Made by a program: the position numbers and the translations under genes
Assembly: GCA_017417385.1 (NCBI GenBank)
Contig: JAFPZF010000007.1
Span: forward strand, 62,001 to 126,000
Length of the DNA: 64,000 nt
Direction of reading: 5' to 3'
Source: Bacteroidales bacterium
GTDB lineage: Bacteria > Bacteroidota > Bacteroidia > Bacteroidales > Marinilabiliaceae
Shown here: positions 1-64,000 of the stretch, one piece after another
How positions within the stretch are numbered: position 1 is the stretch's first letter
Layout: each line of letters begins with the position of its first letter
Notes under the pieces: model-generated
What the model saw: the letters and a program-made list of their open reading frames with translations, nothing else
Told to the model about the DNA's origin: nothing
Database searches by the model: none

Positions 1-1
1 G

Positions 2-595
2 CTGACCGTCAAGCAGGCAGAGGGAGAGACATTGTTCTGCCCGCCGATCAGCCACAGGCAGGTAAAAGGCGACTATCATGAGAGCTGGCAGCCGGCGAAG
101 ATGGACAGCAAACTGATAGACCAGGCGAGAGAGATGGCGAAGAAAGTCACCGACGAGCTTGGAGGAGCGGGAATCTTCGGAGTCGAGTTCTTCGTCAGCA
201 AGGACAAAGTAATCTTCTCGGAGCTGTCACCACGTCCGCATGATACAGGCATGGTCACCCTCGGACACACGCAGACCTATTCAGAGTTCGAGTTGCATGC
301 GAGAGCAGTCCTCCACCTACCGATCCCGAAGGTAGAGCTGCTGAGGGCAGGAGCGTCGGCAGTAGTATTGGCGCCTACAGACAGGACAATAGAGAAGCCG
401 GACTACACGGGAGTCTGCGAGGCCTTGAAAGAGGGGAACACAGACGTCAGGATATTCGGTAAGCCGAGGGCTACACCAGGGCGAAGGATGGGCGTCCTAC
501 TCCACTGGGCGGACAGCAAGGATGCCGACGTCGACAAGCTGAAAGACGAGGCAAGAAGAATAGCGGACAAGATAAGCGTAGTGGAGGGAAAGTAG
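2..595 (+). CDS. purT: Formate-dependent phosphoribosylglycinamide formyltransferase (PurT), 3' part
   Basis: This is the C-terminal half of the ATP-grasp enzyme that uses formate and ATP to formylate GAR in purine synthesis. The reading frame is already open at base 2, so the start lies outside the window. The residues FGVEFFV, then SELSPRPHDTGMVT (ATP and metal ligands), then the C-terminal GKPRATPGRRMGV are typical of PurT. About 198 of the usual 390 or so residues are present. The stop is three bases before aroE, so the two genes probably share a transcript. Identity is secure, and only truncation by the window edge is unusual. Confidence 0.93.
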   Translation: MTVKQAEGETLFCPPISHRQVKGDYHESWQPAKMDSKLIDQAREMAKKVTDELGGAGIFGVEFFVSKDKVIFSELSPRPHDTGMVTLGHTQTYSEFELHARAVLHLPIPKVELLRAGASAVVLAPTDRTIEKPDYTGVCEALKEGNTDVRIFGKPRATPGRRMGVLLHWADSKDADVDKLKDEARRIADKISVVEGK

Positions 596-598
596 GGC

Positions 599-3931
<3,333 letters not shown>

Positions 3932-3959
3932 GAAAGATAACAGATTAATCAACACAAAC

Positions 3960-5429
3960 ATGCTTAGAAGAGCAATCAGCACACTGCTACTCGTCGTCGG
4001 AACGGTAGTCGGAATGGGGCAGACCCCGAAGACAGCGACGGTGAAAGGGTATTCGCCAGCACTGAAGGACAACACACAGGTGATATGCTTCGTAAATAAC
4101 GCATCAGCAGCTACGGACTCTGTGCGAGACGGACATTTCACGCTGACAGTCCCAGTAGAGAAGTTAACACAGGCGGACATAGTATTGCGAGGTGAAGGTT
4201 GTTCGCATTATTCATTGGACTTCTACCTGAAACCAGGCATCACAGTGAACATAACAGACACGAACTGTCTGTTTCCATTGTGGAAGGTAGAGAGTCCACT
4301 GCCAGAGCAGAAGACAAGCAACAGCATCAAGGCCTACACACGCGAAACATACACCGAGTTTTTAAAGAGTGGGGATGAAAGAGGGAAAGCAGTGCGTCAT
4401 CAAGAACTATTCAAAGAGGTACTTAAGCAAGAGATAGAAGTAATGGGTACATTGCCAGTAGACTACGCATTAGTCACTGAGCTGGAAGAAGTAGCACGAT
4501 TTGCGAGGAATCAAGACGTATTCCTATACACAGAGCAGCTGAAAGAGCTGGAGAAGAACGTAGCAGCAAGGGCACCGAAAGAGTTTAAGGAAAACCTAGT
4601 GAGAATACATCGAGAAGTATATCCGCCGCAAGTGCTGAAAGTCGGCGAAGAAGCCGTAGATGCAGAGCTCATCGACATACAAGGAGAGAAGCACCACCTA
4701 AGGGAAGTATTCGACGGGAAGAAATACGTACTGCTCGACTTCTGTAGCCTAGGTTGCGGTCCGTGCATAATGTCGGAGTTTGAGATGATCGAAGCGTATA
4801 AAGCGCAAGACAAGCTGGAGATAGTCACCATCAATGTAGACAAAGAGGTAACATGGAAGAAACACGGACAGAACGAGAAAGTAAAGTGGAAGAACTGGAA
4901 CAAGGGGGAGTCTGACGTAGTGTTCAGGTATTGCGACAGGAATGCGACACCATATTACATCCTAATCTCGCCAGACAAGCGAATCATCTGGAAGAAAAGT
5001 GGCAGCTATCCCGGGAGATTCATGGGCATGGTAGATGCGTTGAAAGGGTTGAAGCAGGATAACCGCCACAACTTCTCACTGGTGGTTCGCAAAGTCGAGA
5101 TGAAGTCCGATGCGACAGTTGTACATTTGCGGTATTATGGTCATACGAAGTATTGGTTTACAATCAGTCAAGACACATATCTCTCGGCGAACGGCAAGAA
5201 GTATCACCTGACAAATGCTGAGGGCATATATCTGGATGAGCATACATATCCAAAAGAAAAAGTGACAGATGTAGCGGACGAATATCCAGACTATAGCTAT
5301 ATGAAAGACTTGGGATACATAGACTTCAAGCTTTCATATTCGCCATTCGAGACGAAGCCAAAGAGCTTTGACTGGAAAGAAGGTGACGATGAAAACTCAT
5401 TCGTCATACGCAACATAGAAGTAGAATAG
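3960..5429 (+). CDS. Exported TlpA-like thioredoxin-fold protein
   Basis: A 489-residue secreted protein with an N-terminal signal peptide (residues 1-20 or so, ending near GMGQTP). A beta-rich N-terminal region resembles the DUF4369 domain found ahead of Bacteroidota thioredoxins. The thioredoxin/AhpC-TSA domain has the active-site pair CGPC near residues 266-269. A C-terminal extension of about 110 residues is of unknown fold. It is likely a periplasmic thiol-disulfide oxidoreductase, with unknown partner. The gene uses more A/T-ending codons than ligA. It ends in TAG followed by AGTAGGGGGAG, a variant of the G-rich motif seen throughout the window. Confidence 0.82.
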   Translation: MLRRAISTLLLVVGTVVGMGQTPKTATVKGYSPALKDNTQVICFVNNASAATDSVRDGHFTLTVPVEKLTQADIVLRGEGCSHYSLDFYLKPGITVNITDTNCLFPLWKVESPLPEQKTSNSIKAYTRETYTEFLKSGDERGKAVRHQELFKEVLKQEIEVMGTLPVDYALVTELEEVARFARNQDVFLYTEQLKELEKNVAARAPKEFKENLVRIHREVYPPQVLKVGEEAVDAELIDIQGEKHHLREVFDGKKYVLLDFCSLGCGPCIMSEFEMIEAYKAQDKLEIVTINVDKEVTWKKHGQNEKVKWKNWNKGESDVVFRYCDRNATPYYILISPDKRIIWKKSGSYPGRFMGMVDALKGLKQDNRHNFSLVVRKVEMKSDATVVHLRYYGHTKYWFTISQDTYLSANGKKYHLTNAEGIYLDEHTYPKEKVTDVADEYPDYSYMKDLGYIDFKLSYSPFETKPKSFDWKEGDDENSFVIRNIEVE

Positions 5430-5737
5430 AGTAGGGGGAGAAAGATAGACGAGCGGTCTTAAGGCGCCAGAGTTGAACGGAACCTTAAGGCCGCTTGAAC
5501 GTAGAAGGAAAAGCGAATCAAGACAAACTATACCAAGACTAACCCAAGTCTAACCCAGAGGCGGAGATACAGACATCGAAAGAGGGTAGAGGGGAGAAGC
5601 AAGGAACGGGTATAACAGAGACCGGGGAGGACGTCTGGGATAGAGCCAGAGGAGAGGACAGTTGCAAGAAGGAAAGAAGGGAGGGAAGAAGGAGAGAAAA
5701 ACGGCGGATAAAAAGGGGGAGTAGAGCTATTTTTCTA
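5430..5737. other. Intergenic region with hairpin, repeat and purine-rich tract
   Basis: No gene is visible here. The stretch holds the hairpin at 5451, a degenerate member of the CTAA..AAGRCTAACCC repeat family at about 5527-5560 (two tandem AAGWCTAACCCA units), and a G/A-rich tract on the + strand at about 5570-5720. The pit promoter follows. Confidence 0.6.
5451..5497 (+). terminator. Inverted repeat after the thioredoxin gene
   Basis: AGCGGTCTTAAGG and its near-complement CCTTAAGGCCGCT form a stem with one G-U pair around a loop of about 18 bases. There is no T-run, so it may be a transcript-end stabiliser or weak terminator. It shares CGGTCTTAA with the strong hairpin at 50762. Confidence 0.55.
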
Positions 5738-5767
5738 TTTGTATATCGACAAAAAAAACTACCTTTG
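5738..5767 (+). promoter_or_regulatory. Bacteroidota-type promoter for the phosphate transporter
   Basis: TTTG at 5738-5741 and TACCTTTG at 5760-5767 are separated by 18 bases, matching the -33/-7 pattern of the Bacteroidota primary sigma factor. Transcription would start about 40 bases before the coding start. Confidence 0.75.
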
Positions 5768-5809
5768 TAGAGGAATATCGGATAGAAAACCCGACAAAAA
5801 TTAAATAGA

Positions 5810-8068
5810 TTGGAGACATTATACCTTGGCGTAGTCATCTTCCTTTTTGCGCTCGCCATTCTCGACCTGTCTATCGGCGTCAGCAACGACGCCGTAAACT
5901 TCCTCAACTCGGCAGTCGGCTCACGTGCTGGCTCGTACAAGCTTGTTCTCGCAGTGGCAGCAGTTGGCATCTTTTTAGGGGCATCGTTCAGTAACGGGAT
6001 GATGGACTTGACGCGTCACGGAATCTTTAAGCCCGAGCATTTCACATTTAGCGAGTTAATGAACGTCTTTATGGCGGTCATGGTGGCCGACATAATACTA
6101 CTCGACATATTCAACACACTAGGACTACCGACGTCGACGACAGTATCTCGAGTCTTTGAGCTGCTGGGTGCGTCGTTCATGTTGGCCATCGTAAAGTGGA
6201 TAGCAGCGCCGACGTTGTTACCGCCATCAGAGTACATCAACACAGAGATGGCCTTGACCGTCATATTAGCGATATTTCTCTCGGTAGCAGTAGCATTCAT
6301 CTTCGGTTCGGTCGTACAGTGGGTCACACGACTATTTTTCTCGTTCAACTATCGGCGAAACTTGAAGTGGAAGATAGGCATATTCGGTGGTGCGTGTCTG
6401 ACAGCGATATTGTACTTCATGCTGATCAAGGGAATCTCAGGGATGACGTTTGCGACTCCCGAGCTAAGGGCGTTCGTGGAGGAGTGGACAGGGATGATAG
6501 TTTTGGGTAGTTTTGTAGTCGGTACAATCCTATGCTACATACTGCATGCATTGGGTGTCAACGTCTTGCGTATCATAGTGCTGTTCGGAACGTTGTCTCT
6601 TGCGATGGCATTTGCAGGGAACGACTTAGTGAACTTCATAGGCGTGCCGCTCTCGGGATTCGAGATATACGGATATTTCAGAGATGCGATAGCTACAGGT
6701 GCGGCAGACCCGGTCAATATGAACATGAGTCGATTGAACGATCCGAACAATGCATCGTGGTTGTTCCTGTTCTTATCAGGCGTCATCATGGTCGTCTCTC
6801 TGGTGCGTTCAGAGAAGGCGAAGAACGTTGTGAAGACATCCGTCAGTCTGGCGAGCCAGGATGCGGGTGACGAGATGTTCGGTTCATCTCGGGCGGCACG
6901 TCATATAGTCAGGTCGGCGCGAAACATAGGGGACTGGGTTGACGACCACACGCCCGACAGAGTCAGGAGGTGGATTAACAGTAGACTTGATGCAAACGAC
7001 GCTATACTGCCAGATGGTGCGGCATTCGACTTAGTGCGAGCCGTCATAAACTTAGTGTTAGCAGGATTGCTCGTAGCACTTGGCACGTCATGGAAACTGC
7101 CGTTGTCAACGACATACGTCACGTTCATGGTAGCAATGGGCACCTCGCTTGCAGACAGGGCGTGGGGACGAGAGACGGCAGTCTTCAGGATAACGGGAGT
7201 AATCTCGGTGATAGGTGGATGGCTTGTGACGGCAGGCGTCTCGTTCATATTAGCGGCAATATTCGTCGTAGCGATGCATTTCGGCGGAATATATGTCTCT
7301 GCGGCGATAATAGTATTGTCGATAGTTCTGCTCGTCCACAACAACATCGAGTTCAACAAGAAGGCACGTGCGGAGAAGACAGAGGTCGAGAAAGTATATG
7401 CAGAGATGTGCGTCTCGAAGGACAAGCCACGGACTTGGTTACTACTGAAGAAGTATATAGCGCTCAATGAGGCAGAGTACATGCAATTCTTTGCGACGTG
7501 CTTTGAAGGCATCACGACTGGGTTCATGGAGGAGAACGTCAAGGCGCTCAGGCGTGCGAACAACGAGTTGCCCAAGGAGAAGACAATAATCAAGGCGATA
7601 AGAAGGAAACAGACCATGGGACTGCGGCGGACAGAGCCGCGACTGGCGATAGAGAACAACACATGGCTACACTTGGCATACAACAGCAACCAGCAGATAA
7701 TATACTGTCTGATGCGTATGTGCGAGCCATGTCTCGAACATGTAGATAATAACTTCGCGCCACTTCCTCAGGAGCTAAAGGAGCAGTTTGAGCCACTAAG
7801 GAAAGACGTCATATCACTCTTTGAGAAGAGTTGCACAACAATACAGAACGACAAATACGAGGAGACATCTGACATACGCCAGGAGGGTGACAACGTCAAG
7901 GACAGGATTTCGCAGATGAGAAAGCAGCTCGTCAGTCACATACACGAAGACATGGACAACTACTCCGTCATATACGTCTATCTAAACATGCTTCAGGAGA
8001 CGCAGGAAATGGTATCGAGCCTCAGGCATAACCTTCGTGCGCTTCGCAAGATAGAGCGAGAGGCATAG
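5810..8068 (+). CDS. pit: PiT-family inorganic phosphate transporter with PhoU-like tail
   Basis: An inner-membrane phosphate:cation symporter. The inverted family repeats are visible: GVSNDAVNFLNSAVGS near residue 24 and GNDLVNFIGVPLSG near residue 265, with SWKLPLSTTYVTFMVAMGTS further on. About 12 hydrophobic helices end near residue 515. The last 200 or so residues are helical and PhoU/DUF47-like, an arrangement usual in Bacteroidales (752 residues in all). The start is TTG (METLYLGVVIFLF), which matches the N-terminus of Bacteroides homologues as I recall them. There is no better in-frame ATG. The stop TAG is the first part of a TAGGGTAGGGGG motif. Confidence 0.9.
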   Translation: METLYLGVVIFLFALAILDLSIGVSNDAVNFLNSAVGSRAGSYKLVLAVAAVGIFLGASFSNGMMDLTRHGIFKPEHFTFSELMNVFMAVMVADIILLDIFNTLGLPTSTTVSRVFELLGASFMLAIVKWIAAPTLLPPSEYINTEMALTVILAIFLSVAVAFIFGSVVQWVTRLFFSFNYRRNLKWKIGIFGGACLTAILYFMLIKGISGMTFATPELRAFVEEWTGMIVLGSFVVGTILCYILHALGVNVLRIIVLFGTLSLAMAFAGNDLVNFIGVPLSGFEIYGYFRDAIATGAADPVNMNMSRLNDPNNASWLFLFLSGVIMVVSLVRSEKAKNVVKTSVSLASQDAGDEMFGSSRAARHIVRSARNIGDWVDDHTPDRVRRWINSRLDANDAILPDGAAFDLVRAVINLVLAGLLVALGTSWKLPLSTTYVTFMVAMGTSLADRAWGRETAVFRITGVISVIGGWLVTAGVSFILAAIFVVAMHFGGIYVSAAIIVLSIVLLVHNNIEFNKKARAEKTEVEKVYAEMCVSKDKPRTWLLLKKYIALNEAEYMQFFATCFEGITTGFMEENVKALRRANNELPKEKTIIKAIRRKQTMGLRRTEPRLAIENNTWLHLAYNSNQQIIYCLMRMCEPCLEHVDNNFAPLPQELKEQFEPLRKDVISLFEKSCTTIQNDKYEETSDIRQEGDNVKDRISQMRKQLVSHIHEDMDNYSVIYVYLNMLQETQEMVSSLRHNLRALRKIEREA

Positions 8069-8077
8069 GGTAGGGGG
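8066..8077 (+). repeat. G-rich motif TAGGGTAGGGGG at the pit stop codon
   Basis: The TAG stop codon of pit forms the first three bases of this recurrent motif. The following 240 bases hold no gene. They contain short AAGACAAGGCTAG-type repeats (8183-8250) related to the second intergenic repeat family. Confidence 0.6.
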
Positions 8078-8322
8078 CTATGTCTCTGGGAATAAACAAG
8101 ACACAAAGGCTGTCATACGTGTCAGATATTAAGATAGTTGAGAATTAGGGACTAGAAAGGGAGAGAAGAGAAGTAGATCAAGAGACTAGCCTTTAGCAGT
8201 GAAAACATGCAAGACAAGGCTAGAACAAGGCTATCGTTGGCCTAATAGGGAGAGAATAGAAAGAGACAGAGGACAGGAAAAGCTAAGAAAAGGGAGCTCA
8301 TATAGTTGCAGAGTCGGGAATT

Positions 8323-9168
8323 ATGGCTATATTAGCAGATATGAGTCTGAATATAAATCAACAGAAGAAAGATAAGCGGGAATGGGCGATCATGAACTTG
8401 TTCGTCCAGAGTTGCAGTGCTGTGCCAATAGGAGAGATAGAGAAGAGCGAGAGTCCTGATTTCATAGTAGTCAGCGGTCGGGAGAATGGAAAAGAACGAA
8501 GAATAGGGATAGAATTGACAGAGCTGAAGTATGAGAGGCAGGATACGGGATTCAATATGCGAGCACATGAGGACTACCTAAGCGGACTCATGGAGGAGGC
8601 AGAGACCATATTCAGACGGAGCAGCGACATGACAATAAACGTCGACGTCAGTTTTTCGGACAGCATAGCGCCGCTGATACTTGGAGAGAAAGCTGACGAC
8701 ACGGCGACACTCAGGAAAACAGCATTGGCGGAGACGATAGCCAAGATAGTCCTTGAGAATCTGCCAGAGGCTACAGGGAAGAGCTATTGGGTCGACAGAA
8801 GATACAAGTATGGGGATATGAACTTGCCTCAGCATATAGAGAGGATAAAGATCTCGAATGTATGCGGACGGCTGGACGAGAGCATGTGGAATGCTGGGAT
8901 ATGGACGAGAGTGAAGCCATTGACGATAGAGTCTGTTATGCAGAGGATACGCGACAAGGACACGAAGCTACGTCATTATAACAAGACGTGTGATGAGCAG
9001 TGGCTAGTCATCATACAGAATAGCTTTCTGATGTCGAGTCAGTATGATCCACACGAAGCGTTCAGAGCGTTGAAGCACAGATATCGTTCAAGTTTCAAGC
9101 GCATTTTCGTCTTTGAGAGAAGTGAGGCGAAAGTATACGAGTTGAACATCATCAGGAAGATACGATAG
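8323..9168 (+). CDS. Hypothetical protein, possible PD-(D/E)XK-like fold
   Basis: A 281-residue soluble protein that I do not recognise. After a basic N-terminus come SPDFIVV near residue 44 and RRIGIELTEL near residue 60. This is a D-x(17)-E-x-T layout reminiscent of the PD-(D/E)XK nuclease core, with Thr where Lys is usual. Residues 185-281 contain a basic region and WLVIIQNSF followed by KRIFVFER, which could be further core strands. It stands alone between two intergenic gaps and converges with the downstream minus-strand operon. The start could instead be Met7 (8341). It may be a relic of a defence or repair gene, but the function is open. Confidence 0.7.
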   Translation: MAILADMSLNINQQKKDKREWAIMNLFVQSCSAVPIGEIEKSESPDFIVVSGRENGKERRIGIELTELKYERQDTGFNMRAHEDYLSGLMEEAETIFRRSSDMTINVDVSFSDSIAPLILGEKADDTATLRKTALAETIAKIVLENLPEATGKSYWVDRRYKYGDMNLPQHIERIKISNVCGRLDESMWNAGIWTRVKPLTIESVMQRIRDKDTKLRHYNKTCDEQWLVIIQNSFLMSSQYDPHEAFRALKHRYRSSFKRIFVFERSEAKVYELNIIRKIR

Positions 9169-9309
9169 AGGGGAAAGAAGGAGTTGGAAAAGGGTCGTCA
9201 AAGCCAACACTATAATAATTAGAATTTATATTATGTTAAGTACGGGTGTAAAAACGGGATAGGGGACCGGATGAAGCAATAAAAACGGCTAGGATACAAA
9301 TGAAAGAAA

Positions 9310-10218
9310 CTAGTCCTCGGGAGCATCAGTTAGAGGCACAATGCCCGAATGAAGATTAGCTACGATTTCAGAGACGCTCTTGAACTTGAAAACGAAGCCA
9401 GCTTCTGTGAGACGACGAGGGATAGCCTTACAATTCTGCTGGAGGAGACAGAGGGCACGGCCAGCAAGGAACTTGATAAGGAACTTAGGCATCCTATGCT
9501 GATTCTTGCCGAGGACAGATTCAAAAGCGTCGATCATCTCATTCATCGAAGCCATATTCGGAATAGTCAGATTAAAGATACCTTTAGCCTCTGGATTGTT
9601 AACAATATAGAATATAGCATTGACGGCGTCGTCAGCATGAATCATCGGGAGACATTGGTAACCGTCATCGACACGACCGCCCCAGCCGATACGAGCCAAT
9701 TTTGAGAGGAGAGGATAAGCGCCGCCTTCGTGGCTCATAATATAGCCAGAACGGGCGATAGCAATTCTACCGGAGAAAGACTGACGTTCGATCTTGATAG
9801 CTTCGTCGGTCTCCATACGACCGACCTCAGTCATAAAAGAGTCGCCATAGTCAATAGAATATTCGTCGTGGACCTCGAACTGGTCGTAAACCATAGCGTT
9901 AGAGAGAGTCAGGAATACCTCTGGCTGTTCCTCGCAGTAGCGCAAGGCGACACCGATAGCACGTAGAGCCTCGAGACGACTCTTGTAGATATCAAATTCG
10001 TAGCGTCCCTTCCACTTAGCGACGTAGGGTTCACCGTAGAGGTTGATAACAGCCTTAGTGCTGCTAAGCTTCTTAGCGAGCACAGGAGGAGGAATCCTCA
10101 GGTCGATATTAGTAATCGTCCTAATCTCGACGGAGGAGGCTCTGAGTTTCTTGACGACTTCCTTGCCGAGAGTACTTTCAGCCCCACAAATAGCTATAGG
10201 CTTATCACAAACGCTCAT
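9310..10218 (-). CDS. NAD-dependent epimerase/dehydratase, TIGR01777-like
   Basis: A 302-residue Rossmann-fold protein of the extended SDR class. AVINLYGEPYVAKW near residue 57 and KSRLEALRAI match the TIGR01777/YfcH group, and the C-terminal region is DUF1731-like. The usual N-terminal GGTGFIG is replaced by GAESTLG, which lacks the middle glycine. The catalytic region reads SNAMVYDQ, so the tyrosine may persist but its surroundings are altered. It is the last gene of the operon, and its ATG overlaps the cdaA stop (ATGA). Its substrate is unknown, and it could bind NAD poorly. Confidence 0.8.
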   Translation of the reverse strand: MSVCDKPIAICGAESTLGKEVVKKLRASSVEIRTITNIDLRIPPPVLAKKLSSTKAVINLYGEPYVAKWKGRYEFDIYKSRLEALRAIGVALRYCEEQPEVFLTLSNAMVYDQFEVHDEYSIDYGDSFMTEVGRMETDEAIKIERQSFSGRIAIARSGYIMSHEGGAYPLLSKLARIGWGGRVDDGYQCLPMIHADDAVNAIFYIVNNPEAKGIFNLTIPNMASMNEMIDAFESVLGKNQHRMPKFLIKFLAGRALCLLQQNCKAIPRRLTEAGFVFKFKSVSEIVANLHSGIVPLTDAPED

Positions 10219-10988
10219 ATCCTTTCAAGATAACCTTTCAGTTCAGATGGCGAGAATATCTGGACATATTCGCCTCCTTCAAATATCGTAATAGTCCCGG
10301 TTTCCTCGCTGACGACAATAGCTACGGCATCGCTGACTTCAGAGATCCCCATAGCGCTTCTATGTCGGAGTCCGAAGGATTTGGGGATAGAAGTACTCTT
10401 AGAGACAGGGAGAATACAGCTCGCGGCGAGGATATTCAGTTTATCAATAATCACAGCACCGTCGTGGAGAGGAGTATTCTTGAAGAAAATAGTCTCGAGG
10501 AGGAGGGCGGAGACCTGGGAGTTTATAGGTTCACCGGTAGATATATACTCATTCAAACCGACACTTCTCTGGACGACGATAAGGGCTCCAGTCTTGCCTT
10601 CGGACATATTCTCGCAGGCGACAACCAGATGAGTCACAAAATCCTGAGAGTCAGTCTTATCGTCATCTTTCTGAACAAGCTTGTCGATGCCGAACTTTTT
10701 GAGTATCGTATGCTTAGCGCTAAGCATGACAAGGGAGTTTCTGATTTCCTGCTGGAAGATTACAATGAGAGCGAGGAGACCGATATTGACGAAGCTACTG
10801 AAGACGGCCGAGAGCATATTCATATTGAGAGCTCGGACGACGACCCAGAAGACGAGGAAGGCCAGAATACTAAGGACGATATTAGCTGCCATAGTGCCGC
10901 GTATCATACGATAGACGACAAACATAAGGTAGGCACTGACAATAATGTCAATGACATCTACGAGCCTTATTTCGAGGAATGACAGCAT
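10215..10988 (-). CDS. cdaA: Diadenylate cyclase CdaA (c-di-AMP synthase)
   Basis: Makes the second messenger c-di-AMP from two ATP. The 257-residue protein has three N-terminal membrane helices (residues 8-80), then the DisA_N domain with DGA at 176-178 (LHDGAVII) and the RHR motif at 208-210 (GLRHRSAMG), both needed for catalysis. The length and architecture are those of CdaA. It lies between folP and an epimerase gene rather than next to glmM/cdaR as in Firmicutes. Thirteen bases separate its ATG from the folP stop, and they are filled by the G-rich motif. Confidence 0.95.
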   Translation of the reverse strand: MLSFLEIRLVDVIDIIVSAYLMFVVYRMIRGTMAANIVLSILAFLVFWVVVRALNMNMLSAVFSSFVNIGLLALIVIFQQEIRNSLVMLSAKHTILKKFGIDKLVQKDDDKTDSQDFVTHLVVACENMSEGKTGALIVVQRSVGLNEYISTGEPINSQVSALLLETIFFKNTPLHDGAVIIDKLNILAASCILPVSKSTSIPKSFGLRHRSAMGISEVSDAVAIVVSEETGTITIFEGGEYVQIFSPSELKGYLERI

Positions 10989-10990
10989 AA

Positions 10991-11003
10991 CTCCCCTACC
11001 CTA
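10991..11003 (-). repeat. G-rich motif TAGGGTAGGGGAG at the folP stop codon
   Basis: Read on the minus strand, the folP stop TAG begins the motif, which then fills the gap to the cdaA start. This is an exact copy of the core also found at 31966 and 24999. Confidence 0.65.
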
Positions 11004-11810
11004 GTTAGACTTCAACTTTTCGACAATCGTGATAACCTCCTTACATTCCTTGACGTCGTGGACGCGTAGGATATCAGCGCCTTTCATGACGGCAATAGTA
11101 TTGAGGACAGCAGTCCCGTTGAGGCTTGTAATCGGACTTCCCTCAAGGAGCTTGTATATCATACTCTTACGGGAGATACCGACAAGGACGGGGCAATTAA
11201 AGATCGAGAATTCCTCGAGGTGGTTCATCAGGAAATAGTTGTCTTCGAGAGTCTTGTAGAATCCGAAGCCTGGATCCACGATCACGTCGGAGACTCCCCT
11301 TTCGTGGAGTTCTTGCATTCTGAGCGAGAGAGACCTGCTGACTTCAGGAAAGAGCTGATTGTCAACGTTAGACTGGGCGTAGGTCAGAACGTAGGGGACG
11401 CCAGCAGCAGCTACAACATCGTACATCTCGGAGCTACCACCTGTCACATCGTTGATAATAGCGACACCCATATCGCAGCATCTCTTTGCAACGTTGGGCC
11501 TATAGGTGTCGATAGAAAGAATAGTATTTGGGAAAGACTTCGTAATATGAGGGAGGACGCTAGCGATACGTCTCCATTCCTCCTCTTCGGTAGCTGGGAC
11601 CGAGTCTGGACGAGTAGAGCAAGCACCGATATCGATAATATCAGCACCATTCTCGAGCATCTCGTTGATTTTGCCGAGGATAGCATCCATAGCCGTACCG
11701 AGCCTACTTTCAGCATAGAAAGAGTCTGGGGTGATATTGATGATACCCATTATACGAGGCTTATCGAAGGAGAGTATTTGCCCTCTGCAAACAATAGAAC
11801 GATTACTCAT
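11001..11810 (-). CDS. folP: Dihydropteroate synthase (FolP)
   Basis: Condenses p-aminobenzoate with dihydropterin pyrophosphate in folate synthesis, and is the sulfonamide target. The 269-residue TIM barrel shows IMGIINITPDSFY near residue 20, ADIIDIGACSTRPDS near residue 55, SIDTYRP, IINDVTGGS, IVDPGFGFYKT and VGISRKSMI, all signature pterin- or phosphate-binding segments. Its start overlaps the rsmD stop by four bases, so translation is probably coupled. There is nothing unusual about the protein. Confidence 0.96.
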   Translation of the reverse strand: MSNRSIVCRGQILSFDKPRIMGIINITPDSFYAESRLGTAMDAILGKINEMLENGADIIDIGACSTRPDSVPATEEEEWRRIASVLPHITKSFPNTILSIDTYRPNVAKRCCDMGVAIINDVTGGSSEMYDVVAAAGVPYVLTYAQSNVDNQLFPEVSRSLSLRMQELHERGVSDVIVDPGFGFYKTLEDNYFLMNHLEEFSIFNCPVLVGISRKSMIYKLLEGSPITSLNGTAVLNTIAVMKGADILRVHDVKECKEVITIVEKLKSN

Positions 11811-12358
11811 AAGTCAGCATTTTTAGGTCTAAAGAAAGAGAAATTCACCTTACCGTAGGAGCGAGTCTGCCAGAAGCAAGGGTGGCTATTGAATCGTCCG
11901 GCGGTAGAATGCTCGAGGATAAAGAGCCCGTCGTCAGTCAAAATATCGTTGGACAAAACGAGGTCTGGGATGCTATCCACTTCAGGCAAAGCGTAGGGAG
12001 GATCGGCGAAAATGATGTCGTACTTCACGTCAGTCGAGCGTATGAAGGCGAGAGCGTCGCCCCTGATACATTTGACGAACTGAGCCATACCGAAGTCAGC
12101 CAAGGTCTTGGCGATAAAGCGGAGGCTTCTAGTGTCATGTTCGACGCAAGTCAGATGCTGGCAACCTCTGGAAACAAACTCGTAGGTTATACCGCCCGAG
12201 CCAGCGAAGAGGTCGAGGATAGTACTGTTCTCGAAGTCGACGAAGTTGGCAAGGACGTTGAAAAGGTTTTCCTTGGCGAAATCCGTTGTCGGTCTAGCCG
12301 AGAAGGATTCAGGCGGGCAATAGCGTCGCCCACGAAGAGAGCCGCTGACTATACGCAT
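11807..12358 (-). CDS. rsmD: 16S rRNA (guanine966-N2)-methyltransferase RsmD
   Basis: Methylates G966 of 16S rRNA using SAM. The 183-residue Rossmann methyltransferase has MRIVSGSLRGR at the N-terminus, ARPTTDFAKENLFN, SAM motif I LDLFAGSGG near residue 46, and motif IV FADPPYALP near residue 120. Length and motifs are standard. It overlaps both neighbours (DUF3822 by ten bases, folP by four), which is typical of tight operon packing. Confidence 0.94.
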   Translation of the reverse strand: MRIVSGSLRGRRYCPPESFSARPTTDFAKENLFNVLANFVDFENSTILDLFAGSGGITYEFVSRGCQHLTCVEHDTRSLRFIAKTLADFGMAQFVKCIRGDALAFIRSTDVKYDIIFADPPYALPEVDSIPDLVLSNDILTDDGLFILEHSTAGRFNSHPCFWQTRSYGKVNFSFFRPKNADL

Positions 12359-13215
12359 AGAGACATAAGGAATAAGTTATAGAAACGATGCGAACGGGGA
12401 GGAAGATTGAAAGCGTAGTTGAAGAAAGAGGGAGGAGAGGCGAGGGAAACATTCTTGACGAAACGAGCGAGAGACGTCATAAACAGGTCACCATCAGTCA
12501 CGTCGCCATGAAGGACTACGGCAGCCGAGTGGTGGTCGAAGTCAAGTTGGCTCATGACATAGAGGATAAGGTAGACCTTGTCAGTTATATCGCTCAGGTA
12601 GTAGCGGTTAGTCAGGAGAAGTTCGCCACGACGAGCTGCTACAATCGTCAGATAGGATTCGGAGACACAGACGCTAAGGATACTGTCAATCTTGTCTCCG
12701 ACTCTTTTGCGTAGCATAGCAGAGATAAGGGGAGTCGAGTCGTGGAGGATAGTCAGTTTAGCGAATTGAGTCTTCAGGAAATAGAAGAGGAAATCTGGCA
12801 GGCAGAAGACGCATGAAGCGTTAGCCTGTTCGATATCGTTGCGAATCAGCTGATCGTTTTTCTGGACCTTAATACCTTGGAGGGTTAGGACTTCGCGAAC
12901 GGCGCCCTGGTCGAAGAGGGAGATAGGCATAAGGGAGAAAGCCGGGCTCTCGACGCTGACGATAACCTTCTGGTAGTTGAGACCGAAAGCCTTGTGGGTC
13001 AGCATATACTCTTCGTGCTTGGCGAAAGAGTTGTCTGGAGCGCCGAAGAGGACGGAGGAGATCAGCAGATAAGTATTGGTGACAGGGTCGAGAATGCAAA
13101 AAGAAAGTCCATCCAACCCAAGGCGGATGGACATATAGTAAGATTCTGTCTGACCCCAATCGAACTTAGGAGCGATAGCAGATAGCTCTTCTGTCTTACT
13201 CCCAGTTGCCCGCAT
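12349..13215 (-). CDS. DUF3822 family protein
   Basis: A 288-residue protein of the Bacteroidota-specific DUF3822 family. In related genomes it usually lies beside rsmD, and its fold is thought to be related to actin/ASKHA ATPases. Visible segments are LSFCILDP, KVIVSVESPAFSLMP and VCVSESYLTIVAARRGELLL. The open frame extends back to 13404, but that part only shadows the upstream gene, so the ATG at 13215 (MRATGSK) was chosen. That leaves a 20-base overlap with the upstream gene. Function is unknown, and the conserved linkage suggests a role near ribosome or folate metabolism. Confidence 0.82.
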   Translation of the reverse strand: MRATGSKTEELSAIAPKFDWGQTESYYMSIRLGLDGLSFCILDPVTNTYLLISSVLFGAPDNSFAKHEEYMLTHKAFGLNYQKVIVSVESPAFSLMPISLFDQGAVREVLTLQGIKVQKNDQLIRNDIEQANASCVFCLPDFLFYFLKTQFAKLTILHDSTPLISAMLRKRVGDKIDSILSVCVSESYLTIVAARRGELLLTNRYYLSDITDKVYLILYVMSQLDFDHHSAAVVLHGDVTDGDLFMTSLARFVKNVSLASPPSFFNYAFNLPPRSHRFYNLFLMSLCV

Positions 13216-13822
13216 TGTTGTTAGCCTCTTCGAGCGAACCAACCTTAAGACCAGGGTAACGGTCGAGCTGCTTAGCCTCGTTGTCCATGTTGATACGCTG
13301 CTGTTCGTCAAGACCTGCGAGATAAACCTTGTTGAGGACCTTAGCCTCGAAGACCGGGATAACGAGACCGGAGCCCGTCGTGAGCTGACCAGCGCCGAGC
13401 TCAAACTCCTTGCCGACGAAAGGAACGAACCTCATCGAGTCTGGAGAGAGGCGCTTGCAGATAGAGTCTTTGACAGAGATGAACATCGTGTCACGCTTGA
13501 TGATACCCTTCTTAAGAGCCTCAACCTCCGTCATGCCGGCCTGGAGCATGCTATCGGTGAGAGTACCCTCCATGCGAAGGACTTTGAGGTTGCCAGTCTT
13601 GACGAAGTCGATGAGAGTGTCGAAACTGCCAGTATACTTGTTGTGGATAGTCTTGTAGGCGACCTGTGCGTCTCTGATGAGCTTGAGCCTGTTGACAACA
13701 GCTTCCTTGCGCTTGTTGTACTGTTCCTGATACACGATAGGCTCGTTTATACTTTCGTAGAGCATATAGCCAAGGAGTACGATGACTACCAGAAGGGCTA
13801 TCTTAATAACGGTTTTGATCAT
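13196..13822 (-). CDS. Conserved hypothetical single-pass membrane protein
   Basis: A 208-residue protein with one N-terminal membrane helix (residues 5-20), a basic coiled region (residues 35-60, NRLKLIRDAQVAYKTIHNKY), then a soluble part with FVPFVGKEFELGAG. The region after the helix resembles the start of pseudopilin-like proteins, but no prepilin cleavage motif is clear. It is the first gene of the six-gene minus-strand operon and sits under a good promoter at 13849-13880. I know homologues only as hypothetical Bacteroidales proteins beside DUF3822. Confidence 0.8.
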   Translation of the reverse strand: MIKTVIKIALLVVIVLLGYMLYESINEPIVYQEQYNKRKEAVVNRLKLIRDAQVAYKTIHNKYTGSFDTLIDFVKTGNLKVLRMEGTLTDSMLQAGMTEVEALKKGIIKRDTMFISVKDSICKRLSPDSMRFVPFVGKEFELGAGQLTTGSGLVIPVFEAKVLNKVYLAGLDEQQRINMDNEAKQLDRYPGLKVGSLEEANNNAGNWE

Positions 13823-13848
13823 TTTAGTTTGGTTTCAAATTTCAATGG

Positions 13849-13880
13849 CAAATTTAGTAAAACTTGTTTCGTTTAGCAAA
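13849..13880 (-). promoter_or_regulatory. Promoter of the rsmD-folP-cdaA operon
   Basis: On the minus strand, TTTG (13877-13880) and TAAATTTG (13849-13856) are 20 bases apart, a good Bacteroidota -33/-7 pair. It lies about 27 bases before the first start codon. Confidence 0.7.
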
Positions 13881-13999
13881 GGAAAGTCGTTTGTTTTTTG
13901 GATAGTAGAGTATAATTTGGCAGTTGGCGGGGTAAAAAGGCGGAAGTTGTAAGAAAAGAGAGACAATATCGATAGTGAATGAGGCGCCAAAGAGCCATA

Positions 14000-15361
14000 T
14001 CAGCGACGAGGAGATGCCAGCCTGGCGCCTACGCCATTCTTGTAGGCAGACCAGTCAACGTCGTCAGCCAGCAGGTCGGAATCTGGCCAAGCACCTACCC
14101 TATTGACAGCGTCGGAGAGAGTACCGCCGATGAGAGAGGCGAGGTTGATACCGAGGTCGTTGGAGCAATTGAGGATAATGACGAAGCAGATGCCGTCTGG
14201 GCGTCGGAAAGCAGCAGCGCTCGTGCCGGCGAGAGTCCCGGAGCGCCACCAGAGGCCGCCGGACACGCTACGCCACCCCAGAGGGCTACCAACAGAAGAA
14301 GGCGTCGATAGAAGCCGGACGTCGGACTCGGGCAATTGGTCGGGGACTGAAGGAAAACCGTCGATTGAGAGAAGCAGCTTAAGAAGGTCAGTAGCCGAGA
14401 AGAGCCAGCCGCCAGCCGCGCCGAGAGTATTGATATCCGAGCCACCATAGGGACGGCGCGACAAGACAGAGGCGTCTGCGTAGTCGGGGGTACGGTAGTT
14501 AGTATCAGGCTCGTAGTAAAGAGGTTCGAGGGGGAAGGCGTCCTGGCGGTGAGAGAAGCCGACGCGGGCGGAAGATATGCCGAGAGGGAGGAGCACATGA
14601 CTACGGACATAGTCCTCGTAGGGGACGTGGCTGACCTTGGAAATCACCTCACCAAGGATAGCGTAGCCGAGGTTGCTATAAGCAAAGTGAGTGCCGGGGT
14701 CGAAATCGAGGTGACGGCAGACAGTAAAACGGAGAATGTCGTCCATAGAGAGAGGGAGGAGGTGCCCTTCCTCGAAAGCGATACGGTGGGGACTGAACAT
14801 AGCGTCACCACTCTGCTGGGAGGCCCAGCCAGCGGAATGCTCGAGGAGATTCTTGACAGATATTTTAAGAAGCCTCTTGTCTCGTATGGCGCAGTATTTG
14901 TCGTCGTTGAGGATACCAGAGGGGCCGAAGACCTTCTGGTCGAGCGAGAGCCGACCTTCCTCGACGAGGTGCATGATAGCGACAGCAGTCACAAGTTTTG
15001 ACACAGAGGCGACCCTCAGAGTATTCTGATTGGAGAGAGGTATACTATCAGAATTGTCGGCCCAGCCGAAGCTACGAGCGAAGACAACCTTACCATCCTT
15101 GCTTATGGCGACACTAGCCCCGCCTTTGAGCCTTTGATCCTTCAACATCTTGCGGATGTCGCGACTGACGACATGCAAAATAGAGTCAGCACATAGCGAA
15201 TCGGGTATACAGAAAGAGCTACGATACACATTCGCAACATTCTGAAGCCTTAGCACATTGACAGGAGAAGCTGGGATCCGGCTTTTGAAAGCAGCCGTCA
15301 CGACCGCGCAAAGAACGAGAAGGAAGAGAGAACGGGCCAGAAAAAGCAAGAATCTACTCAT
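14000..15361 (-). CDS. Serine hydrolase, beta-lactamase/PBP class C family
   Basis: A 453-residue exported or membrane-anchored protein of the serine beta-lactamase-like superfamily (peptidase S12). An N-terminal hydrophobic segment (residues 3-22) is followed by the SxxK motif SVSKL, the YxN motif YSNLGY, and a late SG/HxG-like GLWWRSGTLAG. The open frame extends to 15580, but the ATG at 15361 (MSRFLLFLARS) overlaps the DUF4105 stop as ATGA and begins a good signal sequence. It is the last gene of the pyr operon-like cluster. The substrate is unknown; peptidoglycan or peptide esters are possible. Confidence 0.87.
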   Translation of the reverse strand: MSRFLLFLARSLFLLVLCAVVTAAFKSRIPASPVNVLRLQNVANVYRSSFCIPDSLCADSILHVVSRDIRKMLKDQRLKGGASVAISKDGKVVFARSFGWADNSDSIPLSNQNTLRVASVSKLVTAVAIMHLVEEGRLSLDQKVFGPSGILNDDKYCAIRDKRLLKISVKNLLEHSAGWASQQSGDAMFSPHRIAFEEGHLLPLSMDDILRFTVCRHLDFDPGTHFAYSNLGYAILGEVISKVSHVPYEDYVRSHVLLPLGISSARVGFSHRQDAFPLEPLYYEPDTNYRTPDYADASVLSRRPYGGSDINTLGAAGGWLFSATDLLKLLLSIDGFPSVPDQLPESDVRLLSTPSSVGSPLGWRSVSGGLWWRSGTLAGTSAAAFRRPDGICFVIILNCSNDLGINLASLIGGTLSDAVNRVGAWPDSDLLADDVDWSAYKNGVGARLASPRR

Positions 15362-16503
15362 CTGTGGAGGAGTAAAGAGCAACGCAAGAGGGAGCAGATA
15401 GAGAGAGAGAAGGCAAGAACAGGGGCGAACTGAACGCCAAAGACGACCAGGACGAACCAGAGAAGGATAAGCCCCTGATTGAGAAGGATGATTGGCTTGA
15501 GACGACGCAGAGGACGAGAGAAGAGGGAGATAAGAATCAGAATAGCCAAAGGGTTGGCCCAAAGGAGATTCCAATTCCAAGAAGTCGTCCTAATCTCTGA
15601 GATAAACCACAGGTAGGAGAAAAGAAGCGAGAGGACAGCCAAAACAGAGAACAGGCAAACGTCCAACCACTTGAAGTACGTACCACGGTGGTATTCGAAG
15701 ACAGAGAAAGCGGAGAAGAGAAGAATAAGGAGGACAGCCACGCAGGACGGCGAAAAGAGAGAGGAGAGGATGGAAGAATCCTCGGCGGAAGCCCTCTGGA
15801 GCAGAAGTCTAGGCTCGGAGACCAGATTTCTGCCAACCATATAAGCCTCCAGGCTATCGGGGAGCATCGCCACGTCGTCGAGCGCGACGTCATAGTCAGT
15901 CTCCATCCCGAGGATAAGGTCGATACCTTGTCCAGTCCACCGGGAAGAGGGAACGTAGGCGTGGAGACAGTCTCGATATGAGAAGTTCGCCTTGCCAGAC
16001 AGAGGCTGAAGCTTGCCAGCCTTGAGGACAATGTCTCTGATACGAGTTGCGCAGTTGTCGAAGAGGAAGTCATAGCGATAGTATCTATTCTCTTCGCGAC
16101 TGTTCTCGACAAGGAGAGAAGCCAATTCACGTCTCTCATCCGGGGGGAGGATTATTTCACGCTCCACCACGGCTCTACCCTCATAGTCGTAGATCCTGAG
16201 GAAGCTATTAGTCGGACTGACAGAGAGACAATAGTCGAGAGTACCTTGAAGGAACTTGCCATAGAAGTTAGGCGTATCGAAATTGAAGGTGCCATAGTTG
16301 AAAACCCAGTCGATACCAAGACTATCATCCTTGAGTCTGACAGCCGAGTGACCGTAGGCGGCATAAAGCTCGTCGCCAGGGGAGCAAGTCATCAGACTTA
16401 GGACGGGAGAAGCACCGTCAGAAGAGGATGCTTTACAGTGTAAATCAGCAGTTAAAGCAAATAGAAACGAGAGGACGACTGCGTATATTTTACACACGTT
16501 CAT
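15358..16503 (-). CDS. DUF4105 membrane protein
   Basis: A 381-residue protein with a signal peptide (residues 1-25), then the DUF4105 domain. Its hallmarks are present: MTCSPGDELYAAYGHSAVRL with the conserved Cys/His, DWVFNYGTFNFDTPNFYGKFLQGTLDY, and FDNCATRIRD. The domain resembles cysteine-peptidase-like NlpC/P60 folds. Four or five membrane helices follow (residues 245-375). It lies directly after pyrD (ten bases) and before the serine hydrolase, with which translation is coupled. Function is unknown; a cell-envelope role is likely from location and fold. Confidence 0.87.
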   Translation of the reverse strand: MNVCKIYAVVLSFLFALTADLHCKASSSDGASPVLSLMTCSPGDELYAAYGHSAVRLKDDSLGIDWVFNYGTFNFDTPNFYGKFLQGTLDYCLSVSPTNSFLRIYDYEGRAVVEREIILPPDERRELASLLVENSREENRYYRYDFLFDNCATRIRDIVLKAGKLQPLSGKANFSYRDCLHAYVPSSRWTGQGIDLILGMETDYDVALDDVAMLPDSLEAYMVGRNLVSEPRLLLQRASAEDSSILSSLFSPSCVAVLLILLFSAFSVFEYHRGTYFKWLDVCLFSVLAVLSLLFSYLWFISEIRTTSWNWNLLWANPLAILILISLFSRPLRRLKPIILLNQGLILLWFVLVVFGVQFAPVLAFSLSICSLLRCSLLLHR

Positions 16504-16513
16504 ACATGTATAA

Positions 16514-17428
16514 TTACACTATAAGACTGCCAATCAAATCATTAACATTGTCGATATTATGTCTACGCAGGTAGTCCTCGATACCAGCAAGGACGCGAGC
16601 AGGCGTAGAAGGATCGATAAAGTTAGCAGTACCGATCTGAACAGCGGAAGCCCCAGCGAGGAGGAATTCGACAGCATCTGTAGCGTTAGCGATACCACCG
16701 AGACCGACGACAGGAATCTTGACAGCGTGACTAACCTGCCAGACCATGCGGAGAGCGACAGGCTTGACAGCAGGGCCAGAGAGCCCGCCCGTGATCGTCG
16801 ACAGCATAGGCCGGCGACGTTCGGCGTCGATAGCCATCCCGAGGAGAGTATTGATAAGAGAGACCGAATCAGCGCCAGCAGATTCGACAGCGCGAGCGAT
16901 AGCCGTGATATCCGTGACATTAGGAGTCAGCTTGACCATCAGGTGCTTACTGTAGACCTTTCTTACCGCATCGACCACCTGGGCAGCCATATCAGGGTTA
17001 GTCCCGAAGCCCATTCCGCCCTTCTTGACGTTAGGGCAAGAGATATTGAGTTCGATAGCTGCGACATGGTCAAGTTGAGCGATACGGGAAGCCGTAGCGA
17101 CATAGTCTTCGACAGAAGAGCCGGAGACATTGACGATGACACAGTTAGAGTACTTAAGGAGCTTAGGGTAGATATTAGAGACGAAATATTCGACTCCCTT
17201 GTTTTGCAGTCCGACAGCGTTGAGCATCCCCGAAGGTGTCTCGGCCATACGAGGGGCGGGGTTACCTTGTCTAGGCTCGAGCGTCGTTCCCTTAACAATA
17301 AAACCGCCGAGAGAAGAGACGTCGAAGAAGTCGTCGTATTCGTAGCCGTAGCCAAAAGTGCCAGAAGCCGTGAGGACAGGGTTGGCGAGGGAGAGGTTAT
17401 TACCGAGGTTGACAGAAAGCTTTACCAT
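16514..17428 (-). CDS. pyrD: Dihydroorotate dehydrogenase B, catalytic subunit (PyrD)
   Basis: Oxidises dihydroorotate to orotate in pyrimidine synthesis, with FMN. The 304-residue TIM barrel contains [26 protein letters not shown], the active-site loop [13 protein letters not shown] (catalytic Cys near 133), and [19 protein letters not shown] for FMN phosphate. The class 1B assignment is supported by the adjacent pyrK, whose reading frame overlaps its start by seven bases. Confidence 0.95.
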
Positions 17429-18207
17429 TTGAGCGATTTAGTATTGAAGACAGGACCATCAGTACAAACGCGGAGGTTACCCTCCTGAGTGTCGGTGACG
17501 CAGCAGAGGCAGACGCCGATGCCGCAGGCCATCATAGTCTCGAGCGACACGAAGCAATCGATAGACGAAGAGGCGACACGGTTGTTGACTGCCTTCATCA
17601 TCGGTGTAGGTCCGCAGACCATGACGGAGGAGAAAGACGACAATTCAGACGGAGAGAAGAGAGGAAGGTCTGAGACAAAGCCCTTGATCCCCTTAGAGCC
17701 GTCGTCGGTCGAAATATGGACGGGACATAAGCGGCTAAACTCGTCGATAAGCAGCAATTCGCTCTCAGTCTTAGCGCCGAAAGCGCAGACGGGGGAAGCG
17801 CCGCAAGAAATTAGCTGCTTAGCGAGAAGCATCAGTGGAGCCACGCCGACGCCACCGCCGACGAGCAGAGGCCTATTACCAGCCTTGTCGAGCGGGAAGC
17901 CGTTGCCGAGCGGGAAAACAGTATCCAGTTTGTCGCCAGGGCGGAGCCTACAAATAGCCTTAGTAGCGTCTCCGACGCGCCGGATAAGGAAGCTAAGGAC
18001 GTGAGCCTTAGGGTCGTAGTCGTGGATAGAAATAGGTCGACGTAGTAGGTTGCCCGTCGGGGTAACAGTCCGTAGTTCAGCGAATTGCCCTGGTGCGATG
18101 ACAGGGTCGATGTCGTGAGTGCTGACACGGAGCAGCGTAAAATCCTGAGCCACGTCAGTCGAAGACAGAACAGTCAGGTCAGCTCTGTATTTAGTCATAC
18201 TTTTCAA
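17422..18207 (-). CDS. pyrK: Dihydroorotate dehydrogenase electron-transfer subunit (PyrK)
   Basis: Passes electrons from PyrD to NAD+ through FAD and a [2Fe-2S] cluster. Visible are the FAD-binding [11 protein letters not shown] near residue 54, the NAD-binding GGGVGVAPL and [11 protein letters not shown], and the cluster ligands in [15 protein letters not shown] plus a later Cys (C-x4-C-x2-C-x(n)-C). The 261-residue frame has a second possible start at Met4 (18198), which fits homologues slightly better. The overlap with pyrD implies coupled synthesis of the two subunits. Confidence 0.94.
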
Positions 18208-18282
18208 CTTCTTTGAGTGAAAGCCTAGTTAAGTCTATTTATGTGACAAATTTACTCAAAGGAGTCGAGAAATACAATAGAA

Positions 18283-18996
18283 TCAGTTCTTGAGCGGATG
18301 ATAGTCAGAGAAAGAGCCGTCTGAGTAGAAAATGATAACTCTCTCGATCACACGAGGAGATGGGGCTGTGGAAGACTTGGCAGAGTGCGAGCTGGCGGGA
18401 GGGGTAGAGGGAGCCAGCTGAGGTTCCGGCTGCTGAACAGTCGTCGTCGTTGAAGGGGACGTTGCGGCAGGTCGTCTGGTTGTGACAGTAACAGCTGGAG
18501 CTGGCGCTGGGGAATGAGTGGACGTGGAAGCAAGAGAAGAAGGAGAAGAAGATGAGGAGGAAGTGGAGGAGGAATGAGGAGTGGTAGCCTGACGTACAGG
18601 CTGAGAGTTTGTCGTTGTCGTCTGGACAGCAGTGGCAGGCTGAGTGGTCACAGACTGTGGTGCAGCCTGGATAAGGTTGTCGAAGAGACCGGGCTGGACA
18701 TTAGCAGGTTTCTCGTTGGCGGCAGTGACTTGTTCTTCTGGTTCCTCATTTTCGTTGCCCGTGAGGAGCCAAGCCTTAGATAGGTTGAGCTCGGGGAAAG
18801 AGGCGAGGATCTGGTCCGCCAGTTTCTCAGAGATATTAGAGTGTCTGCCGTTAGGGGAGACGATATGCGAGAGTGTAGCCTGACTGATATTGAGTTGCGC
18901 GGCGAGTTCACCGAGACGCAGACCAGTCATCTCGAGAACATAGTTAATCCTGTCACGAGGTTCGGCGTATTCAGGAAGCTGTAGCGAGTTGTCCAT
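18283..18996 (-). CDS. XRE-like HTH protein with Ser/Thr/Pro-rich linker
   Basis: A 237-residue protein with an N-terminal helix-turn-helix of the Cro/C1 type (residues 12-75; ELAAQLNISQATLSHIV is the two-helix core). A low-complexity linker rich in Ser, Thr, Pro and Ala spans about residues 110-215, with a run of Ser near 150. A short conserved C-terminal tail, RVIIFYSDGSFSDYHP, follows. Related Bacteroidales regulators share this bipartite layout, from memory. It is upstream of pyrK in the same direction (75 bases). It faces a kilobase of DNA packed with GTAAA/TTTAC boxes, which makes autoregulation plausible but unproven. The linker probably varies in length between strains. Confidence 0.82.
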   Translation of the reverse strand: MDNSLQLPEYAEPRDRINYVLEMTGLRLGELAAQLNISQATLSHIVSPNGRHSNISEKLADQILASFPELNLSKAWLLTGNENEEPEEQVTAANEKPANVQPGLFDNLIQAAPQSVTTQPATAVQTTTTNSQPVRQATTPHSSSTSSSSSSPSSLASTSTHSPAPAPAVTVTTRRPAATSPSTTTTVQQPEPQLAPSTPPASSHSAKSSTAPSPRVIERVIIFYSDGSFSDYHPLKN

Positions 18997-19000
18997 ACAC

Positions 19001-19212
19001 TTTACACTTTAACAGAGTTAGACGATTTTACGGATGCGAAGGTAAAACAAATTTACGACAGTTTACACAACATGGAGGTAAAAAGATTTTACACTACAAA
19101 TAAATTAACATTGATTCAAAAGTAAAATAGCATAAAGTAAAATGATAGATTTACAAAGCAAAGAAGTAAAGAGGTAAAAAGACGCTGTTGAGTAAAATCA
19201 TGCTGGTGTAAA
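19001..19212. promoter_or_regulatory. Dense cluster of GTAAA/TTTAC boxes upstream of the HTH gene
   Basis: About fourteen GTAAA or TTTAC pentamers occur in 212 bases (for example at 19001, 19027, 19042, 19052, 19062, 19078, 19087, 19122, 19137 and 19150). Many are extended to TTTACAC or GTAAAA. A -7-like TAAATTTG reads on the minus strand at 19048-19055 and could start the HTH-pyr transcript, placing the promoter inside the boxes. They could be binding sites for the adjacent HTH protein. No ORF is credible here. Confidence 0.5.
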
Positions 19213-19801
19213 ATAGGGAATAATGCGTAGGAGTACAGGAGACTTCACGTGATTAGTTAAAAATAGTTGAAGGATATGCAGTTAAGTGAACGAGCGAAGG
19301 AACGAGATACACATTTCTGTGCGCAGCATAAAGAGAAGACATGGCTGGGACGTAAAGGACATGATAAAGCACACTCAGCGTAGAGAGATGGAGGGAAGGA
19401 GAGCAAGGTAAGATAAGGTGTAAGACAGAGGGGAGAACGCAGAGAGACAGAGCGATACGTATAGACTATATGCAGGGAAGAGAAGGGAAGAGAGGGCAAG
19501 GAAGAGAAGAGGAGGGGGAAGAAGAGTAAGAAGTGGAGCAGTGGGCGAAGAGGATGATCGGTAGACAGTGGGCATTGAGAAGGATAGCGGAAAGAGTTGA
19601 ATAATAGAGGGAAAGAGATAGCGGAGGCAGAAAGAGACCAGAATAGGATAGGGGGGACTCATCTTCAGGGTGAAAAGCCGCCTCCCAGAGGATGTAAAAC
19701 CAGTTACGCCAAATAGATTAAACAATTAGTTTAGATATAACATTGTAAGTATATGATTAGTAACACAATGTTTTATTCTATATACATATATTTCTAAGGC
19801 A
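19213..19801. other. Non-coding spacer between the two box clusters
   Basis: No credible gene. The + strand is strongly G/A-rich from about 19260 to 19660, and the open frames seen there are low-complexity artefacts. An inverted repeat AACATTGT...ACAATGTT at 19739-19772 precedes a TTTATT stretch and an AT-rich segment. Confidence 0.5.
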
Positions 19802-20030
19802 GTAAAGAAGGGTGTCAAGTGTAGAGAGAAGCAGTTGAATGAGTAAAAGCAGTGGTTGGAGTAAAACGGGCAAATAGGTGTAAAGAGAATGAAATTTACA
19901 CACTTTACACTTTATCTAATTGTAAAATACAATTTGTAAAGTGAAGATTTTACATACAAACACGGTAACAAAGGGATAGTAAAGCAGGGAATTTTACTTC
20001 GTGTAAAATATGGAGATGAGGAGTAAAGGC
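19802..20030. promoter_or_regulatory. Second cluster of GTAAA/TTTAC boxes
   Basis: About a dozen GTAAA or TTTAC boxes lie in roughly 230 bases, including TTTACACACTTTACACTTT near 19891 and TTTACTTCGTGTAAA near 19994, which are direct and inverted pairs. The cluster repeats the vocabulary of 19001-19212. It lies between the spacer and the ferredoxin terminator, so it does not obviously serve a promoter of its own. Confidence 0.5.
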
Positions 20031-20033
20031 ACA

Positions 20034-20071
20034 AAAAGAGACGAGGAGCAAATCCCGAATATGGTTGCTCC
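20034..20071 (-). terminator. Rho-independent terminator of the ferredoxin gene
   Basis: On the minus strand, GGAGCAA (20065-20071) pairs with TTGCTCC (20045-20051) around a 13-base loop, and TCTTTTTG follows. A second small stem, CTCGCT/AGCGAG, lies closer to the gene at about 20107-20123. Confidence 0.6.
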
Positions 20072-20137
20072 CCGCCTGTGTAAGTTGCTACAGTCTCTAG
20101 AGCCCCTCGCTAGAGGAGCGAGACGATAGTCAGCGAA

Positions 20138-20308
20138 CTATACCTCCTGAATAGCCTCAGTCGGGCAGACGCCAGCGCACGTACCGCAAGATACGCAAAT
20201 CTGGTCGTCGATCTGATACTGAGTCTCGCCAGCAGAGATAGCCTCAACTGGGCACTCGCCTGCGCATGTTCCGCAAGAGACGCATGCTTCTGTAATCTTG
20301 TATGCCAT
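20138..20308 (-). CDS. 2[4Fe-4S] ferredoxin, 56 residues
   Basis: A bacterial-type low-potential electron carrier. The translated sequence begins MAYKITEACVSCGTC and carries two perfect C-x2-C-x2-C-x3-C-P cluster motifs (Cys 9, 12, 15, 19 and Cys 38, 41, 44, 48). These are near-repeats of each other, as in clostridial ferredoxins. It has its own promoter (20340-20369) and terminator (20034-20071), so it is monocistronic. It likely serves pyruvate:ferredoxin oxidoreductase and other anaerobic enzymes in this strict-anaerobe-like background. Confidence 0.95.
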   Translation of the reverse strand: MAYKITEACVSCGTCAGECPVEAISAGETQYQIDDQICVSCGTCAGVCPTEAIQEV

Positions 20309-20339
20309 AATTCTAATCGTTATTGATTTATTCCTAATG

Positions 20340-20369
20340 CAAAGTTAAACTAAAAATGAGCATTGCAAA
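20340..20369 (-). promoter_or_regulatory. Ferredoxin promoter
   Basis: On the minus strand, TTTG (20366-20369) and TAACTTTG (20340-20347) are 18 bases apart, a near-perfect Bacteroidota promoter. It gives a leader of roughly 25 bases before the ferredoxin ATG. Confidence 0.8.
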
Positions 20370-20548
20370 CACCTTGCCAACCTTGCAGGCTTATTTGAAA
20401 ACTTTCCAATTATCAATAACTCGTAAAGTACTGATATACAAATGATAATCAGCACCACAAGCCTTAATGAGAATGAGTGTAAATAAGGGAATATGAATAA
20501 TATCGAAAGGAGAGAGGGGTAGGCACGACACCCCTACCCCAAGAAGAA

Positions 20549-20602
20549 GCCCATATAGACAGATTGCAGCCAGAGACGCGGCTACGAATCGACTATATGG
20601 GC
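20549..20602 (-). terminator. Hairpin downstream of the TPR lipoprotein gene
   Basis: GCCCATATAG (20549-20558) pairs perfectly with CTATATGGGC (20593-20602), with a smaller inner GCAGCC/GGCTAC stem. On the minus strand it is followed by TTCTTCTT, a weak T-rich tail. Confidence 0.6.
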
Positions 20603-20645
20603 AAAGAAGCTGAGTGAAAGTAAAAAATGGGGAGAGGAAGGAGGG

Positions 20646-21869
20646 TCATTCGTCAGAAGCATCCGAGAAGAGCGCGACAGAGGCGTCGAGACCTTCGGCT
20701 CGGAAAACAGCGAGCCAATCTTTTCGAGCCTTGAGTGCACGATAGGAAAGGGACTCGAGCCGAGAATCGTCTGGGAAATAGGCGCGAAGAGACTTAACAA
20801 TATTGTCCATTTCATTGCAGACTCGATACTTCTCGAGCGAAGGCCAGATCATACCAGCGAAAGCAAAGGCGTCAGCGCGTTCGCCATGGGAGGCGTAGTA
20901 GTCGACTACAGAAAGAGGCATAGAGGTGAAGGGCATAGGAGAAGAGAGGATAGTAGTGGCGAGGAAAGGAATGGCGGAAGCAGTGTCGCCAAGTTCCATC
21001 AGAGACGAATACATAGCGAAAGATACGCCGTGGACATTCTGGAAATCAGAGGCGACACGCTTAGCTTTGTCGGCCATACCGAAGTGGCAGAGGATAGAGA
21101 CGTAGTTTGGGAGGACGGCGTCGACCCTGATGCCAGCAGCAATACGGTTGTCGACCAACTGGACGAACTTCTCGTAGTCGTAGGTAGTATCAGAGACGGC
21201 ACCATTGGCAGACGGAACAGTACGGACATCAGTACAGAGACTGTCGATGACAGCGACATGGCGGAGGGAGATAGCGTAATTAGTATAATTCTCCTGGAGG
21301 AAGGAGGCATAGCGACCATAGGCGCCGAGTGCGTCGAGACGGTCGAAGATCATAAAAACATTGTCGTACATGCCATTGGACTCGAAGAGGGCGAGAGTCT
21401 CGTCGTAGAGAGCGAGGGCAACCGGCAGGCTATCGGGGATCTGTTCGAGAAGCGTAGCCGCCTCGAAGGGAGGGCGAGCGTAGCAGGGGTTGATCTTTGA
21501 GGCGACGTCGTAGAAGTGGAAAGCAGAGTCCGTCATGCCGAGAGCTCGGTAGGCGCGTGCAATATCCATGTAGATATATTCAGGACGCACTCGGGAGCTG
21601 TTTTTATAAAGACGTACATATTCGAGACCTTCTCGGACACGGCCTTCGGAGATCATCGCCTCGGTCACTGCGAGAGAAGCGCCATTGTCGGAGACGGTCT
21701 TCTTGAGGTCGGAAGGCAGGTTGTCGTAGACCTTGAGGATGGACTGCCAGTCCTTTAGGTGATAGGCGTCGGTGATTTCGTTGAGAGCAGACTCGGAGGA
21801 GCTGGTACTACAAGCAGCGAGAAGAGGGACGCTGACCACGGCGGTGAGGATAGAATACTTGATGTTCAT
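20646..21869 (-). CDS. TPR-like lipoprotein
   Basis: A 407-residue lipoprotein with a signal ending in the lipobox LLAAC (Cys near residue 20), then a helical region built of tetratricopeptide-like pairs (for example YIYMDIARAYRALGMTDSAFHFYDVASKINP near residue 97). Such proteins usually act as scaffolds in the envelope. The family was not identified further. It is transcribed alone, with a TAACTTTG element on the minus strand at 22081-22088 inside one of the recurrent intergenic repeats, about 210 bases upstream. A hairpin follows the gene. Confidence 0.75.
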   Translation of the reverse strand: MNIKYSILTAVVSVPLLAACSTSSSESALNEITDAYHLKDWQSILKVYDNLPSDLKKTVSDNGASLAVTEAMISEGRVREGLEYVRLYKNSSRVRPEYIYMDIARAYRALGMTDSAFHFYDVASKINPCYARPPFEAATLLEQIPDSLPVALALYDETLALFESNGMYDNVFMIFDRLDALGAYGRYASFLQENYTNYAISLRHVAVIDSLCTDVRTVPSANGAVSDTTYDYEKFVQLVDNRIAAGIRVDAVLPNYVSILCHFGMADKAKRVASDFQNVHGVSFAMYSSLMELGDTASAIPFLATTILSSPMPFTSMPLSVVDYYASHGERADAFAFAGMIWPSLEKYRVCNEMDNIVKSLRAYFPDDSRLESLSYRALKARKDWLAVFRAEGLDASVALFSDASDE

Positions 21870-22373
21870 GATAGTTCGTTACTATATATAATATATAGGG
21901 TACAAAGTTCGGGAGAAAAGAGGAGGAAAGCAAGGGAGGGGGGGAGAAGGGCGAAAGGGGGAGAAGCGAGAAGAAGCATGGAGGAGAGATGAAAAAGAGA
22001 AGAGACAACAGAGAATGAGGGCGAATCAGGGGAGAGCACGACGAGGAGGACAGATAGGGAAAGCAAGAATGAGGTCGGGGCAAAGTTAACATAAGAGAGG
22101 ACGGCTCTAATACAAGACTAACCTAGGGCTAATGTCGGGCGGAGGTAAATAGGATATGCAAGGGGGAGAAGAGAGTAAAGAGAGCGGAGTGGAAAGAGGT
22201 GAAAAAGAGGAGAAAAGAGAGTGTAAAAGAGGTTAGTAGTTGTTTTTTTATTGTAAATGCTTTTTTTATTGTTAGTTATGTTATAATTTTGCGCTGTCAA
22301 AAGACGGGTGGCATGCTGGAAGCGTGTTGCAGCGAAGACAATGTAAAGAAAACAGATAAAAACTCAGGATTAG
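21870..22373. other. Divergent intergenic region between TPR lipoprotein and HU genes
   Basis: It holds a G/A-rich tract on the + strand (about 21910-22070), one well-preserved copy of the CTAATACAAG repeat (22086-22134), and a T-rich stretch with a duplicated TTTTTTTATTGT (22243-22272). A -7-like TAATTTTG for the HU gene is at 22284-22291. No gene is credible here. Confidence 0.55.
22086..22134. repeat. Intergenic repeat, TTAACATAAGAG...CTAATACAAGACTAACC copy
   Basis: A copy of a short non-coding repeat family, also found at 42247-42289 and 53595-53639 with the same order of blocks. The left block extends into CAAAGTTAAC, which on the minus strand reads as the promoter element TAACTTTG. Confidence 0.6.
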
Positions 22374-22694
22374 ATGACAAAGGCTGAAGTCGTAACAGAG
22401 ATTGCCAAGAGTACTGGGATGGAGAAGCAGGATGTCCTGCGCGCAGTAGAGGCATTCATGCTGACAGTAAAGAAGTCGTTGGTAGAAGGTGAGGCTGTAT
22501 ATCTTAGAGGATTTGGCAGTTTCATAAGGAAGAAGCGAGCAGAGAAGACAGCGAGGAACATCACGAAGCACACTTCGATGTTGATACCGGAGCATTACAT
22601 TCCGTCGTTCAAGCCGGCAAAGTCGTTCATGGGATACGTGAAGGACGGCAAGATGGATCTTTCGTTGGAGTCGGAGGACGAGGAAGAAGATTAA
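22374..22694 (+). CDS. HU-family DNA-binding protein
   Basis: A 106-residue histone-like nucleoid protein. MTKAEVVTEIAKSTGMEKQDV forms the helical dimer base, and EAVYLRGFGSFIRKKRAEKTARN is the strand that leads into the DNA-binding arm. The tail (residues 88-106) is unusually acidic (SLESEDEEED), unlike the E. coli protein. It heads a short + strand series with the COX24-like peptide gene and rng. The promoter is in the T-rich leader at 22284. Confidence 0.92.
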   Translation: MTKAEVVTEIAKSTGMEKQDVLRAVEAFMLTVKKSLVEGEAVYLRGFGSFIRKKRAEKTARNITKHTSMLIPEHYIPSFKPAKSFMGYVKDGKMDLSLESEDEEED

Positions 22695-22734
22695 TAAAGT
22701 AACTGAAGTTTAACCTATTAAAATTTTCTGAGCT

Positions 22735-22821
22735 ATGCCAAGCGGAAAGAAAAGGAAGCGTCATAAGATGGCGACCCACAAGAGGAAAAAGAGGCTGAGG
22801 AAGAATCGTCATAAGCACTAG
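22735..22821 (+). CDS. AURKAIP1/COX24-domain basic peptide, 28 residues
   Basis: ATG at 22735 opens MPSGKKRKRHKMATHKRKKR and ends KNRHKH, a stop at 22821. About half the residues are Lys or Arg, and the sequence closely resembles the tiny Bacteroidota proteins annotated AURKAIP1/COX24 domain. These are related to the mitoribosomal protein bS38m and are probably a small-subunit ribosomal protein. It sits 40 bases after HU and before the strong hairpin at 23018. It is easily missed because of its size. Confidence 0.9.
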   Translation: MPSGKKRKRHKMATHKRKKRLRKNRHKH

Positions 22822-23017
22822 AGACTTGTGGGAGCGTAGTTTGCGATAAGCTACGACGGAGGTGGCTGACGAAGGTTGGTCACGCGGGCCTTACGGGAGC
22901 GGATGGAGAGTGAAGGCAGAGAGACGGAAGAGCAGGCAGCGGGATAAAAGACGAGGCATGTGGAGAAGTTTTGAGTTGGAGCTTGAGAGAGTTCTCGGAT
23001 ATGACCTAAAGAGATGT

Positions 23018-23049
23018 AGACAGAAAGCGCGAGCTTTCTGTCTGCTTTT
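23018..23049 (+). terminator. Rho-independent terminator after the COX24-like gene
   Basis: An 11-base perfect stem AGACAGAAAGC/GCTTTCTGTCT with a GCGA tetraloop, followed by GCTTTT. It ends the HU-COX24 unit and overlaps the leader of rng, so rng probably has readthrough or another promoter. Confidence 0.85.
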
Positions 23050-23072
23050 ACAGAGTTCTTTGAAAAAATGAG

Positions 23073-24608
23073 TTGGAAGTGAACGCAGAGTTATTTATCA
23101 ACGTCACGCCAGAGGAGATGGTGATTGCCCTGACGGAGGATAAGCGTCTTGTGGAGCTTCGTCGCGAGCGTCGTAACGTACAGTTTGAGGTTGGCGACAT
23201 ATACATCGGTAAGGTGCGGAAAGTCATGCCAGGCTTGAATGCAGCGTTTATCGAGGTAGGCTATGAGAAAGACGCGTTCCTACACTACCTAGACTTAGGT
23301 CCTCAGTTCAAGACCCTCCAGAAGTTCATGCAGCAGGTAATCAGTCGGAAGAACACGACGGAGATGCCGAAGGTGAAGCGGGAGGAGGACATAGACAAGA
23401 AAGGTTCGATAGAGAACGTACTTGCCGTAGGTCAGGAGGTCTTGGTACAGGTAGCGAAGGAGCCGATATCGACGAAGGGTCCACGTCTAACGTCGGAGAT
23501 ATCTTTAGCGGGACGCAATCTCGTCTTGATGCCGTTCTCGGACAAAGTATCCGTGAGCAAGCGGATACGGTCGGCAGAGGAGCGGAATCGCCTAAAGAAA
23601 GTGTTCTTGAAGTTGAAGCCGAAGGATATGGGCGTCATCATCAGGACCGTAGCGGAGGGGAAAGACGAGAGCGAGCTTGCGGAGGAGATCAAGTCGTTGG
23701 CGCGGCGTTGGGAGGAGTGCGTTAAGCACGTGAGAGAGAGCAGGCCACCTGCGTTGGTACTTGGGGAGATGGAGCGAGCGTCGACGATGCTACGCGACCT
23801 GTTGAGTCCTGAGTTCAACAGTGTGATGGTCAATGACAAGGATGTCTACGAGGAGATAAAGGAGTACGTCGGGAGGATAGCCCCGGAGCGAGTGAACATA
23901 GTGAGGTACTACACAGGGAAAGTGCCATTGTTCGACAACTACAACATCGAGAAGCAGATAAAGCAGTCGTGTGGTAAGGCGGTCTCGTTCAAGAGTGGGG
24001 CATATCTGATAATAGAGACGACGGAGGCGCTGAACGTCATAGACGTGAACAGCGGCAACAAGTCGAAGACAGCGGACAATCAGGAGAGCAATGCGTTGGA
24101 GACGAACTTAGCAGCGGCGGACGAGATAGCGCGTCAGTTGCGTCTGAGGGACATGGGTGGCATCGTCGTTGTGGACTTCATAGACATGGCGAATGCGGAG
24201 AACAGGCAGAAGCTATATGAGCGGATGCGCGAGGCCATGTCGACAGACAAGACGAAGCACAACATACTGCCTTTGAGCAAGTTTGGATTGATGCAGATAA
24301 CTCGCCAGAGGGTACGTCCGGTGATGGTGATGGACACGACAGAGAAGTGTCCGACGTGTGGAGGGACGGGAAAGATACAGACCTCCATACAGGTACCGGA
24401 GATGATAGAGGCGGCGGTGAGCAAGGAGACGGCCGAGCATGGTAGCAACATACAGGTCAGGTGTCATCCGTTCGTGTACGCCTATTTGAAGAAAGGATTT
24501 CCGTCGAAGATATTAAGATGGCGGATGAAGTATGGTTGGGGACTTAAGGTATATCCGTCGGCGGCATTAGGAGTAGTCGACTTTGAGATAGTACATGACG
24601 AGAAATAG
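23073..24608 (+). CDS. rng: Ribonuclease G (Rng)
   Basis: Endoribonuclease of the RNase E/G family, which matures rRNA and decays mRNA. The 511-residue protein has an S1 RNA-binding domain (residues 35-125; VGDIYIGKVRKVMPGLNAAFIEVG), then the DNase I-like catalytic region with NVIDVNSG near residue 326 and VVDFIDM near residue 367. The zinc-link motif CPTCGGTG follows near residue 427. The start is TTG (MEVNAELFI). An in-frame TGA lies four codons upstream and no ATG is available. Translation may be kept low by this weak start. Confidence 0.93.
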   Translation: MEVNAELFINVTPEEMVIALTEDKRLVELRRERRNVQFEVGDIYIGKVRKVMPGLNAAFIEVGYEKDAFLHYLDLGPQFKTLQKFMQQVISRKNTTEMPKVKREEDIDKKGSIENVLAVGQEVLVQVAKEPISTKGPRLTSEISLAGRNLVLMPFSDKVSVSKRIRSAEERNRLKKVFLKLKPKDMGVIIRTVAEGKDESELAEEIKSLARRWEECVKHVRESRPPALVLGEMERASTMLRDLLSPEFNSVMVNDKDVYEEIKEYVGRIAPERVNIVRYYTGKVPLFDNYNIEKQIKQSCGKAVSFKSGAYLIIETTEALNVIDVNSGNKSKTADNQESNALETNLAAADEIARQLRLRDMGGIVVVDFIDMANAENRQKLYERMREAMSTDKTKHNILPLSKFGLMQITRQRVRPVMVMDTTEKCPTCGGTGKIQTSIQVPEMIEAAVSKETAEHGSNIQVRCHPFVYAYLKKGFPSKILRWRMKYGWGLKVYPSAALGVVDFEIVHDEK

Positions 24609-24634
24609 TCCATCCATATTGAGGAAAAGAATTA

Positions 24635-24673
24635 AGTCCTCGAGGTGCGGAGAGCGTCTCGAGGACTTTTTTT
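24635..24673 (+). terminator. Strong terminator of rng
   Basis: A 10-base perfect stem AGTCCTCGAG/CTCGAGGACT around a 13-base loop, followed by TTTTTT. This is a textbook intrinsic terminator. Confidence 0.92.
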
Positions 24674-24765
24674 ATCGAGACAAAGCGCATTAGAGAGAGT
24701 CGAGGGATGACAAGAAGGAGAAAAAGGGGGAAAACGAAAAAAATCAAGAAAAAAACGCATCAGCT

Positions 24766-24797
24766 ATTGCACATGAAATAAAAACTCTCTAACTTTG
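24766..24797 (+). promoter_or_regulatory. tRNA-Glu promoter
   Basis: A -33-like TTGCA at 24766 and a perfect TAACTTTG at 24790-24797 lie 22 bases upstream of the tRNA. Confidence 0.75.
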
Positions 24798-24819
24798 CAC
24801 TCGCAAAAGAGAAATGAAT

Positions 24820-24891
24820 GGCCGATTCGTCTAACGGTTAGGACATCAGATTCTCAATCTGGTAATAGGAGTTCGATTCTCCTATCGGCTA
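24820..24891 (+). tRNA. tRNA-Glu (anticodon CTC)
   Basis: The cloverleaf folds with a 7-base acceptor stem (GGCCGAT/ATCGGCT), a D-arm beginning GTCT, an anticodon loop TTCTCAA giving CTC, and a T-arm AGGAG-TTCGATT-CTCCT. CCA is not encoded. The C34 form reads GAG only, so another tRNA-Glu (TTC) must exist elsewhere. Confidence 0.95.
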
Positions 24892-24900
24892 CAAAGGTTG

Positions 24901-24935
24901 AAGGGTTGCAGGAATAGATTCTTGCGATCCTTTTT
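24901..24935 (+). terminator. Terminator of tRNA-Glu
   Basis: A 14-base stem with a few G-U pairs (AAGGGTTGCAGGAA / TTCTTGCGATCCTT) and a TAGA loop, ending in TTTTT. Confidence 0.8.
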
Positions 24936-24998
24936 CGTATGTATCATACAGCTAACAAACATAGAAAAGTCAGGGAAGTCGACGAGAGGAAAACATCA

Positions 24999-25011
24999 CT
25001 CCCCTACCCTA
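24999..25011. repeat. CTCCCCTACCCTA motif upstream of the phosphoesterase
   Basis: An exact copy of the C-rich form of the recurrent motif, here 13 bases before the metallophosphoesterase start and not next to a stop codon on either strand. Confidence 0.6.
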
Positions 25012-25024
25012 GTCGAGACAGAAG

Positions 25025-25921
25025 ATGCGCAGAGCAATGATGAGCATAATAGGCAGGCGAGCAAGAGCAGCGGCAGCGCTGATCATTCTGATGTCGTTAG
25101 CAGTAGCGAGCAGCGCGGAGGCGCAGGGTGTCGACCTAAAGAGCACGAGACACAGGAGCCATTATAAGCGAGAGGGAATAAGCCGGGTCAGAGAGTGGAG
25201 CGTAGAGAGCGAAGAGATACCAGAGAGCTTCGACGGATTCAAGATGGTCTTCGTAACCGACACACACTATCCAAGCAAGTTCACAGACAGGACACTAGAG
25301 GGACTAAGGAGGCTACTAATAGAGATAAGCCCGGACGCGCTATTGCTTGGGGGGGACTATCAGGAAGGTTGCGAATGGGTAGAGCCGCTGATGGCGGGGC
25401 TCATGGATTGCAAGCCACGATATGGGGCATACGCCGTCATGGGTAACAACGACTTCGAGAGGTGTACGGCGGAGATATACGAGTCTATGGAGCGAAACGG
25501 TATAAAACTCGTCGAGAATGACACGGCGAGCATCTGGAAGGGAGGAGAGAGGATAATAATAGCAGGGGCGCACAATACATTCAAGCGGAGGGAGACGACA
25601 CCGTCTCCAACACTCAAGCTACGAGAGGAGGACTTCGTAATCCTCTTGACACACACTCCCGACTATGTAGAAGATCAGAACATAAAGAACACCGACTTAG
25701 CACTGGCAGGGCACACACACGGCGGGCAGGTGACGCTATTCAACCTCTGGGCGCCTGTGACCGCGTCGCATTATGGACAGCGGTTCAGGAGGGGCCTGAA
25801 ATACAATTCGGCAGGTCAGCCGATAATAATTAGCACGGGAATAGGTACATCAAGAAAAAAAATTCGTATTTTCGCAAGTAGTGAGGTGTTAATAATCACA
25901 CTGCACAGTAAAAAAGGATGA
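25025..25921 (+). CDS. Exported metallophosphoesterase, YkuE-like
   Basis: A 298-residue calcineurin-like phosphoesterase with a signal peptide or anchor (residues 15-35). All five metal-binding blocks are visible: DTHYP, GGDYQEG, GNNDFE, LLTHTPDY and GHTHGGQ. Exported members of this group cleave cell-surface phosphodiesters or UDP-diacylglucosamine-like lipids, but the substrate is unknown here. Its stop overlaps the start of the peptidase gene (ATGA), so the two are translationally coupled. Confidence 0.9.
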   Translation: MRRAMMSIIGRRARAAAALIILMSLAVASSAEAQGVDLKSTRHRSHYKREGISRVREWSVESEEIPESFDGFKMVFVTDTHYPSKFTDRTLEGLRRLLIEISPDALLLGGDYQEGCEWVEPLMAGLMDCKPRYGAYAVMGNNDFERCTAEIYESMERNGIKLVENDTASIWKGGERIIIAGAHNTFKRRETTPSPTLKLREEDFVILLTHTPDYVEDQNIKNTDLALAGHTHGGQVTLFNLWAPVTASHYGQRFRRGLKYNSAGQPIIISTGIGTSRKKIRIFASSEVLIITLHSKKG

Positions 25922-28164
25922 ATTCGATGATAGGATGTGGATGCCGTAATGAGAAGATAATCAGGCGGAGAGGTGAGAGGCACATAATAGGAAGTGTCCG
26001 AGTCTCGTTGATGTCGGCGTTGGTAGTCGGCATATTAGGCTGCAGTGATATCAGGGCGGGCCAGACGGTCAGCATAGAAGACATATTCGGTAAGTGGATG
26101 TTCTGGGCGGACAAGCCGAGCGGCATTGTCAGCATGCCAGACGGGGAGAGGTATAGCCAAATCGGAGAGAATGGCAAGACGATAGAAGTATATGAGTATG
26201 CAACCGGGAAGAAGACCGGCACGCTGATGGACCTGGAGAAGGCGAGGGGCGAGTGCACAGTCGAGGAGATATTAGGTTATAAAGTATCGCCGACAGAAGA
26301 GTTCATCTTGTTCTGGGGTGAGGAGACGAAGGTCTACAGACATTCGTTCAAGGCAGACCACTACATATATGACATCTCGCACAACAGCATACTGAAACTG
26401 AGCAAGGATGGCGGGGAGCTGGAAGTAGACTTTGCGCCGAGCGCGTACATGCTGAGCTACGTCCAGAACAACAACCTCAAGATCTACAAGTTGAAATATC
26501 AGAGCTCGAGCGACGTCACGAAGGACGGAGAATACGGGTCAGTATTGAACGGGATACCGGACTGGGTGAACGAGGAGGAGTTCTCGACGACACGGAGCTA
26601 TGAATGGTCGAAAGACAGCAAGAAGATAGCCTACATACGCTATGACGAGCGGGAGGTGCCGATGCAGGAGATGGTCATGTATGACGGCAGCCTGCACTCG
26701 GGCGTAACCAGATTCAAGTATCCGAAAGCTGGGGAGAGAAACTCGACAGTCAGTGTCAGAGTCTTTGACGTCGACAGCAGGTCGACAAAAGAGATAGACC
26801 TGGGCGCGAAAGAGTGTTACGTCCCGAGGATAAAGTGGACCGGGAAAGAGAATCAGCTGGCAGTAGTCAAGCTAAACAGACTGCAGAACAGGATAGAGGT
26901 TCTCGGAGTCGATGCTAAGTCGACAGTCTCGACACTAATGCTACAAGAGAAGAACGAGCGGTATTTCGAGGAGAGCGAGTTTGACAACATACACTTCATA
27001 CACGAAGGCGAAGATTTCGTCACGACGAGCGACAGGGACGGGTGGAATCACATATACCTGTATGGAACGAACGGCGTGATGAAGAAGCAGTTGACGAGTG
27101 GCGAGTGGGACGTCACAGCGATCTACGGAGTCAACGAGGAGACGAACACCCTGTATTATCAAGCAGCGAAGAACTCGCCGATGAGGAGGGAGATATACGC
27201 CATAGACCTGAAGACGTACAAGGAGAGAGTCCTGGCGGGCGAAGCGGGGACGAATGATGCCACATTCTCGGAGGGCTGCAAGTATTACGTCTGTGACTAC
27301 TCGAATGTCGGGACGCCTAACAAAATCACATTCTGCGACGCAAAGGGAAAGACGCTAAGGACATACGGAGACAACAGCCTAGAGAAAGTCATGGCTGGCA
27401 GGAAGTTCTCGAAGAAAGAGTTCACCACATTCACGACGAGTGACGGAACCAAGTTGAACGCATGGATGGTGAAGCCGTTGAACTTTGACAGCGGGAAGAA
27501 GTATCCAGTCCTGATAGTCCAGTACAGTGGACCGAACTCTCAGGAGGTGCTTGACAAGTGGGACATAGACTGGGAGCAGACGTTGGCTTCAGAGGGAGTC
27601 ATAGTAGCCTGCGTAGATCCGAGAGGGACAGGATGTCGAGGGGCGGACTTCAGGAAATGCACATACAGGAAGCTCGGTGAGATAGAGAGCAATGACATGA
27701 TAGACGCGGCGAAGGAGATAGGGAAGCTGCCATACGTAGATCCGAGCCGGATAGGCATCTGGGGATGGAGCTACGGAGGATTCATGTCTTGCCTGTGCCT
27801 ATGCAGGACAGACGTGTTCAGACTCGGAATCTCCGTTGCGCCAGTAGTGAACTGGAAGTTCTATGACACAGTGTATACAGAGCGGTATATGCAGACTCCG
27901 GAGCTAAATCCGGGAGGGTATGAGCTATGTCCACTCAGCAAGGCAAAAGACCTCGAGGGGAGACTGCTGCTCGTACATGGGACAGCGGATGACAACGTCC
28001 ACATACAGAACCAGATGGAGATGGTCAATGCGCTGATAGAGGCAGACAAGGACTTCGAGATGTTTGCGTATCCGAACAAGAATCACAGCATAATAGGGGG
28101 GAACGTCAGGGTGCACCTCTACAGCAAGATGATAAAGTTCATAAAGAGAGAGTTCGGATTGTAG
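25918..28164 (+). CDS. S9B dipeptidyl peptidase (DPP-IV family)
   Basis: A 748-residue periplasmic serine peptidase that removes X-Pro dipeptides. After a basic N-terminus and hydrophobic signal with LGC (residues 28-43) come the beta-propeller (about 70-480) and the alpha/beta hydrolase domain. The catalytic triad is Ser in GWSYGGFM near 617, Asp in HGTADDNVH near 692, and His in NKNHSI near 722. The propeller keeps NEEEFSTTRSYEWS, matching the DPP-IV Glu pair. It is coupled to the phosphoesterase and heads a + strand series with lemA. Confidence 0.93.
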   Translation: MNSMIGCGCRNEKIIRRRGERHIIGSVRVSLMSALVVGILGCSDIRAGQTVSIEDIFGKWMFWADKPSGIVSMPDGERYSQIGENGKTIEVYEYATGKKTGTLMDLEKARGECTVEEILGYKVSPTEEFILFWGEETKVYRHSFKADHYIYDISHNSILKLSKDGGELEVDFAPSAYMLSYVQNNNLKIYKLKYQSSSDVTKDGEYGSVLNGIPDWVNEEEFSTTRSYEWSKDSKKIAYIRYDEREVPMQEMVMYDGSLHSGVTRFKYPKAGERNSTVSVRVFDVDSRSTKEIDLGAKECYVPRIKWTGKENQLAVVKLNRLQNRIEVLGVDAKSTVSTLMLQEKNERYFEESEFDNIHFIHEGEDFVTTSDRDGWNHIYLYGTNGVMKKQLTSGEWDVTAIYGVNEETNTLYYQAAKNSPMRREIYAIDLKTYKERVLAGEAGTNDATFSEGCKYYVCDYSNVGTPNKITFCDAKGKTLRTYGDNSLEKVMAGRKFSKKEFTTFTTSDGTKLNAWMVKPLNFDSGKKYPVLIVQYSGPNSQEVLDKWDIDWEQTLASEGVIVACVDPRGTGCRGADFRKCTYRKLGEIESNDMIDAAKEIGKLPYVDPSRIGIWGWSYGGFMSCLCLCRTDVFRLGISVAPVVNWKFYDTVYTERYMQTPELNPGGYELCPLSKAKDLEGRLLLVHGTADDNVHIQNQMEMVNALIEADKDFEMFAYPNKNHSIIGGNVRVHLYSKMIKFIKREFGL

Positions 28165-28201
28165 AACAGGATAAAAGAAACAAACATAATAAACCAAAAG
28201 G

Positions 28202-28789
28202 ATGAGCATACTAAAGAGCATCAAGGGGTTGATAGCATGTGTCGGATTGGCGACGCTGGTATCAAGTTGTAGTTACAACACGATGGTAGAGAAAGACGAG
28301 GGAGTCAAGAAGGCCTGGTCTCAGGTAGAGAACGTATACCAGAGGAGGGCGGACCTGATTCCAAACCTCGTAGAGACCGTGAAGGGATATGCGGCGCACG
28401 AGCAGGGAACGCTAGAGAGTGTCGTCGAGGCGAGAGCAAAGGCGACGAGCATGACGATAGACCCGTCGAACCTCGACGAGGAGTCGTTGGCGAAGTTTCA
28501 GCAGGCACAGAGCCAGCTGGGAGGTGCACTATCGAGACTCTTGGCAGTCCAGGAGAACTATCCTGACCTGAAGGCCAACGAGACATTCAGAGACCTGATG
28601 ACGCAGCTCGAAGGCACAGAGAACAGGATAGCCGTCGAGAGGAAGAAGTTCAACGACGCAGCTGGGGACTACAACACATACATCAGGATGTTCCCGAAGA
28701 ACATAACGGCGATGATATTCGGATTCAAGTCCAAGCCGTACTTCCAGGCAGACGAGGGAGCGCAGAAGGCGCCGAGCGTGAAATTCTAA
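28202..28789 (+). CDS. lemA: LemA family lipoprotein
   Basis: A 195-residue LemA protein with a signal and lipobox LVSSC (Cys at 23), followed by the conserved helical domain. It has KAWSQVENVYQRRADLIPNL and TVKGYAAHE, then ARAKATS, LSRLLAVQENYPDLKAN and RKKFNDAAGDYN near 155. The role of LemA in Bacteria is poorly understood. In many genomes it lies beside TPM-domain genes, as here, which supports a membrane complex in protein quality control or signalling. Confidence 0.94.
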   Translation: MSILKSIKGLIACVGLATLVSSCSYNTMVEKDEGVKKAWSQVENVYQRRADLIPNLVETVKGYAAHEQGTLESVVEARAKATSMTIDPSNLDEESLAKFQQAQSQLGGALSRLLAVQENYPDLKANETFRDLMTQLEGTENRIAVERKKFNDAAGDYNTYIRMFPKNITAMIFGFKSKPYFQADEGAQKAPSVKF

Positions 28790-28810
28790 GTACAGACAAA
28801 AGGCAGGAAT

Positions 28811-29245
28811 ATGATAGGTGGCATCTTGACAGAGTCGGACTGCGAGACGATAGAGCAGGCGATAGAGGAGGCAGAGAACAACTGCTCTGGCGAGATAAGA
28901 GTACACGTAGACAAGACGTGTCTGCCAGACGTCAGGGACTCGGCGGCTGACAAGTTTGCAGAGCTCGGAATGCACAAGACGAAGCAGCGCAATGGAGTGC
29001 TGATATACATAGCTGCCGCCGACAGGAAGTTCGCGGTAATTGGTGACGTCGGGATAAACAGCAAGGTCAATCAGGACTTCTGGGACGACATCATAGCCGA
29101 GATGAAAGACTGCTTCATAAGGGGTGAGTTCTGCAGTGGGATAGTTCACGCAGTCAAGACGTGCGGAGACAAGTTGCGGAAGTACTTTCCGCCGACAGAA
29201 GACGACGAGAACGAGCTACCAAACGCAGTCTCATTCGGACGATGA
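28811..29245 (+). CDS. TPM-domain protein (small)
   Basis: A 144-residue TPM_phosphatase (TLP18.3/Psb32/MOLO-1) domain protein. The domain is visible in LTESDCETIEQAIEEAENNCSG followed by EIRVHVDKTC, then QRNGVLIYIAAADRKFAVIGDVGIN. There is no signal peptide, so it is cytoplasmic or held by partners. It follows lemA by 21 bases and its stop overlaps the next TPM gene. Confidence 0.9.
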   Translation: MIGGILTESDCETIEQAIEEAENNCSGEIRVHVDKTCLPDVRDSAADKFAELGMHKTKQRNGVLIYIAAADRKFAVIGDVGINSKVNQDFWDDIIAEMKDCFIRGEFCSGIVHAVKTCGDKLRKYFPPTEDDENELPNAVSFGR

Positions 29246-30186
29246 ACATTAGAAGAGAGACAATAGGAATCAAGATGATACAGATAGTGGCATTAGTCAT
29301 GTCACTATCTGTATTTTGTCTTATAGAGACGAGGGGAGAGGCAAGCAGCGTCAGTCTCATACAAGAATACACGAGCGATTTAGAGGACGAGAGCAACAAC
29401 AATGAGGTAAGTTCGGGAGATTGGGACGAAAAGACAGACGACATCAGATATGACGGGGACTTCCCGAAAGTCCCATATCCTCCGAGGCTCGTAAATGACT
29501 TTGCGGGGCTGATGGACGTCGAATCTCGACAGAGACTCGAAGCATATCTATTGGCGTTCAACGACACGACATCGACACAAGTATATGTCATCACACTTTC
29601 GACCCTAAAAGGATACGAAATAGCAGATTACGCACAACAACTGTTTGACAGGTGGGGAATCGGAGATGCGAAGAAAGATAACGGCGTACTGATACTAGTG
29701 AAGCCCAAGACAGAGAGCAGCAAGGGGCGCGCCTTCATCTGCACAGGCTACGGAGTAGAAGGTGCGCTGCCGGACATAGCAGCGAGCCATATCGTCAATG
29801 ACGAGATGATACCGTACTTCATGCAAGAAGACTACAACAGAGGTATCATAGCGGGAGCGATGGCCGTCGTCAAAGCAGTCGAAGGAGAGTACACCATAGA
29901 GAACACCGATGACGAGACCGACGGTGAGCTCGTCGTAGAGTTAATCTTGTTTCTGCTGATCATCCCATTGATATTGGGGTATGCAAGCCTGTCAAAAAGA
30001 CAGCGGAGAATGACCTTTGCGGCAGTGCTAGGGCTATCGCTGCTGTATGGATACGGACAGATGATAAAAATCATCCTATCGTCAGGTGGAGGCAGCAGGG
30101 GAAGTCGTGGTGGCGGTTTCAGTGGAGGATTCAGCGGAGGCGGCGGTGGTCACTCTGGTGGCGGTGGCGGAGGAGGCAGCTGGTGA
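29242..30186 (+). CDS. TPM-domain membrane protein with Gly-rich tail
   Basis: A 314-residue protein with a signal or anchor (residues 12-32) and a TPM domain (about 75-220; VNDFAGLMDVESRQRLEAYL, DNGVLILVKPKTE). Membrane segments lie at 232-250 and 260-280, and a 30-residue Gly/Ser-rich tail ending GGGGGGGSW follows. This matches the YgcG-like class (TPM, transmembrane, low-complexity tail). The open frame reaches back to 29161, but the ATG at 29242 overlaps the previous stop and starts the signal. It forms a LemA-TPM-TPM unit with its neighbours. Confidence 0.9.
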   Translation: MNIRRETIGIKMIQIVALVMSLSVFCLIETRGEASSVSLIQEYTSDLEDESNNNEVSSGDWDEKTDDIRYDGDFPKVPYPPRLVNDFAGLMDVESRQRLEAYLLAFNDTTSTQVYVITLSTLKGYEIADYAQQLFDRWGIGDAKKDNGVLILVKPKTESSKGRAFICTGYGVEGALPDIAASHIVNDEMIPYFMQEDYNRGIIAGAMAVVKAVEGEYTIENTDDETDGELVVELILFLLIIPLILGYASLSKRQRRMTFAAVLGLSLLYGYGQMIKIILSSGGGSRGSRGGGFSGGFSGGGGGHSGGGGGGGSW

Positions 30187-30266
30187 TAGCCACATCGAGC
30201 AAGAAAGTTATATGTTGGCACAATAATTGGGAGACAAGACCGTTAGATAAGGAAAAGAATTAGATT

Positions 30267-31160
30267 ATGGGAATGAAGACCGTGATAAGGATAATGATCG
30301 CGATATTCATCGCGATAGGCAGCAACGCATACGCACAGGATTTCTTGGGCGGAATGGCGCCTAAGAGTGCAGATAAGCAAAAGGCAGATAAGCAAAAGAG
30401 CAAGAGAAAGGTAAACCTGCCAGACAAGCCCAACTATAAAGATGCGAAGGGACTGCGACAGGGCGAATGGGGGACCAAATACCCCAACGGGCGGTATAGA
30501 TATGAAGCCACATTCAAGGATGACAAGCCAGTAGGGAAAGTCAAAAGATACGACGAAGACGGGCGACTTGTAGCAGTCCTGACGTATCAGGCAAATGGTA
30601 TAGTCACGTCCATAACGTATCATGAGAACGGGAAGATGGAGAGCAAGGGGAAGTATAAGAACCAGAAAAAGGAGGGAACATGGACGTTCTACGACCACAA
30701 CGAAAGGTTGATAATGGAGGTCCCATATTCGGACGGCAAGGAGCATGGCATAGCGAAACTGCTCTATGAAAACGGCAAGACGCTAGAGATGACTACGTGG
30801 GTCGACGGAATGAAAGAGGGGCCATACACAAAGTACTTCGTATCGGGGCAGAAAGAAGTCGAAGCAACATATAGCAAGAATGAGCTCAACGGACCATATA
30901 GAGTCTGGGGAAGCGACGGCAAAATAGTCAATGATGGACAGTTTGCATACGGTGTCAAGGTAGGCAGATGGAAGGTAAGGTTCCCACAGGAAGGCAACTA
31001 CGAAGTGACCATCCTCTACGACAAGCATGGCCTAGTAATCAACAGGGCAGAAGTTGACTCGGTCGAAAACCTGAGAATCAAATATATAGAGAAGCAGTTG
31101 GGCAAGCACAGAGACCCGGAGGAATATGTTAGCCACCCAGAAGACTACGTACCATTCTGA
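30267..31160 (+). CDS. Exported MORN-repeat protein (YwqK-like)
   Basis: A 297-residue secreted protein with a signal peptide ending NAYAQ, then a Lys-rich linker and tandem MORN-like repeats of about 23 residues, such as GEWGTKYPNGRYRYEATFKD, SKGKYKNQKKEGTWTFYD and DGKEHGIAKLLYENGK. Proteins of this kind in Bacteroidota are often labelled YwqK-family antitoxin-like because of the repeats; a real antitoxin role is not implied. A nearby alternative start is Met3 (30273). It lies in the same direction as the next exported repeat protein. Confidence 0.82.
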   Translation: MGMKTVIRIMIAIFIAIGSNAYAQDFLGGMAPKSADKQKADKQKSKRKVNLPDKPNYKDAKGLRQGEWGTKYPNGRYRYEATFKDDKPVGKVKRYDEDGRLVAVLTYQANGIVTSITYHENGKMESKGKYKNQKKEGTWTFYDHNERLIMEVPYSDGKEHGIAKLLYENGKTLEMTTWVDGMKEGPYTKYFVSGQKEVEATYSKNELNGPYRVWGSDGKIVNDGQFAYGVKVGRWKVRFPQEGNYEVTILYDKHGLVINRAEVDSVENLRIKYIEKQLGKHRDPEEYVSHPEDYVPF

Positions 31161-31201
31161 AAGGCCAAACTAACAATAGACACAACAAACAATCAGAAAT
31201 T

Positions 31202-31963
31202 ATGAGCAGGTTGACGAATATACTGACAATGGTGATAATAGTCGCGACGTGCACATTAGCGAAAGCACAGACACTGGGAGCGTATCCCGACGGACTGAGC
31301 GACGCCATTGCAGAGCAGTTGACCAATGACGTGAATACAGCAGAGACGACAACGTGGAAAGTGAACTATGAACGGAGGACTATAGAGAAAGGGGAAGTCG
31401 TATACAGAACTATCTCGAAGTTCGACAACAAAGGGAATATCCTAAGTATCGAGAAGAAAGACAAGGACGGGCAAACGAAGAGCCTGACCACATACTACTA
31501 TGAGGACGGGAAGAAGATCAGCAGCACAGAATCATCGCAGGGTGGTGACAAGGTGACACAGACATCTTATACCTACGACGACAAAGGGAGGATGACAGAG
31601 ATGCTGCTAAAGGACTACGAGGGGACAGAAATAAGCCGTACGACAATAGAGACAGGAAGCGACTATACGACAACCAGGGAACAGTTTCGAGACGGAGAGA
31701 CACTCGAGACAACAATGAAGTACGACAAGAACTTGAGACTCAATAGAGTATCGATAAACGACGGGACCTCGAATAGAGAAATGAGGTTCAAAATAGGCCC
31801 TGACGGCCTGCCAACAAAAGGGCTAGTCAAGGATTCAAACGGAGAGAAGAAGCAGCTCAGATTTACCTACGAGAAAGATACAAAGGGAAATTGGACAAAG
31901 AAGACAGTATACCTCGACGACAAGGTCATAGAAACATCCGAGAGAGTGATAAACTATCGGTAG
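31202..31963 (+). CDS. Exported hypothetical protein with YD/RHS-like repeats
   Basis: A 253-residue secreted protein, signal peptide ending about AKAQ (residue 24). The rest is beta-strand-rich with repeated units such as SKFDNKGNILSIEKKD, YTYDDKGRMTEMLLKD, and MKYDKNLRLNRV, which resemble YD repeats of RHS-type surface proteins. It ends a few bases before the convergent Fur gene, and the two stop regions flank the G-rich motif at 31966. Function is unknown. Confidence 0.75.
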   Translation: MSRLTNILTMVIIVATCTLAKAQTLGAYPDGLSDAIAEQLTNDVNTAETTTWKVNYERRTIEKGEVVYRTISKFDNKGNILSIEKKDKDGQTKSLTTYYYEDGKKISSTESSQGGDKVTQTSYTYDDKGRMTEMLLKDYEGTEISRTTIETGSDYTTTREQFRDGETLETTMKYDKNLRLNRVSINDGTSNREMRFKIGPDGLPTKGLVKDSNGEKKQLRFTYEKDTKGNWTKKTVYLDDKVIETSERVINYR

Positions 31964-31965
31964 GA

Positions 31966-31978
31966 CTCCCCTACCCTA
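31966..31978 (-). repeat. G-rich motif TAGGGTAGGGGAG at the fur stop codon
   Basis: On the minus strand the TAG stop of the Fur-family gene is the first triplet of this exact copy. It is three bases from the convergent + strand stop. Confidence 0.65.
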
Positions 31979-32413
31979 CAAGTCCCTATCACGTCTCCTT
32001 TTGCAGTCTGGGCAGACACCTTTGACGACATATTCAGTCTCCTCGACGACGAAGTCTACAGGCAAGACAACGGCAGGAATCTCCACGTCTCTCAGACAAT
32101 AAGTCTTATGGCACACTCGGCATGTCACGTGCACGTGCCCCACGTGATGAGCCCCATCGTGGCAGTGACAGACACAGTATTTCTGCTTACCGCTCCCGTC
32201 GTCAGTCTCGTGGAGCAGACCAGCCTCTTGGAAAGTCACTATAGTCCGGAAGATCGTACTCTTGTCGACAGTCGACAGACGATCCTCAATGTCTTGGAGA
32301 CAGAAAGTACTACCCTCCTCCTCGGTCAGCGTTCGCCAAATCAGCAGCCTGACAGCCGTGACTCTCACACCCGCCTTAGTAAGCCGAGCCTCGGCCTCGC
32401 TATAATCACTCAT
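31976..32413 (-). CDS. Fur-family metal-responsive regulator
   Basis: A 145-residue Fur/Zur-type repressor. The N-terminal winged helix (residues 8-85) includes VTAVRLLIWRTLTE and TVDKSTIFRTIVTFQEAGL. The metal-binding C-terminal part has HHVGHVHVTC, CRVCH and CPDC, that is, two CxxC structural zinc pairs and several His ligands. It overlaps the permease gene by eight bases, downstream in the same operon. The metal is not assignable from sequence alone; Zn (Zur) is likeliest because of the linked permease. It probably binds the inverted repeat at 33588-33617. Confidence 0.87.
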   Translation of the reverse strand: MSDYSEAEARLTKAGVRVTAVRLLIWRTLTEEEGSTFCLQDIEDRLSTVDKSTIFRTIVTFQEAGLLHETDDGSGKQKYCVCHCHDGAHHVGHVHVTCRVCHKTYCLRDVEIPAVVLPVDFVVEETEYVVKGVCPDCKRRRDRDL

Positions 32414-33566
32414 GACAATGCCCTCCTTTCTTCATAAAGCGTCTGACGACGAAAACGTAGAACATCAGACCGAAAAACACTATTGTGCTTAGCCACTCCC
32501 ACCATGATGGTTCACAACACTCGACAAGTCCACCCTTCAAACCCATCTGAAACCATTCGCGTGGCAACATCCAGTCCATCAGTAGACCGCACAATACAGA
32601 ACCTACAACAATACTCAATATATACGTCACAAGACTTCTACGTCCCATCTTACGGCCGAGAACAATGATAGACGCCATATTGCATGCGGGACCAGCCATT
32701 AGCATCACAAGAGCGCTACCGGGTGTCAAGCCCTTCATCAACAATGCGGCAGCAATCGGTATAGAGCCCGTCGCGCAAACATACATCGGGACGCTGACAG
32801 CGAGCACCAGCAGCATCGACAGCAGACTGTTGTCTACAAACATATCGAAGAAACTGTCGGGGATGAAAACCGTTATAACACCGGCGATAAGCAGACCGAT
32901 GAAGAGCCACTTACCGATGTCCTCCATCATGTCGATAAAAGCATAATGGATAGCCGCCTTCATCTTCTCTCCGAACGTCGCATCAGCCTTGACCTCCTCA
33001 TGATGACAGTGGCAGCCCTCCTCATGCTCGTCTTGATGCTCGTGGCAGCAACAGTGGTCATGCTCTTCATGCTCCTCATGATGCTTGTGGCAACAGCAGT
33101 GGTCATCCTCTTCGTGCTCGTCATGATGCTCATGGCAACAACAGTGGTCATCAGACTCACATTCGTCTGAGGTGTCGTTAGTCATCAGGTCTGTCACTAT
33201 TCCGCCAAACAAAGCCGTTATCATGGCAGCGATCGGTCTAATTATGGCAAAAGGCAGACCCATCAAGGAATATGTCGCAGCTATCGAGTCGACGCCAGTC
33301 TGAGGGGTTGCAATGAGGAAAGAGACCGTCGCCCCCTTGGAGGCGCCCTCACGATGAAGGGACATAGCTGTCGGGATCACGCCGCACGAGCACAGTGGCA
33401 GCGGAATACCGAGCAGAGCCGCATTCAAGACTGAACGCAGACCTTTCTTTGACAAATACTTTTTGAAGAAATCTTTCGGCATGAACGCATGAAGGATGCC
33501 AGCTATAAGGAAGCCGAGCAGGAGAAATGGTGTCATCTCAGTCACCAGATGAATTATCTCGTTCAT
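32406..33566 (-). CDS. SO_0444-like Cu/Zn permease with Cys/His repeat loop
   Basis: A 386-residue membrane permease of the ArsP/DUF318 class. It has about eight hydrophobic helices, with the conserved CSCGVIP motif at residues 59-65 and KGATVSFLIATPQTGVD at 77-93. Between two helix sets lies a cytoplasmic or periplasmic loop (residues about 135-191) made of three 15-residue tandem repeats with core DHCCCHxHxxEHEE, plus GCHCHHEE. Such metal-ligand loops suit heavy-metal binding, and the family exports Cu, Zn or arsenical compounds. It is the first gene of a two-gene operon with the Fur regulator, so metal-dependent expression is likely. Confidence 0.87.
   Translation of the reverse strand: MNEIIHLVTEMTPFLLLGFLIAGILHAFMPKDFFKKYLSKKGLRSVLNAALLGIPLPLCSCGVIPTAMSLHREGASKGATVSFLIATPQTGVDSIAATYSLMGLPFAIIRPIAAMITALFGGIVTDLMTNDTSDECESDDHCCCHEHHDEHEEDDHCCCHKHHEEHEEHDHCCCHEHQDEHEEGCHCHHEEVKADATFGEKMKAAIHYAFIDMMEDIGKWLFIGLLIAGVITVFIPDSFFDMFVDNSLLSMLLVLAVSVPMYVCATGSIPIAAALLMKGLTPGSALVMLMAGPACNMASIIVLGRKMGRRSLVTYILSIVVGSVLCGLLMDWMLPREWFQMGLKGGLVECCEPSWWEWLSTIVFFGLMFYVFVVRRFMKKGGHCHE
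32994..33152 (-). repeat. Tandem 45-base repeat encoding the Cys/His loop
   Basis: Three imperfect 45-base units inside the permease gene encode DHCCCHxH repeats. The units differ by scattered substitutions and keep frame, so copy-number changes would only shorten or lengthen the metal-binding loop. Confidence 0.8.
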
Positions 33567-33587
33567 AATAATGCTTCTTTTGTTTCT

Positions 33588-33617
33588 GCAATATTACGCC
33601 CTTTCGTAATATCTTGC
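33588..33617 (-). promoter_or_regulatory. Inverted repeat overlapping the permease-fur promoter
   Basis: ATATTACG and CGTAATAT (33591-33598 and 33605-33612) form an 8-base perfect palindrome with a six-base spacer, extended imperfectly by GC and GC. On the minus strand it spans the gap and the -7-like TAATATTG of a candidate promoter whose -33 TTGC lies 20 bases upstream. This is the expected place for a Fur-family operator. Confidence 0.6.
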
Positions 33618-33634
33618 AATACATCTGGCGACTC

Positions 33635-33649
33635 TGCAACTCGGTTGCA
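33635..33649. repeat. Short inverted repeat TGCAAC-TCG-GTTGCA
   Basis: A 6-base perfect stem with a 3-base spacer between dinB and the permease gene. A CCCCTACCCTT copy lies four bases away, at 33653. It could be a second operator half or part of the dinB transcript end. Confidence 0.5.
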
Positions 33650-33700
33650 AAACCCCTACCCTTCCTTAGAATCTGGGGACTCAGCTAGAGACCAGCACAT

Positions 33701-35005
33701 CTATTTGGCGACCACCTTTAGGATCTCGTTCCAGTCCGTCGTATAAGCAGGGCTCTTATACTCCCTCCTTAGGTTCGCCAGAGTCACTCCATCGACATCA
33801 GCCTGCGACATCTTGCCGACCCTCTGAATGCCCAAGTGAACCTTGTCACGACCTTTATTCTTGTTGATATCGTCTATGACGACAGAGAGCTTCTCCATTC
33901 TACTTCGCCTCTCAGGGTCGTTACCGAACAGAGGTTGCTGAATAGCATTGTCAGATACAATACCACTGACAATTACAGCGGCTTTCTTGTAGGCGACCTG
34001 AGGATTAAAAATCCTCTTGAGGGCGAACAGGGCTGTGTTAACTATCTCCATCTGACTCGAAGCCGCCATAGGCAATACGACAGACTCCGTGTTGCAATAC
34101 GTCCCGAGGTCGGACCGAAACACATTTGTCCCGATATACACACTGACAATATTAGCGGCAGAATGCTGTTGACGCAGTTTGACCGAGGACATTGAGGCAA
34201 AGTCAGCCACGTGGGCACTCAGTTGTTCATAGCTCGTAACCATGTCGGCGAAGGAGCGGGAAGTGCATATACTCTTCTTCGACTCGCTGTTGTCTACAGA
34301 TATCGAATCCACTCCATGAAGTTCTCTCCAAGTCCTCAGGCCCGTGATGCCCATCACGTGACGCACCTGTTGCTCGCTCATCATCGTAAAGTCCCTCGCA
34401 GTCTTAATGCCAGCCTTCCGCAGCCCCTCGACCCTCCGACGGCCGATACCCCACACGTCTCCTATCTCAATCAGAGACAAAGCCTTCAGGCGCGCGGCCT
34501 CACTACTTATCTCGCAAAAGCCATTGTAACCCTTGTATTTCTTAGCAAACCTGCAGGCAAGTTTCGCAAGCGTCTTAGAGCTCGCCAGGCCTACGCTCAC
34601 AGGTATTCCCGTGCACTTCATCACCAACTCGGGCAGAGACTTGACAATCTCGCGAAAACTGTCATCCTCGCCACCGAAAGACACGAAACTCTCGTCAATC
34701 GAATAAGGTGTAAGGTCGAGGCCAGCCTCAGTGATGACCAGCATGACCCTCCTCGACAAGTCAGCATACAGGGCGTAGTTGGACGAGAACGCCGTAACCC
34801 TCCTCAACGGGTCGTAATCACCAATCTTGAAGAAAGGCAGCCCCATAGGAATCCCCATCTCCTTTGCCTCGTTACTCCGGGAGACAATACATCCGTCGTT
34901 GTTAGACAGGACGACGACAGGTTTCCTCTCGAGGTCGGGACGGAACACCCTCTCGCACGAGACAAAGAAATTATTGCAGTCTACTAAACCATAAAGTTTC
35001 GACAT
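33701..35005 (-). CDS. Y-family DNA polymerase, UmuC type
   Basis: A 434-residue translesion polymerase closer to UmuC than to DinB. The palm has VDCNNFFVSCERVF (metal Asp9) and YSIDESFV (second Asp/Glu pair). The little-finger and C-terminal part, with VYIGTNVF and a zinc-independent tail, is UmuC-like. It is a full-length gene. No umuD gene is in view, so UmuD must be elsewhere or the polymerase acts alone. An upstream G-rich motif (35007) lies between it and the preceding gene. Confidence 0.9.
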   Translation of the reverse strand: MSKLYGLVDCNNFFVSCERVFRPDLERKPVVVLSNNDGCIVSRSNEAKEMGIPMGLPFFKIGDYDPLRRVTAFSSNYALYADLSRRVMLVITEAGLDLTPYSIDESFVSFGGEDDSFREIVKSLPELVMKCTGIPVSVGLASSKTLAKLACRFAKKYKGYNGFCEISSEAARLKALSLIEIGDVWGIGRRRVEGLRKAGIKTARDFTMMSEQQVRHVMGITGLRTWRELHGVDSISVDNSESKKSICTSRSFADMVTSYEQLSAHVADFASMSSVKLRQQHSAANIVSVYIGTNVFRSDLGTYCNTESVVLPMAASSQMEIVNTALFALKRIFNPQVAYKKAAVIVSGIVSDNAIQQPLFGNDPERRSRMEKLSVVIDDINKNKGRDKVHLGIQRVGKMSQADVDGVTLANLRREYKSPAYTTDWNEILKVVAK

Positions 35006-35030
35006 TCCCCACCCTAACTTCGTCGGTCAG

Positions 35031-36428
35031 CTATCGTTTTCTAATGTTCGGGGCGCTGTTGCCCTTACCCTTGTCAAACCATGATGACGAACGCGACTGC
35101 CCTTCGGCGCCTCTCGAGTTGAACCCCTTGCCAGTTGCACCACCCTTATAGCCATTCGTCCGTTTCTGACCGTTACTCGTAATCATGTCGCTCTGAGTCC
35201 GCCCGACCTCTTTGTTAGGCTCCGCACCTTTCTCACGAGTGATCTGAATGTCAGTCTGAAACTTCCAAACGCCGTCGTCATACAAATAGGCATCGTAGCT
35301 TAGGTCGGGTCCGTAATAAGAATACTGGCCAGTCAGAAGCGGATCAGACGGCTCAAGGTGGTCGAAGACAATCATGCCGCTCTGCTCGTCAACAAACACG
35401 TTCATGCTTGCTCTTGCAGAATACTTGAAGACCCTGCGCTTGTAGGTAGACTTAGGATGCTTGAAGACAGCATAGCCGAAGGTCACATTGCTGCCGTTCA
35501 CCTGCATGACATCCAGGACCCTCGTCTTCACCTGCGGGTCTACACTCTTGAATCCGCTCAAGAGGTAGTATTGCTTTCTACCCTTCTTGAAGGGCACAAT
35601 CTTCGTGTATAGCGCCCCATACCAAGCCTTATTCGAGAGCGTCGACTGCTCGGGCTTACCAATCCTCTCTGTGCAGTCCTGTAGCCTTGCGATCGCGAGC
35701 CTATTCTTCTTCGGCCTGCTGACGATCCAACCACCGCAATGAGAAGTGAAATCCTTGTGCGAGTCCATATACGTTATGACAGTCACATCAGTCTCCTCGT
35801 CCCTGCAGACAGAGAATCCTTGCATCCCACTCAGGTCTCCCGAAAGAACATTGGGAGCCTTTCCCATCCTGTCGTTCATAACCCTCTCGGCCTCCATCTT
35901 GACGCTGTCGGGATACTCAATACTGCCTAGCACATTCAGACTAATCCTGCACTCGACATCAGGGACGTAGAGCATCACATTTCCAGACACAGAATCAGCC
36001 ACTTCAAAGCCGCACAAACCATCATTGTAAGACGGTCTTACTATCACCTTTTGTGCGCCACGGCTCTTCATCATCGCGAGGTTGTCTGAGAATGCCAGAC
36101 TCGTCGGCATCAACCCATTCTCGCCCGTCTTGGCGCTGACAGCCCATAGCAGCATCCGCCTGTTCTTTGACTCCCAGACATGATAATACAGCTTGTAGTC
36201 AGAGAGTTCCAAAGACTGGAAATACGGAAGAGTGTCACGGGCGGTCAACAGCTTTTCAACAACATTCTGCCACGCAGGAATCCTGAAAGACAATTCGTTA
36301 TAGTCACCTGCCATCATGACGCTACTTGTCGTCTCCACTATAGGATTCTGTCCCTTGATTTCCACTATTGCAGCACTCCAAATACCGATAATGCTCACTA
36401 TGAGTGCCTTTATATGATGTCCGTTCAT
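35031..36428 (-). CDS. Exported hypothetical Bacteroidales protein
   Basis: A 465-residue protein with an N-terminal signal (residues 7-25) that I do not recognise. The central region is beta-rich, and the last 70 residues are low complexity, Gly/Ser/Arg/Lys-rich and basic. It contains several Cys (CGFEVAD, CRISL, CRDEE, HCGGW) that could form disulfides. A -7-like TATATTTG reads on the minus strand at 36453-36460, so it likely starts its own transcript. It is divergent from recG. It may be a surface or periplasmic structural protein, but function cannot be inferred. Confidence 0.72.
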   Translation of the reverse strand: MNGHHIKALIVSIIGIWSAAIVEIKGQNPIVETTSSVMMAGDYNELSFRIPAWQNVVEKLLTARDTLPYFQSLELSDYKLYYHVWESKNRRMLLWAVSAKTGENGLMPTSLAFSDNLAMMKSRGAQKVIVRPSYNDGLCGFEVADSVSGNVMLYVPDVECRISLNVLGSIEYPDSVKMEAERVMNDRMGKAPNVLSGDLSGMQGFSVCRDEETDVTVITYMDSHKDFTSHCGGWIVSRPKKNRLAIARLQDCTERIGKPEQSTLSNKAWYGALYTKIVPFKKGRKQYYLLSGFKSVDPQVKTRVLDVMQVNGSNVTFGYAVFKHPKSTYKRRVFKYSARASMNVFVDEQSGMIVFDHLEPSDPLLTGQYSYYGPDLSYDAYLYDDGVWKFQTDIQITREKGAEPNKEVGRTQSDMITSNGQKRTNGYKGGATGKGFNSRGAEGQSRSSSWFDKGKGNSAPNIRKR

Positions 36429-36471
36429 TATTTTTGTTTATTTTTACGACTGCAAATATAAGACCAAATCA

Positions 36472-38559
36472 TTGGAAAAGGAACTTCAATATATCAAAGG
36501 AGTCGGACCGAAACGAGCCGAGCTACTGAAAAGGGAGTTAGAAATCGTCACCCCTGAAGATTTATTGACCTATATCCCAAGAAAATACGTAGACAGGAGC
36601 CGAGTATATACAATACGCGAGCTTGCTGCGGACATGACATACATTCAGATACTCGGTCGCTTTGTCAGTTTCGAGGAGATTGGAGTCGGAACGAAAAGAA
36701 GGTTCGTCGCTCGATTCACCGATGGCACAGGCGTCATAGAGGTCGTCTGGTTCAACAACTATCAGAGATTCGCCACCTCGCTCAATACACAGTCGATATA
36801 CCTCCTATTCGGGAAGCCGACAGTATTTGCGGGGCGACTCTCCATGACACATCCGGAGATAGAGAAAGACCCGGACATGAAGAAGTACGAAGGCTCACTC
36901 CAGCCAGTCTATCCACTTACAGAAGGATTGAGAAAAGCCTTCATCACCAACAAGGTCATGCAGGAGATTGTCCGCAACGTATTCGCAGCCATCACCGTCG
37001 GAGGTATTCGAGAGACACTCCCCGCGTGGCTTGTCAAAAAACACAGCCTCCTATCGCGTGGCGAAGCCATCTGGACCGTCCACTTCCCGACGGACATGAG
37101 GACGCTCGACAATGCACGTTTCAGACTGAAGTTCGAAGAGCTCTTCTACGTCCAGATTGAACTCCTGCGCCAGAAGAACATCAACCATAGCGAAGTCGCA
37201 GGCATAGCACTTTGCACATCTGGTCCACATCTCGCAGAATTCTACAAGTCGCATCTACGTTTCGAGCCAACTGGGGCACAGAAACGCGTTGTCCGCGAGA
37301 TATGGACAGACCTAAAGAGTGGGCGACAGATGAACCGCCTCGTACAAGGGGACGTCGGCAGCGGCAAGACACTCGTCGCGCTCATGTCCATGCTCATGAT
37401 GACAGGGAGCGGCTATCAGGCGTGCCTAATGGCGCCGACAGAGATACTTGCGACCCAACATTTCGAAAACCTTTCAGCCGAGCTTGGTGGCATGGGCGTC
37501 CGTATTGCCCTACTGACGGGGTCGACACGGACCAAGCAGAGACGTGAGACCCTTGCCGGGCTGGCAGACGGAACCATACAAATCGTCGTCGGCACGCATG
37601 CGCTCATCGAACCGACAGTTGTATTTAAAAACCTCGCTCTTGCCGTCATCGACGAGCAGCACCGATTTGGCGTCCAGCAGAGGGCAAAGCTATGGGCAAA
37701 GAACACCGTCCCGCCCCACATACTCGTCATGACTGCGACGCCTATTCCCCGCACCCTAGCCATGACCATCTATGGAGACCTCGACGTCAGCATCATCGAC
37801 GAGATGCCGCCTGGCAGACGACCAGTAGCGACAGAGCATTATTTCCATAAAGACAGGAATCGCCTGAACGCCTTCATAAGGAACCAGATACGCGAAGGGC
37901 GCCAAGCCTACGTCGTCTATCCACTTATCAAGGAGAGTGAGCGGTCGGACTACAAGAACCTAGAGGAGGGATTCAAGTTTATGGTCGACTGCTTTCCAGA
38001 GTATAAAGTCTGCATGCTACATGGCAAGATGAAGCCCGAGGAGAAGGACGAGGCCATGAGACGTTTCGTCTGCGGAGAAGTGCAGATCATGGTTGCCACG
38101 ACAGTCATAGAGGTAGGCGTCAACGTCCCCAACGCCTCCGTCATGGTCATCGAGAGTGCAGAGCGCTTTGGACTGAGCCAGCTCCATCAGCTTCGCGGAC
38201 GAGTCGGTCGAGGAGCGAGCCAGAGCTATTGCATATTGATGACCGACGTCGCACTCAGCAAGGACAGCCGTCGGCGGATGGAGACCATGTGTCAGACTAC
38301 AGACGGATTCGAGATAGCCGAGGTAGACCTCCGTCTTCGTGGACCAGGCGACCTCGACGGCACTATGCAGAGCGGTCTGCCATTCAGACTTCAGATCTCA
38401 GACCTCGCACGAGATAGCGAGATAGTCAACTTCTCGCGCGACTGTGCCAACGAAGTACTTGCGCAAGACCCTCTACTCACATCACCGAATAGCATCATCA
38501 TCTCTGAACAGCTCAAACGACTCGCACAAGATAAAGTCAACTGGGGGATGATAAGCTGA
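36472..38559 (+). CDS. recG: ATP-dependent DNA helicase RecG
   Basis: Reverses and migrates stalled replication forks. The 695-residue SF2 helicase has an N-terminal wedge domain (MEKELQYIKGVGPKRAELL), Walker A GDVGSGKT near residue 299, the DEQHRFG box near residue 397, motif III MTATPIPRTLAMT, motif VI QLRGRVGRG near residue 569, and the C-terminal GDLDGTMQSGLPF. The start is TTG, because no ATG or GTG lies in frame before an upstream stop at 36415. Codon choice is less purine-rich than in most + strand genes here. Confidence 0.94.
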   Translation: MEKELQYIKGVGPKRAELLKRELEIVTPEDLLTYIPRKYVDRSRVYTIRELAADMTYIQILGRFVSFEEIGVGTKRRFVARFTDGTGVIEVVWFNNYQRFATSLNTQSIYLLFGKPTVFAGRLSMTHPEIEKDPDMKKYEGSLQPVYPLTEGLRKAFITNKVMQEIVRNVFAAITVGGIRETLPAWLVKKHSLLSRGEAIWTVHFPTDMRTLDNARFRLKFEELFYVQIELLRQKNINHSEVAGIALCTSGPHLAEFYKSHLRFEPTGAQKRVVREIWTDLKSGRQMNRLVQGDVGSGKTLVALMSMLMMTGSGYQACLMAPTEILATQHFENLSAELGGMGVRIALLTGSTRTKQRRETLAGLADGTIQIVVGTHALIEPTVVFKNLALAVIDEQHRFGVQQRAKLWAKNTVPPHILVMTATPIPRTLAMTIYGDLDVSIIDEMPPGRRPVATEHYFHKDRNRLNAFIRNQIREGRQAYVVYPLIKESERSDYKNLEEGFKFMVDCFPEYKVCMLHGKMKPEEKDEAMRRFVCGEVQIMVATTVIEVGVNVPNASVMVIESAERFGLSQLHQLRGRVGRGASQSYCILMTDVALSKDSRRRMETMCQTTDGFEIAEVDLRLRGPGDLDGTMQSGLPFRLQISDLARDSEIVNFSRDCANEVLAQDPLLTSPNSIIISEQLKRLAQDKVNWGMIS

Positions 38560-38612
38560 TAGACAATCAGTCGTTATACATTACATACCAGTCGAATAAC
38601 AGCCGAGAAGAC

Positions 38613-39326
38613 TCAAGGCATAACAGGACGGATAGAATAGCCGAGGATACGGAAGTGGTAGTTGTTGGCTCCGACCCAGTTGTCACTAAAGTCAGTATCG
38701 CAGGCGCCGATAGAGGAAGTCTGATAGAGAGAAGAGGACCAATAGTAGCCATGGTCAGCAGCATTGACCAGTTGTTCGTCTGACATGAAGCCGGCAGCAG
38801 GAAGGAAGATAGAGTTGCCCGACGCAGTATTAGTCACAGCGTAGCCACAGATGCCCGTTCCTTCGTAGTCTGTAGTCCAAGTCCACGAGCATTTTTCTTT
38901 CAGTTCCTTCCACTCGTCGGCAGACGGAGTCCGCCATTTACCACCCCAGTTGACAGAGGCAGCATCGTCACGCTTTTCGAGAGTCATCTTATTGTCGACG
39001 ACACCGAAATCGCTACAATTAGAGTATTTCGTGAGAGCGTCCATGTTGCCCCACTTGTAGGACTCCCAGTTATAGGAGGTCTTGGGAGCAGACTCAGCCC
39101 AGGCGAAGTAGACGCCGTATTGTTCTGGTCTTGAGGCACCGAGGTTCCACTTAGCCCATTTGACAGACGTCCCCATGTCGACAGCGTCGGCGACGTCTCC
39201 ACTGATAGTAACACTCTGAATGTCGTCATCCGTCTCCTCGTCGTCGTCATCGCAAGCAGAGAAGGCGAGCCCCATTGACAGGCTCAGAAAGACAAGCCAT
39301 AAGTTTTTGCAGGTCGGTTTCATCAT
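38613..39326 (-). CDS. FISUMP-domain lipoprotein
   Basis: A 237-residue lipoprotein with lipobox FSAC (Cys near residue 24) followed by an acidic tether (DDDDEETDDD). The C-terminal domain is of the Fibrobacter succinogenes major paralogous (FISUMP) type, a C-type-lectin-like fold: SVKWAKWNLGASRPEQYGVYFAWAE, GGKWRTPSADEWKEL, and GYYWSSSLYQ. It would sit on the cell surface. The second such protein is 1.4 kb further on (40765-42084), so they form a local surface cluster. Confidence 0.85.
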   Translation of the reverse strand: MMKPTCKNLWLVFLSLSMGLAFSACDDDDEETDDDIQSVTISGDVADAVDMGTSVKWAKWNLGASRPEQYGVYFAWAESAPKTSYNWESYKWGNMDALTKYSNCSDFGVVDNKMTLEKRDDAASVNWGGKWRTPSADEWKELKEKCSWTWTTDYEGTGICGYAVTNTASGNSIFLPAAGFMSDEQLVNAADHGYYWSSSLYQTSSIGACDTDFSDNWVGANNYHFRILGYSIRPVMP

Positions 39327-39480
39327 TAGAAATGGTATTTAGAAAAGACAACGAATAGTCAAGCAAAAATCGTTCCGTCTCGCAATCGGCACCAAGTGCG
39401 AAGAAAAAGAAAGAATGCGGGCTACAGTCGCTAACACAGGGCTAAGGGAGGAGAGAGGAGAATAAGGGAGAATATTGTGG

Positions 39481-39897
39481 TCACCTGCTTGACAGCGGGC
39501 CTTTCTGATAGAAGAGAATGTGAGACGAATAGAGGTGAGAAGTATCTGAGCGGAGGAAGCAATTGACGGAGATACGGAGACGAGAGTAATAATCGAGCTT
39601 AGTCTCGTAGGGAAGAAGGGCGCAAATAGCATTGTAGTAATTCGTAGTATCCTCGGGCAAGATAACGTCGACGGAGAAGCACTTGAAGTTCGAGGAGTCT
39701 GGGAGCTGGACAGGCTTGCCAAAAGAAGGCAACGAACGCCCCAAGACAGGGGCAGACACATCCCGCTCATTAGGGCGGAGCTGACTAACTTGACTCACAG
39801 TATTGGCAGCCTTGAAAGCTCTGCGAACTCCCTTCTTGCATGAGGAGAGAGTACAAAGGGCCGCAAGAGACAAGATAAAAAATAGTTTATTATACAT
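39481..39897 (-). CDS. Small hypothetical lipoprotein
   Basis: A 138-residue lipoprotein with signal and lipobox TLSSC (Cys at 20) followed by KKG. No known domain is visible. It lies with three other secreted or unknown minus-strand genes and may be part of one surface system. The spacer after it holds a single CTAACACAGGGCTAA repeat-like copy (39431-39450). Confidence 0.65.
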   Translation of the reverse strand: MYNKLFFILSLAALCTLSSCKKGVRRAFKAANTVSQVSQLRPNERDVSAPVLGRSLPSFGKPVQLPDSSNFKCFSVDVILPEDTTNYYNAICALLPYETKLDYYSRLRISVNCFLRSDTSHLYSSHILFYQKGPLSSR

Positions 39898-39919
39898 AAC
39901 TTAGAGCGGTAGTAAAGAA

Positions 39920-40738
39920 CTACTTAAGAGGCCTGCTCGGGAAGTCGGCGGGGCCAGGGGTGACACGAGTCCAACCCTCGGTGAGGATGTGGCGACCCTT
40001 GATGTACTTCTCGTAGTAGTCCAGACAGGGGCCAGTGTTACCGTCGCGGCTGACACAATCGAAGGTGCGCTCAATCTCGTAGAACTCGTTCTCGGTAATC
40101 TCGGCACTATAGAAATAGTCGTCGTTGCGGTCTGGGAAGCCATAGAAGGCGTAGTATCGGCGGCGCTTCTTGACAGTGACATAGCCATTGCCAAAGCGGC
40201 GATTGGCGCCAATAAGGCGGAAATGATGGTCGTCGGCAGCGGCAACATCAATAGTAGTGACATCGGAGCCGACAACATACTCGGACTTCTGGGGAACACG
40301 ATTGCCGACGCCGTAGCAAGTCGAGAAGAAGAAGCGACGCTGGCGAGTCGTCGGGCGGATAATATAGGCGATACCGTCGTCGTAGGCCTTGACATCGTAG
40401 TCGTCGTGGCAAGAGAGGACACCTACACAGAGGCGGATACTGCCATTCTGAACCACACGGCCGTTGAAGTCGACAGCATCGTTGAAGACAAAATGGTAGA
40501 AGCGTCCCGCCTCATGACGCTTGACGAAGTGCTTGACCTTCTTACCGAGCCCGATGAGAGAGACCTGGAACTTGAGGACGTGGGGCTTGCCGTCGTCAGG
40601 GACCACCTTGTCGAAGAAAAGCCTGTCGCAGACATTAGGACAAGCATCGTCGTAATAGCGGTCGTGGACAGTTGCGCCAGCCGGCTCGCCATCGAGAAGG
40701 ACGATAGCCTCGAGAGTATTATAGCATCTATATGACAT
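39920..40738 (-). CDS. Hypothetical soluble protein, Tyr/Asp-rich
   Basis: A 272-residue protein without clear signal peptide, rich in Tyr, Phe, Asp and Arg (DRYYDDACPN, KRRRYYAFYGFPDRNDDYFYSAE). It has several Cys in the N-terminal half. I do not recognise a family. It lies between two lipoprotein genes in the same direction, which suggests shared expression, but there is no direct functional clue. The sequence reads as beta-rich. Confidence 0.65.
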   Translation of the reverse strand: MSYRCYNTLEAIVLLDGEPAGATVHDRYYDDACPNVCDRLFFDKVVPDDGKPHVLKFQVSLIGLGKKVKHFVKRHEAGRFYHFVFNDAVDFNGRVVQNGSIRLCVGVLSCHDDYDVKAYDDGIAYIIRPTTRQRRFFFSTCYGVGNRVPQKSEYVVGSDVTTIDVAAADDHHFRLIGANRRFGNGYVTVKKRRRYYAFYGFPDRNDDYFYSAEITENEFYEIERTFDCVSRDGNTGPCLDYYEKYIKGRHILTEGWTRVTPGPADFPSRPLK

Positions 40739-40764
40739 AAATAATCAGAATAATTGGATGAAAA

Positions 40765-42084
40765 CTATTGAGGGGCGACGACAGGGCGGACGTTATGACC
40801 GAAATAGGGCATACGGGTAGAGAGCGGAGAGTCAACACCGGAGGAAGAGAAGTGCAGGTAGTAAATACGACGGAAGTCGTTGGCGTTGCTCGTCCAGAAG
40901 TTACCCTCGAGACCCTGCCCAAGAACATTGCGCTCACCGGAGCTACTGACAGAGACAGAGCCACCGGCAGGGAGGAAGAGCGTACGTCCGCTCGGACCGA
41001 CGACGACGATACCCGGGACGTCCTGATAGGTCGTCCAATGCCAAGTACACTCGCGGACTAGCTCGGAGAACTGCTCGTAGGTTGGAGTCTCGTAGCCTAC
41101 GCCCATATTCATAGAAGCCATGTCGCGGTCCTTGACGCCCTGGATAGACTCGTTGGGGACCGCATAGTCGTTAACGTTGCCAGTATATTTCTCACCGGAG
41201 GGGTCTCCCCAAGGGAAATAGTCGCCCGGGTCGGTGACAGAGTTGGCTCCCACATTCTTGCTAGCCCAGAGAGTGTGACTAGTGAGACCGAGGTCGACCA
41301 TGGCATCGTCGGAGATAGAGAGTTTGGCAGTCGTAAACTTGCGGGCGTAGCCGAAGTAGTAGACCGTATCGATCTTAAGGAAGGCCATGTAGGTGTAGGT
41401 AGTCTGTTCGCGAAGCCCCTCGAGGTCGGTCTGAAAGAGCGTAGAGTCGTTGGGGACAATATGCCCGACAGCGATCTTGTCGACCTTGACATTAGGGCGG
41501 TCAGTATTACGGTCAGTGTAGAGGACGCCGACCTGACCGCTGAAACGCTTGTCGCGTATGTCGATAGAAGTATTGCCGTAGATAGTCGCGCTATAAGGCG
41601 TCACATCGGAAGCGTCAAGAGACTCGGCGCGCCCCATGACAGTCGTAAAATAGAAGACACGGCCGTAGACATACCTCTTACGCTTAGCGTCGAAGGCGAA
41701 GGCTCGGTACTTGTAGGTCGTCCCCATAAGAAGCCCCGTGACCTCGGAGGTGAAAGTCGGTTGCTGACTCCTATTGAGAATCGTCTTGACACTATCTGCG
41801 CCGTAGGTGATGAGGGAGTCGACCGAAATAGTCGAGAGGAGGAAGCCATGCTTCTCGTTGGAGCCGAGGACAGAAGGGAGGTTACCCTTGATATTGAGAC
41901 GTCCGCGGAGCTTGGCGCTGAAGAAGGTGATATCGGAGGCGGAGCCGGTCACAACAGTATCGGTACTCTGGAGCCAATAGTCGTTGTCGAAGTAGAAGTA
42001 AGGATCCTGAGCGTCGCGCTCGACCTCCTTGGTACAGCCCAAGAGAAAGAGAGAGGCGGCGAGGACAGATATAAGATATTTCAT
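40765..42084 (-). CDS. Large FISUMP-type lipoprotein
   Basis: A 439-residue lipoprotein with signal and lipobox LLGC (Cys at 17), a fibronectin-type-III-like region (residues 40-270; repeated Y-x-A-F strands such as YKYRAFAFDAKRKRYVYG), then a FISUMP C-terminal domain (SHTLWASKNVGANSV, GDYFPWGDPSG, YETPTYEQFSELVRECTW). The open frame reaches 42138, but the ATG at 42084 (MKYLISVLA) begins the signal. A -7-like TATATTTG on the minus strand at 42108-42115 precedes it. It is likely surface-exposed and adhesive. Confidence 0.83.
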   Translation of the reverse strand: MKYLISVLAASLFLLGCTKEVERDAQDPYFYFDNDYWLQSTDTVVTGSASDITFFSAKLRGRLNIKGNLPSVLGSNEKHGFLLSTISVDSLITYGADSVKTILNRSQQPTFTSEVTGLLMGTTYKYRAFAFDAKRKRYVYGRVFYFTTVMGRAESLDASDVTPYSATIYGNTSIDIRDKRFSGQVGVLYTDRNTDRPNVKVDKIAVGHIVPNDSTLFQTDLEGLREQTTYTYMAFLKIDTVYYFGYARKFTTAKLSISDDAMVDLGLTSHTLWASKNVGANSVTDPGDYFPWGDPSGEKYTGNVNDYAVPNESIQGVKDRDMASMNMGVGYETPTYEQFSELVRECTWHWTTYQDVPGIVVVGPSGRTLFLPAGGSVSVSSSGERNVLGQGLEGNFWTSNANDFRRIYYLHFSSSGVDSPLSTRMPYFGHNVRPVVAPQ

Positions 42085-42446
42085 CGTACAGTCATCAATT
42101 GATGGCGCAAATATAAGATGATAGCGGAAAACACGCAATTATTTCCGAATCTTTCTAACGAAGAGAGACATAGGAATGAGGGAATGAAGAGAGACGTAAG
42201 CTAACGGAGGAAGAAGATGTCGGGAACCGAAAGGGGGACGACGAAGTTAACATAAGAGGGACAAGGTCTAATACAAGGCTAACCCAGGGAGTAGAATCGG
42301 GGAAGATTCGCTAAGGATAGGTAGAGAATCCGACACAGATAGCACGAGGGTAGCACGAAGATACGAGAAACGCTCGGGAAGCCGCATAGAACAAGGGATT
42401 GAGACGGGTGAAGTGAACGAAAGTTCTGACAAGCGGGCGCAACTAT
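42085..42446. other. Intergenic region with repeat copy
   Basis: No gene is visible. It holds the minus-strand promoter of the FISUMP gene, G/A-rich sequence on the + strand, and a well-preserved copy of the CTAATACAAGGCTAACC repeat at 42247-42289. Confidence 0.6.
42247..42289. repeat. Intergenic repeat copy, TTAACATAAGAGGG...CTAATACAAGGCTAACCC
   Basis: Same two-block structure as at 22086 and 53595, with the highest match to the inferred consensus. It precedes the truncated surface gene by about 200 bases. Confidence 0.6.
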
Positions 42447-42477
42447 TGACCATTGTGCAAAAAACAGATAACTTTGC
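42447..42477 (+). promoter_or_regulatory. Promoter of the truncated surface gene
   Basis: TTGA at 42447 and a perfect TAACTTTG at 42470-42477 are 19 to 20 bases apart. It is a good Bacteroidota promoter left in front of a broken gene. Confidence 0.65.
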
Positions 42478-42498
42478 GTATTCCAAAGAGACAGTGAT

Positions 42499-42828
42499 GT
42501 GCAGACCCGCAAATATCACTTCGAGAAGAGAACTTTGAAGCGAATAGTCAACATACTGCTGTTACTGCTACTGAGCATAGTGACATTTGCTCAGCGAACG
42601 CCTATTACCGTCACGACGATACTGACGCCGCCTTACACGACGTCGCTATTCACGATGGCAGAGAGCGGGAGTACACGGTTGATGGTGAATCTGTTGGTGA
42701 ATGACGTTACAATCACGGAGATACCCGTGAAACTCCACATCAAGATGGAGAGTGCTGGCATCACTATCGAGAGCATACCGACCTTTTTCGAACAAAAAAA
42801 TAGACAAAATGTCCAAAAAATCGAATAA
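42499..42828 (+). pseudogene. Truncated N-terminus of a large surface/fibronectin-like protein
   Basis: Only 109 residues remain: a signal sequence (MQTRKYHFEKRTLKRIVNIL... to FAQ, GTG start) and TTILTPPYTTSLFTM, then RLMVNLLVNDVTITEIPVKL. That pattern (LPPY followed by short beta strands) is the beginning of very large Bacteroidota cell-surface proteins, often over 1500 residues. After about residue 90 the homology-like part stops and a meaningless tail runs into AT-rich DNA. The original gene has therefore been cut off. Its promoter survives. Confidence 0.65.
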
Positions 42829-43333
42829 TGTAAATATTATTATCCACGTAATAGGTTGTATACTATCCATATGTGGATGCTTTTATATTCATTCTAATAT
42901 GAATGTGTTGTGTGTTATATGCTTTGGTGTTTTTGTATATATGTTGATAAAAACAATTAGTAATGCACCAACATCTCTCTTATTTATGCTTATACCATTG
43001 CTTTCGTTAGCATTCGTGTTGGCGTATTTTGAAAAACAACAAACACAAAAGGAAATAGATTGTTATGGAAGCATAGTAACTATCGCAATTGTTGAAGATG
43101 TGTACAATTATAAAGGAATTCACAAAATAGTTTTTCATTATAAAACCATATCTGATCTCACATTACATATGAGTTGTAGTTGCGAACAAGAAATAGTTAG
43201 TAATATGCGGATAAACGATACTATATTAATTGAGTATTCTAAGTTGTCACATGATAGGTTTTTTATTTATAACTATTTTCCTTCCAAAGAGGAAATTTCG
43301 AAATACAAAAATGGAGTTCCATACGAAACCTAA
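42809..43333 (+). CDS. AT-rich small membrane protein, DUF3592-like
   Basis: A 174-residue protein with three hydrophobic segments (residues 8-25, 29-45, 55-75) followed by a beta-rich tail (KGIHKIVFHYKTISDLT, NDTILIEYSKLSHDRFF). This resembles the DUF3592 type (membrane anchor plus OB-like strand repeat). The ATG at 42809 was chosen over an earlier in-frame Met. The codon usage is strongly A/T-ending, unlike all its neighbours, so it was probably acquired. In polymorphic-toxin loci such small membrane proteins can be immunity proteins, but no toxin is seen here. Confidence 0.7.
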   Translation: MSKKSNNVNIIIHVIGCILSICGCFYIHSNMNVLCVICFGVFVYMLIKTISNAPTSLLFMLIPLLSLAFVLAYFEKQQTQKEIDCYGSIVTIAIVEDVYNYKGIHKIVFHYKTISDLTLHMSCSCEQEIVSNMRINDTILIEYSKLSHDRFFIYNYFPSKEEISKYKNGVPYET

Positions 43334-43551
43334 GAAGAAACAGTAATCAGTAAGAGTTCCTACGTTCGGCTTTCCGCCACCTCGCAGCAAAAAACAACGC
43401 TCCAGCCATGTGCATAAATAATAATCGAATGGTATCGTCCTATTCTGCTTGATTTTAACCAGTGCCAACAGATAAAACAGAATAGAACTATCCAACGAAT
43501 ATATGATGTAAACTTGCAAAACGATGTTCTACTTCGAACCAAATAACTAAA
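43334..43551. other. AT-rich remainder of the insert
   Basis: No supported gene. The base composition matches the small membrane protein rather than the flanking genes. It ends directly at the next gene's ATG (43552), so the right boundary of the foreign segment may lie inside or just upstream of that gene. Confidence 0.45.
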
Positions 43552-44217
43552 ATGAAATATTACGCAGCACTACTAATCAGCATTTTCTCCCGAGTAGCTA
43601 TCTCCTCCGCCCAAGACATTGAGCAACTTGCCAAGGCAGACCCTGTGGCATGGAACGGCGGACTGACGTGGAGCAATATCTTTACGTGGCCAAAGGATAG
43701 TGCGAAGCAAGTGCCGACATATTCATACTATATCTCGGGAAGCCTCAACACCACAATATTTGGCGTGGTCGGTGTGCCAATATCGTTCGCATATACAAAC
43801 AATAAGCTGAGTTCTACAGTTACATATCCATTCAACCGTTTCACGCTCACGCCATCGTACAAGTGGATAAAACTGCACATCGGCTACTCGCAGATGACCT
43901 TCTCGCCATACACCATGGCGGGGCACGATTTCCTTGGTGGCGGCGTGGAGCTAACGCCAGACGATAGCCGTGGCAGTTCTCGGCGTTCTTCGGGAGGCTC
44001 AACAAGGCAGTGCCATGCGACAGTCCTTCCTACAGAACAATATCATACACTACAAATAACAACTGACACAGTTTATCTTACACCCCCGACTAGACGGACA
44101 GAAAAGATAGCGCACATACTCGCAAAGGAGATTCGAGAGCGACAGAAAAATGTGCGACAGAGAGTAGAACTAAAAAAACGACACCAAAAGAAACAAAAAT
44201 TAAGACAAGACGTATAA
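43552..44217 (+). pseudogene. Frameshifted N-terminus of a second large surface gene
   Basis: The first 138 or so residues (signal peptide, SYYISGSLNTTIFGVVGVPISF, PFNRFTLTPSYKWIKLHIGYSQM, HDFLGGGVEL) match the start of another large Bacteroidota outer-membrane or gliding-type protein. Near 43960-43970 the natural frame (PWQFSAFFGRLNKAVPC...) is lost by a one-base shift. The annotated frame continues into a non-native basic tail, while the native frame stops at 44060. This is a frameshifted, truncated remnant of a gene that would normally lie beside the 42499 gene. Confidence 0.65.
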
Positions 44218-44222
44218 GGGGC

Positions 44223-45404
44223 ATGAAACAAAGAGAAAACAGAATGAAAGAGGGCATATATTACATCGGGGCAAGCGACACCGAGATAGACCTGTTTGAG
44301 AACCAGTATCCAGTGCCAGAGGGCATGGCATATAACTCATACGTCATAATCGACGAGAAGACAGCGGTCATGGACACCGTCGATGCGAGGGTGACAGAGA
44401 AGTGGCAGAAGCGACTGACGGAGACGCTCGGAGACAGGAAGCCCGACTATCTCGTCGTCCAGCACCTCGAGCCGGACCACTCTGCAAACATAGGATGGTT
44501 TGCGGAGAAGTGGCCAGAGGCGACAATAGTCTTGACGGCAAAGGCGGCGCAGATGCTGCCACAGTTCTTTGCAGACATAAAATTCAAGACGCAGACCGTC
44601 AAGGAAGGAGATACACTCAACCTCGGCAAGCACACACTACAGTTCATCATGGCGCCCATGGTACATTGGCCTGAGGTCATGATGAGCTATGAGCAGACGA
44701 CACATTCACTCTTCTCGGCGGACGCATTCGGCGAGTTTGGGGCGACGACCGAGAACGGCGAGGATGACGACGACTGGACACCGGGAGCGAGAAGGTATTA
44801 CTACAACATAGTCGGCAAGTATGGAGTCCAGGTGCAGGGAGTCTTGAAGAAGGCGGCAGCACTCAAGATAGAGACCATATATCCGCTGCACGGACCGATA
44901 TTGAGGGAGAACATAGGAGAGTACGTAGGACACTATGCAAACTGGAGCAGCTGGAAGGCCGAGCAGAAGGGAATAGTCGTAGCCGTCGCGTCGATACACG
45001 GTAACACAGCGAAGGCGGCTGAGACAATCGTCGAGAAGCTAAAGGCGCAGGGGGTAGAGAGCAAGCTGATAGACCTGACACGCACGGAAGTCTCGTATGC
45101 CGTTGCGGAGGCTATGGATCATGAGGGGCTGATAGTCGCGGCATCGTCGTACGATGCGGGACTGTTCCCACCGATGGAGAACTTCCTGCTCCACCTGAAG
45201 GCCAAGTCTTATCAGAACAGGAAAGTCGGCATCGTCGAGAACGGGTCTTGGGCGCCGACAGCGGGAAAGATCATGAGGGGCATACTGGAGAGCATGAAAG
45301 GCATCGAGATAGTAGAGCCAATGGTCACGATAAAGACGAAGCCCAACGAAACGGTGTGGGCACAGACAGAAGAGATGATAAAGGCATTGACAGGAAAGAA
45401 ATGA
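44223..45404 (+). CDS. fprA: Flavodiiron protein (FprA-like)
   Basis: A 393-residue oxygen/NO reductase of anaerobes. The N-terminal metallo-beta-lactamase domain carries the diiron ligands HLEPDHS (residues 80-87), VHWPEVM, and a late HGPI. The C-terminal flavodoxin domain has VAVASIHGNTAKAAE near 260. There is no rubredoxin fusion, as in most Bacteroidales FprA. Met8 (44244) is a plausible alternative start. It couples to the thioesterase gene by ATGA overlap. Its role is probably oxygen detoxification. Confidence 0.93.
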   Translation: MKQRENRMKEGIYYIGASDTEIDLFENQYPVPEGMAYNSYVIIDEKTAVMDTVDARVTEKWQKRLTETLGDRKPDYLVVQHLEPDHSANIGWFAEKWPEATIVLTAKAAQMLPQFFADIKFKTQTVKEGDTLNLGKHTLQFIMAPMVHWPEVMMSYEQTTHSLFSADAFGEFGATTENGEDDDDWTPGARRYYYNIVGKYGVQVQGVLKKAAALKIETIYPLHGPILRENIGEYVGHYANWSSWKAEQKGIVVAVASIHGNTAKAAETIVEKLKAQGVESKLIDLTRTEVSYAVAEAMDHEGLIVAASSYDAGLFPPMENFLLHLKAKSYQNRKVGIVENGSWAPTAGKIMRGILESMKGIEIVEPMVTIKTKPNETVWAQTEEMIKALTGKK

Positions 45405-45805
45405 TATCTCACACGACGAAGGTAAGAGTCCGATATGCGGACACGGACAAGATGGGCGTAGTATATTACTCCAACTACGCCGTATACTATGAGGTAGCGA
45501 GGACAGAGATGTTCAGGGAGCTCGGGTTCCCATACAGCGAGATGGAGAAAGCCGGGATAGCGTTACCAGTGAAGGAGTTGAGCTGCAAGTATCATAAATC
45601 GGCGCGATATGACGAGCTGCTGAGTGTCGAGGCGAGGATAGAGACCATGCCGACGGCGAAAGTCGTGTTCAACTACGAGATCAAGAACGAGGCTGGCGAG
45701 CTATTGAACGAAGGCAGCACGACACTCGTCTTCGTCAACATCGAGACGGGTCGTCCGACGAGGGTGCCGAAGGTATTAGCTGCCGCCATGGAGAAGTATT
45801 TCTAG
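45401..45805 (+). CDS. Hotdog-fold acyl-CoA thioesterase (YbgC-like)
   Basis: A 134-residue 4HBT hotdog enzyme. The catalytic region RYADTDKMGVVYYSNYAVYYEVARTE contains the conserved Asp. The open frame extends to 45248 inside the flavodiiron gene, but the ATG at 45401 overlaps that gene's stop and gives the usual length. It is likely to hydrolyse short-chain acyl-CoA and is often near envelope genes. The stop codon (45803-45805) is shared with the terminal inverted repeat of a MITE-like element. Confidence 0.9.
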   Translation: MISHTTKVRVRYADTDKMGVVYYSNYAVYYEVARTEMFRELGFPYSEMEKAGIALPVKELSCKYHKSARYDELLSVEARIETMPTAKVVFNYEIKNEAGELLNEGSTTLVFVNIETGRPTRVPKVLAAAMEKYF

Positions 45806-46066
45806 GGACCTTCTATAAATTGTTTTTTCTGCGTTGGCGTTGCCTTCATTCCTCACGCTCGGCAATTTGTGCAAGCACATTGCTCTCGCTTAATCGGAAT
45901 GTTGCATTCAACTTTGAAATCCTCATGTACTTCAGTACACTCCGGTATTCAAAGTCTCATGCGCCTTGGCTTCGCCTCTTGTGCTCTCGCTCGGCAAATT
46001 GCAAGCAAGCTTGCTTTGCACTCGCTTAATCGCACAAGTGAAAAACCTAATTTCTAGAACTTCCCT
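45804..46066. mobile_element. MITE-like element, copy 1 (block order A-B-C-D)
   Basis: A 263-base non-coding unit bounded by imperfect terminal inverted repeats, AGGGACCTTCTATAAATT and TTCTAGAACTTCCCT (inverse AGGGAAGTTCTAGAA). Its internal blocks are B (45844-45903), C (about 45907-45967) and D (45968-46060). Block C is a long imperfect hairpin (AACTTTGAA...TTCAAAGT), and D contains a near-palindrome around GCAAGCAAGCTTGCTTTGC. No transposase is encoded. The left end overlaps the thioesterase stop codon. Confidence 0.8.
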
Positions 46067-46110
46067 ATAATGTTTTGGTAAAAAAGATTTAATAATTCGG
46101 ATAGTAGCAT

Positions 46111-46118
46111 TAACTTTG
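46111..46118 (+). promoter_or_regulatory. -7 element between the two MITE copies
   Basis: A perfect TAACTTTG at 46111-46118 in the only unique DNA between the copies. No clear TTTG lies at the usual -33 distance. It could start a gmd transcript whose leader contains the whole second copy. Confidence 0.5.
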
Positions 46119-46161
46119 CGGGTTGAAAGGGTCCTGACAGACTAAGCCCAGGACGACAGGA

Positions 46162-46423
46162 AGGAAACTTCTATAAGTTGCTTTTTCTGCGCTACACTCA
46201 ACTTTGAAATCCTCATGTACATCAGTACACTCCGGTGTTCAAAGTCTCATGCGCCTTGACTTTGTCTTCATTCCTCACGCTCGGCAATTTGTGCAAGCAC
46301 ATTGCTCTCGCTTAATCGGAATGTTGGCTTCGCCTCTTGTGCTCTCGCTCGGCAAATTGCAAGCAAGCTTGCTTTGCACTCGCTTAATCGCACAAGTGAA
46401 AAACAAATTTATAGAACTTCCCT
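46162..46423. mobile_element. MITE-like element, copy 2 (block order A-C-B-D)
   Basis: A 262-base copy with the same ends (AGGAAACTTCTATAAGTT and AAATTTATAGAACTTCCCT). The internal blocks are in a different order: C (about 46197-46257) now precedes B (46266-46325), followed by D from 46326. Sequence within blocks is nearly identical to copy 1. It ends 28 bases before the gmd start codon, so it probably lies in the gmd leader RNA. Confidence 0.8.
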
Positions 46424-46451
46424 AAAAGAAAATAACAAAAAGAACAGACAT

Positions 46452-47570
46452 ATGAGCAACAAGGTAGCATTCATTACAGGAATAACGGGCCAGGACGGTG
46501 CGTATCTTGCAGAGTTTCTGCTTAAGAAGGGGTATGTAGTCCATGGACTGAAGCGTAGGACGAGCCTATTCAACACAGACAGGATAGACCACTTGTATCA
46601 GGATCCACATTCAGAGGACAGGAGGTTCTTCCTCCACTATGGAGACTTGACGGACTCGACCAACCTGATACGTCTTGTTCAGGACATACAGCCGGACGAG
46701 ATATACAACCTTGCTGCGATGAGCCATGTCGGAGTGTCGTTTGACACCCCAGAGTACACGGCAAATGCCGATGGCATCGGTGTATTGAGGATACTGGAGG
46801 CTATACGCTTGCTGGGGCTGACAGAGAAGACACGATTCTATCAGGCGTCGACGAGTGAGCTCTTCGGCAAGGTGCAGGAGATACCACAGAAGGAGACCAC
46901 TCCATTCTACCCGAGGTCGCCGTATGCAGTTGCCAAGTTGTATGGATACTGGATAACAGTCAATTACAGGGAGGCGTACAAGATGTTCGCATGCAACGGC
47001 ATACTGTTCAACCACGAGAGCCCGATAAGGGGCGAGACGTTCGTCACTCGAAAGATCACGAGAGCGGTAGCGAGGATAGGACTTGGACTTCAGGACAAGC
47101 TATATCTCGGCAACCTGTCGGCTAAGCGAGACTGGGGGCATGCTAAGGACTATGTCCAGGCGATGTGGCACATCTTGCAGCAGGACCAGCCGGAGGACTT
47201 CGTCATAGCAACAGGCATCACGACCGAGGTCAGGGAGTTCGTCAAGAGGGCATTCGCATACATCGGAGTAACGTTGAGGTTTGAGGGAACCGGCGTTGAT
47301 GAGAAGGGTATCGTCGAGAGCTGCTCGAACCCAGAGTTCCAGTTGGAGAAGGGACGAGTCGTCGTAGAGGTAGACCCGAGGTACTTCCGTCCGACAGAGG
47401 TAGAGCTGCTGATCGGTGACCCGGCGAAGGCAAACAAGAAGTTGAACTGGAAGCCGACATACGACCTGCAGGGCCTGATAGAGGACATGATGCAGAGCGA
47501 CATCAAGGTGATGAAGAAAGAGAAGTATCTGAAAGATGGTGGTTATCAGACGATGAACTACTACGAATAG
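46452..47570 (+). CDS. gmd: GDP-mannose 4,6-dehydratase
   Basis: First step of GDP-L-fucose synthesis: GDP-mannose to GDP-4-keto-6-deoxymannose. The 372-residue extended SDR has the NADP site [12 protein letters not shown] near residue 9, [19 protein letters not shown], the catalytic YAVAKLYGY (Tyr/Lys), and [16 protein letters not shown]. Earlier in-frame codons fall in the MITE, so the ATG at 46452 was used. It is followed 15 bases later by fcl, the next enzyme. The product supports fucosylated surface glycans, as in Bacteroides. Confidence 0.96.
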
Positions 47571-47585
47571 GAGGCTTAAGAAGAG

Positions 47586-48689
47586 ATGGAAAAGCAGAGC
47601 AAGATATACGTAGCGGGGCATCGCGGGCTCGTAGGGTCGGCGATAGTTCGCAACCTACGGAGCAAGGGATATACGAACATCATCGGCAGGACCCACAAGG
47701 AGCTTGACCTGACGGACCAGGCGGCAGTCAGAAAGTTCTTTGAGGAGGAGAGGCCGGAGTACGTCTTCCTTGCGGCGGCACACGTAGGCGGCATCATGGC
47801 TAACTCGATATACAGGGCGGACTTCATCTTGATAAACCTCCAGATCCAGAACAACGTGATAGCAGCGTCGAAGGAGACGGGAGTAAAGAAGCTGATGTTC
47901 CTTGGATCATCGTGCATCTATCCGAGGATGGCGCCACAGCCGATCAAGGAGGAGGCGTTGTTGACGGACGAGCTCGAGTACACCAATGAGCCATACGCGT
48001 TAGCGAAGATAGCCGGCATAAGGTTGTGCGAGTCGATGAACCTGCAGTATGGGACGAACTACATAGCAGTGATGCCTACCAATCTGTATGGTCCGGCGGA
48101 CAACTATGACCTCGTACGCAGCCACGTGCTACCGGCGATGATCAGAAAGATGCACCTCGGTCATGCGCTTGAAGAAGGCAAGTGGGACGTCATACGCAAA
48201 GATCTGAACATCAGGCCAGTCGGAGAAGTCAACGGAGAGTCGAGCGAGGCAGAGATAAAGGCATTGCTCGAGAAATACGGACTGAAGCAGGCGGCAGACG
48301 GGAGCGTAGTTCTCAACTTGTGGGGCTCTGGCAAGCCACTGAGGGAGTTCCTACACTCGGACGACATGGCGGATGCCTGCGTATACCTGATGGAGAAGGT
48401 AGACTTCAAGGACATAGTTGACGCAAGGGGGCAGAAAGAGGTCCGCAACACCCATATCAACATAGGTAGTGGGACGGAGCTCACGATAGCAGACCTGGCG
48501 GGCATAGTCAAGGAGACCGTCGGATTCAGAGGGAAGATAGAGTGGGACGCGACAAAGCCAGACGGCACGCCGAGGAAGCTGATGGACGTCAGCAGACTGG
48601 CAAACCTCGGGTGGAGATACAGAATCACATTGCCGGAGGGCATAGCGGGAGTCTACAAAGACTACGTCGCGCAGCAGGCGGGCAAATAG
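47586..48689 (+). CDS. fcl: GDP-L-fucose synthase
   Basis: Epimerises and reduces the Gmd product to GDP-L-fucose. The 367-residue SDR has [12 protein letters not shown] near residue 12, [19 protein letters not shown], the catalytic [10 protein letters not shown] (Tyr/Lys), and the family-specific insert before [19 protein letters not shown]. It is slightly longer than the E. coli protein, as usual for Bacteroidales. gmd and fcl form a two-gene operon. Confidence 0.95.
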
Positions 48690-48942
48690 AAGCCGCCAAA
48701 GCTGAAAGGGAAGAAGGGGAAGAAGAGGAAGATATAAGAAAAGAGGGAGAAGGAGAGAAGGAAGAAGGGAGAACGTTACGAGAAAGAATCATAACTGAGA
48801 CTGAAAGATAGACACCGAGAGAGGCAAGGGCAGTGATGCCCTTGTCGACTCGAGGGTCAAGCTATGAGAAGCTGAAAAAGAATCGAGAAGGACAAAAAAG
48901 GTGTTCTGAATCGAAAGAAATCACAAAATCAAATAGTGCAAT
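48690..48942. other. Intergenic region after fcl
   Basis: It is G/A-rich at first (48700-48790), then carries a short perfect hairpin CAAGGGCA-GTGA-TGCCCTTG at 48825-48844 without a T-run. No gene is visible. Confidence 0.4.
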
Positions 48943-50733
48943 ATGAGGATCAGTCACAAATTATTGCTAGTAATCTTGCCCACAGTGACGGTAGCGATGG
49001 GCGTGATGGGGGCCCTGAATTACCATAGGGCGATTAAAGGGCAGCGTAGCCAGGCGGAGCTATTCCAGGCTGAACTGTCTGAGAAGACAGTTGGAGAAGT
49101 ATCGACGAGCATGGTCAACATAGCACGTGAGTTGCAGTGGATAGCAGAACAGCCTGTCGTAGGCACGCTGGACTGGGATCAGATGTCCGACTACATGGCG
49201 AAGCGATTCGAGCAGAGTCGGGACAACTTCTCGCTACTAATGCTCATCAAAACAGACGGCACATATTACGTAGCCGGGAAGGGCGAGATAAAAGGAGCGA
49301 ACCTATCGGAGCGCGAGTACTTCCACGAGATCATGTACAACGATGCAGAGTCGGCGATGAGTGACCCAAGCATATCGAAGTCGACAGGCATCATGAAATA
49401 CACAGTAGCCGTTCCGGTCAAGGATGCGAATGGCCTTCCGGTAGCATGTCTTGCAGCAAATGTAAGCCTTGAGAGATTCTCACGAATAGTAGCGGGACAG
49501 GAGAGTGGCGAGGACCGATTCGTCTGGGCGCTGGACAAGCAAGGCACAGTCATAGGGAGTTCGGACCACAACCTACTGATGAAATACAACATGAGCGAGA
49601 ATGCCGACCGCTGTCAGGGCATGAAAGAGATAGTGGATGGCGTCTTAAAAGGCGAGACAGTCAAAGGCTACATGACGCTCGAGGACGGGAAGTCGTACTT
49701 AACAATGTGTTGTCCGATAAGTGGGACCCCAGGATGGTCGCTGCTCAGTGCAGTATCGGACGACAGCCTAAAGGAGGCAGCGAACAAGGCGTTGGTGCAG
49801 ACAATAGTAGTCGTGCTGGTCATGATAGTGATAATAGCATTGCTGACACACATATACATGAGACGTTGGCTGACGCATCCGTTGGAGGACCTACAGGAAG
49901 TGATAGACAGCATAGCAGACGGCAAGCTAGACTCGAAGATAGCGCACTACAAGAGCAGGGAGCTGACAGACATAGCCAACACGATGCAGAAGATGTGTGG
50001 GCGACTCTCAGACATAGTAAACGAGATACGGAAGGGTGCTGAGATACTGACGCAGAGCAGTCAGCAGGTGAGCGCACTATCGGACAACCTATCGGAGGGA
50101 GCGACACAGCAGACAGTAAACATCGAGCGGTTGTCGAATTGCATGACGCAGATGTCGGAATACGTCTCGGACAATGCAGTAAACACAAGGAAGGCGAACG
50201 ATGCCTTTGCGGCGAGCTATGCGAACTTCTGCGAGCTATCGGAGAGCCTGACGCCACTCTTCGAGAACAACAAGGAGATAGCGAAGCAGATACTCAAGAT
50301 AAACGAGATAGCGCGACAGACCAACATATTGTCGCTCAATGCGTCGGTAGAGGCAGCGAGGGCAGGCAAAGCAGGCATAAGTTTCTCGATAGTGGCGAGG
50401 GAGGTACAGAAGTTGGCACAGGTGAGCCATGATGCAGCGGAGCAGATATCGCAGCTCACAGCGGAGGGAGACCGCATCAACAACACGGCAATAGGGAAGA
50501 TAGACCAGTCGAAGCCAGTCATGGACTCGACGCACAGCGTGATAGAGAAGATCGTCAACGTAAGTGCGGAGCAGAGCGTCAGTTCGGACACGATGAGCGA
50601 CTCGCTCGGTCAGATTAGCGGATTTCTCCATCACAATGCGATAGATGCGAAAGTATTGGCGGAGAATGCGTCGACGCTTGACAGTCAGGCGAAGAAACTG
50701 ATGCAGACAGTAGCGTTCTTCGTATCGAATTAG
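48943..50733 (+). CDS. Methyl-accepting chemotaxis-like receptor with extracytoplasmic sensor
   Basis: A 596-residue receptor with a membrane helix at 6-25, an extracytoplasmic dCACHE-like sensor domain (about 30-270; [47 protein letters not shown]), and a second helix at 280-302. A HAMP region follows (to about 355), then a long coiled-coil MCP signalling domain whose hairpin tip reads [23 protein letters not shown], close to the canonical sequence except [11 protein letters not shown]. The methylation-site region and length are ordinary. No che or flagellar genes are in view. It ends in a strong terminator and is monocistronic. Confidence 0.9.
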
Positions 50734-50761
50734 GAAGAGCGTACGGGACAGAATCATAGAT

Positions 50762-50807
50762 AAACGGTCTTAAAACACCAATTGAGAGGTGTTTTAAGAC
50801 CGTTTTT
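50762..50807 (+). terminator. Strong terminator of the receptor gene
   Basis: An 18-base perfect stem AAACGGTCTTAAAACACC / GGTGTTTTAAGACCGTTT with an 8-base loop, extended by TTT. The rest of the gap to the tRNA-Leu promoter is G/A-rich on the + strand and holds no gene. Confidence 0.9.
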
Positions 50808-51006
50808 GAATAGAGGAGCAAAAGAGAGAGACAAGAATGAGAGGAAAAGGGAGGAGGTGCAAAAAGAGCAGGCACACAGACGCAATCAAATAGCAATCAG
50901 GCGATTGGGATGGACGGAAGAGGAAAAAAACGTAGAGGACAGAGGAGGATGAGGGGAAAAAAGAGAAAGAAATTCAGGTAGAGCAGAAAAAAAGTAGGTA
51001 TATGTA

Positions 51007-51036
51007 TTGCAGATAAGAAAATAATATCTAATTTTG
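51007..51036 (+). promoter_or_regulatory. tRNA-Leu promoter
   Basis: TTGC at 51007 and TAATTTTG at 51029-51036 are 18 bases apart, 26 bases before the tRNA. Confidence 0.7.
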
Positions 51037-51062
51037 CAGTGCGTTTACGAGACGAGACACTT

Positions 51063-51146
51063 GCCCAAGTGGCGGAATTGGTAGACGCGCTAGTTTCAGG
51101 GACTAGTTGCAGCAATGTAGTGCAGGTTCGAGTCCTGTCTTGGGCA
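51063..51146 (+). tRNA. tRNA-Leu (anticodon CAG)
   Basis: A class II tRNA. The acceptor stem GCCCAAG/CTTGGGC, anticodon stem CTAGT/ACTAG with loop TTCAGGG (CAG), a long variable arm (TTGCAGCAATGTAGTG) and the T-loop TTCGAGT are all present. CCA is not encoded. Confidence 0.95.
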
Positions 51147-51148
51147 CG

Positions 51149-51180
51149 AGGAGAGAAGCGAGAGTTTCTCTCCTATTTTT
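51149..51180 (+). terminator. Terminator of tRNA-Leu
   Basis: AGGAGAGAA pairs with TTCTCTCCT around an 8-base loop and is followed by ATTTTT. The stretch to the fabG gene also holds a TACCCTACCCCA copy at 51222 and no gene. Confidence 0.85.
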
Positions 51181-51377
51181 GTGTGTTGTGGAGAAGAGAA
51201 AGGAGCGTTGACACATTTAACTACCCTACCCCATTAAGAGTTGACAGATCGAAAAAAGGTGACGACTCACGTCGCCACCTTATCCTAACCTAACCCGTAT
51301 TGGGAGTAGAACTCCCTAATAACAATACAATTTTAGAGTAAATTTTTGTTATTTGCAAGAGCAAATAAGGCAAAAGT

Positions 51378-52124
51378 TTACATGTTCATACCGCCGTCGA
51401 CCTGGATAACCTGGCCAGTGACGTAGCTAGACATATCAGAAGCGAGGAAGAGAGCGACGTCAGCGATATCCTCTGGGGTGCCGCCACGGTGGAGCGGAAT
51501 CTTCTCGTACCAACCCTTCTTGACCTCCTCAGAGAGCTGGTCGGTCATAGCGGTGATGATAAAGCCCGGGGCGATAGCGTTGGCACGGATGCCGCGCTTA
51601 CCCATCTCCTGAGCGATAGACTTAGCGAGACCGATCATACCAGCCTTAGAAGCCGAGTAGTTGCACTGACCGGCGTTGCCATGGACACCGACGACGGAGC
51701 TCATGTTGATGATGCTACCCTTACGCTGCTTGCTCATAACCGGGATGACAGCGTGGATAAAGTTGAAAGCAGACTTGAGGTTGACAGTCAGAACGGCGTC
51801 CCACTGCTGCTCAGTCATACGCATCATAAGGCCGTCCTTAGTGATACCAGCGTTGTTGACAAGGACGTCGATGCTGCCGAAGTCAGCTACGATCTGCTCG
51901 ACGACGGAGTGTGTCTGTTCGAAGTCGGCGGCGTTGCTAGCGTAACCCTTGACCTTGACGCCGAGCGCCTCGATTTCCTTCTGCGTCTCGAGAGCGGCGT
52001 CGTTGATAACGAGGTCGGTGAAGGCGATGTTAGCGCCCTCGCTAGCGAAGCGGAGAGCGAGAGCCTTGCCGATTCCGCGGGCAGCACCCGTGACAAGTGC
52101 CGTTTTTCCATCCAATAAACCCAT
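51378..52124 (-). CDS. fabG: 3-oxoacyl-ACP reductase (FabG)
   Basis: Reduces beta-ketoacyl-ACP with NADPH in fatty acid elongation. The 248-residue SDR has GAARGIGKAL near residue 14, NNAGITKDG near residue 89, the catalytic Ser in NMSSVVGVHGN and YSASKAG (Tyr/Lys), and PGFI. It is a single gene here, not with the rest of fab. A C-rich motif copy (51222) lies about 145 bases downstream of its stop. Confidence 0.93.
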   Translation of the reverse strand: MGLLDGKTALVTGAARGIGKALALRFASEGANIAFTDLVINDAALETQKEIEALGVKVKGYASNAADFEQTHSVVEQIVADFGSIDVLVNNAGITKDGLMMRMTEQQWDAVLTVNLKSAFNFIHAVIPVMSKQRKGSIINMSSVVGVHGNAGQCNYSASKAGMIGLAKSIAQEMGKRGIRANAIAPGFIITAMTDQLSEEVKKGWYEKIPLHRGGTPEDIADVALFLASDMSSYVTGQVIQVDGGMNM

Positions 52125-52223
52125 ATTTCTATCTATTTTTAAGTTAGAATTTCAATTTTCAAGTGCAAAAATAGCAAATAGTCGTATATTTGCGGTCTTA
52201 GAAACGGAACAAATCATCGATAA

Positions 52224-53435
52224 ATGGCAACAGAGGTCAGTAAAAGTGACAAAAACAGTCCTGAGAGCACATCGAAAGAGGTGCTAGACGGGGTTGTCGG
52301 GTACGATTTCTCAGACATTCGTCCGTTCCATGACGAGGAGGTGAGAGGTGTGATAGAGGAGTTGTGCAAGGTTCCCTATTTCTTAGGGTTACTAAACAAG
52401 ATATTCCCATCGGTGCCACGCGAGCAGATAGTGGCGAAACTGAAGCGAGTCAATACGATAAAAGAGTTCCAGGAGGGGTTCATAATACCATTCCTGACGA
52501 ATCTGGCAGGCACGACGACAGACGGCATAACGGCGAGCGGGACGGAGCACCTTGACCCGGCTGGAGGTTACCTATTCTTATCTAACCACAGGGACATCAT
52601 ATTGGACTCGGCATTCATGAATGTCAAGCTAAACGAGGTAGGACTGACGACGACAGAGATAGCGATAGGCGACAATCTCTTGATATACGACTGGATAACC
52701 GACCTAGTGAAGCTGAACAAGTCGTTCGTCGTCAAGAGGGGACTACCGGGACGTCAGCAGATGGTGGCGTCTGAGAACCTATCGGCATACATAAGGGACA
52801 GCATCGTTAACAGGCACCAGAACATCTGGCTGGCGCAGAGAGAGGGGCGAGCGAAGGATGGAGACGACAGGACTCAGACGAGCGTCCTAAAGATGCTTAA
52901 CTTGACGGGCAGTGGGAGCACGATAGACAAGTTCAGGGATCTCAACATAGTCCCGGTGTCGATAACGTATGAGTATGACCCGTGTGACTACCTTAAGGCG
53001 TATCAGTATCAGCTAAAGAGGGACAATGCGGACTACCACAAGAGCAAGAGCGAGGACCTGATGCACATGTCGACGGGGCTATACGGGCGCAAGGGACATG
53101 TACACTTTGCATTTGGAGAGCCGATCAATCCGATGCTGGGACAGATAGCGGAGTTGAATCGCAATGCGCAGATAACGCTCATCTCGGAGATGATAGACCG
53201 CCAGATACACTTGAACTACGTATTGTGGCCATGCAACTACATAGCATACGACGAGTTCCTGAACACGAACAAGTATGCGGACAGGTATGAAGAGAGCCAG
53301 AAGGCGGAGTTCAACGAGTACATAGACGAGCACATCCACAGGCTGGACGGTTGTGACGAAGAGTTTGTCAGGAGGGAGATTCTGAGGGGCTATGCAAACC
53401 CGCTCATCAACCAGGAGAAGGCCATAGAAGGGTAA
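52224..53435 (+). CDS. Acyltransferase, PlsB/1-acyl-glycerol-phosphate type
   Basis: A 403-residue protein of the acyltransferase family (PlsC-like). The active-site block is FLSNHRDIILDSAF, an HRDxxLD variant of the H-x4-D motif, and the later AQREGRAKDG and HVHFAFGEPI blocks match the Bacteroidales group. It should act in phospholipid synthesis. A -7-like TATATTTG lies at 52185-52192, 30 bases before the start. Divergent from fabG. The strong terminator at 53461 ends it. Confidence 0.88.
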   Translation: MATEVSKSDKNSPESTSKEVLDGVVGYDFSDIRPFHDEEVRGVIEELCKVPYFLGLLNKIFPSVPREQIVAKLKRVNTIKEFQEGFIIPFLTNLAGTTTDGITASGTEHLDPAGGYLFLSNHRDIILDSAFMNVKLNEVGLTTTEIAIGDNLLIYDWITDLVKLNKSFVVKRGLPGRQQMVASENLSAYIRDSIVNRHQNIWLAQREGRAKDGDDRTQTSVLKMLNLTGSGSTIDKFRDLNIVPVSITYEYDPCDYLKAYQYQLKRDNADYHKSKSEDLMHMSTGLYGRKGHVHFAFGEPINPMLGQIAELNRNAQITLISEMIDRQIHLNYVLWPCNYIAYDEFLNTNKYADRYEESQKAEFNEYIDEHIHRLDGCDEEFVRREILRGYANPLINQEKAIEG

Positions 53436-53460
53436 GGAGAAGCAAAAGAAAGAGCATATA

Positions 53461-53492
53461 GGCTGTCGGGCGGTTGTCTGACAGCCTTTTTT
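53461..53492 (+). terminator. Terminator of the acyltransferase gene
   Basis: GGCTGTC (53461-53467) pairs with GACAGCC (53480-53486) with 12 bases between, followed by TTTTTT. Confidence 0.85.
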
Positions 53493-53594
53493 AGTACCAA
53501 TATGGAGCAGAGTGAGTGGAGGGAAGCATATAAAGGAGAACGCCCCCCCTACCCTATTAGAAGAGCAAGAAGAGTCGCATAGAGGGAGGAGACT

Positions 53595-53639
53595 TAACAT
53601 AAGAGGGAAGTGCACTAATACAGGGCTAATCCGAGGGGC
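53595..53639. repeat. Intergenic repeat copy, TTAACATAAGAGGG...CTAATACAGGGCTAATCC
   Basis: A third well-preserved copy of the family seen at 22086 and 42247. It lies between the terminator and the tRNA-Gly promoter. Confidence 0.6.
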
Positions 53640-53691
53640 GTAAAAAGAGAAGAGGGAGGAAGAAAAAAATAAAAAAAGTCGGGGAAAGCTA

Positions 53692-53720
53692 TTGTGGGAA
53701 AGAAAAAAGGTGTAATTTTG
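53692..53720 (+). promoter_or_regulatory. tRNA-Gly promoter
   Basis: TTG at 53692 and TAATTTTG at 53713-53720 are 18 bases apart, 18 bases before the tRNA. Confidence 0.7.
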
Positions 53721-53737
53721 CAGTGCGAAAGCGAGAT

Positions 53738-53810
53738 GCGGTAGTAGCTCAGTTGGTAGAGCATTGGCTTCCCAAGCCGAGGGTCGCGGGTTCGAGTCCC
53801 GTCTACCGCT
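53738..53810 (+). tRNA. tRNA-Gly (anticodon CCC)
   Basis: The cloverleaf has acceptor GCGGTAG/CTACCGC, D-arm with AGTTGGTAGA, anticodon loop TTCCCAA (CCC), and T-loop TTCGAGT. CCA is not encoded. No strong hairpin follows; a plain spacer of about 190 bases leads to the methyltransferase gene. Confidence 0.95.
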
Positions 53811-54003
53811 CAAGAAGAAACAAGAAACGAATAGACAACGGAGAGTATTGAAAGAGAAACCAGAGATGCGTGAGGGCGTAAAAGTATAGCTCGGGCATAA
53901 GGTTAGAGAGTTTGAAGTCGAGGGGGGCAAAGAGAGAGTGTGCGAGTCGAAACGAGATGAAGAGAAAGAAAGAATTCCACAAGAACATAATTAACAGATT
54001 GCA

Positions 54004-55107
54004 GTGAGACTGATAGCAAAGACTTTGCTTGGTGCAGAGCAGTTATTGGCAAACGAGTTGCAGGAGCTAGGTGCAACCGAGATTGCGACAGAGCGGAGAG
54101 CTGTGACGTGCACGGCAGACAAGGAGACGCTGTATAGGATATGCTACACGTCGCGCATAGCGATGCGAGTAATGGTAAAGATAGCGGAGTTTGCTGCGGA
54201 GAACGAGGACGAGGTGTACGAGGAGGTCAAGAAGATAGGCTGGCACGAGCTCATCGGCAAGGGCAAGAGCTTGTATATCGACCATGTATCGTTCAGCTCA
54301 AAGATGAGCGAGTCTGGCTATATAGCGGAGAAGGTTGCGGACGGCATCATAGACGAGATGATGAACGCAGAGGGTCGTCAGCCGCGATTTGCGTCGGACG
54401 GACCGGACATCATGCTCAACGTCCATGCTACGGACGAGCGAGTAACAGTCTCGATGGATGCCGTAGGAGCGCCGTTGAGCTACAGAGGATACAGGGACGA
54501 GACGATAGACGCTGCTACGAACGAAGTATTGTCGGCTATACTCGTCGATCTGTCTGGCTGGACGCCGAAGCAGGCACTGGTAGACCCGATGTGTGGAGCA
54601 GGCACAATCTGCATAGAGGCGGCGATGAAGGCGAAGCACATACCGGCTGCGAAGTATAGGAGGTATGCGTTCGGATTCGAGAGCTTCAGTGACTTCGATG
54701 CGGAGTTGTGGAACAAGGTACGCGAGGAGGCAGACAGCAAGATCAGCAACATCAGGCTGAACATCGTCGGCAGTGACGTAGATACCGATGCCACAGACCT
54801 GGCGAAGACGACGACACTCGAGATGAAGTTGACTCAGGAGATAAGGATCTCGAGGAAGAGCATCAAGGAGCAGCAGAGAATGACGCAGGAGGGCGTGATA
54901 GTCACATGTCCGCCGTCGACGGAGGAGGAGACGAGGCATGGACTCGTAGACTTCTACAAGGAGATGACGTATCACCTGTCTCACAACTTCCCAGACTACG
55001 ACGTCTGGATATACAGTCCGGCGAAGGATGCGATGGACGAGATAGACTTCACGGAGGAGAAGACTATAGAGGTACACGACGGCGTCTTGAAGCTGTATCC
55101 ATTCTAA
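54004..55107 (+). CDS. THUMP-domain RNA methyltransferase, RlmL-like, altered motif IV
   Basis: A 367-residue class I SAM methyltransferase with an N-terminal THUMP region (residues 1-155), the SAM motif LVDPMCGAGTICIEAAM near residue 191, and a C-terminal catalytic half. The expected NPPYGER motif IV is here TCPPSTEEE (Cys302, Pro, Pro, Ser305), with the Asn and Tyr lost. The end aligns with related Bacteroidales proteins (AMDEIDFTEEKTIEVHDGVLKL). It uses a GTG start, with an in-frame stop just upstream. It may be catalytically weakened or have another base specificity. Its terminator is at 55133. Confidence 0.85.
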   Translation: MRLIAKTLLGAEQLLANELQELGATEIATERRAVTCTADKETLYRICYTSRIAMRVMVKIAEFAAENEDEVYEEVKKIGWHELIGKGKSLYIDHVSFSSKMSESGYIAEKVADGIIDEMMNAEGRQPRFASDGPDIMLNVHATDERVTVSMDAVGAPLSYRGYRDETIDAATNEVLSAILVDLSGWTPKQALVDPMCGAGTICIEAAMKAKHIPAAKYRRYAFGFESFSDFDAELWNKVREEADSKISNIRLNIVGSDVDTDATDLAKTTTLEMKLTQEIRISRKSIKEQQRMTQEGVIVTCPPSTEEETRHGLVDFYKEMTYHLSHNFPDYDVWIYSPAKDAMDEIDFTEEKTIEVHDGVLKLYPF

Positions 55108-55132
55108 GAGACACACTACGTATGATCATATA

Positions 55133-55160
55133 GGGCGGGCGAAGAGACCCGCCCATTTTT
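55133..55160 (+). terminator. Terminator of the RNA methyltransferase gene
   Basis: GGGCGGG pairs with CCCGCCC around an 8-base loop, and ATTTTT follows. Confidence 0.85.
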
Positions 55161-55245
55161 GTAGACAACAGACGGATTGACAGCGAGAAAGGGAGTCTGA
55201 ACAAAGAGGGAGAAGAAGGAAAAGCGAAAAAAAGTGCGCCAGAAG

Positions 55246-55276
55246 TTTGGAAATTAGAAATAAGTGCGTAACTTTG
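55246..55276 (+). promoter_or_regulatory. tRNA-Ser promoter
   Basis: TTTG at 55246-55249 and TAACTTTG at 55269-55276 are 19 bases apart, a near-perfect pair 13 bases before the tRNA. Confidence 0.85.
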
Positions 55277-55289
55277 CACTCGGAAATGA

Positions 55290-55374
55290 GGAGAGATGGC
55301 AGAGTGGTCGATTGCACCTGTCTTGAAAACAGGCGTACAGCGATGTACCCGGGGTTCGAATCCCTGTCTCTCCG
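55290..55374 (+). tRNA. tRNA-Ser (anticodon TGA)
   Basis: A class II tRNA with acceptor GGAGAGA/TCTCTCC, anticodon stem CCTGT/ACAGG with loop CTTGAAA (TGA), a long variable arm (TACAGCGATGTAC) and T-loop TTCGAAT. An open reading frame starts inside it but is an artefact. Confidence 0.95.
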
Positions 55375-55398
55375 CACTTAGAGATAATAAAAAGTTGG

Positions 55399-55430
55399 GT
55401 GGAGCTTGGCTATGTCAAGTTCCACTTTTT
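55399..55430 (+). terminator. Terminator of tRNA-Ser
   Basis: GTGGAGCTTG pairs with CAAGTTCCAC (one G-U) around a 7-base loop and is followed by TTTTT. Confidence 0.8.
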
Positions 55431-55442
55431 TATGTTAGGATA

Positions 55443-57488
55443 ATGACAATAAGGAACGTCCATACAGAGAGCAAGCATCAAGACAAGGAGACGAAGGAGC
55501 GGAAGGACCTGACGCTGTGGCTACCTACGACGCCGAAGGAGGCGCAACTGCGAGGCTGGACAGAGATGGACGTCGTATTGTTCAGTGGGGACGCATACGT
55601 AGATCATCCGTCGTTTGGGGCGGCCGTGATAGGGCGCGTACTCGAGGACTGCGGGCTGAAAGTCGCGATAGTGCCACAGCCGAACTGGAGGGATGACCTC
55701 AGGGACTTCAAGAAGTTCGGAGCGCCGAAGTATTTCTTCGGGATATCGCCAGGGGCCATGGACTCGATGGTCAACCACTACACAGCATCGCGCAGGAAGA
55801 GACATGACGACGCGTTCACGCCAGGCGGAGAGGCCGGGAGACGACCGGACATGCCGTCGATAGTCTATACAAAGATACTCAAAGAACTATTTCCTGACAC
55901 ACCAGTGCTACTCGGAGGAATCGAGGCGAGCTTGAGGAGACTGACGCATTACGACTACTGGGAGGACAGGATGCGGCCGAGCATACTGTGCGAGAGCGGG
56001 GCGGACATGCTCGTGTATGGCATGGGGGAGAACCCGCTGAAGGAGATAGCAGGACTCCTCCAGAAGGGAGTCCCATTCACGTCGCTCAAGACAGTACCCC
56101 AGACAGCGTTCGTCATAGACGGTGAGGAGCCACTCCCAAAGAGGAAAGACTGGGAGACCGTGTACCTCCACAGCCATGAAGAGAGCCTCAGGGACGGGAA
56201 GGCATGTGCGGCAGACTTCAGGATAATAGAGGAAGAGAGCAACAAATGGTATGCACGGAGGATAGTGCAGAGAGTCGGGGACAAGCAAGTCGTCGTCAAC
56301 CCGCAATATGAGCCAATGACGCAGGCCGAGGTAGACTACTCGTTTGACCTCCCATACACAAGACTCCCTCACCCGAGGTATGACAACCGGGGACCGATAC
56401 CAGCATACGAGATGATAAAAGACTCTGTGTGCCTCCACAGGGGGTGCTTCGGGGGGTGCAGCTACTGCACAATCTCGGCACACCAGGGAAAGTTCATAGC
56501 GTCGAGGTCTGAGGAGTCCATAATGAGGGAAGTCGAGAAGCTCGTCAAGATGCCAGGATTCCACGGGAACATATCGGACCTCGGTGGACCGTCGGCGAAC
56601 ATGTATGGGATGAGGGGACGGGACGAGACGCTCTGCAAGAAGTGCAAGCGACCGAGCTGCATATTCCCGAACATCTGCAAGAACATGAACACCGACCATA
56701 GCCGCCTGACAGCGCTATACAGGAAAGTCGATGCCGTCCCGGGCGTCAAGCACTCGTACATAGGCAGCGGGGTCAGATATGACATGCTGCTGAACGACGA
56801 GGCGACAGAGGCGGAGAAACGGAGCCACAGGGAGTATGCCGAGGAACTGATAACGAAGCACGTCAGCGGGAGACTAAAAGTAGCGCCGGAGCACACGAGC
56901 GACGCCGTATTGAAGCTGATGAGGAAGCCGTCGTTCAAGTTGTTCTACAGATTCAAGAAACTATTCGAGGAGATCAACAAGAAGCACGGGATGCGTCAGC
57001 AGATAATACCGTACTTCATATCGAGCCATCCAGGGTGCAGACCGGAGGACATGGCAGAGCTGGCGGCGGAGACACACGACCTCGACTTCCACCTCGAGCA
57101 GGTCCAGGACTTCACGCCGACGCCTATGACAGTCTCGACGACAATGTACTCGACCGGGTATCATCCGTACACAGAGGAGAAGGAGTACACCGCAATAGAC
57201 CCGAAGGAGAAAGAGAGACAAAGAATGTTCTTTTTCTGGTACAAGCCAGAGATGAGGAGAACAATCAGCGAGGAGCTAAGGCGAATAGGCAGGTCGGACC
57301 TCATAGAGAGACTATTCGGAAGTCAGAAGAGCCATCAGGGGCAGACACCCCCACCCCATTGGCAGCCGATGCAGACAAAGATGCAGACAAAGGGAGGGAA
57401 GCCGCAGTACGCCACAGACAAGACAGACAGGGGAGACAAAGACAAAGGAAAACAGTATTTGAAAGGAAAAACGAGAAAACATCGCTAA
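55443..57488 (+). CDS. ygiQ: YgiQ-family radical SAM protein
   Basis: A 681-residue radical SAM protein with an N-terminal UPF0313 domain (VVLFSGDAYVDHPSFGAAVIGR) and the radical SAM cluster motif CFGGCSYCTI preceded by HRGCF. A further Cys-rich block (CKKCKRPSCIFPNICKN) and the DUF3362 C-terminal region follow. Function is unproven. The annotated frame extends to 55296 through the tRNA-Ser gene, so the ATG at 55443 was chosen. The tail (residues 615-681) is low complexity, Lys/Gln-rich. A CACCCCCACCCCA copy of the C-rich motif sits inside the tail. Confidence 0.93.
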   Translation: MTIRNVHTESKHQDKETKERKDLTLWLPTTPKEAQLRGWTEMDVVLFSGDAYVDHPSFGAAVIGRVLEDCGLKVAIVPQPNWRDDLRDFKKFGAPKYFFGISPGAMDSMVNHYTASRRKRHDDAFTPGGEAGRRPDMPSIVYTKILKELFPDTPVLLGGIEASLRRLTHYDYWEDRMRPSILCESGADMLVYGMGENPLKEIAGLLQKGVPFTSLKTVPQTAFVIDGEEPLPKRKDWETVYLHSHEESLRDGKACAADFRIIEEESNKWYARRIVQRVGDKQVVVNPQYEPMTQAEVDYSFDLPYTRLPHPRYDNRGPIPAYEMIKDSVCLHRGCFGGCSYCTISAHQGKFIASRSEESIMREVEKLVKMPGFHGNISDLGGPSANMYGMRGRDETLCKKCKRPSCIFPNICKNMNTDHSRLTALYRKVDAVPGVKHSYIGSGVRYDMLLNDEATEAEKRSHREYAEELITKHVSGRLKVAPEHTSDAVLKLMRKPSFKLFYRFKKLFEEINKKHGMRQQIIPYFISSHPGCRPEDMAELAAETHDLDFHLEQVQDFTPTPMTVSTTMYSTGYHPYTEEKEYTAIDPKEKERQRMFFFWYKPEMRRTISEELRRIGRSDLIERLFGSQKSHQGQTPPPHWQPMQTKMQTKGGKPQYATDKTDRGDKDKGKQYLKGKTRKHR

Positions 57489-57535
57489 ATTTGCGAGAGA
57501 GGAAACAATAAAACAAGACATTAAAGAGACAGGTC

Positions 57536-57904
57536 ATGATAGTAATATTCGTCTTAATACTCATGCTGGTCGTCATCTTTGCAGTACAGAACACTGCGCC
57601 GGTGACCATGCATTTCCTTGCCATGGACTTCCACCTGCCGATGGCGATACCTATGGTCATGATGCTACTACTCGGGCTGATACTCGGCCTCTTGTACTAC
57701 CTCGTCAGGGACTTCAGTGCGAGGAGACAGAGCAAGAAAGCCGTGCAGGAGGCAGAGGCGCGGGCGAACAAGGCAGAGATGGAGCGCAAGCTGATAGAGC
57801 GCCAGATGGCGGAGAACGAAGCCATGAGGCGAGGAAGAGTCGGAGCAGACGGGCGTGCAGACATCGAAGCAGAGACACCTGCAGAGGAGCGAGATGACAG
57901 ATAG
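57536..57904 (+). CDS. LapA-domain membrane protein
   Basis: A 122-residue protein with two membrane helices in a LapA (lipopolysaccharide assembly A) arrangement (residues 2-20, VVIFAVQNTAPVTMHF between, 40-58 with GLILGLLYYLV), then a basic amphipathic cytoplasmic tail (KAVQEAEARANKAEMERKL). A TAAATTTG -7 element overlaps the end of ygiQ at 57486. It probably leads an operon with wbqC and mutS2. Its role is envelope biogenesis by homology only. Confidence 0.85.
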   Translation: MIVIFVLILMLVVIFAVQNTAPVTMHFLAMDFHLPMAIPMVMMLLLGLILGLLYYLVRDFSARRQSKKAVQEAEARANKAEMERKLIERQMAENEAMRRGRVGADGRADIEAETPAEERDDR

Positions 57905-58544
57905 GAGGGAGAGTCCGCGCTTCATACTGCCGTACGTCGGGACCATAGGGCAGTGGGCGATGATGTCGGCAGGGCATTTCGTCATCGAGGCGCATGACAG
58001 ATATGAGCGGAGGACGCAGAGGACACGTACAGCCATACTCGGCAGTCATGGACCAGTAGAGCTGAGCGTCCCGATCAGGACGCGAAGTGGGCAGCTATAT
58101 AGAGAGACAGAGCTCAACTATGAGACAGACTGGCAGAGACAGCACTTCTACGCCCTACAGACAGCATATCACAGTTCGGCATACTTCGACCTGATGGAGG
58201 AGGACTTCCGGAGAGTATATTCAGAGAAGTATGAGCTACTGTGGGACTTCAACATGGCGTTGATGCGTCTGATAGAGTACGAACTGGGGCTCAGACTAGA
58301 CTATACACTATCAGCACAGGGAGGTGCAGTCGGCGAGGGCGAGATAGACATGCGTAACGCCATCACGCCACGGCATACAAACCTCATCGACGGGAGACTC
58401 AGAGCAGTAGAGTACACACAGGTCTTCAGTAGTCCGTACACAGAGAACGCCTTCACCCCATGGCTCTCAGTCTATGACCTCTTGTTCAACATGGGGCAGG
58501 AGGGGCGAATAGTGCTGAGGCAGATGACCACAGGGCTGCAGTAG
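57894..58544 (+). CDS. WbqC-family protein
   Basis: A 216-residue WbqC-like protein, with FILPYVGTIGQWAMMSAGHFVIEAHD, the family start block, and SSPYTENAFTPWLSVYDLLFN, the end block. WbqC proteins are linked to surface polysaccharide or sugar modification, but the exact reaction is uncertain. The ATG at 57894 overlaps the lapA gene by eleven bases. The gene is followed by mutS2 after 19 bases. Confidence 0.85.
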   Translation: MTDRRESPRFILPYVGTIGQWAMMSAGHFVIEAHDRYERRTQRTRTAILGSHGPVELSVPIRTRSGQLYRETELNYETDWQRQHFYALQTAYHSSAYFDLMEEDFRRVYSEKYELLWDFNMALMRLIEYELGLRLDYTLSAQGGAVGEGEIDMRNAITPRHTNLIDGRLRAVEYTQVFSSPYTENAFTPWLSVYDLLFNMGQEGRIVLRQMTTGLQ

Positions 58545-58563
58545 CAGCGAAGAGAGAAGAGAG

Positions 58564-61074
58564 ATGCTAATCCCAGACAATATAGAGGCCAAGCTACGAT
58601 TTGGCAAAGTACGTCTCGCAGTAGAGCAGGAATGCCTGACGCCGATAGGGCGAGACATAATCAGAGACATGGCGTTCAGGACAGAGTATGAAGAGATCTG
58701 CAGACTGACAGGCGAGACAGCAGAGCTGCAGAGCATACTCAACAACAGCAGCGACTTCCCGGCGGAGACAGTCGAGGACCTACAAGGTGCGCTCACGCGC
58801 ATCAAGATAGAGGGGACGTACATGACAGAGACGGAGCTGGCAAGCCTGAGGACACTGCTAGACGTCACGGAGAGGCTGACACGCTTTTTCGGAGGCGAGA
58901 CCTCGGCAGAGAGCTATCCATACCTAAGCGAGCTAGCGCAGAGGCTCGTAGCATTTCCATTGACAGCGAGACGAATAGACGAGATACTCGACGACAATGG
59001 CGAAGTCAAAGACTCGGCGTCGCCAGAGCTGTCGAGACTACGATCGGAGATACGCAACCTCGAGGCCAGCGTATCTCGGCGGATGCTATCCATACTCCAC
59101 AAGGCGCAGAGCGACGGCATAGTCGATGCAGAGGCGTCGGTCAGCGTCAGAGACGGGCTTGCGGTGATACCAGTCGCGGCAGCCAACAAGCGGCAGATAC
59201 AGGGCATAGTAGTCAGCGAATCGGCGACAGGGAGGACAGCCTTCGTACAGCCAGCGGAGATAGTCGCACTAAACGGGAAGATAGTCAGCCTCAGGGGCGA
59301 GGAGCGTCGGGAAGTCGTCAGGATACTCAAAGACGTCGCGAGCAACATACGCCCGTACTCTGAGGAGATAAAAGAAGACTGCGTCGTCACTGGGCAGTTC
59401 GACAGCATAAGGGCGAAAGCAGTCTATGCCAACGCTATCGGGGCAATACTACCGACAATAGAGAACAGACAGGGAATGTACGTCAGAGGCGCACGTCACC
59501 CCATACTCCAGCAGCAGTTGGCAGCACAGGGGAGACAGATAGTCCCACTCAACATAGAGCTCGAGAGCCCGCAGTGCAGACTACTGGTCATATCCGGACC
59601 TAATGCAGGCGGCAAGTCAGTATGCCTACAGACAGTCGGTATCATACAGATGATGCTCCAGATGGGGCTACTCGTGCCAGTCGCCGAGGGGTCGAAGATG
59701 GGGATATTCGAGAACATCTTCATAGACATAGGCGACGACCAGAGCATCGAGAACGACCTAAGCACATACTCGTCTCACCTGACAGCCATGAAGTCGTTCG
59801 TCAGGAATGCTAACGGGCGGACGTTGCTACTGATAGACGAGTTCGGCACAGGCACAGAGCCGATGCTTGGCGGGGCGATAGCGGAGAGCGTCCTAGAGGA
59901 CCTGAACAACAAGAAAGCCTTTGGAGTCGTCACGACGCACTACACGAACCTGAAGCATTTTGCGTCGAGCACAGCGGGTCTCCAGAATGCAGCGATGGCC
60001 TTTGACACGCAGAGGATAGAGCCGAAGTTCAGCCTGCACATCGGTCAGCCGGGCAGTTCGTTTGCATTTGAGATAGCAAGGAAGATAGGACTGCCAGAGA
60101 ACATATTACAGTCGGCGAAAGAGAAGATAGGTCAAGAGAATGCAGACTATGACAAGAACCTCAGACAGATAGTCAGAGACAAGCACTACTGGGAGCAAAA
60201 GCGCCAGTCGGTCAAGGAGAACGACAAGCACCTCGGGGAGGTACTAGAGAAATACGAGAAGCAGCTCGACGACATCAAGACAGAGCGGAAAGAGATACTC
60301 CGGAAAGCCAAGGAAGAGGCGCAGAGACTGCTCGACGAGGCCAACAAACAGATAGAGCATACAATCAGGGAGATACGCGAGGCTCAGGCAGAGAAGAACA
60401 GGACAAAAGAAGTCCGGCAGGAGCTGCAGGAGCTGAAAGAGAGAGTCTCGGAGGGAGAGGACAGGGACGACACGGACATCGACGAAAAGATGAACCGGAT
60501 CAGGGAGAGACAGAAGAGACGCAAGGAGAGACAGGAGAAGAAGCGGGAGGAGGGCGGAACGGCGCCAGCGCAGGAGAAGCCCAAAGAGCAGAAGCCAATA
60601 GAAGTCGGGGACACAGTCTGCATAGACAAAGACAAGAAGCAGTCCGGGAAAGTCATAGCGATAATGGGGGCCAACGCACAGATACAGATAGGCCAGATGA
60701 CGACAATAGTGAAGATAGCCAGGCTATCGCAGTCGTCGGCAGTATCGAAGAGCACGGCGTCCCCTACCCCACAGCAGACGAACTCAGTCAACTACTCGCA
60801 CATCTCGGACGGCATCAGAGAGCGGAAGCTACAGTTCAGCCCCGAGATAGACGTCAGAGGTATGAGGGCCGACGAGGCGATAGAGCGGACAGCAAGGTTT
60901 GTCGACGAGGCGATACTATGCGACTCGCCACTTCTCAGGATACTTCACGGCAAGGGAAACGGCATACTCAGGAGCCAGATCAGACAGTTCCTGAAGAGCC
61001 TGCCATACGTAGTGTCAGTGCATGACGAGGCGGAGCAGTTTGGGGGAGCGGGGATAACGATAGTAGAGCTCTGA
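58564..61074 (+). CDS. mutS2: MutS2 endonuclease with Smr domain
   Basis: Suppresses homologous recombination and acts at stalled ribosomes in some bacteria. The 836-residue protein has the MutS lever region, Walker A GPNAGGKS near residue 349, Walker B LLIDEFGTGTEP near residue 424, and a long coiled coil with many Glu/Lys residues (about 530-690). The C-terminal Smr domain has DVRGMRADEAIE and LHGKGNGILR near residue 797. A CCCCTACCCC copy of the C-rich motif lies inside the linker (60761). The usual length for the family is about 780 to 830. Confidence 0.94.
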   Translation: MLIPDNIEAKLRFGKVRLAVEQECLTPIGRDIIRDMAFRTEYEEICRLTGETAELQSILNNSSDFPAETVEDLQGALTRIKIEGTYMTETELASLRTLLDVTERLTRFFGGETSAESYPYLSELAQRLVAFPLTARRIDEILDDNGEVKDSASPELSRLRSEIRNLEASVSRRMLSILHKAQSDGIVDAEASVSVRDGLAVIPVAAANKRQIQGIVVSESATGRTAFVQPAEIVALNGKIVSLRGEERREVVRILKDVASNIRPYSEEIKEDCVVTGQFDSIRAKAVYANAIGAILPTIENRQGMYVRGARHPILQQQLAAQGRQIVPLNIELESPQCRLLVISGPNAGGKSVCLQTVGIIQMMLQMGLLVPVAEGSKMGIFENIFIDIGDDQSIENDLSTYSSHLTAMKSFVRNANGRTLLLIDEFGTGTEPMLGGAIAESVLEDLNNKKAFGVVTTHYTNLKHFASSTAGLQNAAMAFDTQRIEPKFSLHIGQPGSSFAFEIARKIGLPENILQSAKEKIGQENADYDKNLRQIVRDKHYWEQKRQSVKENDKHLGEVLEKYEKQLDDIKTERKEILRKAKEEAQRLLDEANKQIEHTIREIREAQAEKNRTKEVRQELQELKERVSEGEDRDDTDIDEKMNRIRERQKRRKERQEKKREEGGTAPAQEKPKEQKPIEVGDTVCIDKDKKQSGKVIAIMGANAQIQIGQMTTIVKIARLSQSSAVSKSTASPTPQQTNSVNYSHISDGIRERKLQFSPEIDVRGMRADEAIERTARFVDEAILCDSPLLRILHGKGNGILRSQIRQFLKSLPYVVSVHDEAEQFGGAGITIVEL

Positions 61075-61089
61075 GAGAAGGAGACAGAG

Positions 61090-61125
61090 AGAAGTGGGGG
61101 GCATCGGCTCAGCACTTCTTTTTTT
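61090..61125 (+). terminator. Terminator of mutS2
   Basis: AGAAGTG pairs with CACTTCT, with about 16 bases between, and TTTTTTT follows. It lies directly at the edge of the foreign remnant. Confidence 0.8.
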
Positions 61126-62066
61126 GTTGAGGATAAAACTATACTTAATGAGCTTACTGAGTATCTGAAGCAGAACGGCGTAGAGGTAGGCGATGCTGCT
61201 GATATGGCGGCAAACGATAAGGCGCATGGACTGGAGGAAGTTGAATTTAGCTTTGACACAAGACCTTACGGCAAGGATAGACCTTACCGTAACAAGGAAA
61301 AGTCTAATAGAAAGCAGAGAGATGAGCTCATAAACAAGATTAAGCAGCGAAACTATGAACATGCAGGAACAGATGTATTTACAGTTGGTGATACAATATT
61401 CCTTGTTGATCATCAGTCTGCTAAAACCTTCAAGATGAATATCCTGATAGAAAAATTCCAGATGGACAAGGATATGGCATCAGAGGAAGAGTTAAATATG
61501 CGAAGTTAACTCAAAAGATACTATATGGAATCGTCAGAAACATCATTAGTGACTATGGAACTTCTCAGGAACTTATTCAATATAGGTTGCAAGAGGTCGG
61601 GATTGTCCCAGGAAACATGCCTGGCGTTGACATTGCTGCTGCAATCGAAAATGGAATTAGGAACAATGGTGCGCTGGATGATAAAACAAGAGCAACAAGA
61701 GAGAACACCAGACACGACGGAAGTAGTACTAACAGCGGAGAAAATCAAAAAGTACTTCCATCCAGAGGAATATCTGGAGTAGTAAAACATGAGTACCGCA
61801 CCTCCAAAGGCGAGGTCTACGGCTTCTATGCGACAGACGAGAAGAAGATATACATAGACGAGACGGTAGCTCAGCCAGAGACGCCACTGCATGAGTACAC
61901 TCACATGTGGGACGACATAGTGAGGGAGAAGAACCCTGCGCTGTGGAAACGAGGTGTTGAACTGATGGAAAAACTTGGAGTGTGGAATAAAGTAGAAATT
62001 TCAAGAAAGCCAGATGGCAGAGGTAAGGGCAGGAAAGCGTTTAAACGGAGTTTGAAAGGAGTTTGA
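61126..62066 (+). pseudogene. Decayed phage/ICE polyvalent-protein fragment
   Basis: Two open stretches in different frames look like parts of one large mobile-element protein. In frame from about 61126 is VEDKTILNELTEYLKQNG..., with TRPYGKDRPYRNKE. In another frame come GYGIRGRVKYAKLTQKI, then IPGVDIAAAIENGI-like segments and KKIYIDETVAQPETPLHEYTHMWDDIV, which has the HEYTH zinc-peptidase motif of polyvalent proteins. A shift near 61420-61440 breaks the gene. Codons are more A/T-rich than in mutS2. It has no start or integrase in view and is likely a remnant. Confidence 0.6.
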
Positions 62067-62172
62067 AGGGCATTCGAGGGTGACTGGCATGAAAAGAAGA
62101 AAAAAACGACGACTACAACAAAGTGAATATAAAGCCGTTAGAAAAACCGCTAAAAAAAAGTGACGTTGAGAG

Positions 62173-62202
62173 TTTGGAATTAAGAAAATAGTCGTAACTT
62201 TG
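62173..62202 (+). promoter_or_regulatory. tRNA-Thr promoter
   Basis: TTTG at 62173-62176 and TAACTTTG at 62195-62202 are 18 bases apart, 14 bases before the tRNA. Confidence 0.85.
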
Positions 62203-62216
62203 CAAGTGAAAAGAAC

Positions 62217-62289
<73 letters not shown>

Positions 62290-62300
62290 CTTTAAGAATC

Positions 62301-62335
62301 AGACCTTGAGGAGTCTTCCTCGAGGTCTTTTTTTA
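62301..62335 (+). terminator. Terminator of tRNA-Thr
   Basis: AGACCTTGAGGA pairs with TCCTCGAGGTCT (one G-U) around GTCT and is followed by a T-run. It ends 14 bases before the porin start. Confidence 0.88.
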
Positions 62336-62348
62336 TTTCAAGAAAACG

Positions 62349-63419
62349 ATGAAAAGGACACTGAAAACAGTCAAACACCTAACGTTAGCGCTAACCATCT
62401 CCCTAAGTTCGATAGTGCCGTCGATGGCACAGGAAGAAAAGAGCCCGGTGCAGGAGCTAGTCGGGAAGCTAAAGGACAGACTAACAGTCCATGCGTACGG
62501 TCAGGCAGGGTACACATACGAGGACAAGGGAGGCGAGACCCTAAGCACGTTTGACCTAAAGCGAGTTGTCGCGTTCGTCAATGCGCAAGTGACACCGAAA
62601 TGGTCGTTCCTCTTCATGCACAATTTCGGAAACAACACAGTACAGGAGTTCTGGGTCGATTACAGCCCCAAGACGTGGATAGGGTTTCGAGTTGGTCAGC
62701 AGAAGACGTCGCTTACGATAGAAAACCCACTGGCGCCGACAGACCTCGAGCTAGTCAGCCTGAACGCACAGTCAGTAGCTGCGTTGACAGGAATCTTCAG
62801 TGACCCACTATATGGGAACAATGCAGGCCGAGACATAGGGCTCGTCATCCACGGAAGGCTGCTTGAGGGCTCGCTATCGTATGAGATAGGAGTGATGAAC
62901 GGCCAGGGAATCAACAAGAAGGACGGAAATTCCGACAAGGACATAGTAGCAAAAGTAGACTTCTGTGCGACGTCGTGGCTGGACATGTCAGTCTCTGGGC
63001 AGAAAGGACGAGGACATGCAGTCGGGACAGCGGGGTACAACCCAGGCATCAACGTCGGTGACGACTACAGGCGAGACAGGCTATCGGCGGGGATGAGGCT
63101 ACACTATGACCTTGTCAGCCTACGAAGCGAGGCGCTATGGGGCTGGGACGGGGACGTCAAGAGTCGTGGCATATATGCCACGGCACTGATCCCGGTGCTA
63201 GTCGACAAGGAGAAAGGAGGTCAGATGCTCGACGTGATAGGCTCGATAGACTATTTCGACAGGAACACAGACATGACAGTAGCGCAGACGAACGTAGTAG
63301 CGGGATTGCAGTACTGGTTCTATAAGTTCTGCAGAGTACAGGCGCAGTGGGTCAGATGCTGTCCGAAAGGCGGCGAGCATTACAACAGCATCCAATGCCA
63401 GGCGCAGATAGCGTTTTAA
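62349..63419 (+). CDS. OprP/OprO-like phosphate-selective porin
   Basis: A 356-residue outer-membrane beta-barrel with a signal peptide (about residues 1-27, SMAQ). Alternating beta-strand pattern is visible throughout (WSFLFMHNFGNNTVQEFWVDYSP, GFRVGQQKTSLTIENPL), and it ends in the porin C-terminal Phe (QIAF). The OprP/OprO class takes up phosphate or polyphosphate, matching the PiT gene elsewhere in the window. No promoter is evident between the tRNA-Thr terminator and the gene. A small AGTGG/CCACT hairpin follows. Confidence 0.85.
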   Translation: MKRTLKTVKHLTLALTISLSSIVPSMAQEEKSPVQELVGKLKDRLTVHAYGQAGYTYEDKGGETLSTFDLKRVVAFVNAQVTPKWSFLFMHNFGNNTVQEFWVDYSPKTWIGFRVGQQKTSLTIENPLAPTDLELVSLNAQSVAALTGIFSDPLYGNNAGRDIGLVIHGRLLEGSLSYEIGVMNGQGINKKDGNSDKDIVAKVDFCATSWLDMSVSGQKGRGHAVGTAGYNPGINVGDDYRRDRLSAGMRLHYDLVSLRSEALWGWDGDVKSRGIYATALIPVLVDKEKGGQMLDVIGSIDYFDRNTDMTVAQTNVVAGLQYWFYKFCRVQAQWVRCCPKGGEHYNSIQCQAQIAF

Positions 63420-63459
63420 GGAAGTCCGTATATAGTGGGGAAATATCCACTAAAAATCA

Positions 63460-63467
63460 TAACTTTG
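63460..63467 (+). promoter_or_regulatory. -7 element for argS
   Basis: TAACTTTG at 63460-63467, 25 bases before the argS start. No good TTTG was found at the -33 distance. Confidence 0.6.
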
Positions 63468-63491
63468 CACTTGCAATAAAGACAATACCAA

Positions 63492-64000
63492 ATGAAGACT
63501 GAACTCATATTGGCGAATGCCGTCTCGGAGGCTGTCGGGGCGCTGTATGGACAGAGCATCGAGCCGGAGAAGATACAGGTAACAGTGACGAGGAGGGATC
63601 AGAAGGGCGACTACACAGTCGTCGTGTTCCCAATCGTAAAGATATCGAAGAAGAACCCGGAGCAGACAGGCAAGGAGATAGGCGAGTATCTCGTCGAGAA
63701 GCTGCCGATCCTGTCATCGTCGGAGACAATAAAAGGGTTCTTGAACCTGACGCTCTCGAAGGAGTACTGGGTAGAGGTCACGAAGCAGTCAATCGAGGAA
63801 GAGAATTACGGATTCAAGACGGCGGACGAGAACAGTCAGCTCGTCATGATAGAGTATGCATCGCCGAACACGAACAAGCCGTTGCATCTCGGACATATCA
63901 GGAACGTGCTGCTCGGGTACTCGCTATCGAGGATACTCTCGGCGAACGGCAACAAGATCTGCAAGACAAACATAGTCAACGACAGGGGCATACACATCTG
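63492..64000 (+). CDS. argS: Arginyl-tRNA synthetase (ArgS), 5' part
   Basis: The gene begins at ATG 63492 (MKTELILANAVSEAVGALYG) and stays open to the end of the window, giving about 169 of roughly 590 residues. The N-terminal ArgS additional domain (tRNA-D-loop binding) is present, followed by the class I HIGH signature in ASPNTNKPLHLGHIRNVLLG near residue 122. The 3' end is outside the window. Confidence 0.95.
   Translation, partial: MKTELILANAVSEAVGALYGQSIEPEKIQVTVTRRDQKGDYTVVVFPIVKISKKNPEQTGKEIGEYLVEKLPILSSSETIKGFLNLTLSKEYWVEVTKQSIEEENYGFKTADENSQLVMIEYASPNTNKPLHLGHIRNVLLGYSLSRILSANGNKICKTNIVNDRGIHI

Follow-up and report, generated by a model that had tools for sequence, protein, structure and literature searches.

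A family of modular MITE-like hairpin elements in a Bacteroidales genome, with two copies of different unit order upstream of a putative gmd gene

Two repeated elements made of the same blocks in a different order lie upstream of a putative gmd gene in the genome of a Bacteroidales bacterium. The locus raises the questions of how the two orders arose and whether the copy nearer to gmd serves the expression of that gene. The window is the whole 64,000-nucleotide stretch of DNA that was analysed, and all positions without a locus name refer to it. The original prediction described two elements with inverted ends, 95 bp apart, with block orders A-B-C-D and A-C-B-D. Both the elements and the orders were confirmed, at 45804-46066 and 46162-46423. 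The features of the locus are as follows.

45804..46066, + strand: copy 1, unit order B-C-D, 263 bp
45804..45829, + strand: copy 1, left terminal inverted repeat
45837..45904, + strand: copy 1, B unit of 68 bp, a type I hairpin with a mini-hairpin ahead of it
45905..45968, + strand: copy 1, C, a type II hairpin belonging to the 123-bp base element
45969..46040, + strand: copy 1, D unit, a type I hairpin of 72 bp
46041..46066, + strand: copy 1, right terminal inverted repeat
46067..46161, + strand: spacer of 95 bp separating the copies and holding the predicted gmd promoter
46088..46118, + strand: predicted promoter, comprising TTTA (46088-46091), 19 bases and TAACTTTG (46111-46118)
46162..46423, + strand: copy 2, unit order C-B-D, 262 bp
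46259..46326, + strand: copy 2, B unit, set cleanly between C and D
46327..46398, + strand: copy 2, D unit
46399..46423, + strand: copy 2, right terminal repeat, resembling the left-type arm (AATTTATAGAA)
46452..47570, + strand: gmd, putative GDP-mannose 4,6-dehydratase, as annotated in the original prediction

Comparison of the two copies showed the D unit to be 100% identical over 72 bp, the B unit 96% identical and the rest 90% identical. In copy 1 B precedes C, and in copy 2 it separates C from D. Excision of B and D reduced copy 1 to exactly 123 bp and copy 2 to 122 bp, and the remainders were 85-94% identical to 123-bp elements. A swap of blocks inside near-identical copies had been proposed. 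Since removal of the units turns either copy into the same base of 122-123 bp, this description was given up; judged by this comparison, a single base element underlies copies 1 and 2, and the two units that both carry occupy different sites in it. The D unit was absent from all other fetched loci. Its identity in the two copies, together with this absence, suggests that it was probably exchanged locally or inherited together. Copy 1 does overlap the end of the thioesterase gene, as had been noted, for the first bases of its left end complete the TAG stop codon (45803-45805). The only open reading frames inside the two copies were small, chance ones.

The genome is a draft of 3.6 Mb in 97 contigs and the family totals come from searches of it. 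A search with copy 1 gave 85 BLAST matches, and the terminal repeat gave 213 matches compared to 19 for a reversed control. About 76 elements with paired ends were read from the fetched stretches of the genome. A search with the terminal repeat was among the checks that the original prediction had called for; the family comes to roughly 100 MITE-like elements with many block orders. Their sizes are 32-38, 123, 192-200, 260-268, 328-338, about 401-406 and 472-477 bp; sizes in between are scarce. These sizes form a ladder of approximately 123 + n x 69.5 bp into which 56 of the 63 elements of at least 100 bp fall within 7 bp. The 123-bp form is made of a single type II hairpin (C) with the terminal repeats. 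Each step of the ladder is a 68-72-bp type I hairpin unit; these units fall into at least four classes, distinguished by the outer stem. The shortest forms of 32-38 bp (L050, L052, L067, L084-L086) are fused ends only, without C. At least 30 unit arrangements were found, nested ones included. B-C-D occurs in ten elements, C alone in six, B-C in five and C-D in four; in further arrangements units lie within the tip of C or within other units. Eight of the 106 type I hairpins are chimeric and pair arms from two different classes, which is the expected product of deletion or crossing-over between units, and from these hairpins we infer a recombination route between units. The ladder, the unit grammar, the two-class hairpins and locus L014, described below, all support the earlier suggestion of MITE-like elements assembled from modules with recombination through the hairpins.

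Terminal inverted repeats, short length (32-477 bp), high copy number (about 100) and the lack of a coding gene are all features of a MITE and all were observed. Target duplication is present across the family and weak at both window copies. An A+T-rich duplication of 4 bp, defined as three flanking bases plus the first base of the element, was exact in 16 of 76 elements where 2.1 were expected, and none of 2000 shuffles gave as high a number. The offset was picked after two had been tried, and this choice slightly favours the count. Duplications were present from the shortest to the long forms. At copy 2 no convincing duplication was seen and at copy 1 only three of the four bases match.

The ends point to the IS5 family. 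The ends of IS1169, GAGGAGTTCTATAAATT and GGTGAGTTCTATCAATT, differ from the element end by 3-4 mismatches of 17, so that the terminal repeat of IS1168/IS1169 is nearly equal to that of the window elements, as expected for derivation from this group. A multicopy IS in genome G012 starts with GGGGACTTCTATAAATT and encodes a protein that shares 44-46% identity with IS1169 transposases over its first 66 residues. This relative of IS1169 appears to insert at TTAA-like sites, its left flanks being TTAA, TATA and TTTA (only one end was seen). Unlike IS1168/IS1169, the window elements are gene-free and no transposase relative was found in their genome. No IS1169-like protein was found in the genome or genus of the window, nor any DDE_Tnp_1 (PF01609) domain in the genome. 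The enzyme that mobilises the elements would thus be missing or lost, lie outside the assembled sequence or belong to some other type. A MITE does not strictly require a resident autonomous partner, which may be lost.

The structure of the type I hairpin is strongly constrained. The two sides of its internal loop, TCACGCTCGG and CTCGCTTAATC, remain constant while the stems vary. In 27 aligned sequences 95.6% of cells pair, two-sided changes occur in 11 of 16 pairs, and there are 72 two-sided compared to 3 one-sided cells, which none of 500 shuffles reached. Two-sided changes were found in all 16 pairs of 47 matches from other genomes, in an alignment that was fitted to the model and is hence biased towards it. 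A test free of this bias came from stretches of the IMG/VR viral collection chosen by the loop alone. Outer stems were complementary in 33 of these 36 distinct stretches, whereas re-paired arms gave a mean of 6.3 and a maximum of 13, and a mini-hairpin lay ahead in 31 of the 36, while shuffled flanks had one in roughly a quarter of cases. That one-sided intermediates are so scarce suggests correction of one arm by the other, and the resemblance of the copy 2 right end to the left-type arm would fit such correction. Intrinsic terminators were set aside as no T-run was seen, and integron attC sites and CRISPR were considered informally and also set aside.

Relatives of the elements occur in other genomes. 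Of 71 genomes of the host's bacterial family, 27 matched the type I model and 28 the 123-bp model; for either model these came from ten of the 21 genera. In other genera the core of 123-127 nt is retained and the terminal arms differ yet stay self-complementary (own score 14.4 versus 3.9 across genera); identity was 0.72 for the core, 0.63 for the arms and 0.54 for random arms. G070, from another genus, has the 123-bp form only, and the 123-bp model matched none of the remaining 14 species in the window's genus. Target duplications were undetectable in 21 copies of the 125-bp relatives from other genera. A phylum-wide scan with the hairpin model gave matches in at least 3 of 395 genomes, a lower bound as 13 candidates were scored per genome. 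An exact 19-base word from the element was found, among other genomes, only in a Prevotella MAG, in single hairpins; a match in Chitinophaga lay in a stretch without hairpin arms and was judged to be due to chance. No DNA match was found in GenBank phage or plasmid records, and a literature search of partial coverage returned nothing on the element family.

Several of these hairpins lie in other settings. Loci L239-L273 are 35 stretches of the IMG/VR viral collection, which may be phage, prophage or host DNA, containing type I hairpins with many different stems. In G059, of the window's genus, genes are immediately preceded by type I hairpins that lack MITE ends (L117-L122). Their 3' arm leads into TAACTTTG, with TTTG 19-20 bases upstream in some, and the hairpin may overlap or carry a promoter. 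One of them adjoins a sub-threshold match to the PreQ1 riboswitch (L119:1619-1665, - strand; 29.4 bits versus a gathering score of 39) near a queC-like gene. Two loci of Prevotella MAG JAEEQB (L062, ~1928-1990, and L063, ~1171-1233) have a type I hairpin in the apparent signal-peptide region of two lipoprotein-like genes, with TATGCATT repeats on the flanks. Tandem arrays of type I hairpins, spaced by about 72 nt, were seen in L145 and at G040:C313:7255-7533.

Three known systems bear comparison. The BOX elements of Streptococcus pneumoniae are arranged as boxA-boxBn-boxC with ends related to an IS (PMC3049150). BOX and the window family are both short, interspersed and rich in secondary structure, with IS-related ends and internal modules that vary in number. 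However, the window family has several unit classes, varied order and nesting, and a different IS type. The likeness is one of way of working, fixed end modules enclosing a variable number of internal modules, as was found here, and no membership or homology is claimed. BrickBuilt and MITE464 of Porphyromonas gingivalis have IS5-type ends and internal repeats in variable number (PMC4596501), and are, like the window family, MITE-like elements of Bacteroidales. Their repeats are 23- or 41-base direct tandem repeats, whereas those of the window family are 68-72-bp hairpins with covarying stems. REP and BIME palindromic repeats, including tagged palindromes (PMC3733652), are also extragenic hairpins in high copy. 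In the window family, by contrast, no GTAG or CGTC foot was noticed and the hairpins have two stems and a fixed asymmetric internal loop within composites bounded by terminal inverted repeats.

The differing block order might be thought to be an assembly error, since these are repeated elements in a draft assembly. This is very improbable. Both copies are internal to one 150-kb contig, many other arrangements exist, and the C-B-D order was found again on a separate contig (L014, arrangement B-B-C-B-D), a recurrence that itself argues against such an error. A second proposal makes copy 2 a conserved leader with a regulatory role at gmd, its hairpins tuning or switching GDP-fucose synthesis. The consensus promoter of Bacteroidota is TTTG-N19-21-TAnnTTTG. 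The perfect -7 element noted in the spacer was confirmed (46111-46118), and with TTTA, instead of TTTG, 19 bases upstream a transcript from ~46125 would include copy 2. A plausible predicted promoter directly upstream thus supports the view that the gmd leader would consist mostly of copy 2, which also outdoes shuffled sequence in folding (z -4.75). However, the opposite strand, antisense to gmd, folds better still (z -6.40), as the minus strand does in 63 of 63 elements. The readable gmd upstream regions of four relatives (L188, L189, L190, L192) have other neighbours and no element. Dozens of similar elements adjoin other genes, and most of the family lies elsewhere. A regulatory role for copy 2 is possible but unsupported, and we regard a conserved gmd leader as improbable. 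Copy 2 may have an incidental effect on gmd expression.

Another explanation takes the type I and II hairpins to be RNA structures, or single-stranded DNA, of the minus strand, protein-bound or acting in trans, which the MITE ends merely disperse. On the minus strand the internal loops are rich in purines and do not vary, whereas the stems covary. The 1x1 mismatches of the plus strand are mostly C.T (142), which read as G.A on the minus strand, mismatches of A.C to G.T number 13 to 4, and the IMG/VR stretches selected by the loop have the complementary stems described above. However, the minus strand is not preferentially sense to the flanking genes, which relative to the plus strand were ++ in 25 cases, -- in 13 and mixed elsewhere. 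Stepwise selection for RNA pairing should leave one-sided intermediates, and the hairpins of the window's genome show almost none. No match reached the gathering score in Rfam 15; the best sub-threshold one, to mir-790 at copy 2 (E 0.026), is to a eukaryotic microRNA family and was judged to be due to chance. This explanation is a real possibility though not the one we favour. Somewhat more doubtful is the idea that the type I hairpin represents a novel kind of structured, mobile nucleic acid found in Bacteroidales and perhaps in the phages that infect them. Such a unit of 70 nt, a hairpin together with a mini-hairpin and with an internal loop that is invariant and rich in purines, would insert, nest and re-pair its stems by a single-strand process, and would have colonised and remodelled an ordinary MITE.

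The reading that we consider likely is that the two copies are non-autonomous IS5-type MITEs on a 123-bp base, to which hairpin units were added and then gained, lost and fused by recombination. The base would be a 123-bp hairpin element whose ends relate it to IS1168/IS1169. Type I units of 68-72 bp would have joined it, in this lineage, before C, after C, in the tip of C or in other units. Units would be gained, lost and fused as their shared, near-identical arms and mini-hairpins recombine with each other. Transposition would be in trans by an IS1169-like transposase, modules would change by ectopic recombination, and the stems would be kept paired through arm-to-arm correction. The elements are most likely selfish and the position of copy 2 in the gmd leader would be happenstance. 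A transposase acting on double strands would require much less constraint on the internal structure than is seen, so a further function is possible.

The locus is a cautionary case, as an element may lie in the leader of a surface-glycan gene without regulating it. Fixed loops with free stems, in several genera and in contigs of a viral collection and without a significant Rfam match, point to an unrecognised structural recognition event. About 100 close relatives with a readable grammar make this genome's family a natural set for the study of module gain, loss, nesting and stem replacement.
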